NCBI RefSeq assembly: GCF_016734805.1
Contig: NZ_JAERQG010000001.1
Location: forward strand, 186,001 to 250,000
Source: Marivirga atlantica
GTDB lineage: Bacteria > Bacteroidota > Bacteroidia > Cytophagales > Cyclobacteriaceae
Length of the DNA stretch: 64,000 nucleotides
Direction: 5' to 3'
Part shown: positions 1 through 64,000 of the stretch, one piece after another
Layout: every line of letters starts with the position of its first letter
Position numbering within the stretch: position 1 is the stretch's first letter
Position numbers and translations under genes: made by a program
The notes under the pieces: generated by a model
Database searches by the model: none
Told to the model about the DNA's origin: nothing
Seen by the model: only the letters and a program-made list of their open reading frames with translations

Positions 1-81
1 TTCCAACTTTGCATACTCTTTCTGGCAAGCTGAAAAAGCCAACATTAAAATAATTATGAATAGCGTATTATACTTTTGCAT
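1..81 (-). CDS. Partial lipoprotein, N-terminus only
   Basis: The first 27 codons of a minus-strand gene lie here; the rest is beyond the left window edge. Translation from the ATG at 81-79 gives a short basic start, a hydrophobic stretch and the lipobox LAFSAC with the lipidated Cys at residue 19, followed by QKEYAKLE. This is a typical Bacteroidota lipoprotein signal. The start codon lies inside the end of the upstream flavoprotein gene (14-base overlap), so the two are probably co-transcribed. Product function cannot be told from so little sequence. Confidence 0.65.
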   Translation of the reverse strand, partial: MQKYNTLFIIILMLAFSACQKEYAKLE

Positions 82-1054
82 AATTCTTCTTTTCTAAAAT
101 ATCTTCAACAATCATATCAGCATGCACTCTACTATTTTCTATAAACCACTTATTGGTTTGTAGTCCTCCGCAGACTACTCCTGCCAAATACAGCCCTTCT
201 ACATTTGTTTCCATGGTTCCCTCATCATAATAAGGTGCAAACGGATATTCATCTCTTATGGTAACTCCTATATCTTTTATAAACTCATAGTCGGGTTCAT
301 AACCAGTCATGGCTAAAACAAAATCGTTCTCTATAGTTTTTTCTCCTTCAGGAGTTTTAATTTTGATACTATCTTCTGCTATTGCCGTTAATTCGCTGTT
401 GAAAAAAGCTTTGATACTACCTTCCTCTATACGGTTTTCAATATCAGGCTTAACCCAATATTTAACAGTTTCTTTGATAGAATCCTTACGGATAATCATA
501 CTTACCTCCTTCGCTCCCTTTCTATAACACTCCAGAGCGGCATCTACAGCTGAATTGGCTGCCCCAATAATGGCAATACGTTGATCAAAGTACGGATGGG
601 GCTCTTTGTAATAATGATTAACCTTTGAAAGCTCTTCACCAGGAATACCCAATTTATGTGGCAAATCGTAAAAGCCAGTAGAAAGTATGATATGCTCCGT
701 TACTATATCTTGCTTCTGGGTTTTTACCTGAAACTCCTCTCCTATTTTGGTTATGCTATCTACAGGATTATATAGGGAAGTATTTAGTTTTTTAGATTGG
801 GCCACTCTTCTATAATATTCGAGTGCTTCCATTCTTGTAGGCTTCGGATTGTGAGAGATAAATGGTACGTTACCAATTTCAAGCTTATCAGAAGTACTAA
901 AAAAGGTCATTCCATAAGGATAATTGTAAAGCGAATTCACTAAAGTGCCCTTATCAACAATAATATAGGTTAAACCTTTCTCTTGAGCTGCAATTCCACA
1001 TGCCAACCCAATTGGTCCTGCACCTACTATTACAATGTCATATCTGTTTTGCAT
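68..1054 (-). CDS. YpdA-family FAD-dependent disulfide reductase-like protein
   Basis: A 328-residue flavoprotein with an N-terminal FAD-binding Rossmann motif GAGPIG (residues 11-16), a second nucleotide (NADPH) motif GAANSA (164-169) and a C-terminal FAD contact near LYLAGVVCGG. Size and motifs fit the YpdA (Bdr) family, low-molecular-weight NADPH disulfide reductases linked to bacillithiol disulfide reduction in Firmicutes. The position occupied by a conserved active-site Cys in the Staphylococcus YpdA motif GGGPCG is Ile15 here, so the redox chemistry or substrate may differ. The gene overlaps the next lipoprotein gene by 14 bases. It starts with ATG downstream of the serS terminator. A generic thioredoxin-reductase-like oxidoreductase is the alternative. 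Confidence 0.8.
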   Translation of the reverse strand: MQNRYDIVIVGAGPIGLACGIAAQEKGLTYIIVDKGTLVNSLYNYPYGMTFFSTSDKLEIGNVPFISHNPKPTRMEALEYYRRVAQSKKLNTSLYNPVDSITKIGEEFQVKTQKQDIVTEHIILSTGFYDLPHKLGIPGEELSKVNHYYKEPHPYFDQRIAIIGAANSAVDAALECYRKGAKEVSMIIRKDSIKETVKYWVKPDIENRIEEGSIKAFFNSELTAIAEDSIKIKTPEGEKTIENDFVLAMTGYEPDYEFIKDIGVTIRDEYPFAPYYDEGTMETNVEGLYLAGVVCGGLQTNKWFIENSRVHADMIVEDILEKKNYAKV

Positions 1055-1118
1055 ATCTTAATTTCTATAATAATAAGCCTTTTCTCTAATGCTTTGTTAC
1101 AGATTTTAGCTATAAAAA

Positions 1119-1140
1119 AAGGAGCTCTAAGAAGCTCCTT
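1119..1140 (-). terminator. Intrinsic terminator of serS
   Basis: An 8-bp perfect inverted repeat (AAGGAGCT / AGCTCCTT, 6-nt loop) is followed, read on the minus strand, by a run of seven T. It lies 24 bases past the serS stop codon. The stem sequence is nearly the same as that of the corA terminator at 5446-5467. Confidence 0.85.
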
Positions 1141-1163
1141 ACGTAAAATCTGCAGTTTTGATA

Positions 1164-2438
1164 TTAGCTAATCATATCAAAGCCAGTGTATGGCTGCAAC
1201 ACTTTAGGCACTTTAATGCCTTCATCAGTCTGATTATTTTCTAATATTGAAGCGAGAATACGAGGAAATGCAAGTGCACTACCATTTAGCGTGTGTAATA
1301 AGTGTTTTTTCTTATCGGCATCTTTATAACGCAACTTCAGCCTATTGGCTTGGTAGGTCTCAAAATTAGAAACTGAGCTTACTTCCAACCACTTTTCTTG
1401 TGCCGCTGACCATACTTCCATATCATAAGTTAATGCAGAGGTAAAGCCTAAATCGCCTCCACAAAGCCTCAACACTCGGTAAGGTAATTCAAGCTTAGTT
1501 AATAAGCCTTGAATGTATTTACTCATTTCTTCAAGTGCTTCATAAGATTTATCAGGATGCTGCACCTGAACTATCTCAACTTTATCAAACTGATGGAGTC
1601 TGTTCAAACCACGCACGTGTGCTCCCCAAGAACCTGCTTCTTTTCTAAAGCATGGTGTGTAGCCAGTCAGTTTCACCGGTAAATCCTTCTCTTCTAATAT
1701 TGAGTCTCTAAAAATATTGGTGATTGGCACTTCAGCCGTAGGTATTAAATATAAATCAACATCTGGCACATGATACATTTGCCCTTCTTTATCGGGTAAC
1801 TGACCAGTTCCAATTCCACTTGCTTCATTGATTAGAATAGGTGGTTGAATTTCCTTAAAGCCTTCCTTTTCTGCTTCATCTAAGAAGAAGTTTAGCAAGG
1901 CACGCTGCAATCTTGCTCCCTTTCCTTTATATACTGGAAAACCAGCACCTGATATTTTTACACCAAGCTCAAAGTCTATAATGTCATATTTTTTAATTAA
2001 ATCCCAGTGTGGCTGCTTATTATCAGGTAAGGTAGGCTTAGTGCCATGTTCTGAAAGCACTTCATTATCATCTTCACCTTTGCCGGCTTTTACACTCTCA
2101 TGAGGTATATTCGGGATGTTATATAAGGCTTTCTGCAATTGATCTTCTACCTTTTGTAACTCTTCCTGTAATATTTTACTATTGCTCTTAAGTTCAGCAG
2201 TTTTAGATTTCGCTTGCTCAGCTTCCTCTTTTTTACCCTGTTGCATAAGGGCGCCAATGCTTTTTGAGGCTGAATTCATCTCCGCCAATAAGGCATCCAA
2301 TTCTGTTTGAGTGCTTTTTCTTTTGTCGTCTAATGAAATGATGCCATCTATTAATATCTCAGGGTCAGCAATATGCCTTTTTTTAAGACCTTCTATCGCT
2401 TTTAATTTCTCTTCTCTTAAATAAGCAACTTGTAGCAT
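1164..2438 (-). CDS. serS: Seryl-tRNA synthetase
   Basis: Charges tRNA-Ser with serine in the cytoplasm. The 424-residue length is normal for bacterial SerRS. The N-terminal third is a long charged antiparallel coiled coil (about residues 25-110) that contacts the tRNA variable arm. The class II catalytic core follows with motif 2 around FRKEAGSWG and motif 3 LNGSALAFPR near the C-terminus, and TAEVPITN in the serine/ATP site. The ATG at 2438 gives the usual N-terminus (MLQVAYLREE). It is monocistronic as far as seen, with a strong terminator at 1119-1140 and rho diverging upstream. Confidence 0.97.
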   Translation of the reverse strand: MLQVAYLREEKLKAIEGLKKRHIADPEILIDGIISLDDKRKSTQTELDALLAEMNSASKSIGALMQQGKKEEAEQAKSKTAELKSNSKILQEELQKVEDQLQKALYNIPNIPHESVKAGKGEDDNEVLSEHGTKPTLPDNKQPHWDLIKKYDIIDFELGVKISGAGFPVYKGKGARLQRALLNFFLDEAEKEGFKEIQPPILINEASGIGTGQLPDKEGQMYHVPDVDLYLIPTAEVPITNIFRDSILEEKDLPVKLTGYTPCFRKEAGSWGAHVRGLNRLHQFDKVEIVQVQHPDKSYEALEEMSKYIQGLLTKLELPYRVLRLCGGDLGFTSALTYDMEVWSAAQEKWLEVSSVSNFETYQANRLKLRYKDADKKKHLLHTLNGSALAFPRILASILENNQTDEGIKVPKVLQPYTGFDMIS

Positions 2439-2651
2439 TTTATTAATTTTTTGTCAAAATAAATGATTTTTGCCTGCAAACGGAACACATGCGGTCTTTA
2501 AAAATCCATTTATCATTTATAATTGAGTTTTTACTTGACTATTAGTCACACTTAGCATATCATTGTATCATCCAACAGGGGCGAGAGCATTTCGACTACT
2601 CGTTCATTTTATAATCCGAATTTCAAAATTTCAAATAATCATACCAATTCA

Positions 2652-2670
2652 TCAGGCTATCAATGCCTGA
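2652..2670 (+). promoter_or_regulatory. Small hairpin in the rho leader
   Basis: TCAGGC and GCCTGA form a perfect 6-bp stem with a 7-nt loop, ending 18 bases before the rho ATG. No T-run follows, so it is not a terminator. It could influence rho translation or be chance. The rest of the 250-bp serS-rho divergent region shows no clear TAnnTTTG element. Confidence 0.25.
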
Positions 2671-2688
2671 ACAAGCAAAAACCTCTTT

Positions 2689-4308
2689 ATGTATAATATT
2701 GAAGAATTAAACTTAAAGCTACTTTCTGAATTAAAGGAAATAGCCGAAAAATTAGGAGTTTCTCAGTTCAAGAAATTACCCAAGAAAGAATTAATCTATA
2801 AGATTTTAGATCAACAGGCTCTTCTCCCGGAGAGCGAGCTCCCAAAAAAGGAAGAAGCTAAAAAAGACGATTCAAAGGCTGATGAAAAACCAGCAAGACC
2901 GAAGCGTCCTCGATCACCAAAAAGCGACAGTAAGCCTGCCGATAAAGTACAAGAGCAAGAAGAAAAACCTTCAAAAGAAGCCGGGAAACCAGAAGCTAAA
3001 AGTGAAGCTCCAAAAAAAGATGCCCCTAAGGCTGAAGCTAAAAACAGCCCTAAGAAGGATGATAAGTCAGATAAGCCAGAGAGAGATAATAAGCCTAACA
3101 ACAAGGGTCCTAAAGATAATCGTAGAAACGACAGAAATGATCGTAGTAATCACGATAAAGGACCTAAAGTTAAAAAAGCAGACATTACAGATTTTGACGG
3201 CCTAATTGAAAATGAAGGTGTTCTAGAAATGATGCAGGATGGTTATGGCTTCCTTCGTTCATCAGATTATAATTACCTTGCCAGCCCTGACGATATCTAT
3301 GTATCACCATCTCAAATAAAATTATTTGGTTTAAGAACTGGTGATACAGTTAAAGGTCAAATCAGACCTCCAAAAGAAGGTGAAAAATATTTCGCTCTTT
3401 TAAGAGTATCTTCTGTTAATGGAAAAACAACTGAGGAAATAAGAGACAGAGTACCGTTTGAATACTTAACGCCTCTTTTCCCTGAAGAGAAATTAAACCT
3501 TAGCAATAAGCCTAACAAATACTCTACTCGTATCCTTGATCTGTTCTCGCCAATTGGTAAAGGACAAAGAGGTATGATTGTAGCGCAGCCTAAAACTGGT
3601 AAAACAGTTTTGTTAAAAGAAATCGCTAACGCTATTGCAGAAAACCATCCAGAGTGTTACTTGATCATTTTACTTATTGATGAGCGTCCGGAAGAAGTGA
3701 CTGACATGGCTCGTTCGGTCAAAGGCGAAGTAGTAAGTTCTACTTTTGATGAGCAGGCTGACAGACATGTGAAGGTTTCAAGTATGGTACTTGAAAAAGC
3801 GAAGAGGATGACTGAATGTGGTCATGACGTAGTAATTCTTCTTGATTCAATCACCAGATTGGCAAGAGCTTACAACACAGTTGTACCATCAAGTGGTAAA
3901 ATACTTTCGGGTGGTGTTGATGCTAACGCATTACATAAGCCTAAAAGATTCTTTGGTGCTGCAAGAAATGTAGAAAATGGTGGATCATTGACCATTATTG
4001 CCACTGCATTAATTGAAACTGGTTCTAAAATGGATGAAGTTATCTTTGAAGAATTCAAAGGAACTGGTAACATGGAGCTTGTATTGGATAGAAAACTTGC
4101 TAATAAGCGTGTTTATCCTGCAATTGATGTAACCGCTTCTGGTACAAGACGTGAAGATCTATTGATGAGCAAAGAAGAACTTCAAAGAGTTTGGATACTT
4201 CGTAAGTTTATGGCTGATATGAATTCAGGTGAAGCAATGGAACTATTGCTTACAAAAATGAAAGGAACGATGGATAATGACGAATTCCTGATTTCCATGA
4301 ATGGATAA
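2689..4308 (+). CDS. rho: Transcription termination factor Rho with long disordered N-terminal insertion
   Basis: Hexameric RNA-dependent ATPase that terminates transcription. At 539 residues it is about 120 longer than E. coli Rho (419). Residues 1-45 are the Rho N-terminal helical domain, about 48-165 a Lys/Glu/Pro/Asp-rich low-complexity insertion, about 165-245 the cold-shock-like RNA-binding domain, and the remainder the RecA-like ATPase. Walker A is PKTGKT (301-306), and the Q/R-loop region ([13 protein letters not shown]) is intact. Such N-terminal insertions are known from Bacteroidota and Actinobacteria and can bind RNA or drive condensation. corA overlaps its end by 8 bases, and a stem-loop lies just beyond the stop inside corA. 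Confidence 0.97.
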
Positions 4309-5443
4309 AATCACCAAAAAAATAATGGATTTACCTAAGCGGCTTTTAGTTCAAGAGCCGCTTAATTTATATACTGGCATCAGGGGCATGTTCCGTGAAA
4401 GCTCCACCATTGCAGGTTTGCCTCCTGGTCAGGCTGTATACACAGGGCTTAGGAGAGATGATCCTTTCTCAATGTCTATTTTCCTTTATGATGAGGAAAC
4501 ACTTGAAGAACGAGATAACATTTCGATAGAAGAGCTCAAGCAGTTAAATGTCGAAAACAAATTTCTCTGGCTCAACATAGAGGGTATTCATCATGTAGAA
4601 CAGGTGAAAGCTATATGTGAATTATATGAAATACACCCCCTCACCTTAGAAGATATTCTTACCGTTGAGCAACGGCCTAAAATTGACGATACAGAAAATT
4701 ACATTTACACTGCCATTCGTATGCTTCAGTTTAATCCTAAAACCAGGAAAACTGTAAGCGAACAGTTAAGCATGGTGTTACTTAAAAATGTAATTATAAC
4801 CTTTCAGGAAAAAGAAGGTGATACATTTGAAGCAGTAAGAGGCAGATTAAGAGCCGGCAAAGGAAGAATAAGAAAAGAAGGTAGTGACTATTTGTACTAT
4901 GCTCTAATAGATACCATTGTCGATCATTACTTTATCGTAATGGAAAAATTTGGCGATCAGCTAGAGGATATAGAAGAGCGGATTTTGCGTTCAGGCCAAA
5001 GAAGGGATTTTGAAATCCTTTATGAGCTTAAGCGAGAGATGATACACATTAGAAGGTCTGTATGGCCCCTCCGCGAGGTGATAAGTAGAATTGAAAGAGA
5101 CGACTTCAAATTCATCAAAAAATCAACACGAATATTCATACGGGACGTTTATGACCATACTATTCAGGCAATAGATTCAGTGGAAACTTATCGTGATTTT
5201 ATTTCCAGTTTGAGTGATTTATATCAATCTGTTATCGGTAATAAAATGAATCAGGTGATGAAAACGCTTACGATCATTTCGGTAATTTTCATCCCTCTTA
5301 CTTTTATTGCTGGTCTTTACGGGATAAACTTTGAAAATGTCCCGGAATTTAAATGGGAATATGGTTACGCATATTTCTGGAGTTTATTAATTGGATCGGC
5401 AGTTTTTACATTAGCCATTTTTAGATGGAAAAAATGGATATAA
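4301..5443 (+). CDS. corA: CorA-family divalent metal cation transporter
   Basis: A 380-residue CorA-type channel: large N-terminal cytoplasmic domain, long stalk helix, and two C-terminal membrane segments (about residues 325-345 and 355-375). The C-terminus is basic (RWKKWI), as expected for the pentameric family. The signature loop usually reads YGMN; here it is YGIN (Gly341-Ile342-Asn343) followed by FENVPE. GIN/GVN forms occur in ZntB-like relatives, so Mg2+ is likely but not certain as substrate. The ATG at 4301 lies within the last codons of rho, implying translational coupling. A bidirectional terminator follows. Confidence 0.9.
4336..4364 (+). promoter_or_regulatory. Stem-loop in the start of corA, just after the rho stop
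   Basis: A perfect 9-bp inverted repeat (TAAGCGGCT / AGCCGCTTA, 11-nt loop) begins 28 bases after the rho stop codon and lies inside the first codons of corA. It is followed by AATTTAT, a weak T-tract. It could act as a partial terminator lowering corA relative to rho, or hinder corA translation. No experimental support; the same bases also encode CorA residues. Confidence 0.35.
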
Positions 5444-5445
5444 AA

Positions 5446-5467
5446 AAAGGAGCTCAATAGCTCCTTT
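5446..5467 (+). terminator. Bidirectional terminator between corA and a convergent lipoprotein gene
   Basis: AAAGGAGCT and AGCTCCTTT form a perfect 9-bp stem with a 4-nt loop, directly after the corA stop. A-tract on the left (seven A) and T-tract on the right make it usable from both strands, which fits the converging gene pair. The stem nearly repeats that of the serS terminator. Confidence 0.85.
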
Positions 5468-5497
5468 ACTTCTCAAATCTTAATATAAGAATTGAAA

Positions 5498-6346
5498 TTA
5501 CATTGTTTCTTCTTCACTAGCTTTAAGGGTAACTTTTCTTGTAACAGGGTTAAACGGACTTGCTATTAAATTTCCTTCTGCGTCCAGCAATTCCAATTTA
5601 ATAATCATTTCACCCATTTCTTGACCCTCAATAAAGTATGGTTGCCATTTGTCAAGCATAAATTCTTGTCCATTGATGGTAGCCCTTACCTTATTTCCTT
5701 CTTCCGATAATTCAGTATTTAGCAAAAAGAAATCTAGTAATACTTTCTTTGCATCATCACCTACATATGTTCCTTTTGGTCTACTATAAAACATGTGAGG
5801 AGCTGTTAAATCAGCCATTTCATCTTCCCCTGTAGCCCTTCCTACTGTAAACTGTCGGATATTATAGGCTCCATAGCTTTTTACACTTTCATGATATGAT
5901 CTTGATAGAAAAGACAAGGCTACATAATGCCCTTCTTCTAAATTCTTCATAAACTCTGCCTCATAATGCGCTGAGTAAGGTTCGTTGTTCAAAATCAAAT
6001 GAATATGTTGCCCCTTCGCAGAATTAGCACAATTCTTTACGTCAGCATCTATAGTCTGTGTTGCTAATTCATAATTCTTCACATTGTAAGAAAATTTCAC
6101 ATCTCCTGCTTTAATATTCTCTTCATTTTCAGCGGGGCTCAGCATTTCCAATTTAGAGTTATCAAATTCAGGGGATTCTACGGGAGTAAGGCTTATGCTT
6201 GAGACCATCTCTTCGTTTTCGTCCATTGTCATGGAAGTATCCTCAGATGTTTCGTCATTCCCTTCATTTTCTTTTTTTGAAGGTGAACAGGCCACTAAGC
6301 CTGCCATTAATAAAAATGCACCTATTTGTAGTTTAGTAAGTTTCAT
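5498..6346 (-). CDS. Hypothetical lipoprotein
   Basis: A 282-residue lipoprotein with a clear signal (MKLTKLQIGAFLLMAGLVAC, lipidated Cys20). An acidic, Glu/Asp/Ser-rich linker (about 24-50) then leads into a soluble domain rich in beta structure. The middle carries HIHLILNNEPYSAHYE and a HYVALSFLSRSYHE stretch. These histidine-rich segments could bind metal or form an immunoglobulin-like fold. I do not recognise a named family. It faces corA across a shared terminator and diverges from a 2-oxoglutarate oxygenase gene. Likely anchored in the outer or inner membrane, facing the periplasm. Confidence 0.8.
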   Translation of the reverse strand: MKLTKLQIGAFLLMAGLVACSPSKKENEGNDETSEDTSMTMDENEEMVSSISLTPVESPEFDNSKLEMLSPAENEENIKAGDVKFSYNVKNYELATQTIDADVKNCANSAKGQHIHLILNNEPYSAHYEAEFMKNLEEGHYVALSFLSRSYHESVKSYGAYNIRQFTVGRATGEDEMADLTAPHMFYSRPKGTYVGDDAKKVLLDFFLLNTELSEEGNKVRATINGQEFMLDKWQPYFIEGQEMGEMIIKLELLDAEGNLIASPFNPVTRKVTLKASEEETM

Positions 6347-6522
6347 AAGTATTGCTTTTAGTTTAATTGGTTATGTTTTAAATTATAATAATATAAGAAC
6401 AAACAATGATTTTTTGAGGGATTAACAACAGTAAATAGACCTTTTACCTAAAAACTGTTAATTTTAGATTTAGAAAATACAATCTATTTTACCATCCCTG
6501 AAACATTACAAACAACAGAGAT

Positions 6523-7503
6523 ATGAGCAAAATGTTATATGACGAAGTACCATCATTAGATCTGACACACTTTACTAGCGGTAATGCCGATGACAAAAGA
6601 AAATTTGTTGAAGATTTAGGACAAGCCTACAATAATATTGGTTTTGTGGCTATAAAAGGCCATTATTTAACTGATGAGCTAAGTGCTAGCCTTTATGAAG
6701 TTGTAAAAAAGTTTTTCGATCTATCAATGGAGGCCAAAAAAGGATATGAGAATCCTGAATTAGCTGGCCAAAGAGGGTACACTAGCAAAGGCCGAGAGCA
6801 AGCAAAAGGACATGATGTTCCTGATTTAAAAGAATTTTATCAGGTTGGTCAGTTTGTGGCCGATGATCATCCATTGAAAAGCGAATATCCTGACAATTTA
6901 TGGCCTGATGAACTTCCTGAGATGAAAACTATCGCTAAAGAGGTTTATCAAAAACTGGAGAAAACAGGTTTTGAAATGTTAAGAGCTATAGCTTTATATC
7001 TAGAGCTTCCTGAAAATTATTTCGATGATAAAGTGAAGGATGGTAATAGTATTTTAAGAGCGATACATTATCCACCAATTGAGAACCCAGATGCTTTACC
7101 TCCAGGTGCAGTTCGCGCAGCTGAGCACGGAGACATCAACCTAATTACCTTACTAATGGGTGCCAGTGCCGATGGACTTGAAGTGCTTAGAAGAGATGGA
7201 AAGTGGATTCCTATCACTGCTTTACCTAATCAACTAGTAGTTAATGTTGGCGATATGCTAGCCAGATTAACTAACAACAAGTTGAAATCAACCATTCACC
7301 GAGTGGTAAACCCTCCGAAGGAAAAGATGAAAACATCTCGATATAGCATTCCTTTCTTTATGCATCCTAAATCTGACATGGATTTAACTTGCTTAGATAG
7401 CTGTGTTAATGAGGCTAACCCAAAACAGTATGATGATACAACTGCTGGAGAATTTCTCGATGAAAGACTAGCAGAAATAGGCTTGCTGAACAAGAAGAAA
7501 TAA
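6523..7503 (+). CDS. 2-oxoglutarate/Fe(II)-dependent oxygenase, isopenicillin-N-synthase-like
   Basis: A 326-residue member of the IPNS-like Fe(II) dioxygenases. The N-terminal DIOX_N half (IGFVAIKGHYL, about residues 37-47) is followed by a double-stranded beta-helix domain. The facial triad is visible as His202-x-Asp204 and His259, and Arg273-x-Ser275 (RYS) matches the 2-oxoglutarate-binding pair. Family members hydroxylate or desaturate small molecules, and the substrate cannot be assigned from sequence. The stop codon abuts the GTG of the chromate transporter gene, so they form a unit. The ATG at 6523 is the only sensible start. Confidence 0.9.
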   Translation: MSKMLYDEVPSLDLTHFTSGNADDKRKFVEDLGQAYNNIGFVAIKGHYLTDELSASLYEVVKKFFDLSMEAKKGYENPELAGQRGYTSKGREQAKGHDVPDLKEFYQVGQFVADDHPLKSEYPDNLWPDELPEMKTIAKEVYQKLEKTGFEMLRAIALYLELPENYFDDKVKDGNSILRAIHYPPIENPDALPPGAVRAAEHGDINLITLLMGASADGLEVLRRDGKWIPITALPNQLVVNVGDMLARLTNNKLKSTIHRVVNPPKEKMKTSRYSIPFFMHPKSDMDLTCLDSCVNEANPKQYDDTTAGEFLDERLAEIGLLNKKK

Positions 7504-8682
7504 GTGGTTCGGCACCTTAGGAACTATATATTTCTAAAGGATATTTTCGTACTATCCGTTACTGCTTTTGGCGGAGCGCAAGCACACTTTGCTCTATTTC
7601 TGGATTACCTTGTAAAGAAAAGAGGATACTATACAGAACAGGAGTTAATTGAGATGAATGCGCTCTGCCAGCTTTTACCTGGTCCATCTTCTACACAAAT
7701 TCTATGTGGATTAGCTTACAAAAAAGGTGGTGCCCCTTTCGCCTTCCTAACACTTTTCATTTGGGCCATACCTGCTGTAGCTATCATGAGTCTTTTTGGA
7801 GTGATTATGTCTAATCTGGATGAAAAAGAACTTTCAACAGCCTTTACCAGATTCATTCAACCAATAGCTGTTGGCTTTGTGGGAGTCGCTGCCTATAAAA
7901 TCTGCGTTAAAGTAATTCATACTAAAACCAGCTTTATTATTCTGGTTTGTTCGGCTGTTTTATCGGTGTTTTTGAGTTCCCCGTATGCTTTTCCTGCTAT
8001 GATAGTAGCAGGAGGGTTAATCACATCATTTAAATACAAAGCACAGCCCATTGAAGAAAAGCAGAAAATGAAAATTAGATGGACTGCCTTAATTATTTGG
8101 ATAAGCGTGCTTATTCTCATTGCTGTTATTGGTACCATTACGCAATCCCTACCTATTCGGCTCTTAGAGAACTTCTACAGGAACGGAAGCTTAATCTTTG
8201 GTGGTGGGCAGGTATTAATTCCTTTTCTTTATACAGAGTTTGTAGATTTTAAAGACTATTTAAGCTCTTCAGAGTTTCTGAGTGGCTTTGCTATATCACA
8301 GGCCGTTCCAGGACCAACCTTCAGTTTTGCCTCTTACATAGGTTCACTTTCTATGCGTAGTTATGGTACGTGGGGCGAATTATTAGGCGGGTTTTTAGCT
8401 GCCGTAGGAATATTTGTCCCTGGCACATTGATGATATTTTTTCTGGTTCGTTTCTGGGATGAGTTAAAAAAGTATAGAGTGATTAAAGCCTCTTTAGAAG
8501 GTATAACAGCAGTGAGCTCAGGAATGGTGGTAGCCGCTGTCTATTTGCTTTTTGTACCAGTGGAAAATACTCTACTTAACTTTGCCTTACTTTTTGGAAC
8601 AGCAGCTATTTTATTATTTACTAAAATTCCAGCTCCGTATGTTGTATTGGCAGGCTTAGCCGCGGGCTTTTTATTGAGTTAA
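7504..8682 (+). CDS. chrA: Chromate transporter, two-domain CHR family
   Basis: A 392-residue polytopic membrane protein made of two homologous CHR halves. Each half has the typical sequence pair: FGGAQAHFALF with LLPGPSSTQ in the first, and FGGGQVLIPF with QAVPGPTFS in the second. Long-chain CHR proteins export chromate, and others in the family have unknown anion substrates. Translation must start at the GTG at 7504 directly after the preceding TAA; no in-frame ATG precedes the first domain. The 3' end overlaps the convergent ABC transporter gene by 12 bases. Confidence 0.9.
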   Translation: MVRHLRNYIFLKDIFVLSVTAFGGAQAHFALFLDYLVKKRGYYTEQELIEMNALCQLLPGPSSTQILCGLAYKKGGAPFAFLTLFIWAIPAVAIMSLFGVIMSNLDEKELSTAFTRFIQPIAVGFVGVAAYKICVKVIHTKTSFIILVCSAVLSVFLSSPYAFPAMIVAGGLITSFKYKAQPIEEKQKMKIRWTALIIWISVLILIAVIGTITQSLPIRLLENFYRNGSLIFGGGQVLIPFLYTEFVDFKDYLSSSEFLSGFAISQAVPGPTFSFASYIGSLSMRSYGTWGELLGGFLAAVGIFVPGTLMIFFLVRFWDELKKYRVIKASLEGITAVSSGMVVAAVYLLFVPVENTLLNFALLFGTAAILLFTKIPAPYVVLAGLAAGFLLS

Positions 8683-10854
8683 TCGCTTTCCAAAAACTGG
8701 TATATCTAATAATTCTTGAACACTTGAACTATAAAAATTACTACGATTAACCAATTGATCTGGCTCGCCCTCGTCCTCAATTTGACCATTTCTCAAAATA
8801 TAAATATAGTCGGACAATGACGCAACTTTCATCCTATGTGTTATTACGAAAATTGCTTTGTCTTTTTTAAGCTTATTCAATAAATTCAGAACAAAAGATT
8901 CTGTTGCCCTATCCATGGCAGATGTACCCTCATCAATGACTATAACATCAGGGTTTTTATAAAGTGCTCTTGCGAGGCTTACAAGCTGCTTTTGTCCTCC
9001 GGAAATATTCACTCCCTCTTCACCAAGTAAGGTCATATAGCCTTGAGGAAAACTGGAGAAAAATTTATCAAAACCAGTCTCTTTACACCATTTAATAACA
9101 TTTTCTAACTCCCTTTGATCTTCAGATAAGGCAATATTAAAAACCAGATAGCTATTAAATATTTTTATTTGTTGTGGCATTACAGCAATTCTTGATCTTA
9201 AACTGCTAACTTCAATTTTTTCTATTTGCTGATCATTAATTAAAATCTTCCCATTAGAGGGTGAATAAAATCTTTGCAGCAACTGAATAAAAGTACTTTT
9301 CCCTGAACCACTTTCGCCTAAAAGCGTTGTTATTCTACCCTTAGTAACATCCAATGAAACCTTTTTCAAAAGATCTAAAGAACCCGGATAATTAAATGAT
9401 ACTTCCTTACAAGTTATTTTAGAAATCTCATTTAATTTTATTCCTTCAGTTTGCTCTTCATCAATTCCGGAAAATTCTTCCATTCTATCAAAAGCTACTC
9501 TTGCCTCTTGAAACTGAATATTGAATAATGCAATTTTTGTAAGTGATGGGCCAATGGATCCAGATAAGGACAATAATGCCATTAAGGAGCCTAATAATAA
9601 ATCATCCTGAAACACGAAATAGGACGCAACAGATATCACAGCAACTACAACTGTTATGTTGAGCAGCTCAGTAAGTAGTTGAAACTTAACTTGAATCTTA
9701 CCCAGTCTAAATGAGCTTTCTTGAAAGGCCTTATATAGAAAAGTAGTTGACTTATGAAACAAATTTATAGTATTAGTCCCTTTTACTTCAGTAATGCCAT
9801 TAATCACATCTATGTAGTTACTTTCGTTTAGGGAATAAGCACTCATTAATTCCTTTTGCCTTTCGATAATTGGATTATTTAAGCGATACAATACGATTGC
9901 ATAAACGGGAATGAAAACAGCAACGATCAATCCGACTTGCCACGAATAGACAAAAACACCAATTAAAGAAATAATAATTACCAAAAACTCAATTAGCAAA
10001 CTCCCAATCAAACTGCTTACCGTTGTTTGAATCCTTCTTGTGTCATTCATTCTGGCTACCATATCCCCTGTTTTCTTAGAATCAAAGAAAACCTTTGGTA
10101 TTCTTAATAATGAACCAAAAAAAGATCCGATCATTCTGTTATTGAAATCGCGGCTTTGGGTAATTAAAAAAGTGGATCTCAAATAATTAAGCCCCATTTT
10201 TATTAAAAGTATTAAAGCAAATAGCGTTAGGCCTATTATAAGCTTATCCAATTCTCTCGAAGGTAAAATCACATCAATTAGCTTTTGACTAAAAATAGCT
10301 GTAGCCAAAGAAAAAACTGCGATGATGAGTCCAAGAAATAATGAAGCAATAAGAATGTTAAAATCTTCCTTTACCCATTCAATAATTTTATGATACCTAC
10401 CTTTAGACCCTTTTGTATCTTGCTTAAAATCATTATTTGGATTTAAGCTAAGCAAGGCCTTAGATTGCCAAACCTTATTTAGTTTCTCCTTATCCCATAA
10501 TTCAACACCTTTGCCAGGATCATTAATAACTATCTTATCACCTTGAAAGCCATAAAAAATAACATAATGTTGTAGTCTATTTTCAAGTATAACATGTAAA
10601 ATTGCTGGATGCTCTAATTCTTTTAAATTATCAATACCCTCAGCCTCTAGACCTTCAACATCAAATCCTAAAGCTTGTGCTCCCTGATATAGGCCGAGCA
10701 ATTTAGTGCCTGTCTGAGTCGTACCAGTAGTCCTTCTTAACTCATCGAGATTCGGACTTCCTCCATGATATTTAATTATAGTCGCTAAACATGCCGGACC
10801 ACAATCAGATTGACCATGCTGCTTTACAAAATACTTTTTCAGGCTTTTGTCCAT
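8671..10854 (-). CDS. Peptidase-containing ABC transporter (C39 peptidase, bacteriocin-type exporter)
   Basis: A 727-residue PCAT half-transporter that would cleave leader peptides and export the cores. The N-terminal C39 cysteine protease (about 1-140) keeps Gln12, catalytic Cys18 in SDCGPACLATI, His96 (LQHYVIF) and Asp112 (NDPGKG), the same numbering as in ComA-type enzymes. Six membrane segments span about 165-440. The ATPase domain has Walker A GESGSGKS, signature ISGGQKQ, Walker B VIVIDEG and the H-loop ITHRM. It is the last gene of a minus-strand run that begins with two leader-peptide genes. No HlyD-type adaptor or TolC-like protein is encoded in the window, which a Gram-negative exporter would normally need. 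Confidence 0.95.
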   Translation of the reverse strand: MDKSLKKYFVKQHGQSDCGPACLATIIKYHGGSPNLDELRRTTGTTQTGTKLLGLYQGAQALGFDVEGLEAEGIDNLKELEHPAILHVILENRLQHYVIFYGFQGDKIVINDPGKGVELWDKEKLNKVWQSKALLSLNPNNDFKQDTKGSKGRYHKIIEWVKEDFNILIASLFLGLIIAVFSLATAIFSQKLIDVILPSRELDKLIIGLTLFALILLIKMGLNYLRSTFLITQSRDFNNRMIGSFFGSLLRIPKVFFDSKKTGDMVARMNDTRRIQTTVSSLIGSLLIEFLVIIISLIGVFVYSWQVGLIVAVFIPVYAIVLYRLNNPIIERQKELMSAYSLNESNYIDVINGITEVKGTNTINLFHKSTTFLYKAFQESSFRLGKIQVKFQLLTELLNITVVVAVISVASYFVFQDDLLLGSLMALLSLSGSIGPSLTKIALFNIQFQEARVAFDRMEEFSGIDEEQTEGIKLNEISKITCKEVSFNYPGSLDLLKKVSLDVTKGRITTLLGESGSGKSTFIQLLQRFYSPSNGKILINDQQIEKIEVSSLRSRIAVMPQQIKIFNSYLVFNIALSEDQRELENVIKWCKETGFDKFFSSFPQGYMTLLGEEGVNISGGQKQLVSLARALYKNPDVIVIDEGTSAMDRATESFVLNLLNKLKKDKAIFVITHRMKVASLSDYIYILRNGQIEDEGEPDQLVNRSNFYSSSVQELLDIPVFGKRLTQ

Positions 10855-10926
10855 GTTAAATACTTAAGATAATTAGGGCTTTAATTAGAAAGATACTTTC
10901 TATGTATTTTTTAGGAGAGTTGGTTT

Positions 10927-11406
10927 TTATTCTAAAACTTTAAGTATAGCTTCTATTTTCACCTCTCCTTTAAAATGCTTCTTCAGACTGTTGTCATCGT
11001 AAATAAAAACTTGAGGAACACCACCCATAATATGAGTTGTTAACCTATTTTCATCTACAGATAAATAAAAAGCTTGTAGTCCATATTCCTTTAAGAAGTT
11101 TTTTGCTTTTATTTCAGGTTCAAAAGACATAAACCCTAATTGATATTGTTTAAATTTAGAAAGATTTTTTGAAATTTCTTTCACTTCATACTGACAGAAA
11201 TGACACTCACTATTAAAATAAATAAGAACAGCCGGCTTTTGGCTATCCAAAGTTTCTATTCCTAGCTTTTCACCTATTAAGCTCAAAGTTTGTTGTGTGT
11301 CCTGTACTTTTTCTTTTTGTTGAAGCTTTGTAATACTTTTATAAGCAAACCAAACACATAAAAGCACTAATGCTAATGCGACTGAACCAACTATTTTTTT
11401 CTTCAT
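10927..11406 (-). CDS. Membrane-anchored thioredoxin-like protein (CxxC)
   Basis: A 159-residue protein with an N-terminal membrane anchor (about residues 5-24) and a periplasmic thioredoxin fold. The active site is ECHFCQYEV (CHFC) and the cis-Pro loop is GGVPQVFIY. It resembles TlpA/redoxin-type thiol-disulfide proteins. Its ATG shares one base with the stop of the upstream membrane-protein gene (ATGA junction), so translation is probably coupled. Because it lies between genes for two-cysteine precursor peptides and their exporter, a role in forming or correcting the peptides' disulfides is a reasonable inference. A reductant role is equally possible. Confidence 0.85.
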   Translation of the reverse strand: MKKKIVGSVALALVLLCVWFAYKSITKLQQKEKVQDTQQTLSLIGEKLGIETLDSQKPAVLIYFNSECHFCQYEVKEISKNLSKFKQYQLGFMSFEPEIKAKNFLKEYGLQAFYLSVDENRLTTHIMGGVPQVFIYDDNSLKKHFKGEVKIEAILKVLE

Positions 11407-12062
11407 CAGCTGCCCAAGTTAATAGATAGAAAGGTGATAAACAGCAACCAAACAACTAAAGAAGAACCATAAACAGGTAAAGTAAATTCAAGTGTTTTAT
11501 TAAAGTCCTTTTTCATAATTTTCATTATGCCTACTGAAAGCGCTATTATATAAGCGAGCTCAAAGATATTTAGAGATTTTAGCGGATAAACTAACCAGCT
11601 ATCCAAACTTTCAGGGTTCTCAAAAAGACTAAGAAGTGATAAGGGAGCAAAATATTGTATATCCGAATAGGAATAACCGGTATCTATAAAACCATACCAA
11701 ATAATTAGTAGCAAAGAGGGTATTAACCAAACAAACTCAGCCATTAATACAACTTTGAAAAAACCTTTAAATGAGGCCTTAAAATCGAAAATAATAGCAC
11801 CACATAGTAACCAAAGGGTTAATAAAACACATTTAAAAAAATAGAAAATAGGTAGCAGAGTATAATTTAACCATGACCATTTCTCCTTAGCCTGAATTAA
11901 CTTATATATTCTTTCATAGCTCATTTGATTCTGTAAATAATCAACTAATACAGATTCGGTAACTATGTTTGAATGTATGAAAGCATTAAATAGAATTGCA
12001 ATTAAACAAAGTAAAAGAAAAACTAAGAAATTAGAATTGCTTAATATCGGTACCTTAACCAT
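11406..12062 (-). CDS. Polytopic membrane protein of the peptide-export locus
   Basis: A 218-residue integral membrane protein with about five or six hydrophobic segments (near residues 12-32, 66-88, 96-118, 160-178 and 195-215) and no recognised motif. An in-frame TTG lies one codon upstream (12065), but the ATG at 12062 is preferred. It sits 11 bases after a 42-residue membrane peptide gene and overlaps the thioredoxin-like gene by one base, so it belongs to the peptide operon. The layout resembles Yip1-like or immunity-type membrane proteins, but homology could not be tested. Candidate roles are immunity or an accessory part of export. Confidence 0.75.
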   Translation of the reverse strand: MVKVPILSNSNFLVFLLLCLIAILFNAFIHSNIVTESVLVDYLQNQMSYERIYKLIQAKEKWSWLNYTLLPIFYFFKCVLLTLWLLCGAIIFDFKASFKGFFKVVLMAEFVWLIPSLLLIIWYGFIDTGYSYSDIQYFAPLSLLSLFENPESLDSWLVYPLKSLNIFELAYIIALSVGIMKIMKKDFNKTLEFTLPVYGSSLVVWLLFITFLSINLGS

Positions 12063-12073
12063 CAAGTTTTATA

Positions 12074-12202
12074 TTATTTAAATAAAGAAATATCAGAGCC
12101 AGTTATTTCAGAATATAGAAAAGATGCTAAAAATACAAGCAAAATTACCTTTATTAAAACCATAAGTATTTTATAAAATTTAGAGCGTTTTTTAAATTTC
12201 AT
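12074..12202 (-). CDS. Small single-pass membrane protein, 42 residues
   Basis: A short open frame with ATG at 12202 and TAA at 12074. The N-terminus is strongly basic (MKFKKRSKFYK), followed by one hydrophobic helix (about residues 12-31) and a short polar tail ending SLFK. This is a typical positive-inside single-span protein. It lies between the attenuator-like hairpin that follows the two precursor peptide genes and the polytopic membrane protein, 11 bases upstream of the latter. The gene is too small for homology-based naming. Position and topology would suit a small immunity protein or a subunit of the export machinery; a non-coding open frame cannot be excluded. Confidence 0.5.
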   Translation of the reverse strand: MKFKKRSKFYKILMVLIKVILLVFLASFLYSEITGSDISLFK

Positions 12203-12254
12203 AACAACTGAAATCTGTTGAAAAGCATTACGAAATTATTTTGTCATAAAACAA

Positions 12255-12292
12255 AATTTCAGAAACCAAACAACAGCTCAATTTCTGAAATT
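12255..12292 (-). terminator. Attenuator-like terminator after the precursor peptide genes
   Basis: Read on the minus strand, AATTTCAGAAA and TTTCTGAAATT form a perfect 11-bp stem with a 16-nt loop, followed by TTGTTTTATG. It lies 22 bases past the stop of the second precursor gene and upstream of the rest of the operon. A second pair, AACAGCT (12304-12310) and AGCTGTT (12272-12278) as read on the minus strand, would compete with it. Partial termination here would give much precursor mRNA and less transporter mRNA, as is common in bacteriocin operons. Confidence 0.5.
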
Positions 12293-12314
12293 CCATTTAA
12301 ATAAGCTGTTCTGA

Positions 12315-12485
12315 CTATACTAATCGATAAACAGCGTATATAGCACACCCGCCACCCAAAACAAGGCCAACAGGGGCTACAAAAGCTCCCCACAGAGCAA
12401 CTCCTGCGCAAAAGCCATCACCAAAATCGGTAGCCTCAGAACCACCAACAATTTGTTCTAGTTGAATTACATTAATCTCTTTCAT
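12315..12485 (-). CDS. Double-glycine-leader precursor peptide (peptide B)
   Basis: A 56-residue peptide found by direct translation, ATG at 12485 and TAG at 12315. The leader MKEINVIQLEQIVGG (15 residues) has the hydrophobic spacing and terminal Gly-Gly that C39 peptidases recognise. Cleavage would release a 41-residue core that is mostly small and hydrophobic, with Cys at residues 26 and 47 (core 11 and 32), a GGGC stretch and GxxxG-type spacing. It is 12 bases after peptide A. A disulfide-bonded, membrane-active bacteriocin-like peptide is the best guess; a signalling peptide is possible. No lanthipeptide, cyclase or radical-SAM gene is nearby. Confidence 0.8.
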   Translation of the reverse strand: MKEINVIQLEQIVGGSEATDFGDGFCAGVALWGAFVAPVGLVLGGGCAIYAVYRLV

Positions 12486-12497
12486 TTTTCAAAATTT

Positions 12498-12671
12498 TTA
12501 CTGTGCTGAATCTCCAGATAAACATAATGCCATGAATGCTGCTGCACCCCATATTACTCCTACTCCGCTTACTGCACTTGCGGCAAATAACCCTACTCCC
12601 AAACCACACGATGTAGCATCAGACCATGAGGCCTCAAGTATGGACATTTCTTTTAATTCTAATTTTTTCAT
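12498..12671 (-). CDS. Leader-type precursor peptide (peptide A)
   Basis: A 57-residue peptide with ATG at 12671 and TAA at 12498. The first 15 residues (MKKLELKEMSILEAS) look like a bacteriocin leader but end Ala-Ser instead of Gly-Gly, so processing at this point is less certain. The core would be 42 residues with Cys22 and Cys50 (core 7 and 35), and a Gly/Ala-rich helix between them containing GLGVG and GVIWG (GxxxG motifs), followed by a polar tail SGDSAQ. GxxxG helices are a mark of class IIb two-peptide bacteriocins, and this gene is 12 bases before peptide B. First gene of the transport operon as far as seen. Confidence 0.75.
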   Translation of the reverse strand: MKKLELKEMSILEASWSDATSCGLGVGLFAASAVSGVGVIWGAAAFMALCLSGDSAQ

Positions 12672-12852
12672 GAATTTAAAATTTAGTTAAACAAATTATT
12701 TCTTACAAAGAAGATAAAAACAAATTACCCTAGCTATTCATATTCTGAATATCTATCTTCTATAATTGAATACGTAATTCAAAAGCATAAAAGACTGTAT
12801 TTAAAGGTTCTAATCCTTTTTAATTACACTCGATTATTATATACTTGTAAAT

Positions 12853-12889
12853 TATTCTAAGTTAAATGATATACTCATAAATTAGAATA
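12853..12889. promoter_or_regulatory. Inverted repeat in the divergent regulatory region
   Basis: TATTCTAA (12853-12860) and TTAGAATA (12882-12889) are perfect inverted half-sites separated by 21 bases, ending 40 bases before the XRE-type regulator gene. The 258-bp region between this gene and peptide A is very AT-rich and also contains ATATTCTGAATAT near 12739-12751. These are candidate operators for the divergent promoters; AT-richness makes chance palindromes common. Confidence 0.35.
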
Positions 12890-12929
12890 GACAAATAATC
12901 ACTAACCAGAACCCTACAAAACTTACATC

Positions 12930-13304
12930 ATGATAAGTAAAAGATTACGTGTTTTAAGATTAAAAAATAATTTGAGTCAGGAGGAGCTAGCATATGAGCT
13001 TTGCATTTCACAACCTACTTATGCAAGGCTAGAAAATGGTAGTGGCAATTGGGCAAAATATCTTACTGAAATTTGTAAATTCTTCAATGTAACTCCCAAC
13101 GATCTTTTAGATGAAAACCACGCTGGTATTGAGAATTCAAAAGAAGTTATGTTTGATTCAATTATTGAAAAGTGTAAAGAAAGTTATGAGCACAGGATAG
13201 CCGAACAAACTGAAACTATTAAAACTTTAAAAAAACAAATTGAATTTTTAGAAAAAAATAACTCTGAACTCATATCACTTTTAAGAACTAGATTAATAGC
13301 CTAG
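12930..13304 (+). CDS. XRE-family helix-turn-helix regulator
   Basis: A 124-residue DNA-binding protein. Residues 4-60 are a Cro/C1-type HTH (ISKRLRVLRLKNNLSQEELA ... ISQPTYARLENG), and residues about 78-118 form a C-terminal coiled coil (EQTETIKTLKKQIEFLEKNN) that would dimerise it. It is transcribed away from the peptide operon, with 258 bp between, which makes it the natural candidate for its regulator. Related short HTH-coiled-coil proteins are frequent next to T9SS and bacteriocin-like genes in Bacteroidota. Its last base abuts the convergent lipocalin-like gene. Confidence 0.85.
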   Translation: MISKRLRVLRLKNNLSQEELAYELCISQPTYARLENGSGNWAKYLTEICKFFNVTPNDLLDENHAGIENSKEVMFDSIIEKCKESYEHRIAEQTETIKTLKKQIEFLEKNNSELISLLRTRLIA

Positions 13305-13721
13305 TTATTTTATGAAAACAATTTTTGAAGTACCGCTTTTACCGCTTATAATTGGTACTATGACTAAAGAATCATTGGAACAGTAGTTTATAATGGCTTT
13401 TCTGTCAAATGATCTATCAATTTCTTTAATTTTCAACGTATCATCATTAATAGAATAGAGTGCTCTTCTTGTCACTAATTGTCCATTTGATAAATCAGAG
13501 TATGTAAGTGTATCAGATTTAAATTCATAGAAGGCACTTTCAAGCATAAGTTTGAATTGTTCTTCTAATTTTAGTTGATCTGAAATATCGGCATTATTAT
13601 ATGCAGATGACATTCTTATTCTTTCAATTGCATCATAAGATACAATATGCCACTTCCCTTGAATATCGTCATTCAGTGTAAAAGCAGTAGAAATAAACAG
13701 TATAGACAAAAATAACCTCAT
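13305..13721 (-). CDS. Lipocalin-like periplasmic protein
   Basis: A 138-residue protein with a short signal peptide (MRLFLSILFISTAFT) and a start to the mature part reading IQGKWHIVSYD, the GxW pattern at the first strand of lipocalin-like domains. Alternating beta strands follow (YEFKSDTLTYSD, LYSINDDTLKI, DSLVIVPIISG). It lies 43 bases downstream of the third precursor peptide on the same strand, with a strong hairpin between, and ends directly against the XRE gene. A ligand-binding or self-protection role for the peptide is possible but unproven. Many Bacteroidota lipocalin-like proteins have no known job. Confidence 0.7.
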   Translation of the reverse strand: MRLFLSILFISTAFTLNDDIQGKWHIVSYDAIERIRMSSAYNNADISDQLKLEEQFKLMLESAFYEFKSDTLTYSDLSNGQLVTRRALYSINDDTLKIKEIDRSFDRKAIINYCSNDSLVIVPIISGKSGTSKIVFIK

Positions 13722-13732
13722 ATATTATATAA

Positions 13733-13757
13733 AGGCATCTATTATTGATAGATGCCT
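13733..13757 (-). terminator. Hairpin between peptide C and the lipocalin-like gene
   Basis: A perfect 10-bp stem (AGGCATCTAT / ATAGATGCCT, 5-nt loop) begins 8 bases after the stop of peptide C. On the minus strand it is followed by TTTATATAAT, a weak T-tract. As with the hairpin after peptides A and B, it could let most transcripts end after the peptide gene. Confidence 0.5.
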
Positions 13758-13764
13758 ATTCATT

Positions 13765-13926
13765 TTATAGTCTTCCAGCGCAATTTGCACCGAATACTTC
13801 CCAACCCCAAAGAATATCACCTTGGTAGCCTCCACCTGTTAAGATTGTCCATAATGTACCGCAATATTCAGCACGTGTAACACCACCTTTAATGGTATTC
13901 ATTTGATTTACATGTAAATTTTTCAT
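13765..13926 (-). CDS. Double-glycine-leader precursor peptide (peptide C)
   Basis: A 53-residue peptide with ATG at 13926 and TAA at 13765, found by direct translation. The leader MKNLHVNQMNTIKGG is 15 residues long and ends in Gly-Gly, matching the lengths of the leaders of peptides A and B. The 38-residue core starts VTRAEYCG, is rich in Trp and Gly (GGGYQGDILWGW) and ends CAGRL, with Cys22 and Cys49 (core 7 and 34). It has its own upstream winged-helix gene but no second transporter, so the C39 exporter at 8671 probably handles it. Bacteriocin-like or signal peptide. Confidence 0.75.
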   Translation of the reverse strand: MKNLHVNQMNTIKGGVTRAEYCGTLWTILTGGGYQGDILWGWEVFGANCAGRL

Positions 13927-13991
13927 GACTTGTAATTTATTTGGTTAAACATGTCGGTAATTTAGCTCAACTCTCGGAAAAATTTTTTCCG

Positions 13992-14192
13992 TTAGTTCTT
14001 TAGAAGATATTTTTTTTCCTTCCTAGAATACCGAATATTATAACCCTCATTTCTAAGCTCATTAATCATATTTCTTATAGTTCTTTCAGAGCAATTAAAT
14101 TGAGAAGTCATTTGATATGGAGAATGTAAAGACCCCTTTTTAATTTTTTCTAAGAGATAATTAATTCGTTTTACATAAGCTAAACTATTCAT
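13992..14192 (-). CDS. Small winged-helix DNA-binding protein
   Basis: A 66-residue protein that is almost entirely one DeoR/HTH_11-like winged-helix domain: the helix-turn-helix reads MTSQFNCSERTIRNMINELR, followed by EGYNIRYSRKEKKYLL as the wing. It has no effector domain. The gene is 65 bases upstream of peptide C on the same strand and is probably its regulator. Proteins of this size and type are common as single-domain regulators in Bacteroidota. The ATG at 14192 is used because no upstream in-frame start adds a sensible extension. Confidence 0.75.
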   Translation of the reverse strand: MNSLAYVKRINYLLEKIKKGSLHSPYQMTSQFNCSERTIRNMINELRNEGYNIRYSRKEKKYLLKN

Positions 14193-14276
14193 TTATTATA
14201 AGGATTTGGTTTAGCCACCAAAATCTCTATTATTCAATTAAAAATGAATTATTTACAATTATAATTTTAGAACATT

Positions 14277-15149
14277 TTATTCTAAAATTGAATTTACATT
14301 ATACCCATGAACAAAAGGCATATTTCTATCTCCATGCCCGGCTGGAAAATCAAAAACGATGGGATAGTCATATGATCCACAATGATAATTAATAATATCC
14401 TTCACATCTTGTCCATAAACTTCCATAGATTCTTTCATCCCTACAAATTCACCAACTAGCAAAGCTTTGAGTTGGTCAAGCTTTCCACTTCGCTTAAGCT
14501 GTAGGAACATTCTATCGATATGGTAAAGGTATTCTCCCACCTCTTCTACAAATAATATTTTGCCTTCAAAGTCTATCTCCGATGAAGTGCCAATTTGATT
14601 CACAATCATCGATAAATTACCACCGATTATCTCAGTTGACAATTTTTGAAATTTTTGATACTGCTCATTAATTAATGATGAGTATTCCTTTCCTTTTAGA
14701 AGATCAATTAAAGCGTTCACATCTTGAGCTGAATGAAGATGAAGGTTTTGCAAGACCGGTCCGTGTATACTACAATAACCTTGTTTGTAAATAGCATGAT
14801 GAAGAACGGTGATATCACTATACCCAATTACCCATTTAGGGTTATTCTTAAAAGCACTCCAGTCAATAGAATCAATAATGTGAGTAACTCCAAAACCGCC
14901 TCTTCCACAGAATACTGCGCTTGCATTAGGATGATCTAAAGCCCATTGAAGATCTTGCAAACGTTCCTCATGAGTAGCCGCAAACTTAAAATAATCACTT
15001 AAAGCATACTTTCCCACTTCTACTTGAAAACCTTTAGATTCAAGAAATTTACATCCTTGTAGAAACTTTTCCACATTAACCTTTCCAGAAGGATTAATGG
15101 CTAAAATTAAATCATGTTGTTTGAGCGGTTTTGGAGAAATCTTGGGCAT
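14277..15149 (-). CDS. LD-carboxypeptidase, peptidase family S66 (LdcA/MccF-like)
   Basis: A 290-residue S66 serine peptidase. Recognisable are GRGGFGVTHIID, the nucleophile region GYSDIT, GGNLSMIVNQIGT, the acidic FVEEVGEYLYHIDRM and the His loop FPAGHGDRN. Classical LdcA trims the terminal D-Ala from murein tetrapeptides in the cytoplasm. MccF, from the same family, cleaves microcin C and gives immunity. An open frame extends 31 codons further upstream to 15242, but that part overlaps the previous gene and a terminator, so the ATG at 15149 is chosen. It lies upstream of the peptide C unit on the same strand, 84 bases before the winged-helix gene. Confidence 0.85.
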   Translation of the reverse strand: MPKISPKPLKQHDLILAINPSGKVNVEKFLQGCKFLESKGFQVEVGKYALSDYFKFAATHEERLQDLQWALDHPNASAVFCGRGGFGVTHIIDSIDWSAFKNNPKWVIGYSDITVLHHAIYKQGYCSIHGPVLQNLHLHSAQDVNALIDLLKGKEYSSLINEQYQKFQKLSTEIIGGNLSMIVNQIGTSSEIDFEGKILFVEEVGEYLYHIDRMFLQLKRSGKLDQLKALLVGEFVGMKESMEVYGQDVKDIINYHCGSYDYPIVFDFPAGHGDRNMPFVHGYNVNSILE

Positions 15150-15155
15150 AAAAAA

Positions 15156-15176
15156 AGTCCTGAGGTTATCAGGACT
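15156..15176 (-). terminator. Terminator of the bamA-skp operon
   Basis: Perfect 8-bp stem AGTCCTGA / TCAGGACT with a 5-nt loop, followed on the minus strand by seven T and then immediately by the ATG of the LD-carboxypeptidase gene. It lies 31 bases beyond the second skp stop codon. Confidence 0.85.
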
Positions 15177-15207
15177 AATGTAGTATTTATTATTGGATAT
15201 CGTAAGC

Positions 15208-15732
15208 TTATTCGGCATCATCAACTGGTGGCTCAACACCAAGCTTTCTTAATACCATATCAGAGATGTTTCCATTGTCTTCGTCAGCTATATATAACAT
15301 AGCTTCAGCTCTTACTATATGCGTAAATCCATTCTCTTCAGCCACTTTGTCAATAGCATTCTGTATTTTCTCATATAATGGCTCATACAGCTCTTGTTGC
15401 TTTCTCATAATTGATTGCTCAGCATCTTGCTGGAACTTTTGAAGTGACTGCTGCTCAGCTTGTAACTCCATTTCTTTATCAGTTCTAACCTGATCAGTCA
15501 TAGTTGGAGCATTTTGCTGGTACTCAGCTACTTTTTGTTGGAAAGTTTGTACTTTCTGCTGAATAGTATTTGAGAATTGCTTTTCATAAGCCTGAATTTG
15601 TGATTGAACCTCCTTAGATTCAGGCATTAAGCTTAAAACATAGTCAGCATTGGTATATCCAATTTTAACATTTTGTGCGTTTAGGTTTATTGCTAAACCT
15701 AAAGCTAACATGATGATTAAAATCCTTTTCAT
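15208..15732 (-). CDS. OmpH/Skp-family periplasmic chaperone
   Basis: A 174-residue protein with a signal peptide ending LNAQ and a mature part starting VKIGYTNADYVLSLMPESK. It is then almost all coiled coil (about residues 42-125, Gln/Glu-rich), as in Skp, whose trimer holds unfolded outer-membrane proteins with long helical tentacles. It ends with a small beta strand region (FTHIVRAEAMLYIADE) before a variable tail. Second of two skp paralogues directly downstream of bamA, 13 bases after the first; the operon ends here at a strong terminator. Confidence 0.9.
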   Translation of the reverse strand: MKRILIIMLALGLAINLNAQNVKIGYTNADYVLSLMPESKEVQSQIQAYEKQFSNTIQQKVQTFQQKVAEYQQNAPTMTDQVRTDKEMELQAEQQSLQKFQQDAEQSIMRKQQELYEPLYEKIQNAIDKVAEENGFTHIVRAEAMLYIADEDNGNISDMVLRKLGVEPPVDDAE

Positions 15733-15745
15733 TCTTCGTCTAAAT

Positions 15746-16285
15746 TTAATTTTTGTTTAAGTCGTTATCATCTATTAATCCAAGCTCTTCAAGAACAATA
15801 TCCGTATAGTCATGAATTGGGTCAGTATAAATCATGATTAATTCACCTGCCTTGTCAAAAACTATCTGTAATCGTTCTTTCTTAGCCACTATTTCAACCG
15901 CTTCAAAAACTTTATCTTGAACGGGTTTTACTAATTCTTTTTTCTTTAGAAAAAACAAACCATCAAAGCCGAAAACCTTTTTCTGATAAGCTTTAACTTC
16001 ACTTTCTTTCTTCTGAATTTCCTTAAGTCTTTGTTCTTTCAACTCTTTCGTTAAAAGTACTTCTTCAGCTTTCAATTCAGCATACATAGATTCTATTTCC
16101 TTACGCATACTTTGAATTTCCTGCTGCCAGGCATCAGATAAATCCTCTATTTCTTGTTGTGCCTCTTTATACTCCGGCATTTTGCTCAAAATGAACTTTG
16201 AATCAACATAGCCAAATTTTTGAGCCATTACCATTTGTGATGGAAGCAAAAGTACAATGCTTAAAGCTAGAAACACAAATCTCAT
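15746..16285 (-). CDS. OmpH/Skp-family periplasmic chaperone
   Basis: A 179-residue Skp paralogue: signal peptide ending VMAQ, then KFGYVDSKFILSKMPEYKEA, a charged Glu/Lys-rich coiled coil (about 45-110) and a C-terminal core strand RLQIVFDKAGELIMIY. It is 5 bases downstream of bamA. A tandem pair of skp-like genes after bamA is the usual Bacteroidota arrangement and supports a role in delivering outer-membrane proteins to the BAM complex. The two paralogues differ clearly in composition (Gln-rich versus Lys/Glu-rich coil), so they may have separate clients. Confidence 0.9.
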   Translation of the reverse strand: MRFVFLALSIVLLLPSQMVMAQKFGYVDSKFILSKMPEYKEAQQEIEDLSDAWQQEIQSMRKEIESMYAELKAEEVLLTKELKEQRLKEIQKKESEVKAYQKKVFGFDGLFFLKKKELVKPVQDKVFEAVEIVAKKERLQIVFDKAGELIMIYTDPIHDYTDIVLEELGLIDDNDLNKN

Positions 16286-16290
16286 ACCAA

Positions 16291-18939
16291 TTATCTAATT
16301 TGATTACCTATAGTAAAGTGGATTTGTCCTCCACTGATAACATTTGAGCCGTCAAGCTTGTCAAATCCATAGCCCCAATCAATACCAATAGTCCCGAACG
16401 CTGGCATAAAGATACGAGCACCCACACCGGCTGAACGCTTAAGGTTATAAGGGTTATATTCATTAAAATTCGCCCAGTTATTACCTGCTTCTCCAAATCC
16501 TAACACATAGATAGTAGCCGATGGATTTAGAGATATTGGGTAACGCAGTTCCATTACAAACTTGTTGTAAATTGTTCCGCCACTTAATCGAGTTGGTTCA
16601 GGACTTTCTCCAGAGCTAACATATTCCACAGGGCTCAGAGAGTTGTCCTCATATCCTCTTAAGCCAATAATATCACTTCCTAATAAGAAGTTCTGGCCTC
16701 CTAAACCTGATCCTCCAAGAATAAACCTTTCAAACGGACCAACACTCACACCACTCTTGTAATTATTAATAATCCCAAAGTTCGCCCTTGTATTAATCAC
16801 TAAATCTCCGATGATTTTATTAAAGAATGAAGCATCAAACATCCATTTATTATACTCCACCCACTTAATACTTCTTTCAAAAGAAACCTCATTGTAGTTT
16901 AGATTATTAAACGTACTGTAAGGAGGCGTTAATGAAATTGCTAAGCTTATGTTAGAACCACTTCTTGGGAATATAGGGTTATCAACACTATTTCTAGCAA
17001 TGGTTGTTTTAAATATAACATTGTTAGCCTCACAAGTTGCACAGCCTAAAGATCTTCCGTAGTTATTTAAGTTATATCTTGAGTATTCTAAAGTATTGGC
17101 AAGAGTAAAGAATTGATCTGGCCACTGAAGTCTTCTTGACAATGTGACATACCCTCTAGAAATTCTGAATGAACCTCTTGCTGGCGCACTTAAATCTCTA
17201 TAATCTATTTGCCCAATAAAAGAATAGCTACCACCAACAGTTAGCGCATTTGGTTTTTTACCACCTAACCATGGTTCAGTAAAAGAGGCATTATAACTCT
17301 GGTATTGTCTACCATTAGCCTGAAATTGTAATGAAAGTACTTGTCCGTCTCCAACTGGTAGCGGATCCCAATTACCAAAGTCTAAGAAATTACCCAAAGA
17401 GAAGTTATTAAATGTAATACCCAAACTACCTACAAAACCAATCTGGCCTCCCCAACCACCTGAAAGTTGAACCTGATCATTAGAAACTTCTTCTAACTCC
17501 CAATTGATATCCACCGTTCCATCTGCTGCATTAGGTACAGGAACCGGATTAACAGTTTCAGGATTAAAATAACCAAGTTGAGAAAGACGTCTGGTAGTTT
17601 CAATTAAATCTCTTCTAGAGAAGTATTCACCAGGTATTGTCTGAAGTTCTCTTATAATTACGTGATCATTCGTTCTGGTATTTCCAGAAATATTTACTTC
17701 ACTAATAGTAGCCTTACTACCTTCATAAATTCGCATTTCTACATCAATGGAATCACTATCTACTTTTACTTCAACAGGAGTTACATTAAAAAATAAATAA
17801 CCATTATCCATGTAAAGAGAGGTGATGTCTCCACCTACAGGATCATAATTAAGTTTTCTTTGAATTTTTTCTAAGTCGTAAACATCACCTTTTTCAATGC
17901 TCAATATTCTATCTAATATCTCATCATTGTAAGTGAAGTTACCGCTCCAATCAATATCTCTAAAATAATACTTCTGACCCTCATTAATTCCTATTTCGAT
18001 AGATATTCCATTTTTATCAGTGTAGATACTGTCATAAGTTATTTCTGCATCTCTGTAACCTTTGCTATTATAAAAATCAATAACTGTATTTTTGTCATTC
18101 TTATATTCTGATCTTACCAGTTTAGATGACTTGAAGAAGTTAACATTTACATGTTCTCCTAAATAGTCAAGTAAGGTGATATGGTTAACTGAGTCTTGTT
18201 TTGTAAAAAACTTGAACCAGTCTTTAGGTGAAGAATGAATAGCTCTTGAAACAATATCTTCGAAAAGAGTAAAGTGCAGCTTTTCATGGGTTTCTTTCAT
18301 TTTAGAACGTAATCTACGATCACCAAAAGCTTCATTACCTACAAAGTAAATATCAGTGATTTTGACTTTGCTCCCTTTATCTACTTTGAAAATAAGCTCA
18401 ACTCCATTACCAATTAGCGTATCTGCCTTTTGACGTGAATCAACCTTTACATTTAGAAACCCCTTGCCTTTATAAAAATCTATAATATTAAGCTCAGCAT
18501 TCTTTACTGATGCATCTGTTAAAATTCTACCTTTTACTAAACTGATCTCATCAGAAAGTTCTGTTACTTTAGCTTTCTTAACGCCTTCAAAAGTGTACTT
18601 TGTTAGTCTTGGTCTTTCGAGTAAATCGAGGATCAACTTGATTTTACCCTCCTCAATTACTTCGTATAATACAGTTACATCAGAAAATAAACCTTGTCTC
18701 CAAAGTTTTTTGATAGCAAATGAAATATCATCACCAGGTATATCTACCCTATCACCAACCTTAATTCCTGTTATAGAAATAACGGCTCCTTCATCAAGGT
18801 ACTCTAAGCCTCTGGCTTCAATTTCCGCCACTTCGTATTTTCGAGGTGTATTATAATTCAAAGCACTGCTACTCTGAGCAGAAGCAGAAGTGACAGTACC
18901 AATAATTACTACAAAAAATAACCCTAATAATTTCTTCAT
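16291..18939 (-). CDS. bamA: Outer-membrane protein assembly factor BamA
   Basis: An 882-residue Omp85 protein. The signal peptide ends SASAQ, the periplasmic POTRA domains occupy about residues 30-430, and the C-terminal 16-strand barrel about 470-882. The lid-loop motif is visible as GLRGYEDNS, and the POTRA repeats show GxxVDIPGDD and KGFLNVKV-type strands. At 882 residues it is longer than E. coli BamA (810), as usual in the phylum. It inserts beta-barrel proteins into the outer membrane. Its ATG overlaps the uppS stop by 4 bases, and two skp genes follow, so the unit couples murein-lipid carrier synthesis with outer-membrane assembly. Confidence 0.96.
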   Translation of the reverse strand: MKKLLGLFFVVIIGTVTSASAQSSSALNYNTPRKYEVAEIEARGLEYLDEGAVISITGIKVGDRVDIPGDDISFAIKKLWRQGLFSDVTVLYEVIEEGKIKLILDLLERPRLTKYTFEGVKKAKVTELSDEISLVKGRILTDASVKNAELNIIDFYKGKGFLNVKVDSRQKADTLIGNGVELIFKVDKGSKVKITDIYFVGNEAFGDRRLRSKMKETHEKLHFTLFEDIVSRAIHSSPKDWFKFFTKQDSVNHITLLDYLGEHVNVNFFKSSKLVRSEYKNDKNTVIDFYNSKGYRDAEITYDSIYTDKNGISIEIGINEGQKYYFRDIDWSGNFTYNDEILDRILSIEKGDVYDLEKIQRKLNYDPVGGDITSLYMDNGYLFFNVTPVEVKVDSDSIDVEMRIYEGSKATISEVNISGNTRTNDHVIIRELQTIPGEYFSRRDLIETTRRLSQLGYFNPETVNPVPVPNAADGTVDINWELEEVSNDQVQLSGGWGGQIGFVGSLGITFNNFSLGNFLDFGNWDPLPVGDGQVLSLQFQANGRQYQSYNASFTEPWLGGKKPNALTVGGSYSFIGQIDYRDLSAPARGSFRISRGYVTLSRRLQWPDQFFTLANTLEYSRYNLNNYGRSLGCATCEANNVIFKTTIARNSVDNPIFPRSGSNISLAISLTPPYSTFNNLNYNEVSFERSIKWVEYNKWMFDASFFNKIIGDLVINTRANFGIINNYKSGVSVGPFERFILGGSGLGGQNFLLGSDIIGLRGYEDNSLSPVEYVSSGESPEPTRLSGGTIYNKFVMELRYPISLNPSATIYVLGFGEAGNNWANFNEYNPYNLKRSAGVGARIFMPAFGTIGIDWGYGFDKLDGSNVISGGQIHFTIGNQIR

Positions 18940-19664
18940 TCACTTAATACTTTTCCAAACCTTCTTTCTCGCATGAGATAATTTTCCAATGCCCCGTGTA
19001 AATGTTGCTTGCGGAAATCAGGCCATAGAACGTCTGTAATATAAATTTCGGTATATGCCATTTGCCAAAGCATAAAATTGCTAATTCTATACTCCCCACT
19101 AGTTCTGATTAATAACTCAGGATCAGGAACTCCTTTTGTTGATAAATATTGCTCAATAAGAGCATTATCTATTTCGTTAGCAGCAACTTTATTTGCTTTT
19201 ACTTCTTGGGCAATCTTTTGAGTTGCTTGAAGTAAATCCCACTTGCCACTATAATTTAATGCCAGAATTAGATTGAGTCCTGTATTGTTTTTTGTTTGCT
19301 CTATAGCTGTACTCAATTCATTAAAACACTTTGTCGGTAAATTTTCTATATCACCTATTGATGTTAACCTTACATTATTCTCTTGTAAAGTCTTCATTTC
19401 AGATTTGATAGTACTTACTAAAAGCTGCATTAAAGCATCAACCTCTCTTTTTGGTCTCCCCCAGTTTTCAGTAGAAAAGGCATACAGACTCAAATGATCA
19501 ATTTCTAATTCAGCACAACCTTCAACAACATCACGAACAGCCTTTATAGCACTTTTATGCCCAAACACTCGTGCTGCTCCCTGCTTTTTAGCCCATCTCC
19601 CATTGCCGTCCATAATAACGGCTACGTGTTTTGGTAAATTGCTTTTGTCAAATTCTTTTTCCAT
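18936..19664 (-). CDS. uppS: Undecaprenyl diphosphate synthase (cis-prenyltransferase)
   Basis: Makes the C55 lipid carrier for peptidoglycan and surface glycans from farnesyl diphosphate and isopentenyl diphosphates. The 242-residue length is standard. The catalytic P-loop-like VIMDGNGRWAKK contains the essential Asp, followed by GHKSA, the FSTENW motif and the C-terminal DPELLIRTSGEYRISNFMLW. All conserved residues appear present. The stop codon overlaps the bamA start by 4 bases. Upstream lie two beta-barrel genes on the same strand. Confidence 0.97.
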   Translation of the reverse strand: MEKEFDKSNLPKHVAVIMDGNGRWAKKQGAARVFGHKSAIKAVRDVVEGCAELEIDHLSLYAFSTENWGRPKREVDALMQLLVSTIKSEMKTLQENNVRLTSIGDIENLPTKCFNELSTAIEQTKNNTGLNLILALNYSGKWDLLQATQKIAQEVKANKVAANEIDNALIEQYLSTKGVPDPELLIRTSGEYRISNFMLWQMAYTEIYITDVLWPDFRKQHLHGALENYLMRERRFGKVLSE

Positions 19665-19749
19665 GCAACTGGTGCCCTCTGAAAATTAGGCCGCAAGGTA
19701 CAAAAATCATTGAAATTTATAAACTAGAAAGGCAAAGTATATAGTTCAA

Positions 19750-20466
19750 TTATTTAGACAATGGAACGGGACAATCAACCTGCCAAAAAGTATAGCTAAT
19801 AGCAAGACCCGCGAAGTAATACCAATCATTATCATTCCAGTTGTCAAATTGAAAAGTGCTATTTCTCTTATCAGTTATCTCTTCTTCAGAAATATTATCG
19901 AGGTAATCGTAAAAAGTTTTTCTTCCAGCAAACTCAAAGTGAATAGTCCACAGCGGACTGAAATTATACTTTATGCCAATGCTAAGAGGGAGCATTAACT
20001 GAATATCACTGTATGTAGCGTTTTTATCAGCTCTATTAATTAGAAAGAAACCAGCACCAAAGCCTATATAGGGCGTGAAGTCAGCAATTGCTCTATCATT
20101 TCTAAAATCCAAAAACTCGTATTGTACTTGAAATGACACCTCAGTATTAAACTCATTAAATGAATAATTTCGAGCACTTGATAAAGCATCAACGGACTTT
20201 CCCTGATCTGACCCTTTAATTCTGCCAGCCGCTAACATTAACTTACTGGACCAACCTTTTTTAAATGTTTTGGAGTAAAAAATATGTCCTCCTATGGTTT
20301 GGTTGGCTAAATTATAGGTTCTAACTAAATCACCTGTATAATTAAATGATGATATGCCACCGCCAATCTCTTTAGACTGAGAAAAGCCTCTAAATGATGA
20401 AGAAACAACGAAAATTAAAGTAAGTATTAAAAAAGACGTGCTCTTAAGCCTATTAATAAGCATCAT
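19750..20466 (-). CDS. Outer-membrane beta-barrel protein (DUF6089-like)
   Basis: A 238-residue exported protein with a signal peptide ending FSQ and a mature start KEIGGGISSFNYTGDL, then alternating amphipathic strands and an aromatic end (YYFAGLAISYTFW). This suits an eight-to-ten-stranded barrel. A related protein is encoded 3 bases upstream, and both share features such as ISFxYTGD or LNYFGDIA near the start and TxYLDD or YDYLDN near the C-terminus. Such pairs lie next to uppS-bamA in many Bacteroidota and are catalogued as DUF6089; I recall this rather than having searched. Function unknown. Confidence 0.75.
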   Translation of the reverse strand: MMLINRLKSTSFLILTLIFVVSSSFRGFSQSKEIGGGISSFNYTGDLVRTYNLANQTIGGHIFYSKTFKKGWSSKLMLAAGRIKGSDQGKSVDALSSARNYSFNEFNTEVSFQVQYEFLDFRNDRAIADFTPYIGFGAGFFLINRADKNATYSDIQLMLPLSIGIKYNFSPLWTIHFEFAGRKTFYDYLDNISEEEITDKRNSTFQFDNWNDNDWYYFAGLAISYTFWQVDCPVPLSK

Positions 20467-20469
20467 AAA

Positions 20470-21696
20470 TTATCTGAACTTTGCACCTCTAACGAATCCT
20501 CCTCCTAAAATGTATGTCAAACTTATATTTGTTACGATGTAAATATCATTTTCAGCACCACCATCTCCTCTATTGTTGAAGGTTCTTTCTGCGGGGCCTC
20601 CTGGCCAACCATAGCCAGCAGCTCTTCTGTAAACTATAGGATACTCAGAATTTGATTCGTTGACATTAACTCTATCTGTATAAGTTGCTTGAGTAATACT
20701 TCCGAAATCTTCTCCACTAAACTGATTAGACATATCTGACATAGCAAAAGCAACCAGATTATCATTCTCTTGTCCATTCTCCAAGAAATCACCTAAATCA
20801 ACATATCTTCCACTCACATCGTCTAAATAATCCGTAAATGTATATCTAAAACTAAATTCTAAACCTAGATCAATATTGTTAGTCAGTTTATATCTAGCTC
20901 CAATACCAAGCGGTATTACTATCTGAAACCTGCTATAAGGATCTGGAAGATCATGATTATATAAAGTATCATATCGTGCTCTCTGCGCTGCAGTAAAATT
21001 CTGTCCCTCTGTACCCAACTCTCTTAAAGAAACCCATTCTCCAGCATTCTCAAGCTCAATATATCTAGGACTACTACCTCCTTGAAAGTCTTCCGGATTA
21101 TCAACTATAAAAGCATCTGTTGTTGCAAAATTAGGGACCTGTCCTTTAGGGTTATGATAGATGATACCTAATCCTCCGAAAGCATAAATATTCAAAATCG
21201 GTCTTGAGGCAAATCTTCCTCCGTGCTTAAAAATATCTACCTGACCTGTTAATGACAATTCCAGTATATCATTCCTGAAAGAAAGGTTTCTCAGGTATCT
21301 ATTGGCATTTTCCTGATTAAAATTCTTTGTTCCTATTGTTTCCTGATCGCTTGCTTGGAGTCTACCCCACATGAAATTGGCTCTCCAAGAAAATCTATCA
21401 CCGAACTTTTGTTTCAAGAAAATATTAAAGCCAGGACGGGTAAATGAAATATCAGTACTAAAAGTTGATGGTCTTGGTGCTATATCGCCAAAATAATTTA
21501 GCGCATTAATGCCACCCCCTATTGCAAAATAAGTTATCTCCGGATTAAAAGCACGTTTAGAACCAGAGAAAGAACCAATCTTTCTGCTGCTCTTACGTCT
21601 CTTATTTCTACCACCAAACAATTGTGCATCAGCTGATTCTGGTAAAACCATCATTGCTGACATTACAATACTAAAGAGTAATATTACTTTTCTCAT
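20470..21696 (-). CDS. Outer-membrane beta-barrel protein (DUF6089-like), larger paralogue
   Basis: A 408-residue exported protein. After the signal peptide (ending ADAQ) comes a basic patch GGRNKRRKSSRK, then beta-barrel sequence starting YFAIGGGINALNYFGDIA. Compared with its neighbour it carries long loop insertions (about residues 190-265 and 305-385). The conserved C-terminal half shows LGLEFSFRYTFTDYLDD, alignable with FEFAGRKTFYDYLDN in the downstream paralogue. First gene of the OMP-uppS-bamA run after nadK. The role is unknown; envelope biogenesis is inferred from neighbours. Confidence 0.75.
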   Translation of the reverse strand: MRKVILLFSIVMSAMMVLPESADAQLFGGRNKRRKSSRKIGSFSGSKRAFNPEITYFAIGGGINALNYFGDIAPRPSTFSTDISFTRPGFNIFLKQKFGDRFSWRANFMWGRLQASDQETIGTKNFNQENANRYLRNLSFRNDILELSLTGQVDIFKHGGRFASRPILNIYAFGGLGIIYHNPKGQVPNFATTDAFIVDNPEDFQGGSSPRYIELENAGEWVSLRELGTEGQNFTAAQRARYDTLYNHDLPDPYSRFQIVIPLGIGARYKLTNNIDLGLEFSFRYTFTDYLDDVSGRYVDLGDFLENGQENDNLVAFAMSDMSNQFSGEDFGSITQATYTDRVNVNESNSEYPIVYRRAAGYGWPGGPAERTFNNRGDGGAENDIYIVTNISLTYILGGGFVRGAKFR

Positions 21697-21721
21697 TATG
21701 CGAAGTATCGATATTAAACCT

Positions 21722-21729
21722 CAAAAATA
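21722..21729 (-). promoter_or_regulatory. Possible -7 element upstream of the OMP-uppS-bamA genes
   Basis: TATTTTTG on the minus strand matches the Bacteroidota -7 consensus TAnnTTTG, 25 bases before the start codon at 21696. No well-spaced TTG (-33) element was found, so support is modest. Confidence 0.35.
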
Positions 21730-21755
21730 AGACAAATATTTTAATTAAATGAAAA

Positions 21756-22631
21756 TCAATTCCTTAAATCCAATCCCCAGTTTAATTTTTGCCTTAATGT
21801 ATCGAAGTAATTAGAATAACTAAACGTAACAAGTTTTGCTTGAAAATCCTCCTTTCTTACGGTCAACTTTACATCATTATCGACAGACTCCGATTTTGAA
21901 TCGAGGGATACAAGAAACTTGTTGCTTCTACTTTCTATTTTAAAGGTAATTTCGCTCTGATCTGAAACGATAAGAGGGCGAACATTTAAATTATGCGCAC
22001 TTACAGGAGTAATTATAAAATTGTTAGAATGTGGCAAAACTATTGGACCACCACAACTTAAAGAATAGCCAGTTGATCCCGTAGGCGTAGCAACGATTAA
22101 ACCGTCCGCCCAGTAAGAATTAAGATAATCTCCATCTACATAAGTATGCACTGTAATCATAGAAGATGAATCGGTCTTCAGGATACCAAATTCATTTAAA
22201 GCAAAATCAATATCTTGAAAAATAGGTCTGTTTGACTCCATTTTTATTAGAGTTCTTGCATCTATTTTATAGTTTCTATTTAAAAGATCCGTTAAAGCCT
22301 GCTCAATTTTTTCTTTTGGAGTGGTTGCCAGAAACCCGAGCCTACCGGTATTAATGCCCAAAATTGGAATTTCAGCATTTCCAACCATTGAAACTGCCTC
22401 GAGTAAAGTTCCGTCACCACCAAGACTGATTAGGAAGTCTACGTCATCGGAAGAGGTGATTTTGTCGAAACTTGAGCACTTTTCGCACTCAGGGAAGGTG
22501 TCAATAAAACTATTTATAGATAAATTTGAAATGCGCAATTCAGCATCTGCTGCAAGGAGAAAATCAAGTACTTTCTTAATATATGGCTCTACTTCTTTAT
22601 TAAAAACTTTTCCGTGGAGTGCAATCTTCAT
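21756..22631 (-). CDS. nadK: NAD kinase
   Basis: Phosphorylates NAD to NADP using ATP in the cytoplasm. The 291-residue protein has the diagnostic GGDGTLLEA motif, the NE/D region (DFALNEFGILK), and the glycine-rich TGSTGYSLSCGGPIV stretch followed by the C-terminal PIxPHNLNVRPL-type segment (ITPVSAHNLNVRPL). All expected for the family. It is 3 bases downstream of the CBS-domain gene, and the next gene on the strand is 59 bases away with a possible promoter. Confidence 0.96.
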   Translation of the reverse strand: MKIALHGKVFNKEVEPYIKKVLDFLLAADAELRISNLSINSFIDTFPECEKCSSFDKITSSDDVDFLISLGGDGTLLEAVSMVGNAEIPILGINTGRLGFLATTPKEKIEQALTDLLNRNYKIDARTLIKMESNRPIFQDIDFALNEFGILKTDSSSMITVHTYVDGDYLNSYWADGLIVATPTGSTGYSLSCGGPIVLPHSNNFIITPVSAHNLNVRPLIVSDQSEITFKIESRSNKFLVSLDSKSESVDNDVKLTVRKEDFQAKLVTFSYSNYFDTLRQKLNWGLDLRN

Positions 22632-22634
22632 ATA

Positions 22635-23294
22635 TCAAGCATCTAAATAACGCATCAATAAATCTAGCCGTTCTTTATCATTGCTTGTGTTAACGGCTTC
22701 GTGATATTTGGCAATAACCTTATAATCAAACCTTTCAAGAGTGGCGATAATGTGCGTTAAATCTTCTCTATTAATTTTTAATGTGAGTCTGAATTTAGAA
22801 AAATCATTTTTATCAACATTTATGCTGGAACCAAGTATTTGTGCATCATTTGACTCAATAAGTCTACTAATTTCACTGAGCGAATAATCTAATTGATTAA
22901 TTGATAATACAATTATACCGCCAGAACTTTGAATGAATGCTGATTGCGAAAAAACGGAAAGTAAATCAGACAGAATGAGCAATCCTTTATAGGTACCATC
23001 ATCATTTAAAACTGCTACACTTTGAAAATCATAATCTGTAGCTTTTTTAACTGCATCATATATATGCTGATGTTGCAAAATGAAACATTCTTTACCATCC
23101 AGATAATATTCGCCAACAGTTTTTGAAGCATCGTTTTCATCCAAAATAGCTCCTTCCGATAAAAAACCTAGAAATTTTTGGTTGTCAACTACTGGTAAAT
23201 ACTCTAAACGTAATTCTTCCATCCATATGAGTGCTTTAGCAGCATCATCGGTCCCTTTTAAAGGTGGAATCATATCGTTTATTAGGTCGAGCAT
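22635..23294 (-). CDS. CBS-domain protein
   Basis: A 219-residue cytoplasmic protein. Two CBS motifs occupy about residues 1-60 (LRLEYLPVVDNQKFLGFLSE) and 72-130 (DFQSVAVLNDDGTYKGLLIL), forming one Bateman module. A C-terminal region of about 80 residues (GGIIVLSINQLDYSLSEISR) looks ACT-like. Bateman modules bind adenosyl nucleotides and regulate partner enzymes. Its position directly before nadK (3-bp gap) suggests sensing of an adenine nucleotide, but this is speculative. The start overlaps the hydrolase stop by one base. Confidence 0.85.
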   Translation of the reverse strand: MLDLINDMIPPLKGTDDAAKALIWMEELRLEYLPVVDNQKFLGFLSEGAILDENDASKTVGEYYLDGKECFILQHQHIYDAVKKATDYDFQSVAVLNDDGTYKGLLILSDLLSVFSQSAFIQSSGGIIVLSINQLDYSLSEISRLIESNDAQILGSSINVDKNDFSKFRLTLKINREDLTHIIATLERFDYKVIAKYHEAVNTSNDKERLDLLMRYLDA

Positions 23295-24058
23295 TAGTTA
23301 GCTAGTATAGCTTCATTTTTTAAAAATGTATCCAAATATTCATTAAACTCCTCAGGTTTTTCCATCATTGGCGCATGACAACATTTATCAATAAACCTTA
23401 ACGTGGTATTAGGTATTAATTTATCAAACTCATGCGCTACCATAGGTGGGGTGATAGTATCGTTAAGTCCCCAAACTAATAAAGTAGGCGCTTTAATTTT
23501 TGTTATTTCTTTAGCCATGTTATGTCTTTGAGCTGACTTAGCAATGGCTACAATACGCATACATTTTGGAATGCTTTTAGTAGTTTCAAAAACTTCATCA
23601 ACTAACTCTTTAGTGGCCGTTTTTGGATCATAGAAAGTGTAAGCTACTCTTTCTTTAATATAATCATAACTTCCTCTTTTTGGGAAAGAACCACCCATAG
23701 TATTTTCAAATAAGCCAGAACTTCCTGTGAGTACAAGTCTTTTAATTTGTTCCGGATGTCTTAAGGTGTATATCAAAGCAACGTGCCCGCCAAGAGAATT
23801 TCCTATTAAAGTCATTTGATCAAGGCCCATCATATCAACAAAGCCTTCGGTAAAATCAGTAAGTGCATCAAGCCCTGCCTTTTTAATTGGCATTTCATAA
23901 ATTGGTAGCAAAGGGATGAGCACTCTATATTCCTGAGAAAATTTTCCTACTACGCTCTCCCAGTTACTAAGTGCACCGAACAACCCATGTAATAATACTA
24001 ATGGTTCTCCCTGACCCTCATCGATAAAACTATATTCTCCTTTTTTATGAATTTTCAT
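23294..24058 (-). CDS. Alpha/beta-fold hydrolase
   Basis: A 254-residue soluble hydrolase with HGLFGALSNW as oxyanion-hole region, nucleophile elbow GNSLGGH (Ser), an acidic residue in WGLNDTITPP and the catalytic His in KCCHAPMMEKP. Similar small hydrolases include MhpC/BioH-type esterases. The substrate cannot be told. It is the first gene of the hydrolase-CBS-nadK run; the 99-bp upstream gap holds a 12-bp direct repeat. Confidence 0.88.
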   Translation of the reverse strand: MKIHKKGEYSFIDEGQGEPLVLLHGLFGALSNWESVVGKFSQEYRVLIPLLPIYEMPIKKAGLDALTDFTEGFVDMMGLDQMTLIGNSLGGHVALIYTLRHPEQIKRLVLTGSSGLFENTMGGSFPKRGSYDYIKERVAYTFYDPKTATKELVDEVFETTKSIPKCMRIVAIAKSAQRHNMAKEITKIKAPTLLVWGLNDTITPPMVAHEFDKLIPNTTLRFIDKCCHAPMMEKPEEFNEYLDTFLKNEAILAN

Positions 24059-24065
24059 GCTAATA

Positions 24066-24152
24066 AGTTTCTATTCCTCCTGAAACAGATGCTCTATTCA
24101 GGAAACGGAACAATGTATTAAATGTTAAATATATTAAAATAGTTTCTATTCC
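24066..24152. repeat. 12-bp direct repeat flanking the hydrolase upstream region
   Basis: AGTTTCTATTCC occurs at 24066-24077 and again at 24141-24152, framing most of the gap between pabA and the hydrolase gene. Between them lies a weak CCTGAA / TTCAGG hairpin. It could mark a lost small insertion or protein-binding sites, or be chance. Confidence 0.3.
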
Positions 24153-24157
24153 GAATA

Positions 24158-24748
24158 TTAGGCCAGCTCGATGGCTACTTCTCTTTCAACTAATCTTAGC
24201 CAATTTTCTAAAATTAACAATCCATGTTGGGTAAGAGCAGCTTCAGGATGGTATTGAATACCATAGATAGCTAATTCTTTGTGTTTTAGCATCATATTTT
24301 CTCCTTCTGCTGTTTCGGCTAAAGCAATTAGTTCACCTTCTCCTGCACATGAAACAACCAGAGAATGGTATCTTACAACCTGCCAGGTTGAAGGTAATTT
24401 ATCAAAAATTCTATCACTTAATATTGAAAAAACATTAGAGATTTTTCCATGCATAGGCTTTATTGCCTTATGTACCTCATAACCAAAGTGCTGTGCAATA
24501 GCCTGATGTCCAAGGCATATTCCCAAAATTGGAAGTTTATTCTTATAGTGTTTTATGTAATCTAACAAATATCCGGCTTCATCCGGTTTTCCAGGGCCGG
24601 GACTCAACACAAGAGCTTTAAAATCCAAATCCGGAATATCAGCGATTGAAGTATCATTTTTAACCACAACACATTCTTCTCCCAGCTGCTCAAAATAATC
24701 GACCAGATTAAAGGTAAATGAATCATAATTATCAATAATAAGCAGCAT
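24158..24748 (-). CDS. Anthranilate/aminodeoxychorismate synthase glutamine amidotransferase subunit
   Basis: A 196-residue class I glutamine amidotransferase that supplies ammonia to TrpE or PabB. Seen are NYDSFTFNLVDYFEQ at the start, oxyanion LSPGPGKPDEAG, nucleophile GICLGHQAIAQ (Cys), and the His-Glu pair YGIQYHPEAALT. Length matches TrpG/PabA. The gene lies after yqeY and cvpA with no trp or pab partner in the window, so tryptophan versus folate synthesis cannot be decided. The start codon follows the cvpA stop directly. Confidence 0.92.
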   Translation of the reverse strand: MLLIIDNYDSFTFNLVDYFEQLGEECVVVKNDTSIADIPDLDFKALVLSPGPGKPDEAGYLLDYIKHYKNKLPILGICLGHQAIAQHFGYEVHKAIKPMHGKISNVFSILSDRIFDKLPSTWQVVRYHSLVVSCAGEGELIALAETAEGENMMLKHKELAIYGIQYHPEAALTQHGLLILENWLRLVEREVAIELA

Positions 24749-25273
24749 TTAGCTAATAAACTTTTCCTTAAGGTTATCAAAAACCTCTTGAATAAACGGC
24801 AAATATTCTGCAAATGATTCCACCACAAAAGGGGCAATAGAAGCTACAATTGGGTAAATATGTGTCTCTTTAGTCATCTCTTCAGAAACGCCTATTTCAA
24901 CAGACTGTGCCAACCAAAGCACCAAACTAACCCCAAAGGCCCACTTTAATAGTCCTAAAACCGCTCCGGCAAAATTATCCAGCCCGCCCAGTAAGGTCAT
25001 GTCTAGTATTTTCTTGGTGATTTTGCCTATCATATTTACGAGCAGTAGAATAGCCACAAAAAGCAGGATAAAAGAAACAATAGGCAGTGCCTTTTCCCAA
25101 TCAGGTAAATAAGGCCTTAATAATTCTTCCCCCAAATCAACCAGTTTAAAGGCTCCTATTATGGCGAGTATAAAAGCAAATAGAGATACAATCTCCAGAA
25201 GCAAACCCTTTTTATAGCCAAGGTATGCTCCGAAGATAAGGGGGATTAGTAAAATAATATCTAGTGTTTTCAC
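24749..25273 (-). CDS. CvpA-family membrane protein
   Basis: A 174-residue inner-membrane protein with four hydrophobic segments (about 3-20, 27-45, 62-82 and 100-122) and the family pattern DIILLIPLIFGAYLGYKKG at the N-terminus. CvpA proteins are linked to envelope stability and, in enterobacteria, colicin V production; the mechanism is unclear. The start is GTG at 25273, sharing one base with the yqeY stop (TAGTG). The pabA-like gene follows with no gap, so all three are co-transcribed. Confidence 0.88.
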   Translation of the reverse strand: MKTLDIILLIPLIFGAYLGYKKGLLLEIVSLFAFILAIIGAFKLVDLGEELLRPYLPDWEKALPIVSFILLFVAILLLVNMIGKITKKILDMTLLGGLDNFAGAVLGLLKWAFGVSLVLWLAQSVEIGVSEEMTKETHIYPIVASIAPFVVESFAEYLPFIQEVFDNLKEKFIS

Positions 25274-25722
25274 TAATTAAGCAGTGACTTTACTTTAGCA
25301 GAAATAGCTTTTCCATCTGCCTTACCAGCTAACTCTTTAGTGGCTGCCCCCATAACTTTCCCCATGTCAGATGGTCCGCTTGCTCCTACTTTTTCTATTA
25401 TTTGCTTTAAAGCAGCCTCTAACTCTTCATCGCTCATCTGCTTTGGAAGATATTTTTCGATCACCTGTAATTCAGCTAATTCTTTATCTGCTAACTCCTG
25501 TCTGCCGTTTGCTTGATAGGTCTCCGCACTTTCTTTTCTTTGTTTAGCTGCCTTCATCAAAAGCTTCATTTCAGCATCTTCATTCATACCTTCTCTACCT
25601 CCTTTTTCGGATTCAGCTAATAATATTAATGACTTAATAGACCTCAAAGCGGTTAACTGCTCTTTGTCTTTAGCCTTCATTGCTTCTTTAATATCGTTGT
25701 CTATTTGTTCCTTTAAGCTCAT
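25273..25722 (-). CDS. GatB/YqeY domain protein
   Basis: A 149-residue protein corresponding to the YqeY family, homologous to the C-terminal tRNA-binding domain of GatB. Typical are [20 protein letters not shown], the central [29 protein letters not shown] and the C-terminal MGKVMGAA. The free-standing form is widespread, often near primase or sigma factor genes, but its role is poorly known. First gene of the yqeY-cvpA-pabA unit, with a TAACTTTG -7 element upstream. Confidence 0.92.
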
Positions 25723-25752
25723 TGTAAATTTTTTAAATCATTAACTTGCGCA

Positions 25753-25760
25753 CAAAGTTA
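25753..25760 (-). promoter_or_regulatory. Likely -7 promoter element of yqeY
   Basis: TAACTTTG on the minus strand matches TAnnTTTG exactly, 31 bases before the yqeY ATG. A TTG lies 23 bases further upstream, longer than ideal spacing, so the -33 box is uncertain. The divergent pdxJ starts only 20 bases away. Confidence 0.4.
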
Positions 25761-25779
25761 TCATAATAAAAATAATTTT

Positions 25780-26505
25780 ATGACAAGACTAAGTGTCAAT
25801 ATAAATAAGATTGCCACATTAAGAAATGCGCGTGGTGGAGATAATCCTAACGTTGTTCAGGTAGCGAAAGATTGTGAAAGGTTCGGTGCACAGGGCATCA
25901 CCATTCATCCAAGGCCAGATGAAAGGCACATAACTACCAAGGATGTTTATGACCTGAAGAAGGTGGTAACCACTGAGTATAATATTGAAGGTTATCCTGA
26001 CGACAGGTTTATGAAATTGCTGGATGATGTGCATCCTGAGCAAGCTACCTTAGTACCTGACCCGCCTAATGTGCTTACTTCTAATGCTGGCTGGGATACG
26101 GTCAAAAACTTTGATCTACTCAAGGACATATGTCAGGAAATTAAAGCAATGGGAATAAGAGTCTCCATATTTATTGAACCTGATATTAAGCTAATAGAAA
26201 AGGCAGCCGAATTAGGTACAGATAGAATTGAACTATATACAGAACCTTATGCTTCTGAATACGCTACAAATAAAGAGCAGGCCGTAAAGGCTTTTGCCGA
26301 GGCATCCAAAATTGCTTCAAAATTGGGTTTGGGTATAAATGCAGGACATGATCTAAGTTTGGAAAACATAGCTTATTTGAAAGAGCAGCTACCGAAGCTT
26401 GATGAAGTATCGATAGGGCATGCATTGATTTCCGATGCGCTCTATTATGGCCTTGAAAATACGATACAACTTTATTTAAGACAGTTAAGAGAAAAGACTA
26501 AATAA
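25780..26505 (+). CDS. pdxJ: Pyridoxine 5'-phosphate synthase
   Basis: Last step of DXP-dependent vitamin B6 synthesis: condenses 1-deoxyxylulose 5-phosphate with 3-amino-2-oxopropyl phosphate. The 241-residue TIM barrel begins [17 protein letters not shown] and has [35 protein letters not shown] and [11 protein letters not shown], all standard PdxJ segments, and ends with [15 protein letters not shown]. It heads a plus-strand run with an alpha/beta hydrolase one base after its stop. Confidence 0.97.
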
Positions 26506-26506
26506 T

Positions 26507-27271
26507 ATGGAATTGAATTATAAAGAGCTTGGCGAAGGATCAAAATCTTTGATTATACTTCACGGACTTTTTGGCTCTTCTGACAACTGGCTAACAATTG
26601 GCAGAAAATTATCAGAAGAATACAAAGTATATATTGTTGACCAACGTAACCATGGTGATTCACCACACTCTGACGAGCACTCTTATAAGGCTATGGCTCA
26701 AGATCTAGCCGATTTTATTAAACAGCATAAGATTGAAAATCCTCATATAATGGGGCATTCTATGGGTGGTAAAACTGCTATGTATTTTGCCGTTACACAT
26801 CCTGATTTATTTGATAAATTAATTGTGGTTGACATTGCTCCAAAAGCTTATCCTGTCCATCATGATCAAATTTTGGAAGGTTTAAAAAGTATAGATTTAG
26901 ATGCTGTAAAAACCAGAAGCGATGCTGACAAGCAATTATCGGAATATGTACCTGAATTGGGTGTTAGACAGTTTTTGTTAAAGAACCTAAACAGAGACGC
27001 CAAAAAGCAATATTCATGGAAGATTAATCTCGATGTACTTGATAAAAATATTGAGCAAATCAGCGAGGGGCTCGAAAAAAGATTAGCTACAGAAAAACCA
27101 GTGCTTTTTGTTGGAGGTAAAAATTCTTATTACATAAAAGAAGAAGACTACATTACTATCAATAACTTCTTCCCTAATGCTAAAATAGAAATGGTTGAAG
27201 GCGCTGGTCACTGGATTCATGCTGAAAAGCCAGAGGAATTTCTATCTATCATTGAAGACTTCTTGAGATAA
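26507..27271 (+). CDS. Alpha/beta hydrolase, YbfF-like esterase
   Basis: A 254-residue esterase-type hydrolase. ILHGLFGSSDNW forms the oxyanion hole, DQRNHGDSPHS is the typical YbfF/ABHD11 segment, GHSMGGK carries the nucleophile Ser, and GAGHWIHAEKP the catalytic His. Relatives hydrolyse short-chain acyl-CoA or esters in vitro; the in vivo substrate is unknown. It starts one base after pdxJ and ends 4 bases before the methylase gene. Confidence 0.92.
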   Translation: MELNYKELGEGSKSLIILHGLFGSSDNWLTIGRKLSEEYKVYIVDQRNHGDSPHSDEHSYKAMAQDLADFIKQHKIENPHIMGHSMGGKTAMYFAVTHPDLFDKLIVVDIAPKAYPVHHDQILEGLKSIDLDAVKTRSDADKQLSEYVPELGVRQFLLKNLNRDAKKQYSWKINLDVLDKNIEQISEGLEKRLATEKPVLFVGGKNSYYIKEEDYITINNFFPNAKIEMVEGAGHWIHAEKPEEFLSIIEDFLR

Positions 27272-27275
27272 TAAA

Positions 27276-27989
27276 ATGGCAAAACAAGGGAAGCTATTTC
27301 TAATACCTACTGTAATAGCAGCTGAAACCGAAAACCTGGTATTACCACCAGATTTGAAAACCATCTGCGATTCAATAGATTACTTCTTGGCAGAAAATAT
27401 CAGAACTGCCAGAAGATGTTTGAGCGCCATGAAAATGAGTAAGCCTATTCAGGAACTCAACTTTCAGGAGCTTAGTAAAAAAACAAACGCAGAGCAGATT
27501 AATACTTTGATGCAGCCTATTTTTCAAGGTAAAGATATAGGTGTCATGTCTGAAGCAGGCTGCCCGGGTATAGCTGACCCTGGTGCAAGGGCTGTTGCTT
27601 ATGCGCATGCAAAAGGTATAGAAGTTATTCCTCTTGTTGGCCCATCATCCATCTTTTTGGCATTAATGGCCTCAGGTTTCAGCGGACAATCATTTGCTTT
27701 TCATGGCTATTTGCCAATTGATAAGAAAGAAAAACACGAGGCAATCAGAACGTTATCTGAAAATTTAAGGAAAAGCGGTCAAACACAAATTTTTATGGAA
27801 ACACCTTACAGAAATAATCCGCTTTTGGAGGATTTGATTAAGGTGCTTGGTAAAAATGATTTGCTGTGCATAGCCAAAAATATCACAGGAAAAGATGAAA
27901 TGATAAAAACTCAGACTATACATAGTTGGAGCAAGAACAAACCTGATCTCCATAAAATACCATGCATTTTCCTTATCGGAAACCATTGA
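27276..27989 (+). CDS. RsmI-like SAM-dependent methyltransferase
   Basis: A 237-residue tetrapyrrole-methylase-fold enzyme. Recognisable are SEAGCPGIADPGARAVAYAH and PLVGPSSIFLALMASGFSGQ, characteristic of RsmI, the 16S rRNA 2'-O-C1402 methyltransferase. It lacks the usual N-terminal LYLVATPIGN and the C-terminal extra domain, and is about 40 residues shorter than E. coli RsmI. The short Bacteroidota form often exists beside a full-length RsmI elsewhere in the genome, so its target may differ. It ends 78 bases before metK, which has its own promoter. Confidence 0.85.
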   Translation: MAKQGKLFLIPTVIAAETENLVLPPDLKTICDSIDYFLAENIRTARRCLSAMKMSKPIQELNFQELSKKTNAEQINTLMQPIFQGKDIGVMSEAGCPGIADPGARAVAYAHAKGIEVIPLVGPSSIFLALMASGFSGQSFAFHGYLPIDKKEKHEAIRTLSENLRKSGQTQIFMETPYRNNPLLEDLIKVLGKNDLLCIAKNITGKDEMIKTQTIHSWSKNKPDLHKIPCIFLIGNH

Positions 27990-28036
27990 GTTTAATTATT
28001 ATTAAACAATTAATTTAAAATATCTATTTAGTAGGC

Positions 28037-28044
28037 TAAATTTG
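28037..28044 (+). promoter_or_regulatory. Likely -7 promoter element of metK
   Basis: TAAATTTG matches TAnnTTTG and lies 23 bases before the metK ATG, giving a leader of only about 15-20 nt. No convincing TTG -33 box precedes it. The short leader leaves no room for a SAM riboswitch. Confidence 0.45.
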
Positions 28045-28067
28045 CAGCCAGTTTTAAAATTTCAATT

Positions 28068-29324
28068 ATGCCATATTTATTTACTTCAGAGTCAGTTTCA
28101 GAAGGACACCCAGATAAAGTAGCAGATCAGATATCTGATGCACTTCTAGATCATTTCATCGCATTTGACAGCAAATCAAAGGTAGCTTGTGAAACATTGG
28201 TGACTACTGGTTTAACTGTTTTAAGTGGAGAAGTAAGAAGCAACTCTTATGTTGATGTGCAGCAAGTTGCCAGAGAAGTAATTAACAGAATTGGCTATAC
28301 CAAGGGTGAATACATGTTTGATGGTAACTCTTGCGGAGTTATATCTACCATACACGAACAATCACAAGATATTAATCAGGGCGTTGACAGAGAGAACCCT
28401 GAAGAGCAAGGTGCTGGCGATCAAGGCATGATGTTCGGTTATGCGACTAAAGAAACCGAAAACTATATGCCCCTTGCACTAGATTTATCTCATAAGATAT
28501 TGATGGAGTTAGCCGCTATCAGAAGAGAAAATAGTGAGGTAACTTACCTAAGACCTGATGCCAAAGCGCAGGTAACCATTGAATATTCTGATGATAATGT
28601 ACCGCAAAGAATTGATGCAATTGTGGTTTCAACTCAGCATGATGCATTTGACAAGGATGATAACGCTATGCTTGAAAAAATTAAGCATGACATCATCAAT
28701 GTATTAATACCAAGAGTTAAAAATCAGTTGAAGCCTGAATTGCAGAAGTTATTCAATGATGACATTAAATACCATATTAACCCAACAGGTAAATTCGTTA
28801 TTGGAGGCCCTCATGGTGATGCCGGATTAACAGGAAGAAAGATTATTGTAGACACATATGGTGGCAAAGGTGCTCATGGTGGTGGTGCATTTTCAGGAAA
28901 AGACCCATCGAAAGTGGATAGATCAGCTGCTTATGCTACCAGACATATCGCTAAAAACCTGGTGGCTGCAGGAGTTGCCGATGAAATTTTAGTGCAAGTA
29001 TCTTATGCTATTGGTGTAGTGGAGCCTATGGGGATATTTGTATCTACTAATGGCACTGCCAACGTAGATATGACAGATGGTGAAATAGCTAAAAAGGTTT
29101 CTGAGATATTTGACATGCGCCCTTACGCTATTGAAACTCGATTAAAGTTACGTAACCCGATGTATAGCGAATCTGCAGCATACGGTCATATGGGTAGAGA
29201 GCCGCAAACTGTTACAAAGAAATTTGTTGCCAGCAATGGTGATGAAATTACGAAAGAAGTGGAGTTATTCACCTGGGAAAAGTTAGACTACGTTGATAAG
29301 GTGAAAGCAGCCTTCAAGCTCTAA
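28068..29324 (+). CDS. metK: S-adenosylmethionine synthetase
   Basis: Makes SAM from methionine and ATP. At 418 residues it fits the bacterial range (about 384-430). The ATP site [13 protein letters not shown], the loop [26 protein letters not shown] and [19 protein letters not shown] are all present, the last being the second signature. A strong terminator follows. The RsmI-like methylase upstream uses the product, though that is not evidence of shared control. Confidence 0.98.
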
Positions 29325-29352
29325 TCAATTAATTTTTTACAAGACATTAATT

Positions 29353-29394
29353 AAAGGCAGCGAAGAAGTTAAATAAAAGTTCTTCGCTGCCTTT
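29353..29394 (+). terminator. Strong terminator after metK
   Basis: A perfect 15-bp stem (left arm 29353-29367, right arm 29380-29394; core GGCAGCGAAGAA / TTCTTCGCTGCC) with a 12-nt loop, ending in CCTTTTTG. The convergent dehydrogenase gene ends 29 bases further on and may share it in reverse. Confidence 0.92.
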
Positions 29395-29422
29395 TTGTTA
29401 ATTGATCATTGTTAATTGAAAA

Positions 29423-30217
29423 TTACCTCACACTTCGTTTCCTTATAACTTTAGCAAAAACTCCAGGTAAAAACCTTTTCAATAGCACACCAAACTTTTC
29501 AGTACCGCCAATTACAACTTCCAGCTTTTCATTTCTGGTAGCTGAAACTATATGCTTTGCACAAGTGCTTGCCGGCATGCCATTTGCCTGGGCATTATCC
29601 ATTTCACCAGTTGGTTTCCCATCGGCACCTAAAGCATTTACTGAAATTTCAGTTTTAATAAAGCCGGGACATACCATGGTAAATTTGATATTATCATTAT
29701 AGAGCTCTGTTCTAATAGAATCAAAGAAGCCATGAAGTGCATGCTTGGCAGCAGCGTAAGAAGAGCGCCACGGGCTACCAAATTTACCAACTAAACTACT
29801 AGTTGTTATCACATGACCCGACTGCTGTTCGATCATATGAGGAAGCACAGCCTTAGTGAGTGCAATGGTTCCAAAATAATCAATTTCCATGATGCGCCTG
29901 TCAACCTCTAAGGATGTTTCCATAGCCATACTCCTTTGGCTGATGCCACCATTATTATAAAGTATATCTATAGCTCCAAAAAATGATAGTGCCTCTTTTA
30001 CCTTAGATTCAAAAGAGTCAATGTCCATCAAATCTAAAGTAAGGACAGCTACATTATCAGGATTTGTACAGCTTGCTTTTACTTTTTCTAAGGCTTCTTC
30101 TCTTCTGGCTGAGATTATAACTTTAGCACCTTGTTTTGATAACTCCTTTGCAAGTGCTTCCCCTATTCCGGAACTTGCACCTGTTACCCAGGCAACTTTA
30201 TTTTTTATTTGTGTCAT
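29423..30217 (-). CDS. Short-chain dehydrogenase/reductase
   Basis: A 264-residue classical SDR. The NAD(P) motif is TGASSGIGEA (residues about 15-24), followed by LYNNGGISQRS (NNGG variant of NNAG), the catalytic Ser region TTSSLVGKFG and the YAAAK catalytic pair (Tyr-x-x-x-Lys). The C-terminal KRFLPGVFAKVIRKRSVR is basic and hydrophobic, as in DHRS7/YqjQ-like membrane-associated members. Substrate unknown. It faces metK and is preceded by the rlpA gene end 30 bases away only by convergent logic; rlpA lies upstream on the same strand. Confidence 0.9.
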   Translation of the reverse strand: MTQIKNKVAWVTGASSGIGEALAKELSKQGAKVIISARREEALEKVKASCTNPDNVAVLTLDLMDIDSFESKVKEALSFFGAIDILYNNGGISQRSMAMETSLEVDRRIMEIDYFGTIALTKAVLPHMIEQQSGHVITTSSLVGKFGSPWRSSYAAAKHALHGFFDSIRTELYNDNIKFTMVCPGFIKTEISVNALGADGKPTGEMDNAQANGMPASTCAKHIVSATRNEKLEVVIGGTEKFGVLLKRFLPGVFAKVIRKRSVR

Positions 30218-30247
30218 AGAATCGTAAAACTAAGAATAAACAGTAAC

Positions 30248-30925
30248 TTAATAAGTAACTACAAAGGCATCGGGAAATCTATCGTTGATTTCGAGCTTAA
30301 GATCATCCGCCTTCTTTCTGCTTTTTAAGTCCCCAATAATAATGGCATAAACCTTTTGGCCGTTAAGGTTCTTCACTTCCACTATTGGTACTTCACCATA
30401 TGATTTCTTTAAATTCTCTGATAACCTTAGCACATTGTCAAGATTTTGAAAACTTGCTATTTGCACACCATATCCCTTAGGTTCTTCTCGCTCTACTTTC
30501 ATGGAAAAGTAGGTGTCGCTGGCTACAGTCCTGTCTACTTGAAAAGGTGCGGCTGAGTTTCTTCCATCACCTGCATCAATCACTTCAATTTCAACTTCTG
30601 TTAATCCTTGTGCTGTAAACTTAAGCTGTTCGGCAGCAAAACGAGACAAATCAATTACTCTACCTTCAACAAAAGGACCTCTATCATTTATTCTAACATC
30701 TACCGTATTTCCATTTTTTAAATTTTTAACTCTTACAATTGTACCAAAAGGAAGTATTTTATGGGCAGCTGTTAGTTTTTTATGTTTATATTTTTCTCCA
30801 CTAGCCGTTTGCTTGCCTTCAAACTTATCAGCATAGTATGATGCTGTTCCGGTCTGTTTTTGAGCTAAAAGTGCGGTTTGAAGTATGAATAAGGATAATA
30901 CCGTAAATAGTAATTTATGCATCAT
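30248..30925 (-). CDS. rlpA: RlpA-like septal lytic transglycosylase with SPOR domain
   Basis: A 225-residue exported protein: signal peptide MHKLLFTVLSLFILQTALLA, then a double-psi beta-barrel (about residues 25-120) with GTASYYADKFEGKQTASGE and VRINDRGPFVEGRVIDLS. The C-terminal SPOR domain (about 150-225) reads YGVQIASFQN to DAFVVTY. RlpA cleaves denuded septal glycan in some bacteria; SPOR domains target it to such glycan. The open frame reaches a GTG at 30946, but the ATG at 30925 puts the signal peptide at the start. No lipobox Cys is present, so despite the name it is not a lipoprotein here. Confidence 0.92.
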   Translation of the reverse strand: MMHKLLFTVLSLFILQTALLAQKQTGTASYYADKFEGKQTASGEKYKHKKLTAAHKILPFGTIVRVKNLKNGNTVDVRINDRGPFVEGRVIDLSRFAAEQLKFTAQGLTEVEIEVIDAGDGRNSAAPFQVDRTVASDTYFSMKVEREEPKGYGVQIASFQNLDNVLRLSENLKKSYGEVPIVEVKNLNGQKVYAIIIGDLKSRKKADDLKLEINDRFPDAFVVTY

Positions 30926-31020
30926 AATGTTTGGGTTTAGCAACACATGAAATTAATGTACTAATCCTTATTTTCACAATAATTAATTATCTCTTAATTT
31001 GCGGATCTAATTAAGTAATC

Positions 31021-33108
31021 TTGATATCAACAAAAGCACTCATCAGACTAGCCGTTCTCTTCGCCATTTTATGTTGGCTAGCATTAATAGCTTCTGATTT
31101 GTTCTTGCTGTTTGCCCAACAGAGCAATGTAAATGCTGGGATTACAAGAGAAATTCCTTTTCTGTTTTTAACCTTATTTATTCTTTTCATATTTCTTTAT
31201 TTCAGGTTAAAAACTCAAAAAGCAGAAAGTATTAATTTTATTGATCTGCTCTGGCGCGTATTTTCGATCGGATTAATGGTTTCCATAATCCAGTTGGTAA
31301 TAGGGCTTTTATTTTACCTTTTATCAGATAGCAAGCTTTTAAAGAATGAACTGGCAGTAAACTTCTTCTACCACATTAATTTAGGAGCCATTGTTATATT
31401 TCTGATCTCAACATTTATAACCTGGAAAAGGCTAATTCTCTATCAAAAGAATAAGCGTTTGCAGTTTGCATGGCAGTTTTTCGAGTATGGGCTGCTAGCC
31501 AGTTTATTATTTAGTTTCTTTGATAGTGCCTTTCAGCAATGGGTATTTACAGGGATTTTAGGAGGCTTTTTTATTTTCGGACTCATCCTATCTTTTAACC
31601 TTAAATGGATAGCCTATCTAAACTTTAAACAAAAGTGGAGGAGTATTTTATTACTCTCGTTGGTGCTATTATACCTTTACTATTTTGTAAACAACCTCTT
31701 TAATTTTGCTCAAGAATTTAGCCTGGTGCTAAACTTACTTGAAAGCGTATTTATCCTTTCAATAGTTGGCTTCATTTCAGTTTACGCCTTAATCTCTATT
31801 CTTGTCATATTATTCAACTTGCCTACCTCATCTGTTTTTGAACAAAAAATAAGTGAGGTGCTCAACTTTCAAAAGTTGAGTCAATCTATCCAAAAAGGTG
31901 AAAATAAAGATCAGGTATACGAGACCCTTCTTGACAGTTCAACTAATGCTGTATTTTCAGCAAGTGCCTGGCTAGAGATATCGGAAACCTATGAAAATGA
32001 GGAAGGTGTTATCGAAACAAGAAAAAAAGTACTGAAATCTAATATTGAAGATAATGAGATAATTCAGGCCAAAAACAGCATAATGGAAAGTGGCATTTAT
32101 GCCTACCTGAATAAGCAAAAGGCTGCTGGTTATAAAAAGGATTTTATCCAGAGTAAGCTTATCAGCAATATCAATGATCCTACATTTTCATCAGTAATGG
32201 TGATGCCTCTAATAGTGAAAGATGAAGAAATTGGAAGTTTGACTTTGTTGAAAGATGTTTCTGATGGTTTCAATAGAGAGATGTTTGATATTATTAGCTC
32301 TTTTGTAAATCAGGCATGTATCTCAATTGAAAATTTCGAACTGCTCACTGAAGCTTTAGAGAATGAGCGCTATCGGGAAGAGTTAAAAATTGCTTCTAAA
32401 GTTCAAAAAAGCCTTCTGCCTAGTGAACTTATACAAGACGATAAGTTAGAAATGTTCGCCTTTTACACGTCAGCTGATGAAGTAGGGGGTGACTACTACG
32501 ATTATTATCGTTTAAATGAAGATGAAGTAGCCGTAATTATAGGTGATGTTTCAGGGAAGGGTACATCAGCAGCTTTCCATATGTCACAGATGAAAGGTGT
32601 ATTTCACAGCCTTGTTCAGCTCGGACTCGATCCTAAAAGTTTCCTAAATAAAGCTAATCAGGCGCTAGCCTCCTGTCTGGATAAAACCAGCTTTATAACT
32701 GCGGCTTATTATAACATCAATACAAAGGAAAGAAAGATATGCCTATCAAGAGCTGGACATTGCCCGGCACTTTTTTATGATAGCAGTGAAAAGAAAGCCA
32801 GCTATTTTAAAAACAAAGGGCTTGGACTAGGTATTGTGAGAGATGCAAGTTTTGAAAAATACATTGAGTTGAAGCAAATTTCTTACAAGCCTAATGACAT
32901 GCTTATCCTCTATACAGATGGCATAATTGAGGCTAAGAATAAGAGTGGAGAAGAATTTGGCTATGAAAGGTTATGCAGCACTATTGAGGTTAATGCCGGC
33001 AGAAGCCCTAAAGAAATTAAAAAAGTTTTAATAGACAGATTAACGGATTTTGCCGAGTCAAAAGAGCTGGATGACGATTATACGCTATTAATAATAAGAT
33101 TTTTATAA
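31021..33108 (+). CDS. Membrane-bound PP2C (SpoIIE/RsbU-type) serine phosphatase with GAF-like domain
   Basis: A 695-residue sensor phosphatase. About residues 8-275 hold seven or eight membrane segments; about 285-440 look like a GAF domain, ending in a short signalling coil (LENERYREELKIASKVQKSLLP). About 465-695 form the PP2C_SIG domain with metal-binding DEVGGDYYD, GDVSGKGTSAAFH, YTDGIIEAKN and DDYTLLIIRF. It would dephosphorylate the STAS protein encoded next. No ATG lies before the first membrane segment, so the TTG at 31021 is taken as the start. Followed by the STAS and kinase genes to form a partner-switching module. Confidence 0.9.
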   Translation: MISTKALIRLAVLFAILCWLALIASDLFLLFAQQSNVNAGITREIPFLFLTLFILFIFLYFRLKTQKAESINFIDLLWRVFSIGLMVSIIQLVIGLLFYLLSDSKLLKNELAVNFFYHINLGAIVIFLISTFITWKRLILYQKNKRLQFAWQFFEYGLLASLLFSFFDSAFQQWVFTGILGGFFIFGLILSFNLKWIAYLNFKQKWRSILLLSLVLLYLYYFVNNLFNFAQEFSLVLNLLESVFILSIVGFISVYALISILVILFNLPTSSVFEQKISEVLNFQKLSQSIQKGENKDQVYETLLDSSTNAVFSASAWLEISETYENEEGVIETRKKVLKSNIEDNEIIQAKNSIMESGIYAYLNKQKAAGYKKDFIQSKLISNINDPTFSSVMVMPLIVKDEEIGSLTLLKDVSDGFNREMFDIISSFVNQACISIENFELLTEALENERYREELKIASKVQKSLLPSELIQDDKLEMFAFYTSADEVGGDYYDYYRLNEDEVAVIIGDVSGKGTSAAFHMSQMKGVFHSLVQLGLDPKSFLNKANQALASCLDKTSFITAAYYNINTKERKICLSRAGHCPALFYDSSEKKASYFKNKGLGLGIVRDASFEKYIELKQISYKPNDMLILYTDGIIEAKNKSGEEFGYERLCSTIEVNAGRSPKEIKKVLIDRLTDFAESKELDDDYTLLIIRFL

Positions 33109-33151
33109 CATTGACTCAACTTACTGAAAACTAGCACGTAATAAAACAGTA

Positions 33152-33505
33152 ATGATAAACATTGAAACTTATAAAGAAGAGCAAATAGATTACCTGATTG
33201 TTGAGGGTGATGTGGATGCAAGTTCAAGCATACATTTAGATGAGGCTCTTACAAAACTAGCGGATGGTGACGATATTAAAGCCATTTTAGTAGATGGTAG
33301 TAAATTAGACTACATATCTTCTGCGGGTTTAGGCGTATTTATGTCGTATATAGATGTTTTTAAGTCTAAGGACATACAACTCATCATTTTCGGACTTAGC
33401 AATAAGGTTTTTAATGTGTTTCAAATTTTAGGACTTGACCAATTGTTGAACATCACTAAAGACAAAGAAGCAGCGAAGGAGAAATTACATGAAGTTCAAT
33501 CTTAA
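33152..33505 (+). CDS. STAS-domain anti-anti-sigma factor
   Basis: A 117-residue single-domain STAS protein of the SpoIIAA/RsbV type. The phosphorylation-loop segment is LDYISSAGLGVFMSY, with Ser56/Ser57 as the candidate phosphoserine. It would be phosphorylated by the kinase encoded 17 bases inside its own 3' end, and dephosphorylated by the PP2C protein upstream. In known systems the unphosphorylated form binds the anti-sigma kinase and frees its partner. Confidence 0.92.
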   Translation: MINIETYKEEQIDYLIVEGDVDASSSIHLDEALTKLADGDDIKAILVDGSKLDYISSAGLGVFMSYIDVFKSKDIQLIIFGLSNKVFNVFQILGLDQLLNITKDKEAAKEKLHEVQS

Positions 33506-33908
33506 GGTATATTGCGAAAAAACCAGATTAAAAGAGATTAGAGATTTCGTTAGCGATAAACTCCAATCTTATACTACAGATGAGGTAGAAATAAACCAGC
33601 TTGTGCTGGCCGTGGATGAAGTATGTGCCAACCTAATTATCCACTCCAACGCGTGCAATGCTCAGGAATCTATCAATTTAGAAGTATTAGTTAATGATGA
33701 TGGGGTTACCTTCGAGATAACTGATAATGGAGTTGAATTTGATTTTAGTAAATATCAGGAGCCAACCATTGAGCAGGTAGTTCGTGAAAAACGCAAAGGA
33801 GGAATTGGCCTTATGCTCGTTAATCGGATTATGGATAAGGTAGAATTTCTCTCTCAGAAAAACTCAAATAAGTGCATACTGTACAAAACCTTTTCAAGAA
33901 ACAGTTAA
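33489..33908 (+). CDS. Anti-sigma regulatory factor, RsbW/SpoIIAB-like serine kinase
   Basis: A 139-residue GHKL ATPase. The N-box is LAVDEVCANLIIHS (Glu/Asn), the G1 box DNGVEFDF, and the G2 box KGGIGLMLVNRIMD. Such kinases phosphorylate a STAS antagonist and may bind a sigma factor or another output. No sigma factor gene is adjacent, so the output is unknown. It overlaps the STAS gene by 17 bases, a strong sign of coupling. Confidence 0.92.
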   Translation: MKFNLKVYCEKTRLKEIRDFVSDKLQSYTTDEVEINQLVLAVDEVCANLIIHSNACNAQESINLEVLVNDDGVTFEITDNGVEFDFSKYQEPTIEQVVREKRKGGIGLMLVNRIMDKVEFLSQKNSNKCILYKTFSRNS

Positions 33909-33986
33909 TTTTAAGCATTCAAGGCGCTTAATCTTTCCCATTTACCTTCAATTACATAACTTGCGCATCGAAAAATCAATAGACAT

Positions 33987-36125
33987 ATGCGCCAATTTTC
34001 ATTGCTGACACTGCTTGTATTATTTGTGTCGTGCCAGGTATCAAAAAACACCAAGCAAAATAGTAAGGAATTAAAAGAGCCCCTGTTTACTGTAAATAAT
34101 ACCAAGGTATACCCTGACGAGTTCATATATGCCTATAAAAAGAGTGCGAAGAATAAAGGGGAGCGTGAACCTATTGAAGAATACCTCGACCTGTACATCA
34201 ACTTTAAACTAAAGGTTGAAGATGCCAAAAAAGCCGGTATTGACACTCTGCCCTCATACCAGAATGAGCTTGCCGGATACCTAAAAGATGTTAAAAAGCC
34301 TTATCTGGTTACTGAAAAAGTTAATGAAGCTCTTTTAGAAGAAACGTATAACAGACTGCAGCAAGAAATTAATGCATCTCATATTTTGGTGAGACTTGAT
34401 GAAAACCCATCACCGGAAGATACACTTAAAGCTTATCAAAAAATTAAAGAAATCCGTCAGAAATACCTGGCAGGGCAATCATTCAGCAAACTGGCTGAAG
34501 AATATTCTGAAGATCCTTCTGCAAAGCAGAATCAGGGTAATTTAGGTTGGTTTACTGCGTTTCAGATGGTTTATCCTTTCGAATCAGCTGCTTTTAACAC
34601 GCCAAAAGATTCTATTTCAGACATTGTAAGAACAAGGTTTGGTTATCACTTGATTAAAGTGAATGATAAACGCGAAACCTCTGGCAGAATAAAGATATCT
34701 CATATTTTATTACGTTTTCCACCAAATGGCACTACTGCCGATTCATTAGCTGTGAAGAAAAGAATATATGAAATTCATGGCGAGTTAATGGAAGGAGAGC
34801 CCTGGTTTGCAGCAGCCACAAAATATTCAGAAGATTTAAATACTAAGGATAATGGCGGTAGTTTACCATGGTTTGGTATTGGCAGCTTACCTAAAAAAAT
34901 GGAGGACGCAGCTTTCAAATTATCTCAACCCGATCAGATTTCATCTCCTGTTAAAACCCCTTTCGGCTGGCATATCATTAAACTGGAAGAAAAAAGAGGA
35001 ATAGGAAGCATGGAAAACATGCGTGAAAGCCTCGTTAGAAGAATTCAACGCGATCAGAGATCTGCCTTGAAAGTCTCTGAAATTATAGAGAAACTTAAAA
35101 AGGAAAATAATTTTCAGAAAAATGAAGGTGTATATGTTCAGCTTCGCTCACAGGAAAGCTATGAGGAGGCTAATATTCCTGAAAACTTAAAACCACAAAC
35201 TATTTTCACCATAAATGGCGAAGTTCACACTGTTCAGGAGTTTCTTGATTCACAAAAGAGAATCAGAAATTTTGAAACGGCTGTTAAGGCATTTGAAGAA
35301 AAGGCCATTTTGGATTACGAAGATGAACACCTTGCTGACAAATATCCTGAATATAGGTTATTGGCCTCTGAATACAGAGATGGGCTTTTACTGTTTGAAA
35401 TAATGAGCAGAAAAGTTTGGGATAAAATCAGTACCGATACTGTGGGTATGAAAAGTTATTATACTGCTAACAAAAATGACTACTACAGTGCTCCAAAAAT
35501 TGAAGCTGACGTATTCCTATTAGCTGATACAAGTAATGTCACTAGTTTGAAAGAAACAGTTTATGATAGTCTTTATGCACTTACCAAAGCACTTAATTTT
35601 GAGACCCTAAACAAAAAAGAACTGAGCTACCTCAAAGGATACACAACTCCAGTTTATGCTAAGCTTACTATCCCTAATGGTGAAGATGAGAAAACATTAA
35701 CAAATATTGTGGAACAATTGAAGGATTTTAGCAAGTACATCATTCCACTGGAACCATCTTATTCCGATAAAAAAGAAGTATATTTGCAGTTGTTTTGCCC
35801 AGCATCTGACATTCTTAGTGAAGAATATGAATCTATACTTCAGGTTGAAAATGGAATGTTTGAGGTAGCTAATTTGCTTGGAAATGAAGCTTCAGTAAAA
35901 GCCGGAGAATCAATTTTAAAAGAAGATGAAAATCAGTTTCAACTAATTAATGTTTATCAGTTTTTTGACGCTAAACCTTTAAGTTATAAAGATGCCAAAT
36001 CTGAGTTGATAAACGACTACCAGGAGTATCTTGAAAGAGAGTGGATTAAGCAATTAAAAGCAGAAAATTCAGTTGTAGTTAATCAAGCAGTATTAAAGAA
36101 AGTAAAAAATCAGATTGAAGAATAA
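33987..36125 (+). CDS. Lipoprotein peptidyl-prolyl isomerase with two parvulin domains
   Basis: A 712-residue lipoprotein (signal MRQFSLLTLLVLFVSC, lipidated Cys16). Two rotamase domains follow: about 125-230 (NASHILVRLDENPS, YSEDPSAKQNQGNLGWF, FGYHLIKV) and about 235-345 (KISHILLRFPPNG, DNGGSLPWFG, FGWHIIKLEEKRG). The C-terminal half has no named domain but includes another SurA-like helical segment. It is first of three consecutive folding-factor genes. Bacteroidota commonly carry this gene set; it presumably helps outer-membrane or T9SS proteins fold in the periplasm. Confidence 0.93.
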   Translation: MRQFSLLTLLVLFVSCQVSKNTKQNSKELKEPLFTVNNTKVYPDEFIYAYKKSAKNKGEREPIEEYLDLYINFKLKVEDAKKAGIDTLPSYQNELAGYLKDVKKPYLVTEKVNEALLEETYNRLQQEINASHILVRLDENPSPEDTLKAYQKIKEIRQKYLAGQSFSKLAEEYSEDPSAKQNQGNLGWFTAFQMVYPFESAAFNTPKDSISDIVRTRFGYHLIKVNDKRETSGRIKISHILLRFPPNGTTADSLAVKKRIYEIHGELMEGEPWFAAATKYSEDLNTKDNGGSLPWFGIGSLPKKMEDAAFKLSQPDQISSPVKTPFGWHIIKLEEKRGIGSMENMRESLVRRIQRDQRSALKVSEIIEKLKKENNFQKNEGVYVQLRSQESYEEANIPENLKPQTIFTINGEVHTVQEFLDSQKRIRNFETAVKAFEEKAILDYEDEHLADKYPEYRLLASEYRDGLLLFEIMSRKVWDKISTDTVGMKSYYTANKNDYYSAPKIEADVFLLADTSNVTSLKETVYDSLYALTKALNFETLNKKELSYLKGYTTPVYAKLTIPNGEDEKTLTNIVEQLKDFSKYIIPLEPSYSDKKEVYLQLFCPASDILSEEYESILQVENGMFEVANLLGNEASVKAGESILKEDENQFQLINVYQFFDAKPLSYKDAKSELINDYQEYLEREWIKQLKAENSVVVNQAVLKKVKNQIEE

Positions 36126-37005
36126 GCATTACCATAATATACTAATAGCTATAGCCCTTATAGTACTTTCAGGTTGTGAGTATATAAACCTTAAACAATT
36201 TACGGAAGAAGAGGAAGAAGAGGAGCGTGTGGTTGTAGCTACAGTTGGTAATTCAACACTATATTTAGATGATTTAAAGGGTATTGTCAATAAAGATGCT
36301 TCATCTGCTGACAGCGCCAACCTAATGAACCGATACGTTAATTCTTGGGTACGGAAACAACTGCTAATTTCTGAGGCTTCCGAGCAAATCAATTTTGATT
36401 TACCCTCTATTGACAGGAAGGTACTTGATTATCGCTATGCACTCATGGTTCATGAATACAAAAAGTTTTATGTTGATCAGCATTTAGATACCGCTATCAG
36501 TAGTAAAGAAATTCAAAATTATTATGAGGAAAACAAGGATAATTTTGAATTGAAACAGAATATTATTCGTGGCTATTTTATTAAAATAACTAAAGATGCA
36601 CCAAAGCTAAATCGTTTAGAAAAACTTGTTAATTCAAAAAAGAAAGATGATTTCACCGAGCTAAAATCATACTGCTTCCGTTTTGCAGACACCTACTTTC
36701 TTGAAGATTCAATTTGGATAAATTTTGATGAGGTTATTAAAAATACACCATTTGTAAGTGTAACCAATAAAGTGGAGTTTCTTAAATCCAATAACTATGT
36801 GGAAGAGGAAGATGAGCAGTTTAAATACCTCCTTAAAATTAAGGAATACAAAATATCTGATCAGATTTCACCGTTGGAGTTCGTCAGAAATGACATTGAA
36901 CAAATAATTTTAAATAAGAGAAAAGTGGCCCTTGCCAACGAACTTGAAGAGAACGTTTTCAAAAAGGCCACAAAGTCAGAAAAATATGAGATTTACGCCC
37001 AATAG
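36115..37005 (+). CDS. Lipoprotein of the SurA-like cluster, without parvulin domain
   Basis: A 296-residue lipoprotein with TTG start at 36115, inside the end of the previous gene (11-base overlap). The signal runs to LIVLSGC (lipidated Cys21). An acidic run EEEEEERVV precedes VATVGNSTLYLDDLKGIV, the pattern that opens SurA/PrsA-type chaperones. Helical sequence follows (about 55-190), and no parvulin catalytic strand motifs are seen. It therefore looks like a chaperone-only SurA relative. A start at an internal ATG would lose the lipobox, hence the TTG. Confidence 0.8.
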   Translation: MKNKHYHNILIAIALIVLSGCEYINLKQFTEEEEEEERVVVATVGNSTLYLDDLKGIVNKDASSADSANLMNRYVNSWVRKQLLISEASEQINFDLPSIDRKVLDYRYALMVHEYKKFYVDQHLDTAISSKEIQNYYEENKDNFELKQNIIRGYFIKITKDAPKLNRLEKLVNSKKKDDFTELKSYCFRFADTYFLEDSIWINFDEVIKNTPFVSVTNKVEFLKSNNYVEEEDEQFKYLLKIKEYKISDQISPLEFVRNDIEQIILNKRKVALANELEENVFKKATKSEKYEIYAQ

Positions 37006-38335
37006 AACATTAATCTTTTTAGCAGTATTAATTTCTTCTTTTTTTATTTCATCAGCCTACTCTCAAAAGCAGCAAGTTGTTGATGAGATTATTGCTAAGG
37101 TTGATAATTATATCATCTTAGAATCGGATCTGGCAATAGCCTACAGAGAATACCTTTCAAGAGGTAATAATAAAAACGATGCTTCCAAATGTAATGTATT
37201 GGAGGGCTTGGTTGTTAATAAGCTTCTCTTGGCGAAAGCTGAAATTGATTCAGTAGTAGTTCCTGATGCTCAGGTAGATGCACAATTGGATAGTAGGTTA
37301 AACGTAATGATTAACCAAATTGGCTCAGTAGAGAAAATTGAGGAATATTATGGCAAGTCGCTAGATGAATTTAAAGTAGAAATTAGAGGTGACATCAAAG
37401 AGCAAATGGTAATGGGCGAAATGCAGCGAACCATTACATCTGATATTGAAGTAACCCCTAGAGAGGTTCAGAAATTCTTCAAGAACATACCACGAGATAG
37501 TTTACCCTTTTATTCAACACAGGTACAGGTAGGTCAAATTGTTAAATATCCTGAAATGAGTCGTGAGGCGAAAGCTAGTATTAAAGCAAGACTAAATGGT
37601 TTAAGAGAGCGAATTCTGGAAGGTGAAGACTTCTCCCAAATAGCTAAACTATACTCTCAGGAGCCTGGTGCTAAGCAATCAGGTGGTAATTTAGGCTACT
37701 TTAAAAGAGGTCAGTTAGCACCGGAATATGAAGCGGCTGCGCTAAAGCTTAAGAAAGGTGAAATTTCTAAGCCAGTAGAAACAGATTTCGGTTTTCATAT
37801 CATAGAATTGATTGATAGAAGAGGTAATGAATTTAACACCAGGCACATTCTTATTAGACCTAGTTTCACTAAGCAAGATATGGCAAGAGCCACTAACTAT
37901 CTAGACAGTTTAAGAACTGTGATCCTTGCTGACAGTATCAGTTTTGAGAGTGCTGCTAAAGAATATTCCGATGATATGAACACCTCTTCGAGTGGTGGTT
38001 ATTTCCTTGATCCTGAATCTCAAGGCACCAAAATATCAGTTGAAGAATTAGAGCCAAATGTTTTCTTTACCATAGATACTATGCAAATTGGAAGCATTAC
38101 TAAACCGATTACATTTACTAAACAAGATGGTTCCGATGCGGTTAGAATCTTATATTACAAAGACAGAATAAGACCGCATCAGGCAAGTCTTGAGTTAGAC
38201 TACCAAAGAATAAAACAGGCTGCGCTAAACAAAAAACGTAGTGAAGTTTTAGACAAATGGTTTAGGGAGGCACAGGATGAAGTTTACATCACAATTGATG
38301 AAGCCTACCAAGACTGCCAGATACTGAATAACTAA
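36986..38335 (+). CDS. surA: SurA-type periplasmic peptidyl-prolyl isomerase
   Basis: A 449-residue exported protein starting at the ATG at 36986 (MRFTPNRTLIFLAVLIS); the open frame continues 18 codons upstream without a start that suits the signal peptide. The N-terminal SurA helix domain begins KQQVVDEIIAKVDNYIILES. Two parvulin domains follow near residues 170-275 (YSQEPGAKQSGGNLGYF, FGFHIIELIDRRG) and 278-385 (TRHILIRPSF, YSDDMNTSSSGGYF). This is the canonical SurA layout for outer-membrane protein folding. It overlaps the preceding lipoprotein gene by 20 bases. Confidence 0.93.
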   Translation: MRFTPNRTLIFLAVLISSFFISSAYSQKQQVVDEIIAKVDNYIILESDLAIAYREYLSRGNNKNDASKCNVLEGLVVNKLLLAKAEIDSVVVPDAQVDAQLDSRLNVMINQIGSVEKIEEYYGKSLDEFKVEIRGDIKEQMVMGEMQRTITSDIEVTPREVQKFFKNIPRDSLPFYSTQVQVGQIVKYPEMSREAKASIKARLNGLRERILEGEDFSQIAKLYSQEPGAKQSGGNLGYFKRGQLAPEYEAAALKLKKGEISKPVETDFGFHIIELIDRRGNEFNTRHILIRPSFTKQDMARATNYLDSLRTVILADSISFESAAKEYSDDMNTSSSGGYFLDPESQGTKISVEELEPNVFFTIDTMQIGSITKPITFTKQDGSDAVRILYYKDRIRPHQASLELDYQRIKQAALNKKRSEVLDKWFREAQDEVYITIDEAYQDCQILNN

Positions 38336-38337
38336 GT

Positions 38338-39303
38338 ATGAATAAATTTGCAAATGAGGTAGAGGCAGCTGATGCCTTGCATGAAAAGTACACGTCACTT
38401 AAAACTGAAATCAACAAAATTATTGTTGGGCAAGATGAAGTGGTTAAGCTTGTCTTAAGTTCATTGTTCTGTCATGCTCACAGCCTTTTGGTTGGTGTAC
38501 CAGGCCTTGCAAAAACATTACTTATTAAAACTGTAGCATCAGCTATGAACCTGGATTTTAATAGAATTCAGTTTACCCCTGACCTGATGCCTTCAGATAT
38601 CATAGGAGCCGAAACGCTGGATAAGGATAGAAATTTTAAATTTATTAAAGGCCCTGTTTTCAATAACATCATCCTAGCAGATGAGATAAACCGTACGCCT
38701 CCAAAAACTCAGGCAGCTCTGTTAGAGGCCATGCAGGAGAAAAATGTAACTGTTGCAGGAAAAGAATATGCATTACCTAATCCGTTTTTTGTATTAGCTA
38801 CCCAGAACCCGATTGAACAAGAGGGTACCTATCCACTACCTGAAGCACAACTTGACAGGTTCATGTTCAATATTAATCTTGACTACCCTAGCTATGAGGA
38901 TGAGTTAAGTATCGTGAAAAACGGACCTTCACAAGCAGAGCAACAAATTAATGCAGTACTATCAGCTGCAGAGATTATTGAATTTCAAAAGCTAGTTGAC
39001 AAAGTCCCTGTTGCCGATAATGTGGTAGAATATACTGTAAAGCTCGTTCATTCAACTCGCCCAAACTCCGGTTTAAGCAAAGACATCACGAATACTTACC
39101 TGGAATGGGGTGCCGGGCCAAGAGCCTCACAATTTCTAATTAAAGCAGCCAAATGCAACGCTTTATTGAACGGAAAGTATTCACCTGATATAGAAGATGT
39201 AAGGGCTGTTGCCACTCCTATTTTGCGACATAGATTGGTTAAGAACTTTAAAGCAGATGCCGAAGGTTTAACTATTGAGGCTATCATAGAAAAGCTTCTT
39301 TAA
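38338..39303 (+). CDS. MoxR-family AAA+ ATPase
   Basis: A 321-residue AAA+ ATPase of the MoxR class. GVPGLAKTLL is the Walker A region, ILADEINRTPPKTQAALLEAM the Walker B and sensor, and ATQNPIEQEGTYPLPEAQLDRF the family signature, with arginine finger GAGPRASQ near the C-terminus. MoxR ATPases act as metallochaperones or with von Willebrand A proteins such as BatA-E, but no such gene follows here. It starts 2 bases after the surA stop, so a role in envelope protein maturation is plausible. Confidence 0.93.
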   Translation: MNKFANEVEAADALHEKYTSLKTEINKIIVGQDEVVKLVLSSLFCHAHSLLVGVPGLAKTLLIKTVASAMNLDFNRIQFTPDLMPSDIIGAETLDKDRNFKFIKGPVFNNIILADEINRTPPKTQAALLEAMQEKNVTVAGKEYALPNPFFVLATQNPIEQEGTYPLPEAQLDRFMFNINLDYPSYEDELSIVKNGPSQAEQQINAVLSAAEIIEFQKLVDKVPVADNVVEYTVKLVHSTRPNSGLSKDITNTYLEWGAGPRASQFLIKAAKCNALLNGKYSPDIEDVRAVATPILRHRLVKNFKADAEGLTIEAIIEKLL

Positions 39304-39348
39304 CTTTATAAGTTTTTTTACCGACTTGCAGTCAATAGTTTTTATAGA

Positions 39349-40317
39349 TTACAGGAACTGATAAAAGTTCGGACATTCTATATTACCGTGTATGCTTCTT
39401 ATCTTAAATCTGTAGTTGAGCATAAACTCGTGCGTTCCGTTGGATGCAGCTCTAATGGCTGAAGTTGTTAAGTCATAAGAATAAGAAAAATGAAAAGACT
39501 CGCTTAGCTTTAAGTCGATATAAGAAACTACAGCATCAATATTTCTATAGGATGCTCCAACGCTCAATAAGTCATAAAAGACAAAGCTAGCATTAATATC
39601 AGCACTTAAAGGAGAGCCTTCCTGTCCCCTTAGTAACAATGATGGTTGAAACTTTACAGTTGCATCTCTATTTAAGGGGATGTTCATTCCTCCATACAAA
39701 TAATAATTTCTTGCTGATCTAATACCTCCATTAATAACATTCTCAAGTTCTGCATTAGAATAACCATTAGTCAATAAGAAAGGCACAGAAAAGCCAGCAA
39801 AGAAATATTTACTGTAATAATACACACCCGTTCCAAAATTGGGTTTTAGCTGATTGTTAAGACTGGTAAAAGAAATATCATTTACGTCATCCAAATTTAA
39901 ATCCTCATAATCTGCTGATAGCATATTAACACCAGCTTGTAAACCCATGGCTAATTTACCGACTGGTGTTTTAATAATAAAAGCATAGCTGGCGTATACA
40001 TTTTGATTAGAATAGCTACCTATCCTATCATCAGAAACCAAAAGACCTAAACCCATTCGCTCTTTCCATAATGAGGTATGCGCACTAAAAAACAGTGTTT
40101 GTGGAGCTCCATCAAAGTTTACCCATTGATTTCTATACATTGCAGAGGCACTAAATTGTACATGACTCCCCGCATATGCCGGATTCAGTATGAGCCCATT
40201 AAAAATATATTGTGAATAAATAGGATACTGCTGAGCCTTTCCAGACTCAGCAGCAGAAAAAAAGAATAAAATGATTATTGGAAAGGCGTAAATGTATTTC
40301 CTAAATCTATTAAGCAT
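39349..40317 (-). CDS. PorP/SprF-family type IX secretion membrane protein
   Basis: A 322-residue outer-membrane beta-barrel. After the signal peptide comes the family opening QQYPIYSQYIFNGLILNPAYAGS, then YRNQWVNFDGAPQTLFFSAH, GLGLLVSDDRIG and a C-terminal FMLNYRFKI. PorP/SprF proteins work with type B C-terminal-domain cargo; SprF is needed for surface display of the SprB adhesin in Flavobacterium johnsoniae. The gene is only 5 bases downstream of the 2033-residue cargo gene, as sprF is of sprB, so it should be the partner for that protein. Confidence 0.93.
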   Translation of the reverse strand: MLNRFRKYIYAFPIIILFFFSAAESGKAQQYPIYSQYIFNGLILNPAYAGSHVQFSASAMYRNQWVNFDGAPQTLFFSAHTSLWKERMGLGLLVSDDRIGSYSNQNVYASYAFIIKTPVGKLAMGLQAGVNMLSADYEDLNLDDVNDISFTSLNNQLKPNFGTGVYYYSKYFFAGFSVPFLLTNGYSNAELENVINGGIRSARNYYLYGGMNIPLNRDATVKFQPSLLLRGQEGSPLSADINASFVFYDLLSVGASYRNIDAVVSYIDLKLSESFHFSYSYDLTTSAIRAASNGTHEFMLNYRFKIRSIHGNIECPNFYQFL

Positions 40318-40322
40318 TTATT

Positions 40323-43300
40323 TTAATTTACTATTTCTAAATAGCCAGTTACAGGTTTAGAACCGTTACCCTTATCAATTACATAAAAGTAAGTTCCATC
40401 TGGCACGTTTGTCCCCATCAGATTCAGTCCTTTGTTAGATACGCCATCAAACACTACAGTATTATTGTCATATCCTTTTGCTTCATACACCAAAGTTCCT
40501 GCTCTATTGTATATTTTTACAAGATTATTAGGAAAATTTGAAATACAGTCAATTTTGAAGGAATTATTTCTAGAATCTCCGTTTCTTGATATACCATTGA
40601 ATGCATTAATCTCAGTTGGTACAGTCACTTCCTTCTCAGCACTACATCCCATGGAGCTTTCTACACTAGCAGTATAAGTGTCTGCCGGTACATTAGTTAA
40701 ACTTGGTCCAGTACCAACACGTATACCAGCGGAATTAGTCCATTCGATGGTATTAATTTCAATCGCTGATGTAATTAGCAATGCAACATAACCATTTGAT
40801 TCGTTACAGCTAACACCTTGAACTTCAAATTCAAAATCAGGATACTCCAGGTCTTCTATAATTTCAGCAGATACTGGTTCAGAAATACAGCCCGTTCTTG
40901 TATCAGTAGCCGTAACTGTGTAAATACCCGCTGAAAGATTAGTTACTCTTTCACCAACTGCGAAGGTAGTTGCTCCTACCTCTTCCCCCACATACCAGTT
41001 AAATATATATCGACCAGTACTTCCATTTACATCTACTCTCAGACTACCATTATCTAATTGGCAATGAGTATCATGGGATAGAACCTCTATCGTAGGTGCT
41101 GAAGTTGCTATCACATCAGAAGTAATAGTTATTGTTGCTTCATTTGAGCATTGAGTAATATTATCTGTTGCTCTAACCGTATAAGCAATATCTTGCATTT
41201 CTGCGAATTCAGGTCCAGTATAAACTATATCTCCTGTGGCCGAGTTTCCTTCAAACCACTCAAATGTATAACCTACAATTTCTCCATCAACAGAAGCGCT
41301 AGCAACACCATTGGCTAAACTCAAGTCACACACAGTTAAAGGATCCACTTGGTTTACCTGAATATTTGGTATTACTTGTTCATTAGCTATGGTAATAGTA
41401 TCTCTTGCCGTACAAGCAGCAGTAATAGTATCTGTTGCAATAATTATGTAATCTCCAGCAGATAAATTCTCAACTCTTCTTGATTCTGCAACAAAAGTAC
41501 CACTGAGCGTTCTCCATTCATAGCTGTAACCACCGTCTGAAGTAACCGTGGCAAACACAGAGCCATTATCACTATCACAATTTGTTACTGGTGTAGCAGA
41601 AGTCGTAATTTGAACTTGATTGACTTCAGTAACTAATTGATAAGTCTCTTCATAAGTACAACTTGAAGTACTATCCATAACCCTAACAGTATAAGAGCCT
41701 TCAGTCAAATCGGTGATTTCATTGCTTGGTCCTGCATTAGTTGTGCCAATTTGATTGGTAGTACCTGTTCCTTCAAACCAAGCGATAGAATAAGGACCGC
41801 TTAGCCCAGAAACTGTTACCTCTAAACGACCTCCACCTGCTCCAGGCTGAACAGCACATAGTTGTGGATTGTCAAAATCCAAACTAAGCACTGGCTCGTC
41901 AATATCTCTTTCAATAACAAACTCCGTGAGTGAGCTAGCGCAACCAGTTGCTGTATTCGTAGCTATTACATAATATATACCCTCTCTTAAGTCTGACCAA
42001 GTGTTAGTAGTTCCAGATTGAATTGGGTTAGCTGTATCGCTTTCTTCAAACCATTCAAATGTGTAATCAGCCATGTTAGCAGGACTACCATTTTCATTAA
42101 CATTAATGATGGTTGCAGTTCCATTACCAGGATCACCACATAGTGTTACAGGCGTTAGCTGTAAATCTGCAGAAGCAATACTTACTGTAGTAATATTATC
42201 TATAATACTATAGGTTTCAACTACTGAGCATTGCGAACTATCATTTATTACTTCAACAGTATAATCACCAGCCATTAAACTGTCAGCCGTAAGGCCAGCG
42301 AAAGCCAACTGATTTAATGGATCAACAGTTGTGCCACTATACCAATTGATCACATAATCATTTAAATCAATACTTCCCTGATCAACTTCTATAGTTATAG
42401 AACCATTAGCTGTAGAAGAAATACAATTAGTATTGGGTTGTCTTGTCACCCCAGAAATTACAGGATCCTCAACTTCTAATTCAATCTCTATATCTATTTC
42501 ATAAATAGAACATTCTGAAACTTCAGAATAAATTTGAACTATATAAATACCCTTTTCAAGATTCTCAAAAATTAAAGGATTGGTATTGCCCCTAAGGGTA
42601 GTAACACTATCATAAACGGCACCATTCTGTATCTGAAGAATGGCAAGATATTGATTAGCCGTAGTTCCTGGAGCCGGATCTAAACCGATCACTTCAATAC
42701 TTCCATTATTTGGAATACAAGTAGTGGCGTTTTCTATCAAAACAGTGTCAATTTTATGAGCCTCATCAAAAGGTAAATAAAGTACCTCCTGACTTGTACA
42801 ACCATTATCTAAATCTGTTGCAGTTACGGTGTATAATCCAGTGAGTAAACTATCGGCTCTTGAAATGAATACACCATCTTCTGTTAAAAAAGGACTTCCT
42901 GATGATGAATTACCTTTGTACCACTCTATAAAAAAACCTGATGTATTATTTGGCGAACTTACCTCAACCTGTAATATACCGTTTCGCTCGGCACATGTAC
43001 TTGGAGTGTCCAAAATCGCTTTATCCTGCTCAATATTTACCGTTGCACTATCTGCCACCTCTATGGTTTGAATATCAAAGCAATTTCTTGCATTATGGAA
43101 AGCTTCAACTGTATAAAAGCCTGGAGCTAAGTCATCAAGTACATTTCCGTTTTCAGTGTAATCCGGAGAAGCTTTTACTTGTTGGCCGTCATACCATAAG
43201 AAGGTATAATCATTTAAGTCATCCAAGTCTACACTAGCTGTTACACTACCGTTAAAAGGTGAACACTGGGTAATAGGCTGAGCTGTTAAGCTTACATTAG

Positions 43301-46300
43301 GCTGAACTATATCATTTATAATATTTACCTGATCTGTCACAAAACAACCTGTGCTATCTATCGTCAACTTAACGGTATAAACACCGCCACTTAGGTTATT
43401 TAAATTTAAGCCCGTTCCAATTGGTGAACCAGTCGTGCTGGCACCAGCAAACCATTCTACCGTATGATCATTTATATCTCCAACTATGGTAGCACTCACG
43501 GAACCATTTGGTTGACTATTATCGCACGAGATATTATTAGTACCTGAGACACTCTCAATTTCTGGAGCGGTGGTTTGATTAATTCTGATGCTATCAGTAG
43601 TTGTACATTTAGAACTATTATCAGTCACCACAACCGTATACCAACCTTCGGCAAGCCCTGTTACTTCAGCTCCGGTATAGTCTGCACTAGGCTTTATACT
43701 TGTTCCTTCAAACCAATCAAATTTGTGGCCAGAGTTACCACCTGTTACGGAAACACTAACACTTCCTGAATTTAAAGCTGAACAAACAATATCTGTTGCA
43801 TCAAGTGTAATATCAGGTGAAACGGTATTGTCCGGTACTTGAGCCGATTGTGTTACCGTGCACCCTGTAGCTTTCTCTATAATCCTTACGGAATAGAAAC
43901 CTGCACTAAGTGTTGTCACAGTATGTGACACAGCTATAGTATCACCTGTAAAGACCTGAGACCCTTCAAACCATACGTAATCATATTTACCAGGTGGGTC
44001 GGCACTGTTAGGATCATTGTCTCCTCCGTTAACTGTAACTGTAAGCTTACCATTAGGGTTCTTACAATTGGTAACGGCTTGGTCAAGATTGATGGTTGCC
44101 ACTAAATCTCTGGTAGTACTACTATCAGCAATTTGAATTCTTAAAGTATCAGAGCTACAGCCTGCAATATTATGAGTGGCATAAACTGAATAGGTTCCCG
44201 GAGCTAATCCTGTATAAGTAATCCCTTCAAAATCAGGAGTACCAGAAGTATCTGTTCCATCAAACCAAAAGAAATCATAATTTGTGGTTACTTCAGATCC
44301 ACCAACATCTCTAAAAACTCTTGCCGTACCATTTGCAAATAAAGAATCTACACAGGCAAAGTTATTTGTAATTTCAGCAGATAAAGTAAATGGTGCCGGG
44401 TTTACATCTGCGGCTACAATGTTGTTAAAATAATCACACTCTAAAAAATTAGTGCTCGGAAAGGTAATAGGAGCTGGCGTAGTAGCACCGTCATCATTGA
44501 GTACAGCATAAAGCGTAAATGCCGAACCACTTCCGCTAATGTTAATATCAATAGCTGAATCTACCTGACCCACCGCGAAATTTGTGAGTGATAAATATTC
44601 TGTATTCAATCTATTTGTACCAGCAACAAGTGGATCACCATCATAAAAGGTAATAGGCACATCACCTGAAAGCGGCACATCACCTATGTTCTCAAAATTA
44701 AAGCTTACAGTAAAGTCCGTATCAGGACAAGTGGGTTGATTAATTGTAAAAGTATTTTCTATAATAGCCAAGTCAGGAGAAGCATAGGTAGGGCAACCCT
44801 CTGAACTTAAAAAAGGTGATTGATTTAAGAAACCATTTAATGGCCTTACCGGGCCTGGCTGACAAGTACCATTAGACCAGACCAAATGATGTTTTTGCTG
44901 TCGTCTTGGTACTGTTAAATCATCATTAATATTCACATTAAAATAACCATGTTGGTTCCATACCCTTCTTGCTGGCACCCAAGGTTCACCACCCGATTCA
45001 TAAATTCTAACTTGAGCTGGATCATCTAAATCTAACCACCTACCAGGCCAAGTTGGCTCGTAAGAGTCTGGCGTACATACCACACATATCTCAGTAGAAC
45101 CATCTGCATCTACATCGGCCACTATTGGGTATTCAATATTGGTTCTAGACCTACACTTTATTTCGTCTCCAACTGTTCCGTCTCCATTTAAGATATATAA
45201 ATAATCCTCATCTCGGTACACAATCTCTGTTTTACCGTCTCCATTAAAATCGAATAATGTACAACCCGTAATACCTGAGGTTTCTTCAAAAACTTCTTTT
45301 GACCATAACAATTCCCAATTTTCATCGAGCGCATGCACATATTTACCTGAAACAAAAACCGCATTTAATTGGCCATCACCATCTAAATCACCAATGTTTA
45401 TACGACCTGTGCCATTGTGCCATCCTTTTCCATAGTTGGCAATAGATTCAGTATAAGTATATTCCTTCGTAGTTTCATTTTCTACATCCCAGAAAAAAAC
45501 CGTTGTATAATTATTTTCATCAGCGCCAGTGAAAATTACATCTAAGAAACCATCTAAATTATAATCTGCTACACTAGTAGTAGCACTTTCACTATTACCA
45601 CCTTTCAATTTATAACCTATATTAGCATCATCTATTTTTGTGAGTGACCAACTATCTTGCGTTCGGGAAGCACTTGTATTAACGCGGTAAATCTTATCAT
45701 TTAAAACTAACTCAAGGTCTTCATCTCCTTTAATATCCACTGCAACTGAACCGTCACCCGTTTTATCCCAATTTGCTCTATCCCCTCTGGCCAAACGAAC
45801 TCCTGTAATAGGATCTCTGATTTCATCTTTGTAGTACAATTCCGCTTGACCATCGCCATCAAAATCTGCAAAACCAATATTAAAACGCTCATCACCAGTA
45901 TTTTCCGATGCCCATTGTTTTACTAATTCACAATCATAGGCCACGACTTTGTTGCCCTCTACAGTATAAACCCAAGCACAGTTATCACCCTTTACATTGG
46001 CAATTGCAGACCTCCACAATACTGTGCCAGAATTACCCACAACGGATTTTTTTACACTACCATCGATACCATTTAACAAGAAAATTCTTTTGGTATATCT
46101 GTTTTGAGTAATTATTTCAGGAATACCATCACTGTCTAAATCACCAATAGATATTCTACTAAGGTTATTAACTACGTCATCATCAGATGAATAGGCAAAC
46201 TTCAATTTAAATGCTGGCAACTCAGAGGGCTCTGCTTCACATGAAGCATCATTTCCTAAATAAAAGCCTTCACATTCAGCTGTTTCAGTACAATCAGAAT

Positions 46301-46424
46301 CAAAACAGTCAACGAAACCATCTCCATCATCATCAATACCGTTATTACAAATTTCAGCTTGTTGGGCTTTTAATGTAATAAGCGTAAACACTAAGGCTGC
46401 AAAGGTGAAAAGTATCTTCTTCAT
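40323..46424 (-). CDS. Giant SprB-like surface protein with T9SS gliding-motility C-terminal domain
   Basis: A 2033-residue secreted protein. In order: signal peptide (1-21); MopE-type putative metal-binding motif CNNGIDDDGDGFVDC; FG-GAP/VCBS beta-propeller repeats (about 60-430, many DxDGDG); a CARDB-like domain (about 548-665). Then come about 14 tandem SprB-like repeats of roughly 90 residues (about 680-1935), each with a Y-x-F-x-W core and ending L-x-x-G-x-Y-T-V with a late Cys. The gliding-associated type B C-terminal domain is at 1939-2033 (GISRNGDSRNNSF ... TYFYVIDKGNG). It should be exported by the type IX system and held at the surface as an adhesin. The SprF-like partner follows. 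Confidence 0.93.
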   Translation of the reverse strand: MKKILFTFAALVFTLITLKAQQAEICNNGIDDDGDGFVDCFDSDCTETAECEGFYLGNDASCEAEPSELPAFKLKFAYSSDDDVVNNLSRISIGDLDSDGIPEIITQNRYTKRIFLLNGIDGSVKKSVVGNSGTVLWRSAIANVKGDNCAWVYTVEGNKVVAYDCELVKQWASENTGDERFNIGFADFDGDGQAELYYKDEIRDPITGVRLARGDRANWDKTGDGSVAVDIKGDEDLELVLNDKIYRVNTSASRTQDSWSLTKIDDANIGYKLKGGNSESATTSVADYNLDGFLDVIFTGADENNYTTVFFWDVENETTKEYTYTESIANYGKGWHNGTGRINIGDLDGDGQLNAVFVSGKYVHALDENWELLWSKEVFEETSGITGCTLFDFNGDGKTEIVYRDEDYLYILNGDGTVGDEIKCRSRTNIEYPIVADVDADGSTEICVVCTPDSYEPTWPGRWLDLDDPAQVRIYESGGEPWVPARRVWNQHGYFNVNINDDLTVPRRQQKHHLVWSNGTCQPGPVRPLNGFLNQSPFLSSEGCPTYASPDLAIIENTFTINQPTCPDTDFTVSFNFENIGDVPLSGDVPITFYDGDPLVAGTNRLNTEYLSLTNFAVGQVDSAIDINISGSGSAFTLYAVLNDDGATTPAPITFPSTNFLECDYFNNIVAADVNPAPFTLSAEITNNFACVDSLFANGTARVFRDVGGSEVTTNYDFFWFDGTDTSGTPDFEGITYTGLAPGTYSVYATHNIAGCSSDTLRIQIADSSTTRDLVATINLDQAVTNCKNPNGKLTVTVNGGDNDPNSADPPGKYDYVWFEGSQVFTGDTIAVSHTVTTLSAGFYSVRIIEKATGCTVTQSAQVPDNTVSPDITLDATDIVCSALNSGSVSVSVTGGNSGHKFDWFEGTSIKPSADYTGAEVTGLAEGWYTVVVTDNSSKCTTTDSIRINQTTAPEIESVSGTNNISCDNSQPNGSVSATIVGDINDHTVEWFAGASTTGSPIGTGLNLNNLSGGVYTVKLTIDSTGCFVTDQVNIINDIVQPNVSLTAQPITQCSPFNGSVTASVDLDDLNDYTFLWYDGQQVKASPDYTENGNVLDDLAPGFYTVEAFHNARNCFDIQTIEVADSATVNIEQDKAILDTPSTCAERNGILQVEVSSPNNTSGFFIEWYKGNSSSGSPFLTEDGVFISRADSLLTGLYTVTATDLDNGCTSQEVLYLPFDEAHKIDTVLIENATTCIPNNGSIEVIGLDPAPGTTANQYLAILQIQNGAVYDSVTTLRGNTNPLIFENLEKGIYIVQIYSEVSECSIYEIDIEIELEVEDPVISGVTRQPNTNCISSTANGSITIEVDQGSIDLNDYVINWYSGTTVDPLNQLAFAGLTADSLMAGDYTVEVINDSSQCSVVETYSIIDNITTVSIASADLQLTPVTLCGDPGNGTATIINVNENGSPANMADYTFEWFEESDTANPIQSGTTNTWSDLREGIYYVIATNTATGCASSLTEFVIERDIDEPVLSLDFDNPQLCAVQPGAGGGRLEVTVSGLSGPYSIAWFEGTGTTNQIGTTNAGPSNEITDLTEGSYTVRVMDSTSSCTYEETYQLVTEVNQVQITTSATPVTNCDSDNGSVFATVTSDGGYSYEWRTLSGTFVAESRRVENLSAGDYIIIATDTITAACTARDTITIANEQVIPNIQVNQVDPLTVCDLSLANGVASASVDGEIVGYTFEWFEGNSATGDIVYTGPEFAEMQDIAYTVRATDNITQCSNEATITITSDVIATSAPTIEVLSHDTHCQLDNGSLRVDVNGSTGRYIFNWYVGEEVGATTFAVGERVTNLSAGIYTVTATDTRTGCISEPVSAEIIEDLEYPDFEFEVQGVSCNESNGYVALLITSAIEINTIEWTNSAGIRVGTGPSLTNVPADTYTASVESSMGCSAEKEVTVPTEINAFNGISRNGDSRNNSFKIDCISNFPNNLVKIYNRAGTLVYEAKGYDNNTVVFDGVSNKGLNLMGTNVPDGTYFYVIDKGNGSKPVTGYLEIVN
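40620..44385 (-). repeat. About 14 tandem ~270-bp coding repeats
   Basis: Inside the giant protein gene, a degenerate unit of about 90 codons recurs, each ending with a G-x-Y-T-V-type strand and a Cys about 9-12 residues further. Examples are GLAPGTYSVYATHNIAGC, LAEGWYTVVVTDNSSKC, LSAGIYTVTATDTRTGC and LTEGSYTVRVMDSTSSC. Divergence between units is large, so the array is old rather than recently amplified. Confidence 0.8.
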
Positions 46425-46740
46425 AATTATAGGTTTTTGGTGGTTATTAGTTGAGAGCTTTTCCCACTTTACAAATATATTGAATGCTCCTCAATCCGCT
46501 TAGTCATTACAGGTGTAAATAAAGCGAAAGCCCACTCATGTAAGAAAAACTAAGGAATCGCTTAATTTACAAAAAGCAAATCTAAATAGACTGATTGTTC
46601 ATCTGGCTTAAGTAGTTACTTGTAGAAATTACGACAGTTTAACAGTATGTGGATTGAAAAAGGATATTGAAGAATTAATTAAACAATTTAACCAACCCAA
46701 AAATTGATTGTGGCTTATCCAGCTGAGCGCCATTAACTAC
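46425..46740. other. 316-bp intergenic region upstream of the giant protein gene
   Basis: No convincing coding frame was seen on either strand. On the minus strand it holds a TATATTTG -7 element at 46472-46479; the rest is AT-rich without strong hairpins. Confidence 0.5.
46472..46479 (-). promoter_or_regulatory. Likely -7 promoter element of the giant protein gene
   Basis: TATATTTG on the minus strand matches TAnnTTTG, 47 bases before the ATG at 46424. A TTG lies 12 bases upstream, closer than the usual spacing, so the -33 box is not certain. Confidence 0.45.
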
Positions 46741-47568
46741 TTAATCCAGCTTTTCGTAATATAGTCTTTTCTCCTTTTTACCTTTAGTGATAATATCAAA
46801 CATATAACTTACTGATAATTGTACGCTATGAGCTTTGGTGCGGAAGTCATCCTGATAAGCAAAAACACCCCCAAATAAAGCTTCTTGATTTGCCATTACA
46901 GAATGACCCCATTGAAATTGCAGTTCAACATTGAGTGTTTGACCAGGTGCGGGTTCAAATTTCAAACCTGAAGAAAAAATCAATCCTAACTGTACCCTGT
47001 TGGCTTCAGGGACATAAAGCAAACCCAAAACTGGGTCCTCAGGATACTCCTCAAAGCTTATTTCATAATTGAGCTTATCAATGCTTTCTTCAAATAATTC
47101 AACAGCTTTCAGAGAACCTTTCCCACCTAGCCACAAATTGATATTAGGGCCAGCTCCCATATACCATTTAAAATTTCTATCCCATAAAGATTGGCTAAAG
47201 TCTACCTTATACAAAATAGGTAGGTTTAGGTAGTGATAGGTTGCCTTATTCTTAAGCCTTTGGTCAATAACACCCTTAACAATCTTTTTCTGATTAGAAT
47301 AAAGTACATCACACTCAAGAAAAATTCTTTTTCTAACTTTGAAAGCCGTACTTACCCCCACATTGTATCCAAATGATGGCTCTTTTTTGTATGCTTCTGT
47401 ATCAAAATCCTCATATTCAAACCACGATAATCGAGCTCCAGCTTTAGGCCCTATATAAAATTGCGCGTATAATGGCTCTATCCCTAATACAGTTAAGCAT
47501 GTGATTATTAAGTGTAACGTTAATATTCTTTTTATGCAGCGCATGTTACGGTTTAGTGGTGTCTTCAT
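46741..47568 (-). CDS. Outer-membrane beta-barrel protein, porin-like
   Basis: A 275-residue exported protein. The signal region RCIKRILTLHLIITCLTVLG ends near PLYAQ, and the mature start FYIGPKAGARLSWFEYED is typical of OmpW/PorT-like barrels (outer membrane protein beta-barrel domain). Strands alternate to the end (HSVQLSVSYMFDII) with a basic tail KGKKEKRLYYEKLD. The ATG at 47568 is used; an ATG at 47544 would give a neater signal peptide, and a TTG at 47577 is less likely. It lies between two type IX cargo modules, so it may belong to them, but similar barrels are abundant in the phylum. Confidence 0.8.
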   Translation of the reverse strand: MKTPLNRNMRCIKRILTLHLIITCLTVLGIEPLYAQFYIGPKAGARLSWFEYEDFDTEAYKKEPSFGYNVGVSTAFKVRKRIFLECDVLYSNQKKIVKGVIDQRLKNKATYHYLNLPILYKVDFSQSLWDRNFKWYMGAGPNINLWLGGKGSLKAVELFEESIDKLNYEISFEEYPEDPVLGLLYVPEANRVQLGLIFSSGLKFEPAPGQTLNVELQFQWGHSVMANQEALFGGVFAYQDDFRTKAHSVQLSVSYMFDIITKGKKEKRLYYEKLD

Positions 47569-47769
47569 TACAAACAAAAGATTGCGGCAATTTAGTGTTA
47601 AATTTGACTAAATCTAAAGACGAACTTATAGAATTAGACGATGAAATGTGTAAACTTTCGGTCGAAATATGCTAAAAATTGAGTTGTTAATTAATACATT
47701 GCTGTTTAATTCTACATTACTTGATGAAATAAGTGATCAGGGAATAAGTGTGAAAGTGTTATCAGTAGT

Positions 47770-49068
47770 ATGAATAATTTTTTTTGTGTACTATATATAT
47801 TCTTCCTATTTAATGTGCTCTCATCACAAGCACAAGAAATTCCTGTATACAATCATTTTTATACAACCCCATACTTACTAAACCCTGCTGAAGCTGGCGC
47901 CTATCCTTTTATGAATGCTTCAATAAACCATCGACAACAATGGCGAGGAGTTGAAGGAGCTCCAGTTGTAACTACCATCACTTTTGAATCACCTTTTGAC
48001 TATAAAAATTGGGCGTTAGGCGTAAATCTAAGGAACTTCAATAGAGGATTGCTATCCACCACCGATTTTTTGGCTACTTATGCTTATACCGTTTATTTCA
48101 GATCAAGCGCCAGTTTACGCTTTGGCTTGTCTGCAGGTTTAACAGCTAATAGCATAGATGTACGCCAAATCAATGATCCAAGTGATCCTGCCTTGGCTAA
48201 TTTCCTCGATAATAACATCCAACCAATTTCAAACTTTGGGATGAAATTCGAGTCACCCATAGGTCTAAATTTCGGAGTTTCTCTACCTCAATTATTTGAG
48301 CCTAGTTATGTAAATACAAAGAATTTTGAGGCTTATGATTTTTCTCCATTTGATGAGGTAACAGTAATGGCCTATTTTAAAAAGCGCATTGATTCCAAGA
48401 TTGTAACCAAACGAAGCGGTCGCTATAAAAGAAGAGTCAAAATTGAAGATACTTTTTCACCTTTACAGATTTATGCACTGTACCAGTATTCAGCGTTAGT
48501 AGATGAAAGGATTGAATTATTAACAACTTTAAATCTTAACGAGAATTTTTGGCTAGGTGCATCCTACCGGCTCAATTATGGTGCTTCAGGGATGTTTGGC
48601 TTCAACATAAAAAATGTTGCCTTTAGCTATGCTTATGAGCCTTCCAGCAAATTGGTGCAGGGTTTTGCAAATGGTGCTCATGAGGTACAACTTAAATTAA
48701 GAATTGGTGAAAAGAAAAAGCTTGAACAAAATAAACCTAAGCTTAGAACTCTATCAAGATCAGAAACTCATAACCCTAGGTTTTCAAGTGAAGATGTTCA
48801 GTTAGGTGGCGATGAGGAGCAAACTGCCAAAAGAAAGTATTATGTTGTGGTAAAAGAGTATAAAGATTTTAATTCTGCTGATAAGCTCGTTAAGCAGTTG
48901 AAAAAAGATCAAGACATTTCATCCGATATCTTCTACAACAAAAACAATGGGGTCTATTATGTTTATATTTATGAAACTTATTCAAAAAGAGACGCCTACA
49001 AAGATAAAAAGGCAGCAGAAGAGTTAACCAAGTTCAAAAACATTAAGGTGATTATTGTAGATTTATAA
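47770..49068 (+). CDS. PorP/SprF-family protein with C-terminal SPOR-like domain
   Basis: A 432-residue protein. Residues 1-21 are a signal peptide; 22-320 form the PorP/SprF barrel (IPVYNHFYTTPYLLNPAEAG, NHRQQWRGVEGAPVVTTITF, GANGAHEVQ-like FANGAHEVQLKLRIG). A linker of about 35 residues follows. Residues 356-432 resemble a SPOR domain: KYYVVVKEYKDFNSADKLVK, NNGVYYVYIYETY, and a final strand KVIIVDL. This links a T9SS outer-membrane component to a domain that usually binds denuded peptidoglycan. The cargo-type FG-GAP gene starts 31 bases downstream. Confidence 0.88.
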   Translation: MNNFFCVLYIFFLFNVLSSQAQEIPVYNHFYTTPYLLNPAEAGAYPFMNASINHRQQWRGVEGAPVVTTITFESPFDYKNWALGVNLRNFNRGLLSTTDFLATYAYTVYFRSSASLRFGLSAGLTANSIDVRQINDPSDPALANFLDNNIQPISNFGMKFESPIGLNFGVSLPQLFEPSYVNTKNFEAYDFSPFDEVTVMAYFKKRIDSKIVTKRSGRYKRRVKIEDTFSPLQIYALYQYSALVDERIELLTTLNLNENFWLGASYRLNYGASGMFGFNIKNVAFSYAYEPSSKLVQGFANGAHEVQLKLRIGEKKKLEQNKPKLRTLSRSETHNPRFSSEDVQLGGDEEQTAKRKYYVVVKEYKDFNSADKLVKQLKKDQDISSDIFYNKNNGVYYVYIYETYSKRDAYKDKKAAEELTKFKNIKVIIVDL

Positions 49069-49099
49069 ATAACTGCACGAAGCATTGTTTTAATAGCAG

Positions 49100-52000
49100 A
49101 TGAAATTACTACTTAAATATCTCTTTCTATTCTTAATCGTTTGCGCAATCCGCGAGGCGAGTGGACAGTCCTCAAATATTAGCATACTAGATCCTGATAA
49201 TGGGTATTCTGGTCAGTTAATAAGTTTAAAAGGTGAAGGACTTGCTGGTTTTGACAGAGTATTTTTTGGCAATATTGAAGGTGAAATTATTAGTGTTGCG
49301 GATCAGCTGGTTGAAGTGAAGCCTCCTGCAGGAACTCCGTTCGATAATATTTCACTTTTAAACACCTCTACAGGTCTTTATTATTACTCAGAAAAAGATT
49401 TCTATTTGACTTTTAAGGGAGAATCAGGTATAGCACCTTCTAACTTTGATGCTCAGGTAGATGTAGATGCCTTTGCAGGTCTATATGATATAACTATTGC
49501 AGATTTAGACGGAGATCAAAAAAATGACATCATTTCCGCAAACCAAGAAAGTAATTTCCCCTCGATTTACTTTAACAATAGTACTCCTGGAAATATAGAT
49601 TGGACTCCTATTGCTTCAAATGTTGATTTAGACCCTTATTCAGCAAGCAGCATAAGTTCACTGTCATATCATGTTACTTCTGGAGATATTACAGGAAATG
49701 GAAAACCTGATCTTGTTTTTACCGAAGCAACTGATGCTACTATAGGGACTAGGTTGTTTATTATTGGCAATAACTCATCAGGACCTGGCAATTTTAGCCG
49801 TCAACAGAAAGTTATTGCGCTTGAAGGTGTTTCTACTAAACGTGTAATTATAAAGGATTTAGACTTAGATGGTAAACCTGAGATTATTGTTTCTAGCGAG
49901 AATAATAACAAAATTTATATACTTGTTAATAATACGGCCTTAACCACTTTTGGACCAAACCCACCAACTCCCACTATTATTGAACTTACGGTTGACGGTG
50001 CTCAAAGAACATCAGGGCTAGAGGTTGAAGACCTTAATGGAGACGGTAAAGCTGAGATAATCACTAATCCAACTCAAAATGAAAATTTCTTTATTGCCTC
50101 AAATCAAAGTACTCCTGGTAATTTCTCTTTTGAAAGCTTTGAACAAATTACTTTCGGTGAAGACTTAGTGAATGTAAAAGTGGCAGACTTGAACAATGAT
50201 AACAAACCAGATATTATTGTAACATTTTTTGACGATGATGCCATTGCCATTTTCCCTAATAGCACAGCAGGTGTTGCAAGCAGCCCAAGCTTTGAGACTC
50301 CAATCATCATTAGTTCAAACCTGTTTCCTTGGGGTTTAGATGTTGGAGATATGGATGGAGATGGTGACTTAGACATATTAATAGCTACTATAGGTAGCAC
50401 AGCTATCAACTTATTTGAAAATCAGGGAGAAAATAGTTTCGACTTTGTACGCAGAACATTACCAGTAACATTCATCAATAGAAATATAAGAGCAGCAGAT
50501 ATGGATGGTGATAGCAAGCCAGATATTGTCTTCGCAAGTGTAGAATCTGGGGGCAATGGTATTAATAAACTGTCTGTTTTAAGAAACCAAAAATGCATTA
50601 TACAAACAATAACACCGTCCGGCCCCATAAATGTGTGCACTGGAAATTCAATTACTTTAGAAACACAAGCTATGGAGGGTGTTACTTACCATTGGCTACA
50701 GGATGGCGATACAGTTAAATCCAGTACTGATAACTTTATTGAGCTTGCAAGCAGCGCACAGTCAGGTGAGTATTCGGTAGAGATTGACGCAAATATTGAA
50801 GTATGTGCGGGTAATCCTGAACCTGTAAGTGTAACAATTACAGACTCTAATACTTTGACTTCTGCAATAATAGATGATGTAGGCTCTATTTGCACGGGCG
50901 AATCATTATTTCTCCAATTAGCGAATGCTGTAGAGGTAAATGCTGATTCATTAGTTTGGCATGGCCCTCAAGGTTTTACTGAGGCTGGAGATCAGGTTGA
51001 AGTAGTAGATTTTAATATCTCAAAGGCCGGACGTTACTCTGTTGATGTTTACTCAGGTTCATGTATAGTAGAGACAGTTAGCACAATAGTCGAAATAACA
51101 AATGCACCTAATTTTGCTTTAAATGGTTCGGGTACTTATTGTAAAGGAGCCACTATTGAATTATCAGTTTCGCCATCAACAGGTGCAATAGGATATCAGT
51201 GGTTTAATGGAAACACTCTTCTCACTGGAGAAACAAATAACAGCTATACTCCAACAGAAACAGGTAATTACTTTGCAAAAGTAGCATACAATACAAGTTG
51301 TTCTCCAATAAACACTGATACGGCAGTCGTCAATATTTTGGCACAACCGCAAATTAGTTTCACCTTTCCTTCTGAGGCGTGCACTGGCAACTCACTTTCA
51401 TTTACTGATGAATCCGTAGTTGATGATAATGCCATCGTTAATTATTCCTGGAGTTTCGGAGATGGAAATGTTTCCACAGAAAGAAACCCAACCCACATAT
51501 ATAATTCTTCAGGTACTTTCGATGTTTCTTTGGAGATTACTTATGATGGATTTACAACTTGTACCTCAGAGCTAAGTCAATCAATAACCATTAACGGAGA
51601 ATTAAATTTCTCAATTAACTCATCAAGCACTGCAATATGTGAAGGTGATAGTAGTGTGCTTTCTGTAGACAATCCATTTAATACCTACAACTGGAGTACG
51701 GGAGAAACTTCTTCTTCGATAATTGTTAGAGAGGCTGGTGATTATTCAGTAACCGTAACTGATGCTAATGGCTGTGAAGGAACAAGTGAAATTACCGTTA
51801 CTTCCGCTCCTTCTCCTACTGTTGAATTAAATGCCTCAAATACGGTCATTTCACCAAATGACACCATTACTTTAAATGCTACTGGCTTAGCCAATTATAT
51901 ATGGTCACCAGATTCAGCTATAATCAGAAACTCTTCAGATGAGGTACAAATGGTTATATCCAATTCAACAACTGTTACAGTTGAAGGAACGAATTCAAGT

Positions 52001-52321
52001 GGTTGTTTTGGCAGTGCCAGCATTCAAATAAGGGTGGAAGAAAGCAATATAGGTGATGTCATAGTGCCAGAAAAGTTCTTTTCTCCCAACAATGATGGCA
52101 TTGCAGATTCATGGAAAATTGAAGAAATAAGTAACTATCCCCAGTGTGGCATAGAAATATATGATCAAACAGGAAATAAGATTTATGAAGCCAAACCATA
52201 TAATAATGATTGGCAAGGCACTTCAAATGGTCAACCAATACCTGATGGTGTGTACTATTTCGTAATCAGGTGTGACGATGCAGGCCTGGTAAAGTCTGGA
52301 AGTATTACATTGTTGAGGTAG
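49100..52321 (+). CDS. FG-GAP/Ig/PKD surface protein with T9SS gliding-motility C-terminal domain
   Basis: A 1073-residue secreted protein. In order: signal peptide (ends ASGQ); IPT/TIG-like domain (about 25-115); seven FG-GAP/VCBS motifs between about 120 and 500 (ADLDGDQKNDI, GDITGNGKPDL, KDLDLDGKPEI, EDLNGDGKAEI, ADLNNDNKPDI, GDMDGDGDLDI, ADMDGDSKPDI). Three Ig-like segments (about 505-745) follow, then a PKD domain (about 750-825, NYSWSFGDGNVSTERNPTH), another Ig-like segment, and the type B T9SS domain (987-1073, EKFFSPNNDGIADSWK ... DGVYYFVIRC). The FG-GAP propeller may bind calcium. The PorP-SPOR gene upstream is the likely partner for secretion. Confidence 0.93.
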   Translation: MKLLLKYLFLFLIVCAIREASGQSSNISILDPDNGYSGQLISLKGEGLAGFDRVFFGNIEGEIISVADQLVEVKPPAGTPFDNISLLNTSTGLYYYSEKDFYLTFKGESGIAPSNFDAQVDVDAFAGLYDITIADLDGDQKNDIISANQESNFPSIYFNNSTPGNIDWTPIASNVDLDPYSASSISSLSYHVTSGDITGNGKPDLVFTEATDATIGTRLFIIGNNSSGPGNFSRQQKVIALEGVSTKRVIIKDLDLDGKPEIIVSSENNNKIYILVNNTALTTFGPNPPTPTIIELTVDGAQRTSGLEVEDLNGDGKAEIITNPTQNENFFIASNQSTPGNFSFESFEQITFGEDLVNVKVADLNNDNKPDIIVTFFDDDAIAIFPNSTAGVASSPSFETPIIISSNLFPWGLDVGDMDGDGDLDILIATIGSTAINLFENQGENSFDFVRRTLPVTFINRNIRAADMDGDSKPDIVFASVESGGNGINKLSVLRNQKCIIQTITPSGPINVCTGNSITLETQAMEGVTYHWLQDGDTVKSSTDNFIELASSAQSGEYSVEIDANIEVCAGNPEPVSVTITDSNTLTSAIIDDVGSICTGESLFLQLANAVEVNADSLVWHGPQGFTEAGDQVEVVDFNISKAGRYSVDVYSGSCIVETVSTIVEITNAPNFALNGSGTYCKGATIELSVSPSTGAIGYQWFNGNTLLTGETNNSYTPTETGNYFAKVAYNTSCSPINTDTAVVNILAQPQISFTFPSEACTGNSLSFTDESVVDDNAIVNYSWSFGDGNVSTERNPTHIYNSSGTFDVSLEITYDGFTTCTSELSQSITINGELNFSINSSSTAICEGDSSVLSVDNPFNTYNWSTGETSSSIIVREAGDYSVTVTDANGCEGTSEITVTSAPSPTVELNASNTVISPNDTITLNATGLANYIWSPDSAIIRNSSDEVQMVISNSTTVTVEGTNSSGCFGSASIQIRVEESNIGDVIVPEKFFSPNNDGIADSWKIEEISNYPQCGIEIYDQTGNKIYEAKPYNNDWQGTSNGQPIPDGVYYFVIRCDDAGLVKSGSITLLR

Positions 52322-52346
52322 ATGGGAAACTTATACATTTAACAAA

Positions 52347-52706
52347 ATGACTTTTTACTGGTATTATCATTTAATTGCTATTCTCTTTTATTTGATAATT
52401 GCACTTTTTTCAGAAAAAGTTAATGGTTTAAGAAAATCACAGTGGATTGGGTTTAAAACCAGACTTTCAAAACTCAATGAGCATACTCAAAATGAGGCCA
52501 ACTCGTTCTCGTCAAAAATTATGTGGGTCATTAGTATAGAAATGACTATCGAGCATTTGTTATTATACCTAGTGTTCAAATATAACTATCTTCCTACATA
52601 TCTATCACTTTTTGCTTTGAAGAGCATTCTTGTAATCCCAATAACTGAATATCATCTCAAATCTCTTTTTGATGAAAATGGAAATTTTAAGAAGCATTTA
52701 AACTAG
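52347..52706 (+). CDS. Small membrane protein, possibly SdpI-like
   Basis: A 119-residue protein with about three membrane segments (residues 5-22, 56-80 and 84-102). Between the first two lies SQWIGFKTRLSKLNEHTQNE, which resembles the G-[YF]-[RK]-T ... W/E-x-A-N pattern of SdpI-family membrane proteins (SdpI is an immunity and signalling protein against the Bacillus toxin SDP). The match is from pattern memory and should be tested. It starts 26 bases after the FG-GAP protein gene and could be its downstream neighbour in an operon, or independent. Confidence 0.55.
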   Translation: MTFYWYYHLIAILFYLIIALFSEKVNGLRKSQWIGFKTRLSKLNEHTQNEANSFSSKIMWVISIEMTIEHLLLYLVFKYNYLPTYLSLFALKSILVIPITEYHLKSLFDENGNFKKHLN

Positions 52707-52892
52707 TCATCCTTTGTAAGTCGTCTGAACAGTCACTCTTGTCTTATTCTATTTTCTCTCATTTCATCTAATCATCACTAAAGTTGATCAGTAATAAATA
52801 CACTTCATCCCATTAATTCTACAGTTCAGTAAGCTTTAATTCTATTTAAATGAGCTTTCATCCACCTTAGCATCATCAAAAACGCAAAGAAG

Positions 52893-55052
52893 ATGAAAAA
52901 GCTCAACCTATTTATCACATCAATTTTATTACTTACCTCATTAAAGGTACTAAGTCAGACCCAAATCAGTGGTGTTGTTAAATCACAGAAAGGTGAAGCC
53001 CTTATTGGTGCTAACATCTTTATTGAAAACACCTATGATGGCGCCTCTTCAGACATAGAAGGCAATTTTAAATTTGCTACCACTGAATCAGGTCAGCAAA
53101 CACTAATTGTTTCAATGATTGGCTTTCACCCTTACCAAAAACAGATTAACTGTAATGGTACCACTATCACCATTAACATCACCTTAAAAGAAAAAATAGA
53201 TCAGCTTAATGCAGTAACTATATCAGCCGGAGCTATGGAGGCCAGCGATATGAAGAAGGCCGTTGTTATGAAGCCTCTGGATATTGTAACTACTTCAGGA
53301 GCTTTAGGAGATATAGTGGGTGCCTTTAACAAACTACCAGGAACTGCTACAGTTGGCAACGATGGTAGATTATTTGTTCGTGGTGGAGATGCCTCAGAAA
53401 CCAATATTTATTTCGATGGCCTTCAGGTAGGGAATGCCTATGGCAGTACCGCACAAAATGTACCTACTCGTTCAAGATTTAACCCTAACCTATTTAAAGG
53501 AAGCTTCTTCAGTACCGGAGGCTACTCTGCAGAGTATGGTCAGGCACTTTCTTCCGCACTAGTTCTTAACACTATAGATATGCCACTTAGAAACCAAACT
53601 GATATTAGCGTGATGTCTATAGGTGGTGGCATAACTCAAACTTTAGTAGGTGAAAGAAACGCATTTACCGCTTCAGCCAATTTTATGGATTTGGCACCTT
53701 ATATGTCAATTATCAACCAAAATATGGAGTTCACTAATGCACCAAGTAATTGGAACGTAGAAGCACTCGGAAGACAAAAAATAGGTAAATCTGGCTTACT
53801 TAAAGCATTTGTACATACGGAATCAGCCAGTCTCGCCATCAATAGAGATGATATTAATGAAACAGAAAAAATTCATACTACTGTTGATAACACCTATCAT
53901 TTTGGGAATGTAAGCTTCAAAAACACGATCAATGAGAGCTGGTCTTACTATGGAGGTGCTTCATTATCCTACAATACTGATGAGATATCATTAGAAAACA
54001 TTGCCCTCAAAAAAGTAAATAAGTTAGCTCATGTAAAAGGAGTTTTAGTCCACGATGTTTCAGACAGGTTCTCCTATAAAAATGGTTTTGAAACCTACCA
54101 AAAGCATTATTCGGAAGAAGTTATTAACAACGAAGCAGTAAGAGCATACAATGAGTTAACCGCTAATCACTTTGTGGAGGCTGACTATTATTTCAGTAAA
54201 AAGTTAGTGCTAAGAGCTGGATTAAGAAGTTCTTATAATGACTTAATTAATAAATTTTGGGCCACTCCAAGAGCTTCTTTAGCTTATCAAGTAAATGAAA
54301 ACGGACAATTCTCTTTAGCATATGGTCAATTCAAGCAGCTTCCAAAAGAAGAATTAAGAGTTCAGCAAAACAACTTGGAGAATGCCACCGCCTCTCACTA
54401 TATCTTAAACTACTTATACAGCAAAAAGGGCAGAACATTTAGAGGAGAGCTTTTTAATAAGAATTACAACCAATTAGTTCAATATTCAAATACTGATGGA
54501 TTTGACTATGAGGGCTTAAGAAATTCAGGAGAAGGTTACGCAAGAGGGTTTGATCTTTTCTATAGAGATAATAGATCTCTGAAGGAAACTGACTTTTGGA
54601 TCACCTATTCATTTGTTGACAGTAAAAGAAACTTTAAAGACTTCAGCAGCCAGGTAACACCAAATTATGCGCCTAAGCACAATGCTTCAGTGGTGATGAA
54701 AAGATTCTTTCAGCCATTACATTCTCAACTAGGCTTTTCATACAGTTGGAATAGCGGCTACCCGTTTCACAACCCAAACAAAGCAGGTGAAATGCAATCT
54801 ATGACAAAGGATTATAACAACCTTAGTTTTAGCTGGAGTTACCTGCCAAAGCCTAACCTCATCATCCATTTTGAATGTAGTAATGTACTTGGGTCTCAAA
54901 ATATCTTCGGATATGAATATGCCAATCAACCAAATACTTCAGGTATAATGAATGGGCGACCAATAAGCCAGGTGGCAGACAGGTTTATATTCTTAGGGGT
55001 TTTTCTCACCCTATCAAAAGACAAAAATGCTAATCAACTTAACAACCTTTAA
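52893..55052 (+). CDS. TonB-dependent receptor with carboxypeptidase-like N-terminal domain
   Basis: A 719-residue outer-membrane receptor. The signal peptide ends LSQ; residues about 22-108 are the carboxypeptidase-regulatory-like domain (ISGVVKSQKGEALIGANIFI); about 118-225 are the TonB plug (GALGDIVGAFNKLPGTATV, RLFVRGGDASETNIYFDG). The remainder is barrel, with a final strand FIFLGVFLTLSK. At 719 residues it is on the short side but not truncated. No SusD-like partner follows, so the substrate is not obviously a glycan; iron or another small ligand is possible. A small periplasmic protein and a two-component pair follow. Confidence 0.92.
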   Translation: MKKLNLFITSILLLTSLKVLSQTQISGVVKSQKGEALIGANIFIENTYDGASSDIEGNFKFATTESGQQTLIVSMIGFHPYQKQINCNGTTITINITLKEKIDQLNAVTISAGAMEASDMKKAVVMKPLDIVTTSGALGDIVGAFNKLPGTATVGNDGRLFVRGGDASETNIYFDGLQVGNAYGSTAQNVPTRSRFNPNLFKGSFFSTGGYSAEYGQALSSALVLNTIDMPLRNQTDISVMSIGGGITQTLVGERNAFTASANFMDLAPYMSIINQNMEFTNAPSNWNVEALGRQKIGKSGLLKAFVHTESASLAINRDDINETEKIHTTVDNTYHFGNVSFKNTINESWSYYGGASLSYNTDEISLENIALKKVNKLAHVKGVLVHDVSDRFSYKNGFETYQKHYSEEVINNEAVRAYNELTANHFVEADYYFSKKLVLRAGLRSSYNDLINKFWATPRASLAYQVNENGQFSLAYGQFKQLPKEELRVQQNNLENATASHYILNYLYSKKGRTFRGELFNKNYNQLVQYSNTDGFDYEGLRNSGEGYARGFDLFYRDNRSLKETDFWITYSFVDSKRNFKDFSSQVTPNYAPKHNASVVMKRFFQPLHSQLGFSYSWNSGYPFHNPNKAGEMQSMTKDYNNLSFSWSYLPKPNLIIHFECSNVLGSQNIFGYEYANQPNTSGIMNGRPISQVADRFIFLGVFLTLSKDKNANQLNNL

Positions 55053-55094
55053 TAAAACCACAATCAAATTTTTAAATCACTAAATCTTAAAATC

Positions 55095-55736
55095 ATGAAA
55101 AAGTTAATTTTATCAATCGCATTAGTTTTCGCTGTAGTAATTGTCAAAGCAAATGATAGCTCAGCCTACATCAAAGCAATGAAAGCTAAAATTGAGCAGT
55201 TCAACAAAAGTCAGTCTTTAGAGGAATTACAAGCTTCTGCTAATGCTTTTGAAAGAATTGCACAAAAGGAGGCCACAGAATGGTTGCCACTTTATTACGC
55301 TGCATTCGGTTATGTTAAAATGGGTTTCAACGAAACGCTTTCATTAGATGAAAAAGACATTTATTTAAACAAGGCAATTGTGCTTGTGGAAAATGCTGAA
55401 GAAATTTCACCTAACAACTCTGAACTAACAGCTTTAAAAGGTTATGCCTTAATGGGAAAATTAACTGCTGATGCTGCTAGCAGAGGTCAAACATTATCAC
55501 CTCAGGTGATGCAAACCTTTGGAAAAGCCATACAGCAGAATCCTGAAAACCCAAGAGCTCTTTACCTAATGGCACAAATGGAGTATGGAATGGCTCAGTT
55601 TTTCGGAAGCGGAACAGAGAAAGCTTGTGCTATGACTCAACAAAGCATCAGTTTATTCGAGAAAAATCCTTCGGAAGGTATTATGCCTTCTTGGGGGCTT
55701 GGTGGAGCAAAAGCTATGCTTTCAAGATGTCAATAA
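55095..55736 (+). CDS. Small periplasmic TPR-like protein
   Basis: A 213-residue protein with signal peptide MKKLILSIALVFAVVIVKA and an all-helical mature part. Repeating helix pairs (WLPLYYAAFGYVKMGF, ALKGYALMGKL, NPRALYLMAQMEYGMAQF) suggest TPR-like folding, with CAMTQQSISLFEKNP near the end. It lies 42 bases after the TonB receptor gene and 26 before the sensor kinase gene, so it may belong to the same response pathway. I do not recognise a characterised family; similar proteins next to TonB receptors and LytTR systems are common in Bacteroidota. Confidence 0.75.
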   Translation: MKKLILSIALVFAVVIVKANDSSAYIKAMKAKIEQFNKSQSLEELQASANAFERIAQKEATEWLPLYYAAFGYVKMGFNETLSLDEKDIYLNKAIVLVENAEEISPNNSELTALKGYALMGKLTADAASRGQTLSPQVMQTFGKAIQQNPENPRALYLMAQMEYGMAQFFGSGTEKACAMTQQSISLFEKNPSEGIMPSWGLGGAKAMLSRCQ

Positions 55737-55762
55737 AATTAAATAACTTAATTTAGGGATTC

Positions 55763-56827
55763 ATGAATATGAGTAAAGACAATAGAGACGCACCAAAGAA
55801 TTGGCGATCAGTAAAAACGCTTAAATCTTTATTAATTGTTAATTCTATAATTGCTGCGATTATCACTATATCTTTTCATCCTGATAAAGCCACATCTCTC
55901 GCTATTTTTAATGAATGGCGAGAGTTCCTTTATTCTTTTATAATCTCCCTTGCTTTGAGCTATGGAATCTCGGTTATAGTTGAATTTACTGATACGAGAA
56001 TTAGCTGGATACATGAGCCTCTAAAAAGATTGATAGTCGAATTGCTGTCAGTCACGGCTTACGCCTTTATCGTAGGCTTTCTGTTCGCAACAATACTCTT
56101 GTGGGGTTTTTATGACTTCACTTTTGACACACTTCCATGGGACAACATTCTAAGAAATACCCGCTGGCCCATTATCATTTCACTAATTGTTACAATAGCA
56201 TTTACTACCCGAGCATTTCTTTTTGAATGGCGAACAGCGGCAATTGCTTCTGAAAAATTAAGAGCTGATAGATTTCAAGGACAATACCAATCTTTAAAGA
56301 ACCAGCTAAACCCTCACTTCTTATTTAATTCGCTCAACACCCTGAGTAACTTAGTTTACGATGATCAGGAGAAAGCTATTGTCTTCATTCAGAAGTTATC
56401 AAAAATTTACAGATATGTAATAGAAGTGCAGCAGGAAGAGTTGGTTACTGTGAGGCAAGAATTATCATTCCTTGAAAACTACCTTGGCCTTCAAAAGCTT
56501 CGTTTTGGTGACAACCTTCAAGTTGAAATTAATGTAGAAAACCAAGAGGCTCTAATCCCGCCTCTATCACTTCAGTTGTTATTAGAAAATGCTATTAAGC
56601 ACAACATCATCTCAAGCGATGACCCATTACACATTGAAATTATTGGAAAGGAAGACAGCATTATTGTTCGTAACAATCTTCAAATAAAAGACATCAAAGA
56701 AAATAGTACTGGTATAGGTTTAGAAAACATCCGCTCCAGACTGAGCTACTTTTCTGATGAATCATTGAAAGTAACTCAAAACGAAAAAGAGTTTATTGTT
56801 GAATTACCCATAATGAAAAGCGCATGA
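55763..56827 (+). CDS. LytS/YehU-type sensor histidine kinase
   Basis: A 354-residue inner-membrane kinase. Four hydrophobic segments lie in about residues 22-152. The His_kinase domain follows with LKNQLNPHFLFNSLNTLSNL, phosphoacceptor His185, and then an ATPase domain with LLLENAIKHN (N-box) and GIGLENIRSRL (G2). This is the LytS-class architecture without PAS or GAF. The response regulator gene starts inside its stop codon (4-base overlap). A second ATG two codons later is an alternative start. Confidence 0.93.
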   Translation: MNMSKDNRDAPKNWRSVKTLKSLLIVNSIIAAIITISFHPDKATSLAIFNEWREFLYSFIISLALSYGISVIVEFTDTRISWIHEPLKRLIVELLSVTAYAFIVGFLFATILLWGFYDFTFDTLPWDNILRNTRWPIIISLIVTIAFTTRAFLFEWRTAAIASEKLRADRFQGQYQSLKNQLNPHFLFNSLNTLSNLVYDDQEKAIVFIQKLSKIYRYVIEVQQEELVTVRQELSFLENYLGLQKLRFGDNLQVEINVENQEALIPPLSLQLLLENAIKHNIISSDDPLHIEIIGKEDSIIVRNNLQIKDIKENSTGIGLENIRSRLSYFSDESLKVTQNEKEFIVELPIMKSA

Positions 56828-57582
56828 CCGTACTGATCATTGAAGATGAGATCCCAGCTCAGGAACGACTAAAAAAACAGCTCTTAACAATAGATGATGA
56901 AGTTGAGATAGTGGCGTGCCTTGATAGTGTTAAAAAAGCTATCCAGTGGTTAAATGATAATTCACATCCCGATCTGTTATTTCTTGATATTCAGTTAGCT
57001 GATGGGCTCAGCTTTTCCATTTTCGACAGCATTTCAACAGACAAGCCAATCATATTCTGTACAGCTTATGATGAATATGCTATCCAGGCCTTCAAACTCA
57101 ATAGTGTAGACTATTTATTAAAACCGATTGCACAAGAAGACTTGGAGAGTGCCCTTGATAAGTTTAAGAAGCTTCATGCTGATAAAACTCCATCTATTGA
57201 TATGAAGGCACTTCAGCAAATGCTTTCCTCTCCTACTCAAAACTATAAAAAGCGCTTTATGGTGAAAATAGGTGATAAGATAAAGTCAGTTGAGACTAAA
57301 TCAATTAGTTTCTTCTATAGTGAACAGAAAGCTACTTTCTTTCAAACTACCGAGCAGAAAAAATATCTAATCGACTATACCCTGGATCAGTTGCAGGAAC
57401 TAATTGATCCATCAACTTTTTTTAGATTAAACAGGAAATACATAACAAGTCTGGAGGCTATTTCAGAAGTCTTTGCTTACAGCAACAGCAGGTTAAAAGT
57501 GAAGTTAAAAAATTGTGATGATCAGGACATTTTGGTTAGCCGAGAGAAGGTAGCAAAGCTTAAAGATTGGCTTGACGCTTAA
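56824..57582 (+). CDS. LytTR-family response regulator
   Basis: A 252-residue regulator: receiver domain (about 1-120) with Asp55 in LLFLDIQLADG as phosphoacceptor, Thr/Lys switch residues in FCTAYDEYAIQAF and YLLKPI, and a C-terminal LytTR DNA-binding domain (about 148-252; FMVKIGDKIKSVETKSISFF, FFRLNRKYITSLEAI). It pairs with the kinase encoded in the overlapping gene upstream. Targets are unknown; the TonB receptor and small periplasmic gene just upstream are reasonable guesses. Its last 4 bases overlap the convergent lipoprotein gene. Confidence 0.95.
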   Translation: MTVLIIEDEIPAQERLKKQLLTIDDEVEIVACLDSVKKAIQWLNDNSHPDLLFLDIQLADGLSFSIFDSISTDKPIIFCTAYDEYAIQAFKLNSVDYLLKPIAQEDLESALDKFKKLHADKTPSIDMKALQQMLSSPTQNYKKRFMVKIGDKIKSVETKSISFFYSEQKATFFQTTEQKKYLIDYTLDQLQELIDPSTFFRLNRKYITSLEAISEVFAYSNSRLKVKLKNCDDQDILVSREKVAKLKDWLDA

Positions 57583-58046
57583 TTCACTATAGTGCTCTCA
57601 ATAGTAAGGGATGAACCTGATAGGAAAGAAGCATACTCACGTAACTTTCTTGGTTCAGGGCTTTTAGATGGCTCTCCGCTGTAATCGCGATAAACCGCCT
57701 CACCACATTCACAACTTAAATATGAAGAGCCAGCACCTGAATTAGTATAAGTTACAATAGCACAAGTGCTATCTGGTTCTACTGGGCATGTCCTTTCATA
57801 AGCAGCATATTGGTTTTCACCCAAGCGAACTACCACAACTCCTTTCAAACCTATATCATTTAAGTATAAATGATTATCAAACTGAACTTGTTGATAAGCC
57901 GGAAGAGTGAGGTTTATAGTTCTATTAAATGGTTGAGGAAAAGGCATTTCATCAGGTAGCAGATTATTGGTTTCATCATCACATGCCGAAAACATGAAAA
58001 ATAATATTGTTCCTAATGCTACCTTAACTAATGATTTAATATTCAT
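57579..58046 (-). CDS. Rieske-like lipoprotein lacking the iron-ligand histidines
   Basis: A 155-residue lipoprotein starting at the ATG at 58046 (signal MNIKSLVKVALGTILFFMFSAC, Cys22); the open frame extends upstream into the next gene, but that part has no signal peptide. The mature domain reads like a Rieske ferredoxin: CPVEPDSTC (Cys87, Cys95) at the first ligand region and SCECGEAVYRDYSGEP (Cys112, Cys114) at the second, followed by RKLREY. The usual His of each C-x-H motif is absent, so a standard [2Fe-2S] cluster is unlikely; the cysteines may form disulfides. It overlaps the dehydrogenase gene by 11 bases. Confidence 0.75.
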   Translation of the reverse strand: MNIKSLVKVALGTILFFMFSACDDETNNLLPDEMPFPQPFNRTINLTLPAYQQVQFDNHLYLNDIGLKGVVVVRLGENQYAAYERTCPVEPDSTCAIVTYTNSGAGSSYLSCECGEAVYRDYSGEPSKSPEPRKLREYASFLSGSSLTIESTIVN

Positions 58047-58890
58047 AAAAACCTCGTCCGCTTTTTCTTCCGTGGTGACCCGCATCCACTTTTTGTTGTT
58101 GAATTCTACTTGGTCTAAATTTAGCATCGTAGTAAAAAGATTCAAACATGGAAGTGGTAACAGAAAAGTTCGTATCCACTCCAATTAAATCCATTAGTCT
58201 GAATGGCCCCATTTTGAAACCTGAACTTTCTATCAATCTATCTATCTGCTCAAAATCAGCCACACCTTCTTCTGCTATTTTAAGACCTTCAACATAAAAA
58301 TGTCTGGCCACTCGATTAACGATAAAACCAGGAGAATCTTTTGCCATCACAGCTTTTTTACCAAGCTTCTCAGCTAGTTCTTTAGTAACAGCAGCTACTT
58401 CACTATTTGTCGAGGCTCCGGAAATCACCTCAACTAACTTCATGATATGGGCAGGATTGAAGAAGTGCATGCCAACAAGGTTTTGAGGCCTTTTCAATTT
58501 TGCAGCAATTTGCGTAATAGGAATGGATGAAGTATTGGTAGCTAAAATGGTCTGTTTGCTATTTACATCTTCAAGCTGAGAAAATATATCGTGCTTAACT
58601 TCTAGCTTCTCAATTACTGCTTCAATAATGAAATCAGCCTCTAAATCAGTAAGCTCATTGCTAAATGAAAGATTACTCAGTGCTTCCTCTTTTTGCTCTG
58701 CTGATACCTTTCCCTTTTCTATGCCTTTTTCAAGATTTTTGATGATAACTTGCTCAGCCTTTTTTACTGCATCAGCATTAATATCAAAGAGTTTAGTAGT
58801 ATAACCTGCCATTGCTGCAATTTGGGCAATACCTGATCCCATAGTTCCCGCACCAACAACTCCGATTGTTTTGATTGAAGATAAATCCAT
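58036..58890 (-). CDS. 3-hydroxyacyl-CoA (3-hydroxybutyryl-CoA) dehydrogenase
   Basis: A 284-residue NAD-dependent dehydrogenase. The Rossmann motif GVVGAGTMGSGIAQIAA (residues about 11-25) is followed by NTSSIPITQIA and the catalytic HFFNPAHIMKLVEVI (His), and PGFIVNR at the start of the C-terminal domain. Length fits free-standing Hbd/PaaH enzymes. It oxidises L-3-hydroxyacyl-CoA or works in reverse. Its start shares one base with the pheS stop, and the lipoprotein gene begins inside its 3' end. Confidence 0.93.
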   Translation of the reverse strand: MDLSSIKTIGVVGAGTMGSGIAQIAAMAGYTTKLFDINADAVKKAEQVIIKNLEKGIEKGKVSAEQKEEALSNLSFSNELTDLEADFIIEAVIEKLEVKHDIFSQLEDVNSKQTILATNTSSIPITQIAAKLKRPQNLVGMHFFNPAHIMKLVEVISGASTNSEVAAVTKELAEKLGKKAVMAKDSPGFIVNRVARHFYVEGLKIAEEGVADFEQIDRLIESSGFKMGPFRLMDLIGVDTNFSVTTSMFESFYYDAKFRPSRIQQQKVDAGHHGRKSGRGFYEY

Positions 58891-59915
58891 TAACTCAGAC
58901 TTTTAAACTGATTCAAAAATCTCACATCATTTTCAGAGTAAAGTCTTAAATCATTTACCTGAAACTTCAGCATCGCAATTCTTTCTATACCCATTCCAAA
59001 GGCAAAACCTGTATATTTTTCAGAATCAATTCCGCAATTCTCTAGCACATTAGGGTCAATCATTCCTGAACCTAGAATTTCAACCCAACCTGAATACTTA
59101 CAAACATTACAGCCCTCACCATGGCATATATTACATGAAATATCCATTTCCGCACTTGGCTCTGTAAATGGGAAATAAGACGGACGAAACCTAACTTTTG
59201 TATCTTCTCCGAATAACTCCTTCGCGAAATAGTAAAGCGTTTGCTTCAAATCAACGAGGCCTACGTTCTCATCCACAAAAAAACCTTCCACTTGATGGAA
59301 GAAACAATGTGCCCGAGCTGAAATGGCTTCATTTCTGTACACTCTTCCTGGGGCTAAGGTCCTAAACGGAGGCTTTTGATTCTCCATTACCCTAATTTGT
59401 ATGGAAGAGGTATGCGTTCTTAAGGCTATATCAGGATTACTCTCAATAAAGAAAGTATCTTGCATTTCCCTTGCAGGATGATTTTCAGGAAAGTTTAATG
59501 CCGTAAAATTATGGAAGTCATCCTCAATCTCAGGTCCTTCAGCTACATTGAATCCTATTTTCTGGAAAATCTCTACTATTCTATTATGTATAATAGTAAG
59601 AGGGTGTAATGTACCTAAGTTCTCTAAGGGAGGCAGAGTCAAGTCAATTGGGGCTTTAGATGACTCCGAACCAGATGAAGATTCTAAAGAGCTTATCAAC
59701 TCCTTAAATTTATCTTCGGCCAATTGCTTAACTTCGTTCACTGATTGACCATAAGCCTTTCTATCCTCGGGAGCTATATTCTTAATTTCGTTGAACAGAT
59801 CTCCCAAAACACTTTTCCTACTAATGAAACGCATTCTGTATGCTTCAAGCTCTTCCTGATTTGAGGCCGAAGCATTCTTTATTTCTTCCTTAAATGCTGC
59901 AATCTTATCTGACAT
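58890..59915 (-). CDS. pheS: Phenylalanyl-tRNA synthetase alpha subunit
   Basis: A 341-residue class II aminoacyl-tRNA synthetase subunit. The N-terminal coiled coil (about 1-85) contacts tRNA-Phe. The catalytic core shows RTHTSSIQIRVME, the motif 2 region YRNEAISARAHCFFHQVEGF, SCNICHGEGCNVCKYSGW and the motif 3 GMGIERIAMLKF. Cys clusters in the core are a known variant feature. pheT is not in the window, as is usual for Bacteroidota where the subunits are encoded apart. A weak upstream TAACTTTA sits before the ATG. Confidence 0.96.
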   Translation of the reverse strand: MSDKIAAFKEEIKNASASNQEELEAYRMRFISRKSVLGDLFNEIKNIAPEDRKAYGQSVNEVKQLAEDKFKELISSLESSSGSESSKAPIDLTLPPLENLGTLHPLTIIHNRIVEIFQKIGFNVAEGPEIEDDFHNFTALNFPENHPAREMQDTFFIESNPDIALRTHTSSIQIRVMENQKPPFRTLAPGRVYRNEAISARAHCFFHQVEGFFVDENVGLVDLKQTLYYFAKELFGEDTKVRFRPSYFPFTEPSAEMDISCNICHGEGCNVCKYSGWVEILGSGMIDPNVLENCGIDSEKYTGFAFGMGIERIAMLKFQVNDLRLYSENDVRFLNQFKSLS

Positions 59916-59997
59916 GCACTATTGATTTTTTATAAGGTCGTAAAGTTAGAATTTTTAAGCTTGAAATTGAAAAACTGAGTGTATTTGGCATAAAAAA

Positions 59998-60023
59998 GCC
60001 TCAATAGTTTACACTATTAAGGC
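59998..60023 (-). terminator. Terminator of the cysCDN operon
   Basis: Stem GCCTTAATAG / CTATTGAGGC as read on the minus strand, 10 bp with one G-U pair and a 6-nt loop, followed by six T. It lies 23 bases after the cysN stop and upstream of pheS. Confidence 0.85.
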
Positions 60024-60045
60024 CATATTTAATTTCTTAGTATAA

Positions 60046-61335
60046 CTAAATGATCATTCCTGCCCCGACCGTTTCATGTGAGAATTGGTCTATAATGATA
60101 ACTGAGCCAGTATATCTATTTTTTCGGTAAGAATCATAAAGAAGAGGCTTCGCAGTTTTTATTGTAATGCGCCCTATATCATTTGCTCCTATATCTTTAT
60201 CCTCCTCGTTCTTCTCAAGTGTATTGACGTTAACTTTATACTTAACATCTTTAATGATACACTTTGCTTCATTGGTAGTATGCTTTACCAAATATTTACC
60301 CCCCATTTTAAGAGGATTAATATTTAACCAGCAAATCATCATTTCAATATCCTGGCCTACAGTTGGCTGATTGTTTGGCTTAGCTAACATATCACCCCGA
60401 CTGATATCAATCTCATCTTCTAAGGTGATAGTGGTGCCCATTGGTGGGAAAGCCTCTTCCAATTCACCATTCATTGTATTAATGGCTTTAATTTTGGAAG
60501 TGAATCCTGAAGGTAATACAGTTACTTCTTCTCCTTTTCTGAAAATACCTCCACATACCTGACCGGCATAGCCTCTGTAGTCATGATACTTATCAGACTG
60601 TGGCCTAATCACCCATTGAACCGGAAATCTTCCATCAATTAAATTTCTATCTGAAGCAACCTGCACATTTTCCAATGTCCACAATAGTGATGGCCCCTCA
60701 TACCAATCCATGTTTTTAGACTTATCCACAACATTATCACCGTTCAGTGCTGAAATTGGAATAAATCTGATATCCGGAATCTCAAGCTTCGACTCAAAGC
60801 TCATATATTGTTTCTTGATATCTTCGAAAACCTCTTCAGAATAATCAACAAGGTCCATCTTATTGATACATACCACAACGTGCTTTATCTGAAGTAATGA
60901 AGCTATAAATGAATGTCTTTTTGTTTGTTCAATTACGCCCTTTCGTGCATCAATCAGTATAATGGCCAAATTAGCAGTCGAGGCACCTGTAACCATATTT
61001 CGTGTATACTGAATGTGACCAGGAGTATCCGCTATGATGAATTTTCTCTTTGGAGTAGCGAAATATCTATAGGCTACATCTATGGTGATCCCTTGCTCTC
61101 TTTCAGCTTTTAAACCATCCGTTAGTAAAGCAAGATTCACATGCTCATCGCCCCGATTTTTGCTAGAGGTTTCAATGGCATCAATCTGATCTTCAAAGAT
61201 TGATTTGGTATCATACATCAATCGACCAATCAAAGTACTTTTACCATCATCTACACTTCCTGCAGTAGAAAAGCGTAGCAAATCCATGTCTAAATATCCT
61301 TTAGCAGCTGATTGATTTTCAGTTTGTTGTTCCAT
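60046..61335 (-). CDS. cysN: Sulfate adenylyltransferase subunit 1 (GTPase)
   Basis: A 429-residue EF-Tu-like GTPase that drives ATP sulfurylase. The G1 motif is GSVDDGKST, G3 DTPGH, G4 NKMD and G5 ISALNGD, followed by two beta-barrel domains. It is the CysN-only form, without fused APS kinase, which is encoded separately as cysC. It follows cysD by 62 bases on the same strand. With CysD it makes adenosine 5'-phosphosulfate from sulfate and ATP. A terminator follows. Confidence 0.96.
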   Translation of the reverse strand: MEQQTENQSAAKGYLDMDLLRFSTAGSVDDGKSTLIGRLMYDTKSIFEDQIDAIETSSKNRGDEHVNLALLTDGLKAEREQGITIDVAYRYFATPKRKFIIADTPGHIQYTRNMVTGASTANLAIILIDARKGVIEQTKRHSFIASLLQIKHVVVCINKMDLVDYSEEVFEDIKKQYMSFESKLEIPDIRFIPISALNGDNVVDKSKNMDWYEGPSLLWTLENVQVASDRNLIDGRFPVQWVIRPQSDKYHDYRGYAGQVCGGIFRKGEEVTVLPSGFTSKIKAINTMNGELEEAFPPMGTTITLEDEIDISRGDMLAKPNNQPTVGQDIEMMICWLNINPLKMGGKYLVKHTTNEAKCIIKDVKYKVNVNTLEKNEEDKDIGANDIGRITIKTAKPLLYDSYRKNRYTGSVIIIDQFSHETVGAGMII

Positions 61336-61397
61336 TAGTTAATATTTTGAAAAGCTTATTAGCTTGTTGCAAGTCCTTTAATATTGTGGGAGTAATT

Positions 61398-62303
61398 CTA
61401 AAAGTAACCTTGTTTCTTTCTCTCTTCCATAGCAGCTTCTGAACGTTTATCGTCTGCACGATTACCTCTTTCAGTTTGTCTAGCTGCTGCTACTTCTTCA
61501 ATAATTTTATCTAAATCATCTGCGTCAGATTCAACAGCACCTGTAATGGTCATACAGCCTAAAGTTCTGTATCTGATTGTTTTTTCCTCGTACTTTTCTC
61601 CTTCCAACAATGTATTATAAGGAGATTCGGCAATAAGTACACCGCCTCTATTTACCACATTACGTTGATGAGAAAAATAAATACTTGGAAGAGCGATTTT
61701 CTCTTTTTTAATATATTGCCATACGTCCATCTCGGTCCAGTTACTGATTGGGAAGATTCTAAAGGATTCACCGGGTGCCTTCATACCATTGTATAAATTC
61801 CAAAGTTCAGGACGCTGGTTTTTAGGATCCCACTGCCCGAAGTCATCTCTATGTGAAAAGAATCTTTCTTTAGCTCTGGCTTTCTCTTCATCTCTTCTAC
61901 CACCACCGAAAGCAGCATCATAGGCTCCTTCTTCAAGTTTTTCTAATAAGGTGATTGATTGTAAGGTATTACGGCTAGGATTAATTCCCTTTTCCTCCTT
62001 GGCCGTTCCCCTATCTATTGAGTCCTGAACTAGACCAACATCGAGGTTTACATTATATCTTTTGGCTAAATTATCTCTAAACTCTAGTGCTTCCGGGAAG
62101 TTATGACCTGTATCGATATGTAATAAAGGAAAAGGGATTTTTGCAGGCCAAAAAGCCTTCTGGGCTAAGTGCACCATTGTGATAGAATCCTTACCTCCAG
62201 AAAAAAGTATGACTGGCTTCTCAAATTGAGCTGCTACTTCTCTAAAAATGTAGATTGCCTCTGCTTCAAGTTGATCAAGGTGTGATAAATTGTAAGATGA
62301 CAT
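61398..62303 (-). CDS. cysD: Sulfate adenylyltransferase subunit 2
   Basis: A 301-residue PP-loop ATP pyrophosphatase. VILFSGGKDSITMVHLAQ is the signature, with DTGHNFPEALEFRD, GGGRRDEEKARAKERFFSHR and SNWTEMDVWQYI also present, all typical of CysD. It starts one base after the cysC stop codon, and cysN follows. Together they activate sulfate. No APS/PAPS reductase (cysH) or sulfite reductase is in the window. Confidence 0.96.
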   Translation of the reverse strand: MSSYNLSHLDQLEAEAIYIFREVAAQFEKPVILFSGGKDSITMVHLAQKAFWPAKIPFPLLHIDTGHNFPEALEFRDNLAKRYNVNLDVGLVQDSIDRGTAKEEKGINPSRNTLQSITLLEKLEEGAYDAAFGGGRRDEEKARAKERFFSHRDDFGQWDPKNQRPELWNLYNGMKAPGESFRIFPISNWTEMDVWQYIKKEKIALPSIYFSHQRNVVNRGGVLIAESPYNTLLEGEKYEEKTIRYRTLGCMTITGAVESDADDLDKIIEEVAAARQTERGNRADDKRSEAAMEERKKQGYF

Positions 62304-62304
62304 A

Positions 62305-62895
62305 TTAATATTTTATTCTGTCTAAAATTTGTTGTACCAATATTTGATGGCTTTCTTCTAATGTTTGTTCTGCCGTATTAACAGTAATATCTGCACTTGT
62401 TGGAGCTTCAAAAGGTGCAGATATACCAGTAAAATCTGGTATCTCCCCTTTTCTTGCTTTGGCATATAACCCTTTTACATCTCGTTGCTCGCAAACTTCC
62501 AAAGGACATTCAATAAATACTTCCGTATAGCCTTCACCTATTATTTCTCGAGCCCTTTGACGTACTTTTTCAACCGGGCTTATGAAAGAGCAAATTGTTA
62601 CTAAACCTGCATTCATAAATAATTTGGCAGTTTCAGCAGCTCTTCTGATATTTTCTTTTCTATCTTCCTCACTAAAAGTTAGGTTATTATTTAAACCAAC
62701 TCTTAGGTTATCCCCGTCTAATAGCTGTGTTAAATATCCTTCTTCATGCAAGGTATTCTCTAGCGCTCTAGCTAGAGTACTCTTACCGGAACCTGATAGA
62801 CCAACCATCCAAACCACTATGGCTCGCTGTTTAAGCAGTTTTTGCTTGTCTTCTCTAGAAAGAATGGTGTCAAAAATAGGATAAATATTCTCCAA
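62305..62895 (-). CDS. cysC: Adenylylsulfate kinase
   Basis: A 196-residue kinase that phosphorylates APS to PAPS. Walker A is GLSGSGKST, with LLDGDNLRVGLNNNLTFSEEDRKENIRR and FISPVEKVRQRARE as family motifs, and YAKARKGEIPDFTGI near the C-terminus. The start must be TTG at 62895; the upstream in-frame codons contain no ATG before a stop. First gene of cysC-cysD-cysN; a TAACTTTG element lies 17 bases upstream. The separate kinase means PAPS is made for reduction or sulfation. Confidence 0.94.
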   Translation of the reverse strand: MENIYPIFDTILSREDKQKLLKQRAIVVWMVGLSGSGKSTLARALENTLHEEGYLTQLLDGDNLRVGLNNNLTFSEEDRKENIRRAAETAKLFMNAGLVTICSFISPVEKVRQRAREIIGEGYTEVFIECPLEVCEQRDVKGLYAKARKGEIPDFTGISAPFEAPTSADITVNTAEQTLEESHQILVQQILDRIKY

Positions 62896-62911
62896 AGTAT
62901 TATTTTTTTGA

Positions 62912-62919
62912 CAAAGTTA
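62912..62919 (-). promoter_or_regulatory. Likely -7 promoter element of the cysCDN operon
   Basis: TAACTTTG on the minus strand matches TAnnTTTG, 17 bases before the TTG start of cysC, giving a leader of about 10 nt. The -33 box is not clear. The divergent cysQ starts 61 bases away. Confidence 0.45.
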
Positions 62920-62979
62920 ACACTATCAAACTATTATAATAGAGCTCAGATATGTAATTTCGATTTAAAATAAAAATTA

Positions 62980-63747
62980 ATGGATCAAAGAGAACTTACC
63001 AGAGAAATAATGGCTATTGCAAAGAAAGCAGGTGAAGCCATAATGGACATTTATAATAATGCTGATTTAAGTAATGTAGTTGACTACAAAGCAGATGACA
63101 GCCCCCTTACCCTGGCAGATAAAGCATCTGAAAATGTAATAAAGCCAGAACTAGAAAGATTAGTCACAAAATATCCTATTCTCTCCGAAGAAGGTAGAAA
63201 TATTGCTTACGAAGAAAGAGAAGGCTGGACTAAATTTTGGTTAGTTGATCCTCTAGATGGAACAAAGGAGTTCATCAAAAGAAACGGCCAGTTTACTGTT
63301 AACATCGCACTTATTGATGAAAGCTATCCGGTTATGGGCGTAATTTACGTTCCAGCTACTGGTGTATTTTATATTGGAGACAATACGGGAGCAATGAAAG
63401 TTATTGACGGTGAAGAAATTGCAATTAAGGTCAACAATAAGTCCCAAGAAAGAATTGCCGTAAGAAGTGCTTCACATGCTTCGCCAGAAGAAGATGAATT
63501 ATTAAAAACCTACCAGGTAAAAGATAGTATCTCAGTCGGAAGTTCTTTAAAATTTTGTATGGTAGCTGAAGGACAAGCAGACATTTATTATAGACATGGG
63601 CCAACAATGGAATGGGATACTGGAGCTGGTCAGGCTATACTTGAAGCTGCTGGTGGAAAAGTGTTTAAAGGGAATACCGAAAAAGAAAGGTTTGATTACA
63701 ATAAAGAGAACCTCCTAAATGGTAGTTTCCTTTGTTTAGGTTTCTAG
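62980..63747 (+). CDS. cysQ: 3'(2'),5'-bisphosphate nucleotidase
   Basis: A 255-residue Li+-sensitive inositol-monophosphatase-fold enzyme that removes the 3' phosphate of PAP (or PAPS), the by-product of sulfate transfer. Metal sites are ILSEEGR, VDPLDGTKEFIKRNGQFTVN and the C-terminal WDTGAGQAILEAAGG. Its position divergent to cysCDN fits a role in sulfur metabolism. It ends 4 bases into the convergent WecA-like gene. Confidence 0.95.
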   Translation: MDQRELTREIMAIAKKAGEAIMDIYNNADLSNVVDYKADDSPLTLADKASENVIKPELERLVTKYPILSEEGRNIAYEEREGWTKFWLVDPLDGTKEFIKRNGQFTVNIALIDESYPVMGVIYVPATGVFYIGDNTGAMKVIDGEEIAIKVNNKSQERIAVRSASHASPEEDELLKTYQVKDSISVGSSLKFCMVAEGQADIYYRHGPTMEWDTGAGQAILEAAGGKVFKGNTEKERFDYNKENLLNGSFLCLGF

Positions 63748-64000
63748 TCTCTTCTAAACCTCTTGGAGATTTTCTGCTTTTTCCTGGCAACTGATTCTTT
63801 TACTAACTGATCGAGAGAAACACTCAGAATTACACAGGTAGCTATAACAATGGGAACTAGAAGATTATCTCCAAGAAAATCTAGTGCTAGTGCTAATAAT
63901 ATAATACCAATATTTACAGCAATTATGATAAGGGTTGTTCCAGAATGGCTAAAGCCTAATCGCATTAACAAATGATGAATATGAGTTTTATCGGGTGAAA
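63744..64000 (-). CDS. Partial MraY/WecA-family phospho-glycosyltransferase, C-terminus
   Basis: The last 85 or so codons of a minus-strand gene, cut at its 5' end by the window edge. Reading inward from base 64000 gives SPDKTHIHHLLMRLGFSHS, the His-rich segment HIHH conserved in WecA/TagO-type transferases, then three hydrophobic segments and a basic tail KKQKISKRFRRD. The enzyme would attach a sugar-1-phosphate to undecaprenyl phosphate, the lipid made by uppS elsewhere in the window, to begin O-antigen or capsule assembly. The full start is not visible. Confidence 0.8.
   Translation of the reverse strand, partial: SPDKTHIHHLLMRLGFSHSGTTLIIIAVNIGIILLALALDFLGDNLLVPIVIATCVILSVSLDQLVKESVARKKQKISKRFRRD

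Follow-up and report, generated by a model that had tools for sequence, protein, structure and literature searches.

A low-GC accessory island of Marivirga atlantica predicted to encode a two-peptide bacteriocin and a third, separate peptide

The window, that is, the whole stretch of 64,000 nucleotides of the marine bacterium Marivirga atlantica that was analysed, contains an accessory island which we consider, with moderate confidence and on the strength of its genes, to be a bacteriocin locus, in which two adjacent peptides (A and B) would form a disulfide-closed two-peptide bacteriocin and a third (C) a separate bacteriocin. To our knowledge, non-gut Bacteroidota have yielded few small bacteriocins; here an export set of known type is joined to a varied range of peptides that occur in pairs, are probably closed by a disulfide and have plausible partners for immunity. 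An earlier note on this DNA had described six genes on the minus strand (A, B, a 42-aa peptide, MEM, TRX and PCAT, as named below), and the listing of open reading frames bears out their positions and order; its reading of them as a bacteriocin-like peptide-secretion operon, with two-cysteine precursors, a C39 exporter and a redox partner, is supported. The extent it gave to the locus was too small: it missed a second module and the insertion context, overlooking an HTH gene, peptide C (13926-13765), a lipocalin-like gene and a divergent XRE gene. The features are as follows.

8671-14276, strand ".": whole accessory island, between chrA (7504-8682) and an LD-carboxypeptidase gene (14277-15242), from site comparison and GC
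8671-10854, minus strand: PCAT, C39 peptidase-ABC exporter, 727 aa (Pfam; catalytic residues in alignment)
10927-11406, minus strand: TRX, membrane-anchored thioredoxin-like oxidoreductase, CHFC (Pfam matches below cut-off; CxxC in relatives)
11406-12065, minus strand: MEM, polytopic accessory membrane protein (listed from a TTG; the ATG at 12062 is a likelier start)
12074-12202, minus strand: 42-aa single-TM peptide, candidate immunity for A and B (a small hydrophobic ORF recurs behind pairs)
12315-12485, minus strand: peptide B precursor, 56 aa, 15-aa GG leader, core Cys11 and Cys32 (left-out leader score; B-type alignment A5)
12498-12671, minus strand: peptide A precursor, 57 aa, 15-aa leader ending Ala-Ser, core Cys7 and Cys35 (leader score; relatives)
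12930-13304, plus strand: XRE-type regulator, divergent from the A-B operon (HTH_3 6e-10)
13305-13721, minus strand: lipocalin-like protein, signal-peptide-like start by eye, candidate immunity for C (Lipocalin_4 0.0016, below cut-off)
13765-13926, minus strand: peptide C precursor, GG leader, core Cys7 and Cys34 (left-out leader score; C family)
13992-14192, minus strand: 66-aa HTH_11-type regulator upstream of peptide C (HTH_11 1.4e-6)

A low-GC insertion made of two modules

The island is a low-GC insertion composed of an A-B module and a C module. Its GC content is 0.313, against 0.360-0.370 in the remaining window, and site comparison finds the chrA/LD-carboxypeptidase junction empty in five of nine same-genus genomes and occupied by another PCAT cluster in two of the nine. 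Two genomes of the genus (G148 and G116) have a PCAT 70-71% identical to that of the window together with peptides unrelated to its own, and a search of the other nine genus genomes with peptide B gave no match at E 1; by these comparisons, the cargo peptides turn over between close relatives. The product of bamA is the bacteroidetocin target according to the available text of PMC8546649, and bamA lies beside the island; we do not adopt this as a meaningful link, because the order bamA-skp-LD-carboxypeptidase is kept in 9/9 genus genomes, whether the island is present or absent.

The export gene set and the leaders

PCAT matches Peptidase_C39 (5e-32), ABC_membrane (2e-31) and ABC_tran (5e-29) in Pfam, and an alignment of 20 C39 domains shows no variation at Cys18 or His96 and at least 90% conservation of Asp112, which bears out the catalytic residues named earlier. 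A search of the own genome with the C39 domain gave one match, the remaining ABC matches beginning at residue 154 or beyond. The Pfam matches of TRX are under the cut-off (Thioredoxin_2 1e-4, AhpC-TSA 2e-5), and CxxC is present in 25/25 TRX sequences among the matches listed. MEM, whose gene overlaps that of TRX by one base (TGATG), has itself no Pfam or NCBIfam match; weak matches to YknW_fam occur in five of 33 aligned members and to Yip1 in three, among other weak matches. The order MEM, TRX, PCAT on a single strand is kept in 75 of 80 named loci selected by MEM, and by homology the gene set recurs across Bacteroidota; in the taxonomic order of a Paludibacter MAG, MEM homologues accompanied by TRX and PCAT are found in 12 of 295 genomes, and a plasmid search with MEM gave two weak Flammeovirga matches. 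MEM is not a perfect marker of the cassette: when 29 MEM loci found in the family search were re-read with 1.5-kb flanks, 13 had MEM, TRX and PCAT, one had MEM and TRX, and 15 (including all of L028-L038; a few of the 15 are on short contigs) had MEM alone, so that the figure of 133/196 for MEM includes a non-cassette paralogue.

The earlier note considered the exporter set to be new. We do not think that this can be maintained, since MEM-TRX-PCAT, a gene set of a type already described for the export of gut Bacteroides toxins, matches that of the bacteroidetocins (class IIf), for which the available text of Coyne et al. (2019, PMC6671954) describes a C39 exporter, a TM protein, a thiol oxidoreductase, a leader of 15-16 aa and, in a broader list (19 entries, four Bacteroidetes classes), at least two cysteines. 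The bacteriocin reading of the island is supported by this likeness, because there a similar gene set makes a toxin. According to the same text, the TM protein and the oxidoreductase serve production and not immunity, the TM protein being required for full activity and giving no protection; for this reason, and because MEM, the putative counterpart of that TM protein, stays beside the exporter as the cargo changes, we reject MEM as the immunity protein, a role which had been proposed for it. The island also differs from the bacteroidetocin loci as described there: its peptide genes precede MEM instead of lying between the TM protein and the oxidoreductase, its peptides A, B and C have two cysteines each against four in bacteroidetocins A and B, and it has a two-cysteine pair with candidate immunity genes, whereas a single bacteroidetocin kills and that text reports that no immunity gene was found.

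Compared with the bacteroidetocin leader criterion (15-16 aa, GG, at least two cysteines; same source), B and C agree fully and A agrees in its 15 aa and two cysteines. The leader of B ends in Gly-Gly; that of A ends in Ala-Ser, and cleavage of A is therefore less certain. The leader scores of all three exceed chance: in a 15-aa matrix, B and C still reach 26.2 and 23.9 if they are excluded from the seed, and A, never in the seed, reaches 15.0, while among 6692 ATG ORF starts on reversed sequence one reached 6 and none reached 8. The smallest genes had been placed below most gene-calling cut-offs, which overstates the matter, 129-174 bp not being too short for every gene caller.

We propose that the 15-aa leaders would bring A, B and C to the C39 domain of PCAT, which would cut after residue 15 and export the cores into the periplasm, where TRX would close or correct the single disulfide predicted to link both ends of each hydrophobic core; MEM may aid the assembly or function of the exporter. 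In its GG leader, C39 ABC exporter, predicted disulfide and putative small membrane immunity protein the island resembles the class II microcins of Microcin V type (PF17508), which have all four. It departs from them in having MEM and TRX and peptide pairs, with no membrane-fusion protein among the ten island-region proteins scanned with Pfam. The scanned island proteins include no outer-membrane component either, and the passage of the cores through the outer membrane is presumed. This unexplained crossing is what would speak for another role of the peptides, for example as envelope or surface parts for which the exporter is merely a route; the sporadic hot-spot distribution, the turnover of cargo and the immunity-like partners all argue against it, and we regard it as very improbable.

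Paired peptides and their candidate immunity genes

The earlier note had itself proposed conservation of leader and two-cysteine pattern in relatives as a test, and the pattern is kept: 181 leader-matched peptides occur in 107 of 121 loci, and 147 of 167 unique leader-matched cores have exactly two cysteines. With a tandem pair defined only by a gap below 250 bases, and with 8 repeats removed, the 99 peptide-bearing loci hold 37 pairs (in 36 loci) and 89 peptides that stand alone. In the window, the leader-bearing genes A and B are separated by 12 bases. Relatives of A occur in L111 and L163 (alignment A3), and in L111, an Ekhidna MAG, a relative of A (40%) precedes a relative of B (48%), as in the window, and a 31-aa single-TM ORF starting with GTG comes next. 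Not every pair is of the A/B type, the second peptide being without cysteine in L139 and L150 and both peptides having four in L077.

A tiny membrane ORF lies behind the second peptide in 24 of the 37 pairs, window included (25 were counted, but the ORF of L167 is another GG peptide, hence 24), against a background of 20/89 single peptides, 46/868 long ORFs and 292/4840 random positions. The other 13 pairs lack one by the counting rule; L111 is among them because its ORF begins with GTG. Judging from this recurrence, the ORF is likely to be an immunity gene, and the 42-aa peptide, which is shorter than most counterparts (50-69 aa) and has one TM, is a better candidate than MEM for the protein that would shield the producer from A and B. 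For the second module, a lipocalin-like gene follows a C-type peptide in 5/7 loci, window included, and its product may likewise shield the producer from C.

We think that A and B would act jointly as a pore former against related Bacteroidota. They resemble the two-peptide class IIb bacteriocins (Bacteriocin_IIc, PF10439) in being adjacent leader-bearing precursors with GxxxG-rich cores and a small membrane protein gene behind, which in class IIb confers immunity; they are unlike them in the Gram-negative phylum, the two cysteines per peptide, the dedicated oxidoreductase and a Bacteriocin_IIc score below the cut-off (14.9 bits for B, cut-off 27.1, and no match for A in the Pfam scan). Weak Bacteriocin_IIc matches occur in 4/14 A-type (best 4e-5) and 7/18 B-type peptides (best 0.0013), and PF17508 matches 4/14 A-type peptides (best 0.0038). 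The cores of the three window peptides are slightly acidic (-2, -2 and -1), unlike typical bacteriocins, which are cationic. Cores A and B contain two GxxxG motifs each; in family cores the motif is counted 152 times against a shuffle mean of 109 (0/1000 shuffles reach 152), and it is present in both members of 24/37 pairs against 18.5 by shuffling (P 0.02). The broader GxxxG/AxxxA/SxxxS criterion for two-component bacteriocins, as given in the available text of PMC13289728, does no better than shuffling when required in both cores (30/37 against 29.4, P 0.48).

It could be argued that A and B are instead two independent, bacteroidetocin-like bacteriocins, co-transcribed by chance and having the exporter in common. 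Single two-cysteine peptides are indeed common beside the cassette, as the 89 singles attest, one locus (L103) has three separate C-type peptides, each followed by a lipocalin-like gene, and one synthetic bacteroidetocin kills alone according to the available text of PMC6671954. Against this, an adjacent precursor pair with one small membrane ORF recurs in distant genera, and the two positions differ, a loose G(x)(x)C early in the core being commoner in the second peptide (21/37) than in the first (8/37). We consider such independence unlikely, and prefer the joint action of A and B.

Regulators and the wider class

The XRE protein and the small HTH protein would control the two modules. Homologues of the former occur in 13 other non-redundant loci, in 12 of which they lie upstream of the first listed peptide on the opposite strand; the HTH profile that finds the 66-aa gene of the window also finds genes beside GG peptides in relatives, and of the 38 HTH genes in the vicinity of these loci, 21 are located upstream of a GG peptide at a distance of at most 400 bases. 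This proximity of regulators, together with the processing of pheromones by C39 exporters (ComA), could point to cell-to-cell signals rather than killers. We find this quite improbable, as no receptor kinase is present among the island proteins scanned with Pfam, the cores are long, hydrophobic and wholly different between close relatives, and the small membrane or lipocalin-like partners resemble immunity proteins.

Bacteroidota may contain an extensive and so far overlooked class of two-peptide bacteriocins, with one disulfide per peptide, export by a bacteroidetocin gene set and protection by a tiny membrane protein, of which the window would be a member. The combination of MEM-TRX-PCAT with the leader gives a simple rule for searches and dozens of pairs for testing, many of them from marine and soil genera that are in culture. 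In relatives, but not in the window itself, small HTH regulators encoded next to C39 exporters appear to carry a double-glycine leader-like tail, and the exporter may, through its peptidase, bind its own regulator or cut it, tying expression to export; if such leader-tailed regulators are real, they would represent a new way of coupling gene expression to peptide export. Taken jointly, these two proposals, the class and the tailed regulators, are put forward tentatively. The covariation of the HTH tails with local precursor leaders has a P of 0.054, on 15 loci only.

Genes and insertion site of the island

The earlier note had described a minus-strand operon of six genes, from peptide A to the C39 peptidase-ABC exporter (PCAT), and ORF reading confirms all six where it had placed them, but the stretch it marked ends too early, and four more genes are found upstream:

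12930-13304, divergent strand, XRE gene
13721-13305, minus strand, lipocalin-like gene
13926-13765, minus strand, peptide C, a third leader peptide
14192-13992, minus strand, small HTH gene

The C39, ABC membrane and ATPase domains of PCAT all score far above cut-off in a domain scan, and across 20 C39 domains (the window's included) Cys18 and His96 never vary, while conservation of Asp112 is at least 90%. A search of the organism's own genome with the C39 domain gives a single match. The polytopic membrane protein (MEM) and the thioredoxin-like oxidoreductase (TRX) overlap by one base, and the CHFC motif of TRX is preceded by a hydrophobic N-terminus.

The island (GC 0.313, against 0.360-0.370) lies between chrA and an LD-carboxypeptidase gene, and the latter stands beside skp and bamA in all nine other genomes of the genus. 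In five of these (G148, G191, G170, G485, G116) chrA is close to it, with 66-330 bases between alignment ends; G484 and G487 have another gene in between, and the junction in G055 and G486 carries an HlyD-like protein (identified by eye) and a different PCAT (30% identity), chrA being beyond the stretch fetched. Within the genus, this junction beside bamA appears to be a hot spot where peptide export clusters of different kinds sit (window 8671-14276; L263-L271).

An exporter set of known kind

MEM, TRX and PCAT follow one another in this order, on one strand, in 75 of the 80 named loci selected by MEM (the best 80 of 218), the remaining five having MEM and TRX (three), MEM and PCAT (one) or MEM alone (one). 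The Paludibacter MAG of L182 belongs to an order, presumably Bacteroidales, in which 12 of 295 genomes have MEM; the 11 loci read, from 11 of these 12, all match MEM, TRX and PCAT, and 10 of them have leader peptides. Among 33 members of the MEM alignment, weak matches were obtained to YknW_fam (five, best 5e-5) and Yip1 (three, best 0.0022), with other weak hits besides; YknW is an accessory of an ABC exporter. A MEM paralogue outside the cassette is common in the family, and MEM proteins may have another role too. In L028, L032, L034 and L036 the paralogue adjoins other large ORFs, with no TRX or PCAT within 1.5 kb.

In the portion of Coyne et al. 2019 available to us (PMC6671954), four components are enough for toxin in E. 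coli: a peptide with a 15-aa leader, a C39 exporter, a TM protein and a thiol oxidoreductase. The last two are required for full activity, neither is protective, and producers inhibit themselves. The window's exporter set is therefore of that kind, and already known in kind. The earlier note described something real and was mostly right, but the set is not new in kind and an immunity role for MEM is unlikely. The same source gives a wider list of 19, in which peptides with two or more Cys appear from four Bacteroidetes classes, and some of our peptides may be on it; the term "two-peptide" is absent from its main text. BamA is the target of bacteroidetocins, according to the available text of PMC8546649. 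The titles and abstract beginnings of the open-licence matches listed contained no description of two-peptide (class IIb) bacteriocins of Bacteroidota, and no open-licence paper dealing with both Marivirga and bacteriocins was found.

Leaders, cargo and candidate immunity genes

A simple pattern applied to 121 loci gave 105 unique double-glycine (GG) leaders, from which a 15-position leader matrix was built. The loci were the window, 40 reached by way of C39 matches, and the best 80 of 218 confirmed MEM places. A score of at least 6 is reached at 181 of 8979 ATG starts, in 181 different ORFs, a count that is partly circular because the matrix derives from the same loci; in reversed sequence one of 6692 starts reaches 6 and none reaches 8. 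Fair tests are given by A, which the seed never included (15.0), and by B and C scored after leaving them out of it (26.2 and 23.9). The leader of A ends in Ala-Ser, most others in Gly-Gly; leaders that depart from this at just one of the two positions, such as Gly-Ser or Ala-Gly, also occur in the list.

In 147 of 167 unique cores there are exactly two Cys, separated by a median of 33 residues. Removal of eight repeated or near-identical loci left 99 peptide-carrying loci, with 37 tandem pairs (gap below 250 bases) across 36 loci and 89 single peptides; the second peptide of a pair often has GFC close to its start and GC close to its end. Relatives of A and of B occur together, in order, in L111, an Ekhidna MAG. 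Turnover is evident within the genus, as G148 and G116 encode a PCAT 70-71% identical but different peptides, and a search for B in the other nine genomes gives nothing at E 1. A profile of B, run across the class, picks out seven of 295 genomes at E 0.01: two supplied rows of the profile (the window's genome and G065), three match only through the leader, and G158 and G247 are additional. It is preferable to regard the A and B pair as belonging to a class spread across the phylum. In L106, next to a different PCAT cluster, five short GG peptides (three of them rich in proline) follow one another at 9780-10562 on the plus strand of the fetched locus.

Of the 37 pairs, 25 as counted have a small hydrophobic ORF that starts within 160 bases past the second peptide, or 24 after correction, because the ORF in L167 is itself a GG peptide; the controls gave 20 of 89 single peptides, 46 of 868 positions after long ORFs and 292 of 4840 random ones. 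Elsewhere (L070, L074, L116, L177 and L069), one or more ABC exporter genes, or the gene of a larger protein, occupy the gap ahead of MEM (by eye).

Behind C-type peptides, a lipocalin-like gene is found in five of seven non-redundant loci, window included, and the two are probably toxin and immunity protein. All three C-type genes of L103 have such a gene behind them (two judged from the next ORF rather than by tblastn); L079 and L273 have a different protein of 420-434 aa in its place, and L083 has a lipocalin-like homologue with no C-type hit. The two-Cys peptide and lipocalin-like protein form a recurring couple (window 13305-13926; L085, L096, L103, L174).

HTH regulators with leader-like tails

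Near several peptide loci (L129, L125, L179, L120, L162, L072, L113, L126, L106, L214, L217, L224, L226, L234) small HTH regulators have a C-terminal tail that resembles a double-glycine leader, with a short hydrophobic end; the window's own HTH protein is without such a tail. We counted 38 HTH ORFs in 33 of the 121 loci, 21 of them at most 400 bases upstream of a GG peptide. A leader-like stretch (score at least 0) follows the HTH domain in 14 of the 38, against 30 of 2282 other ORFs, five of which score above 19. A phylum search gave 23 places in 22 of 296 genomes, 14 with a C39 match in the flanks, which covered up to 7 kb on each side; this sample leans towards tails because the query bore one. 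Pooling yields 58 unique HTH proteins. Among the 37 with a length of 85 aa or more, 15 have a leader-like GG or AG end followed by 8-34 residues, compared with 27 of 867 other ORFs and a shuffling mean of 0.7 (maximum 5).

According to the available part of PMC10352776, C39 exporters accompany RiPP clusters in Bacteroidales, and one of the clusters includes an HTH gene; among the literature matches listed, as far as their text was available, leader-tailed HTH regulators were not described. A covariation test of tails against local leaders on 15 loci gave P 0.054. It is possible that the tailed proteins are export-coupled regulators or HTH-pheromone fusions.
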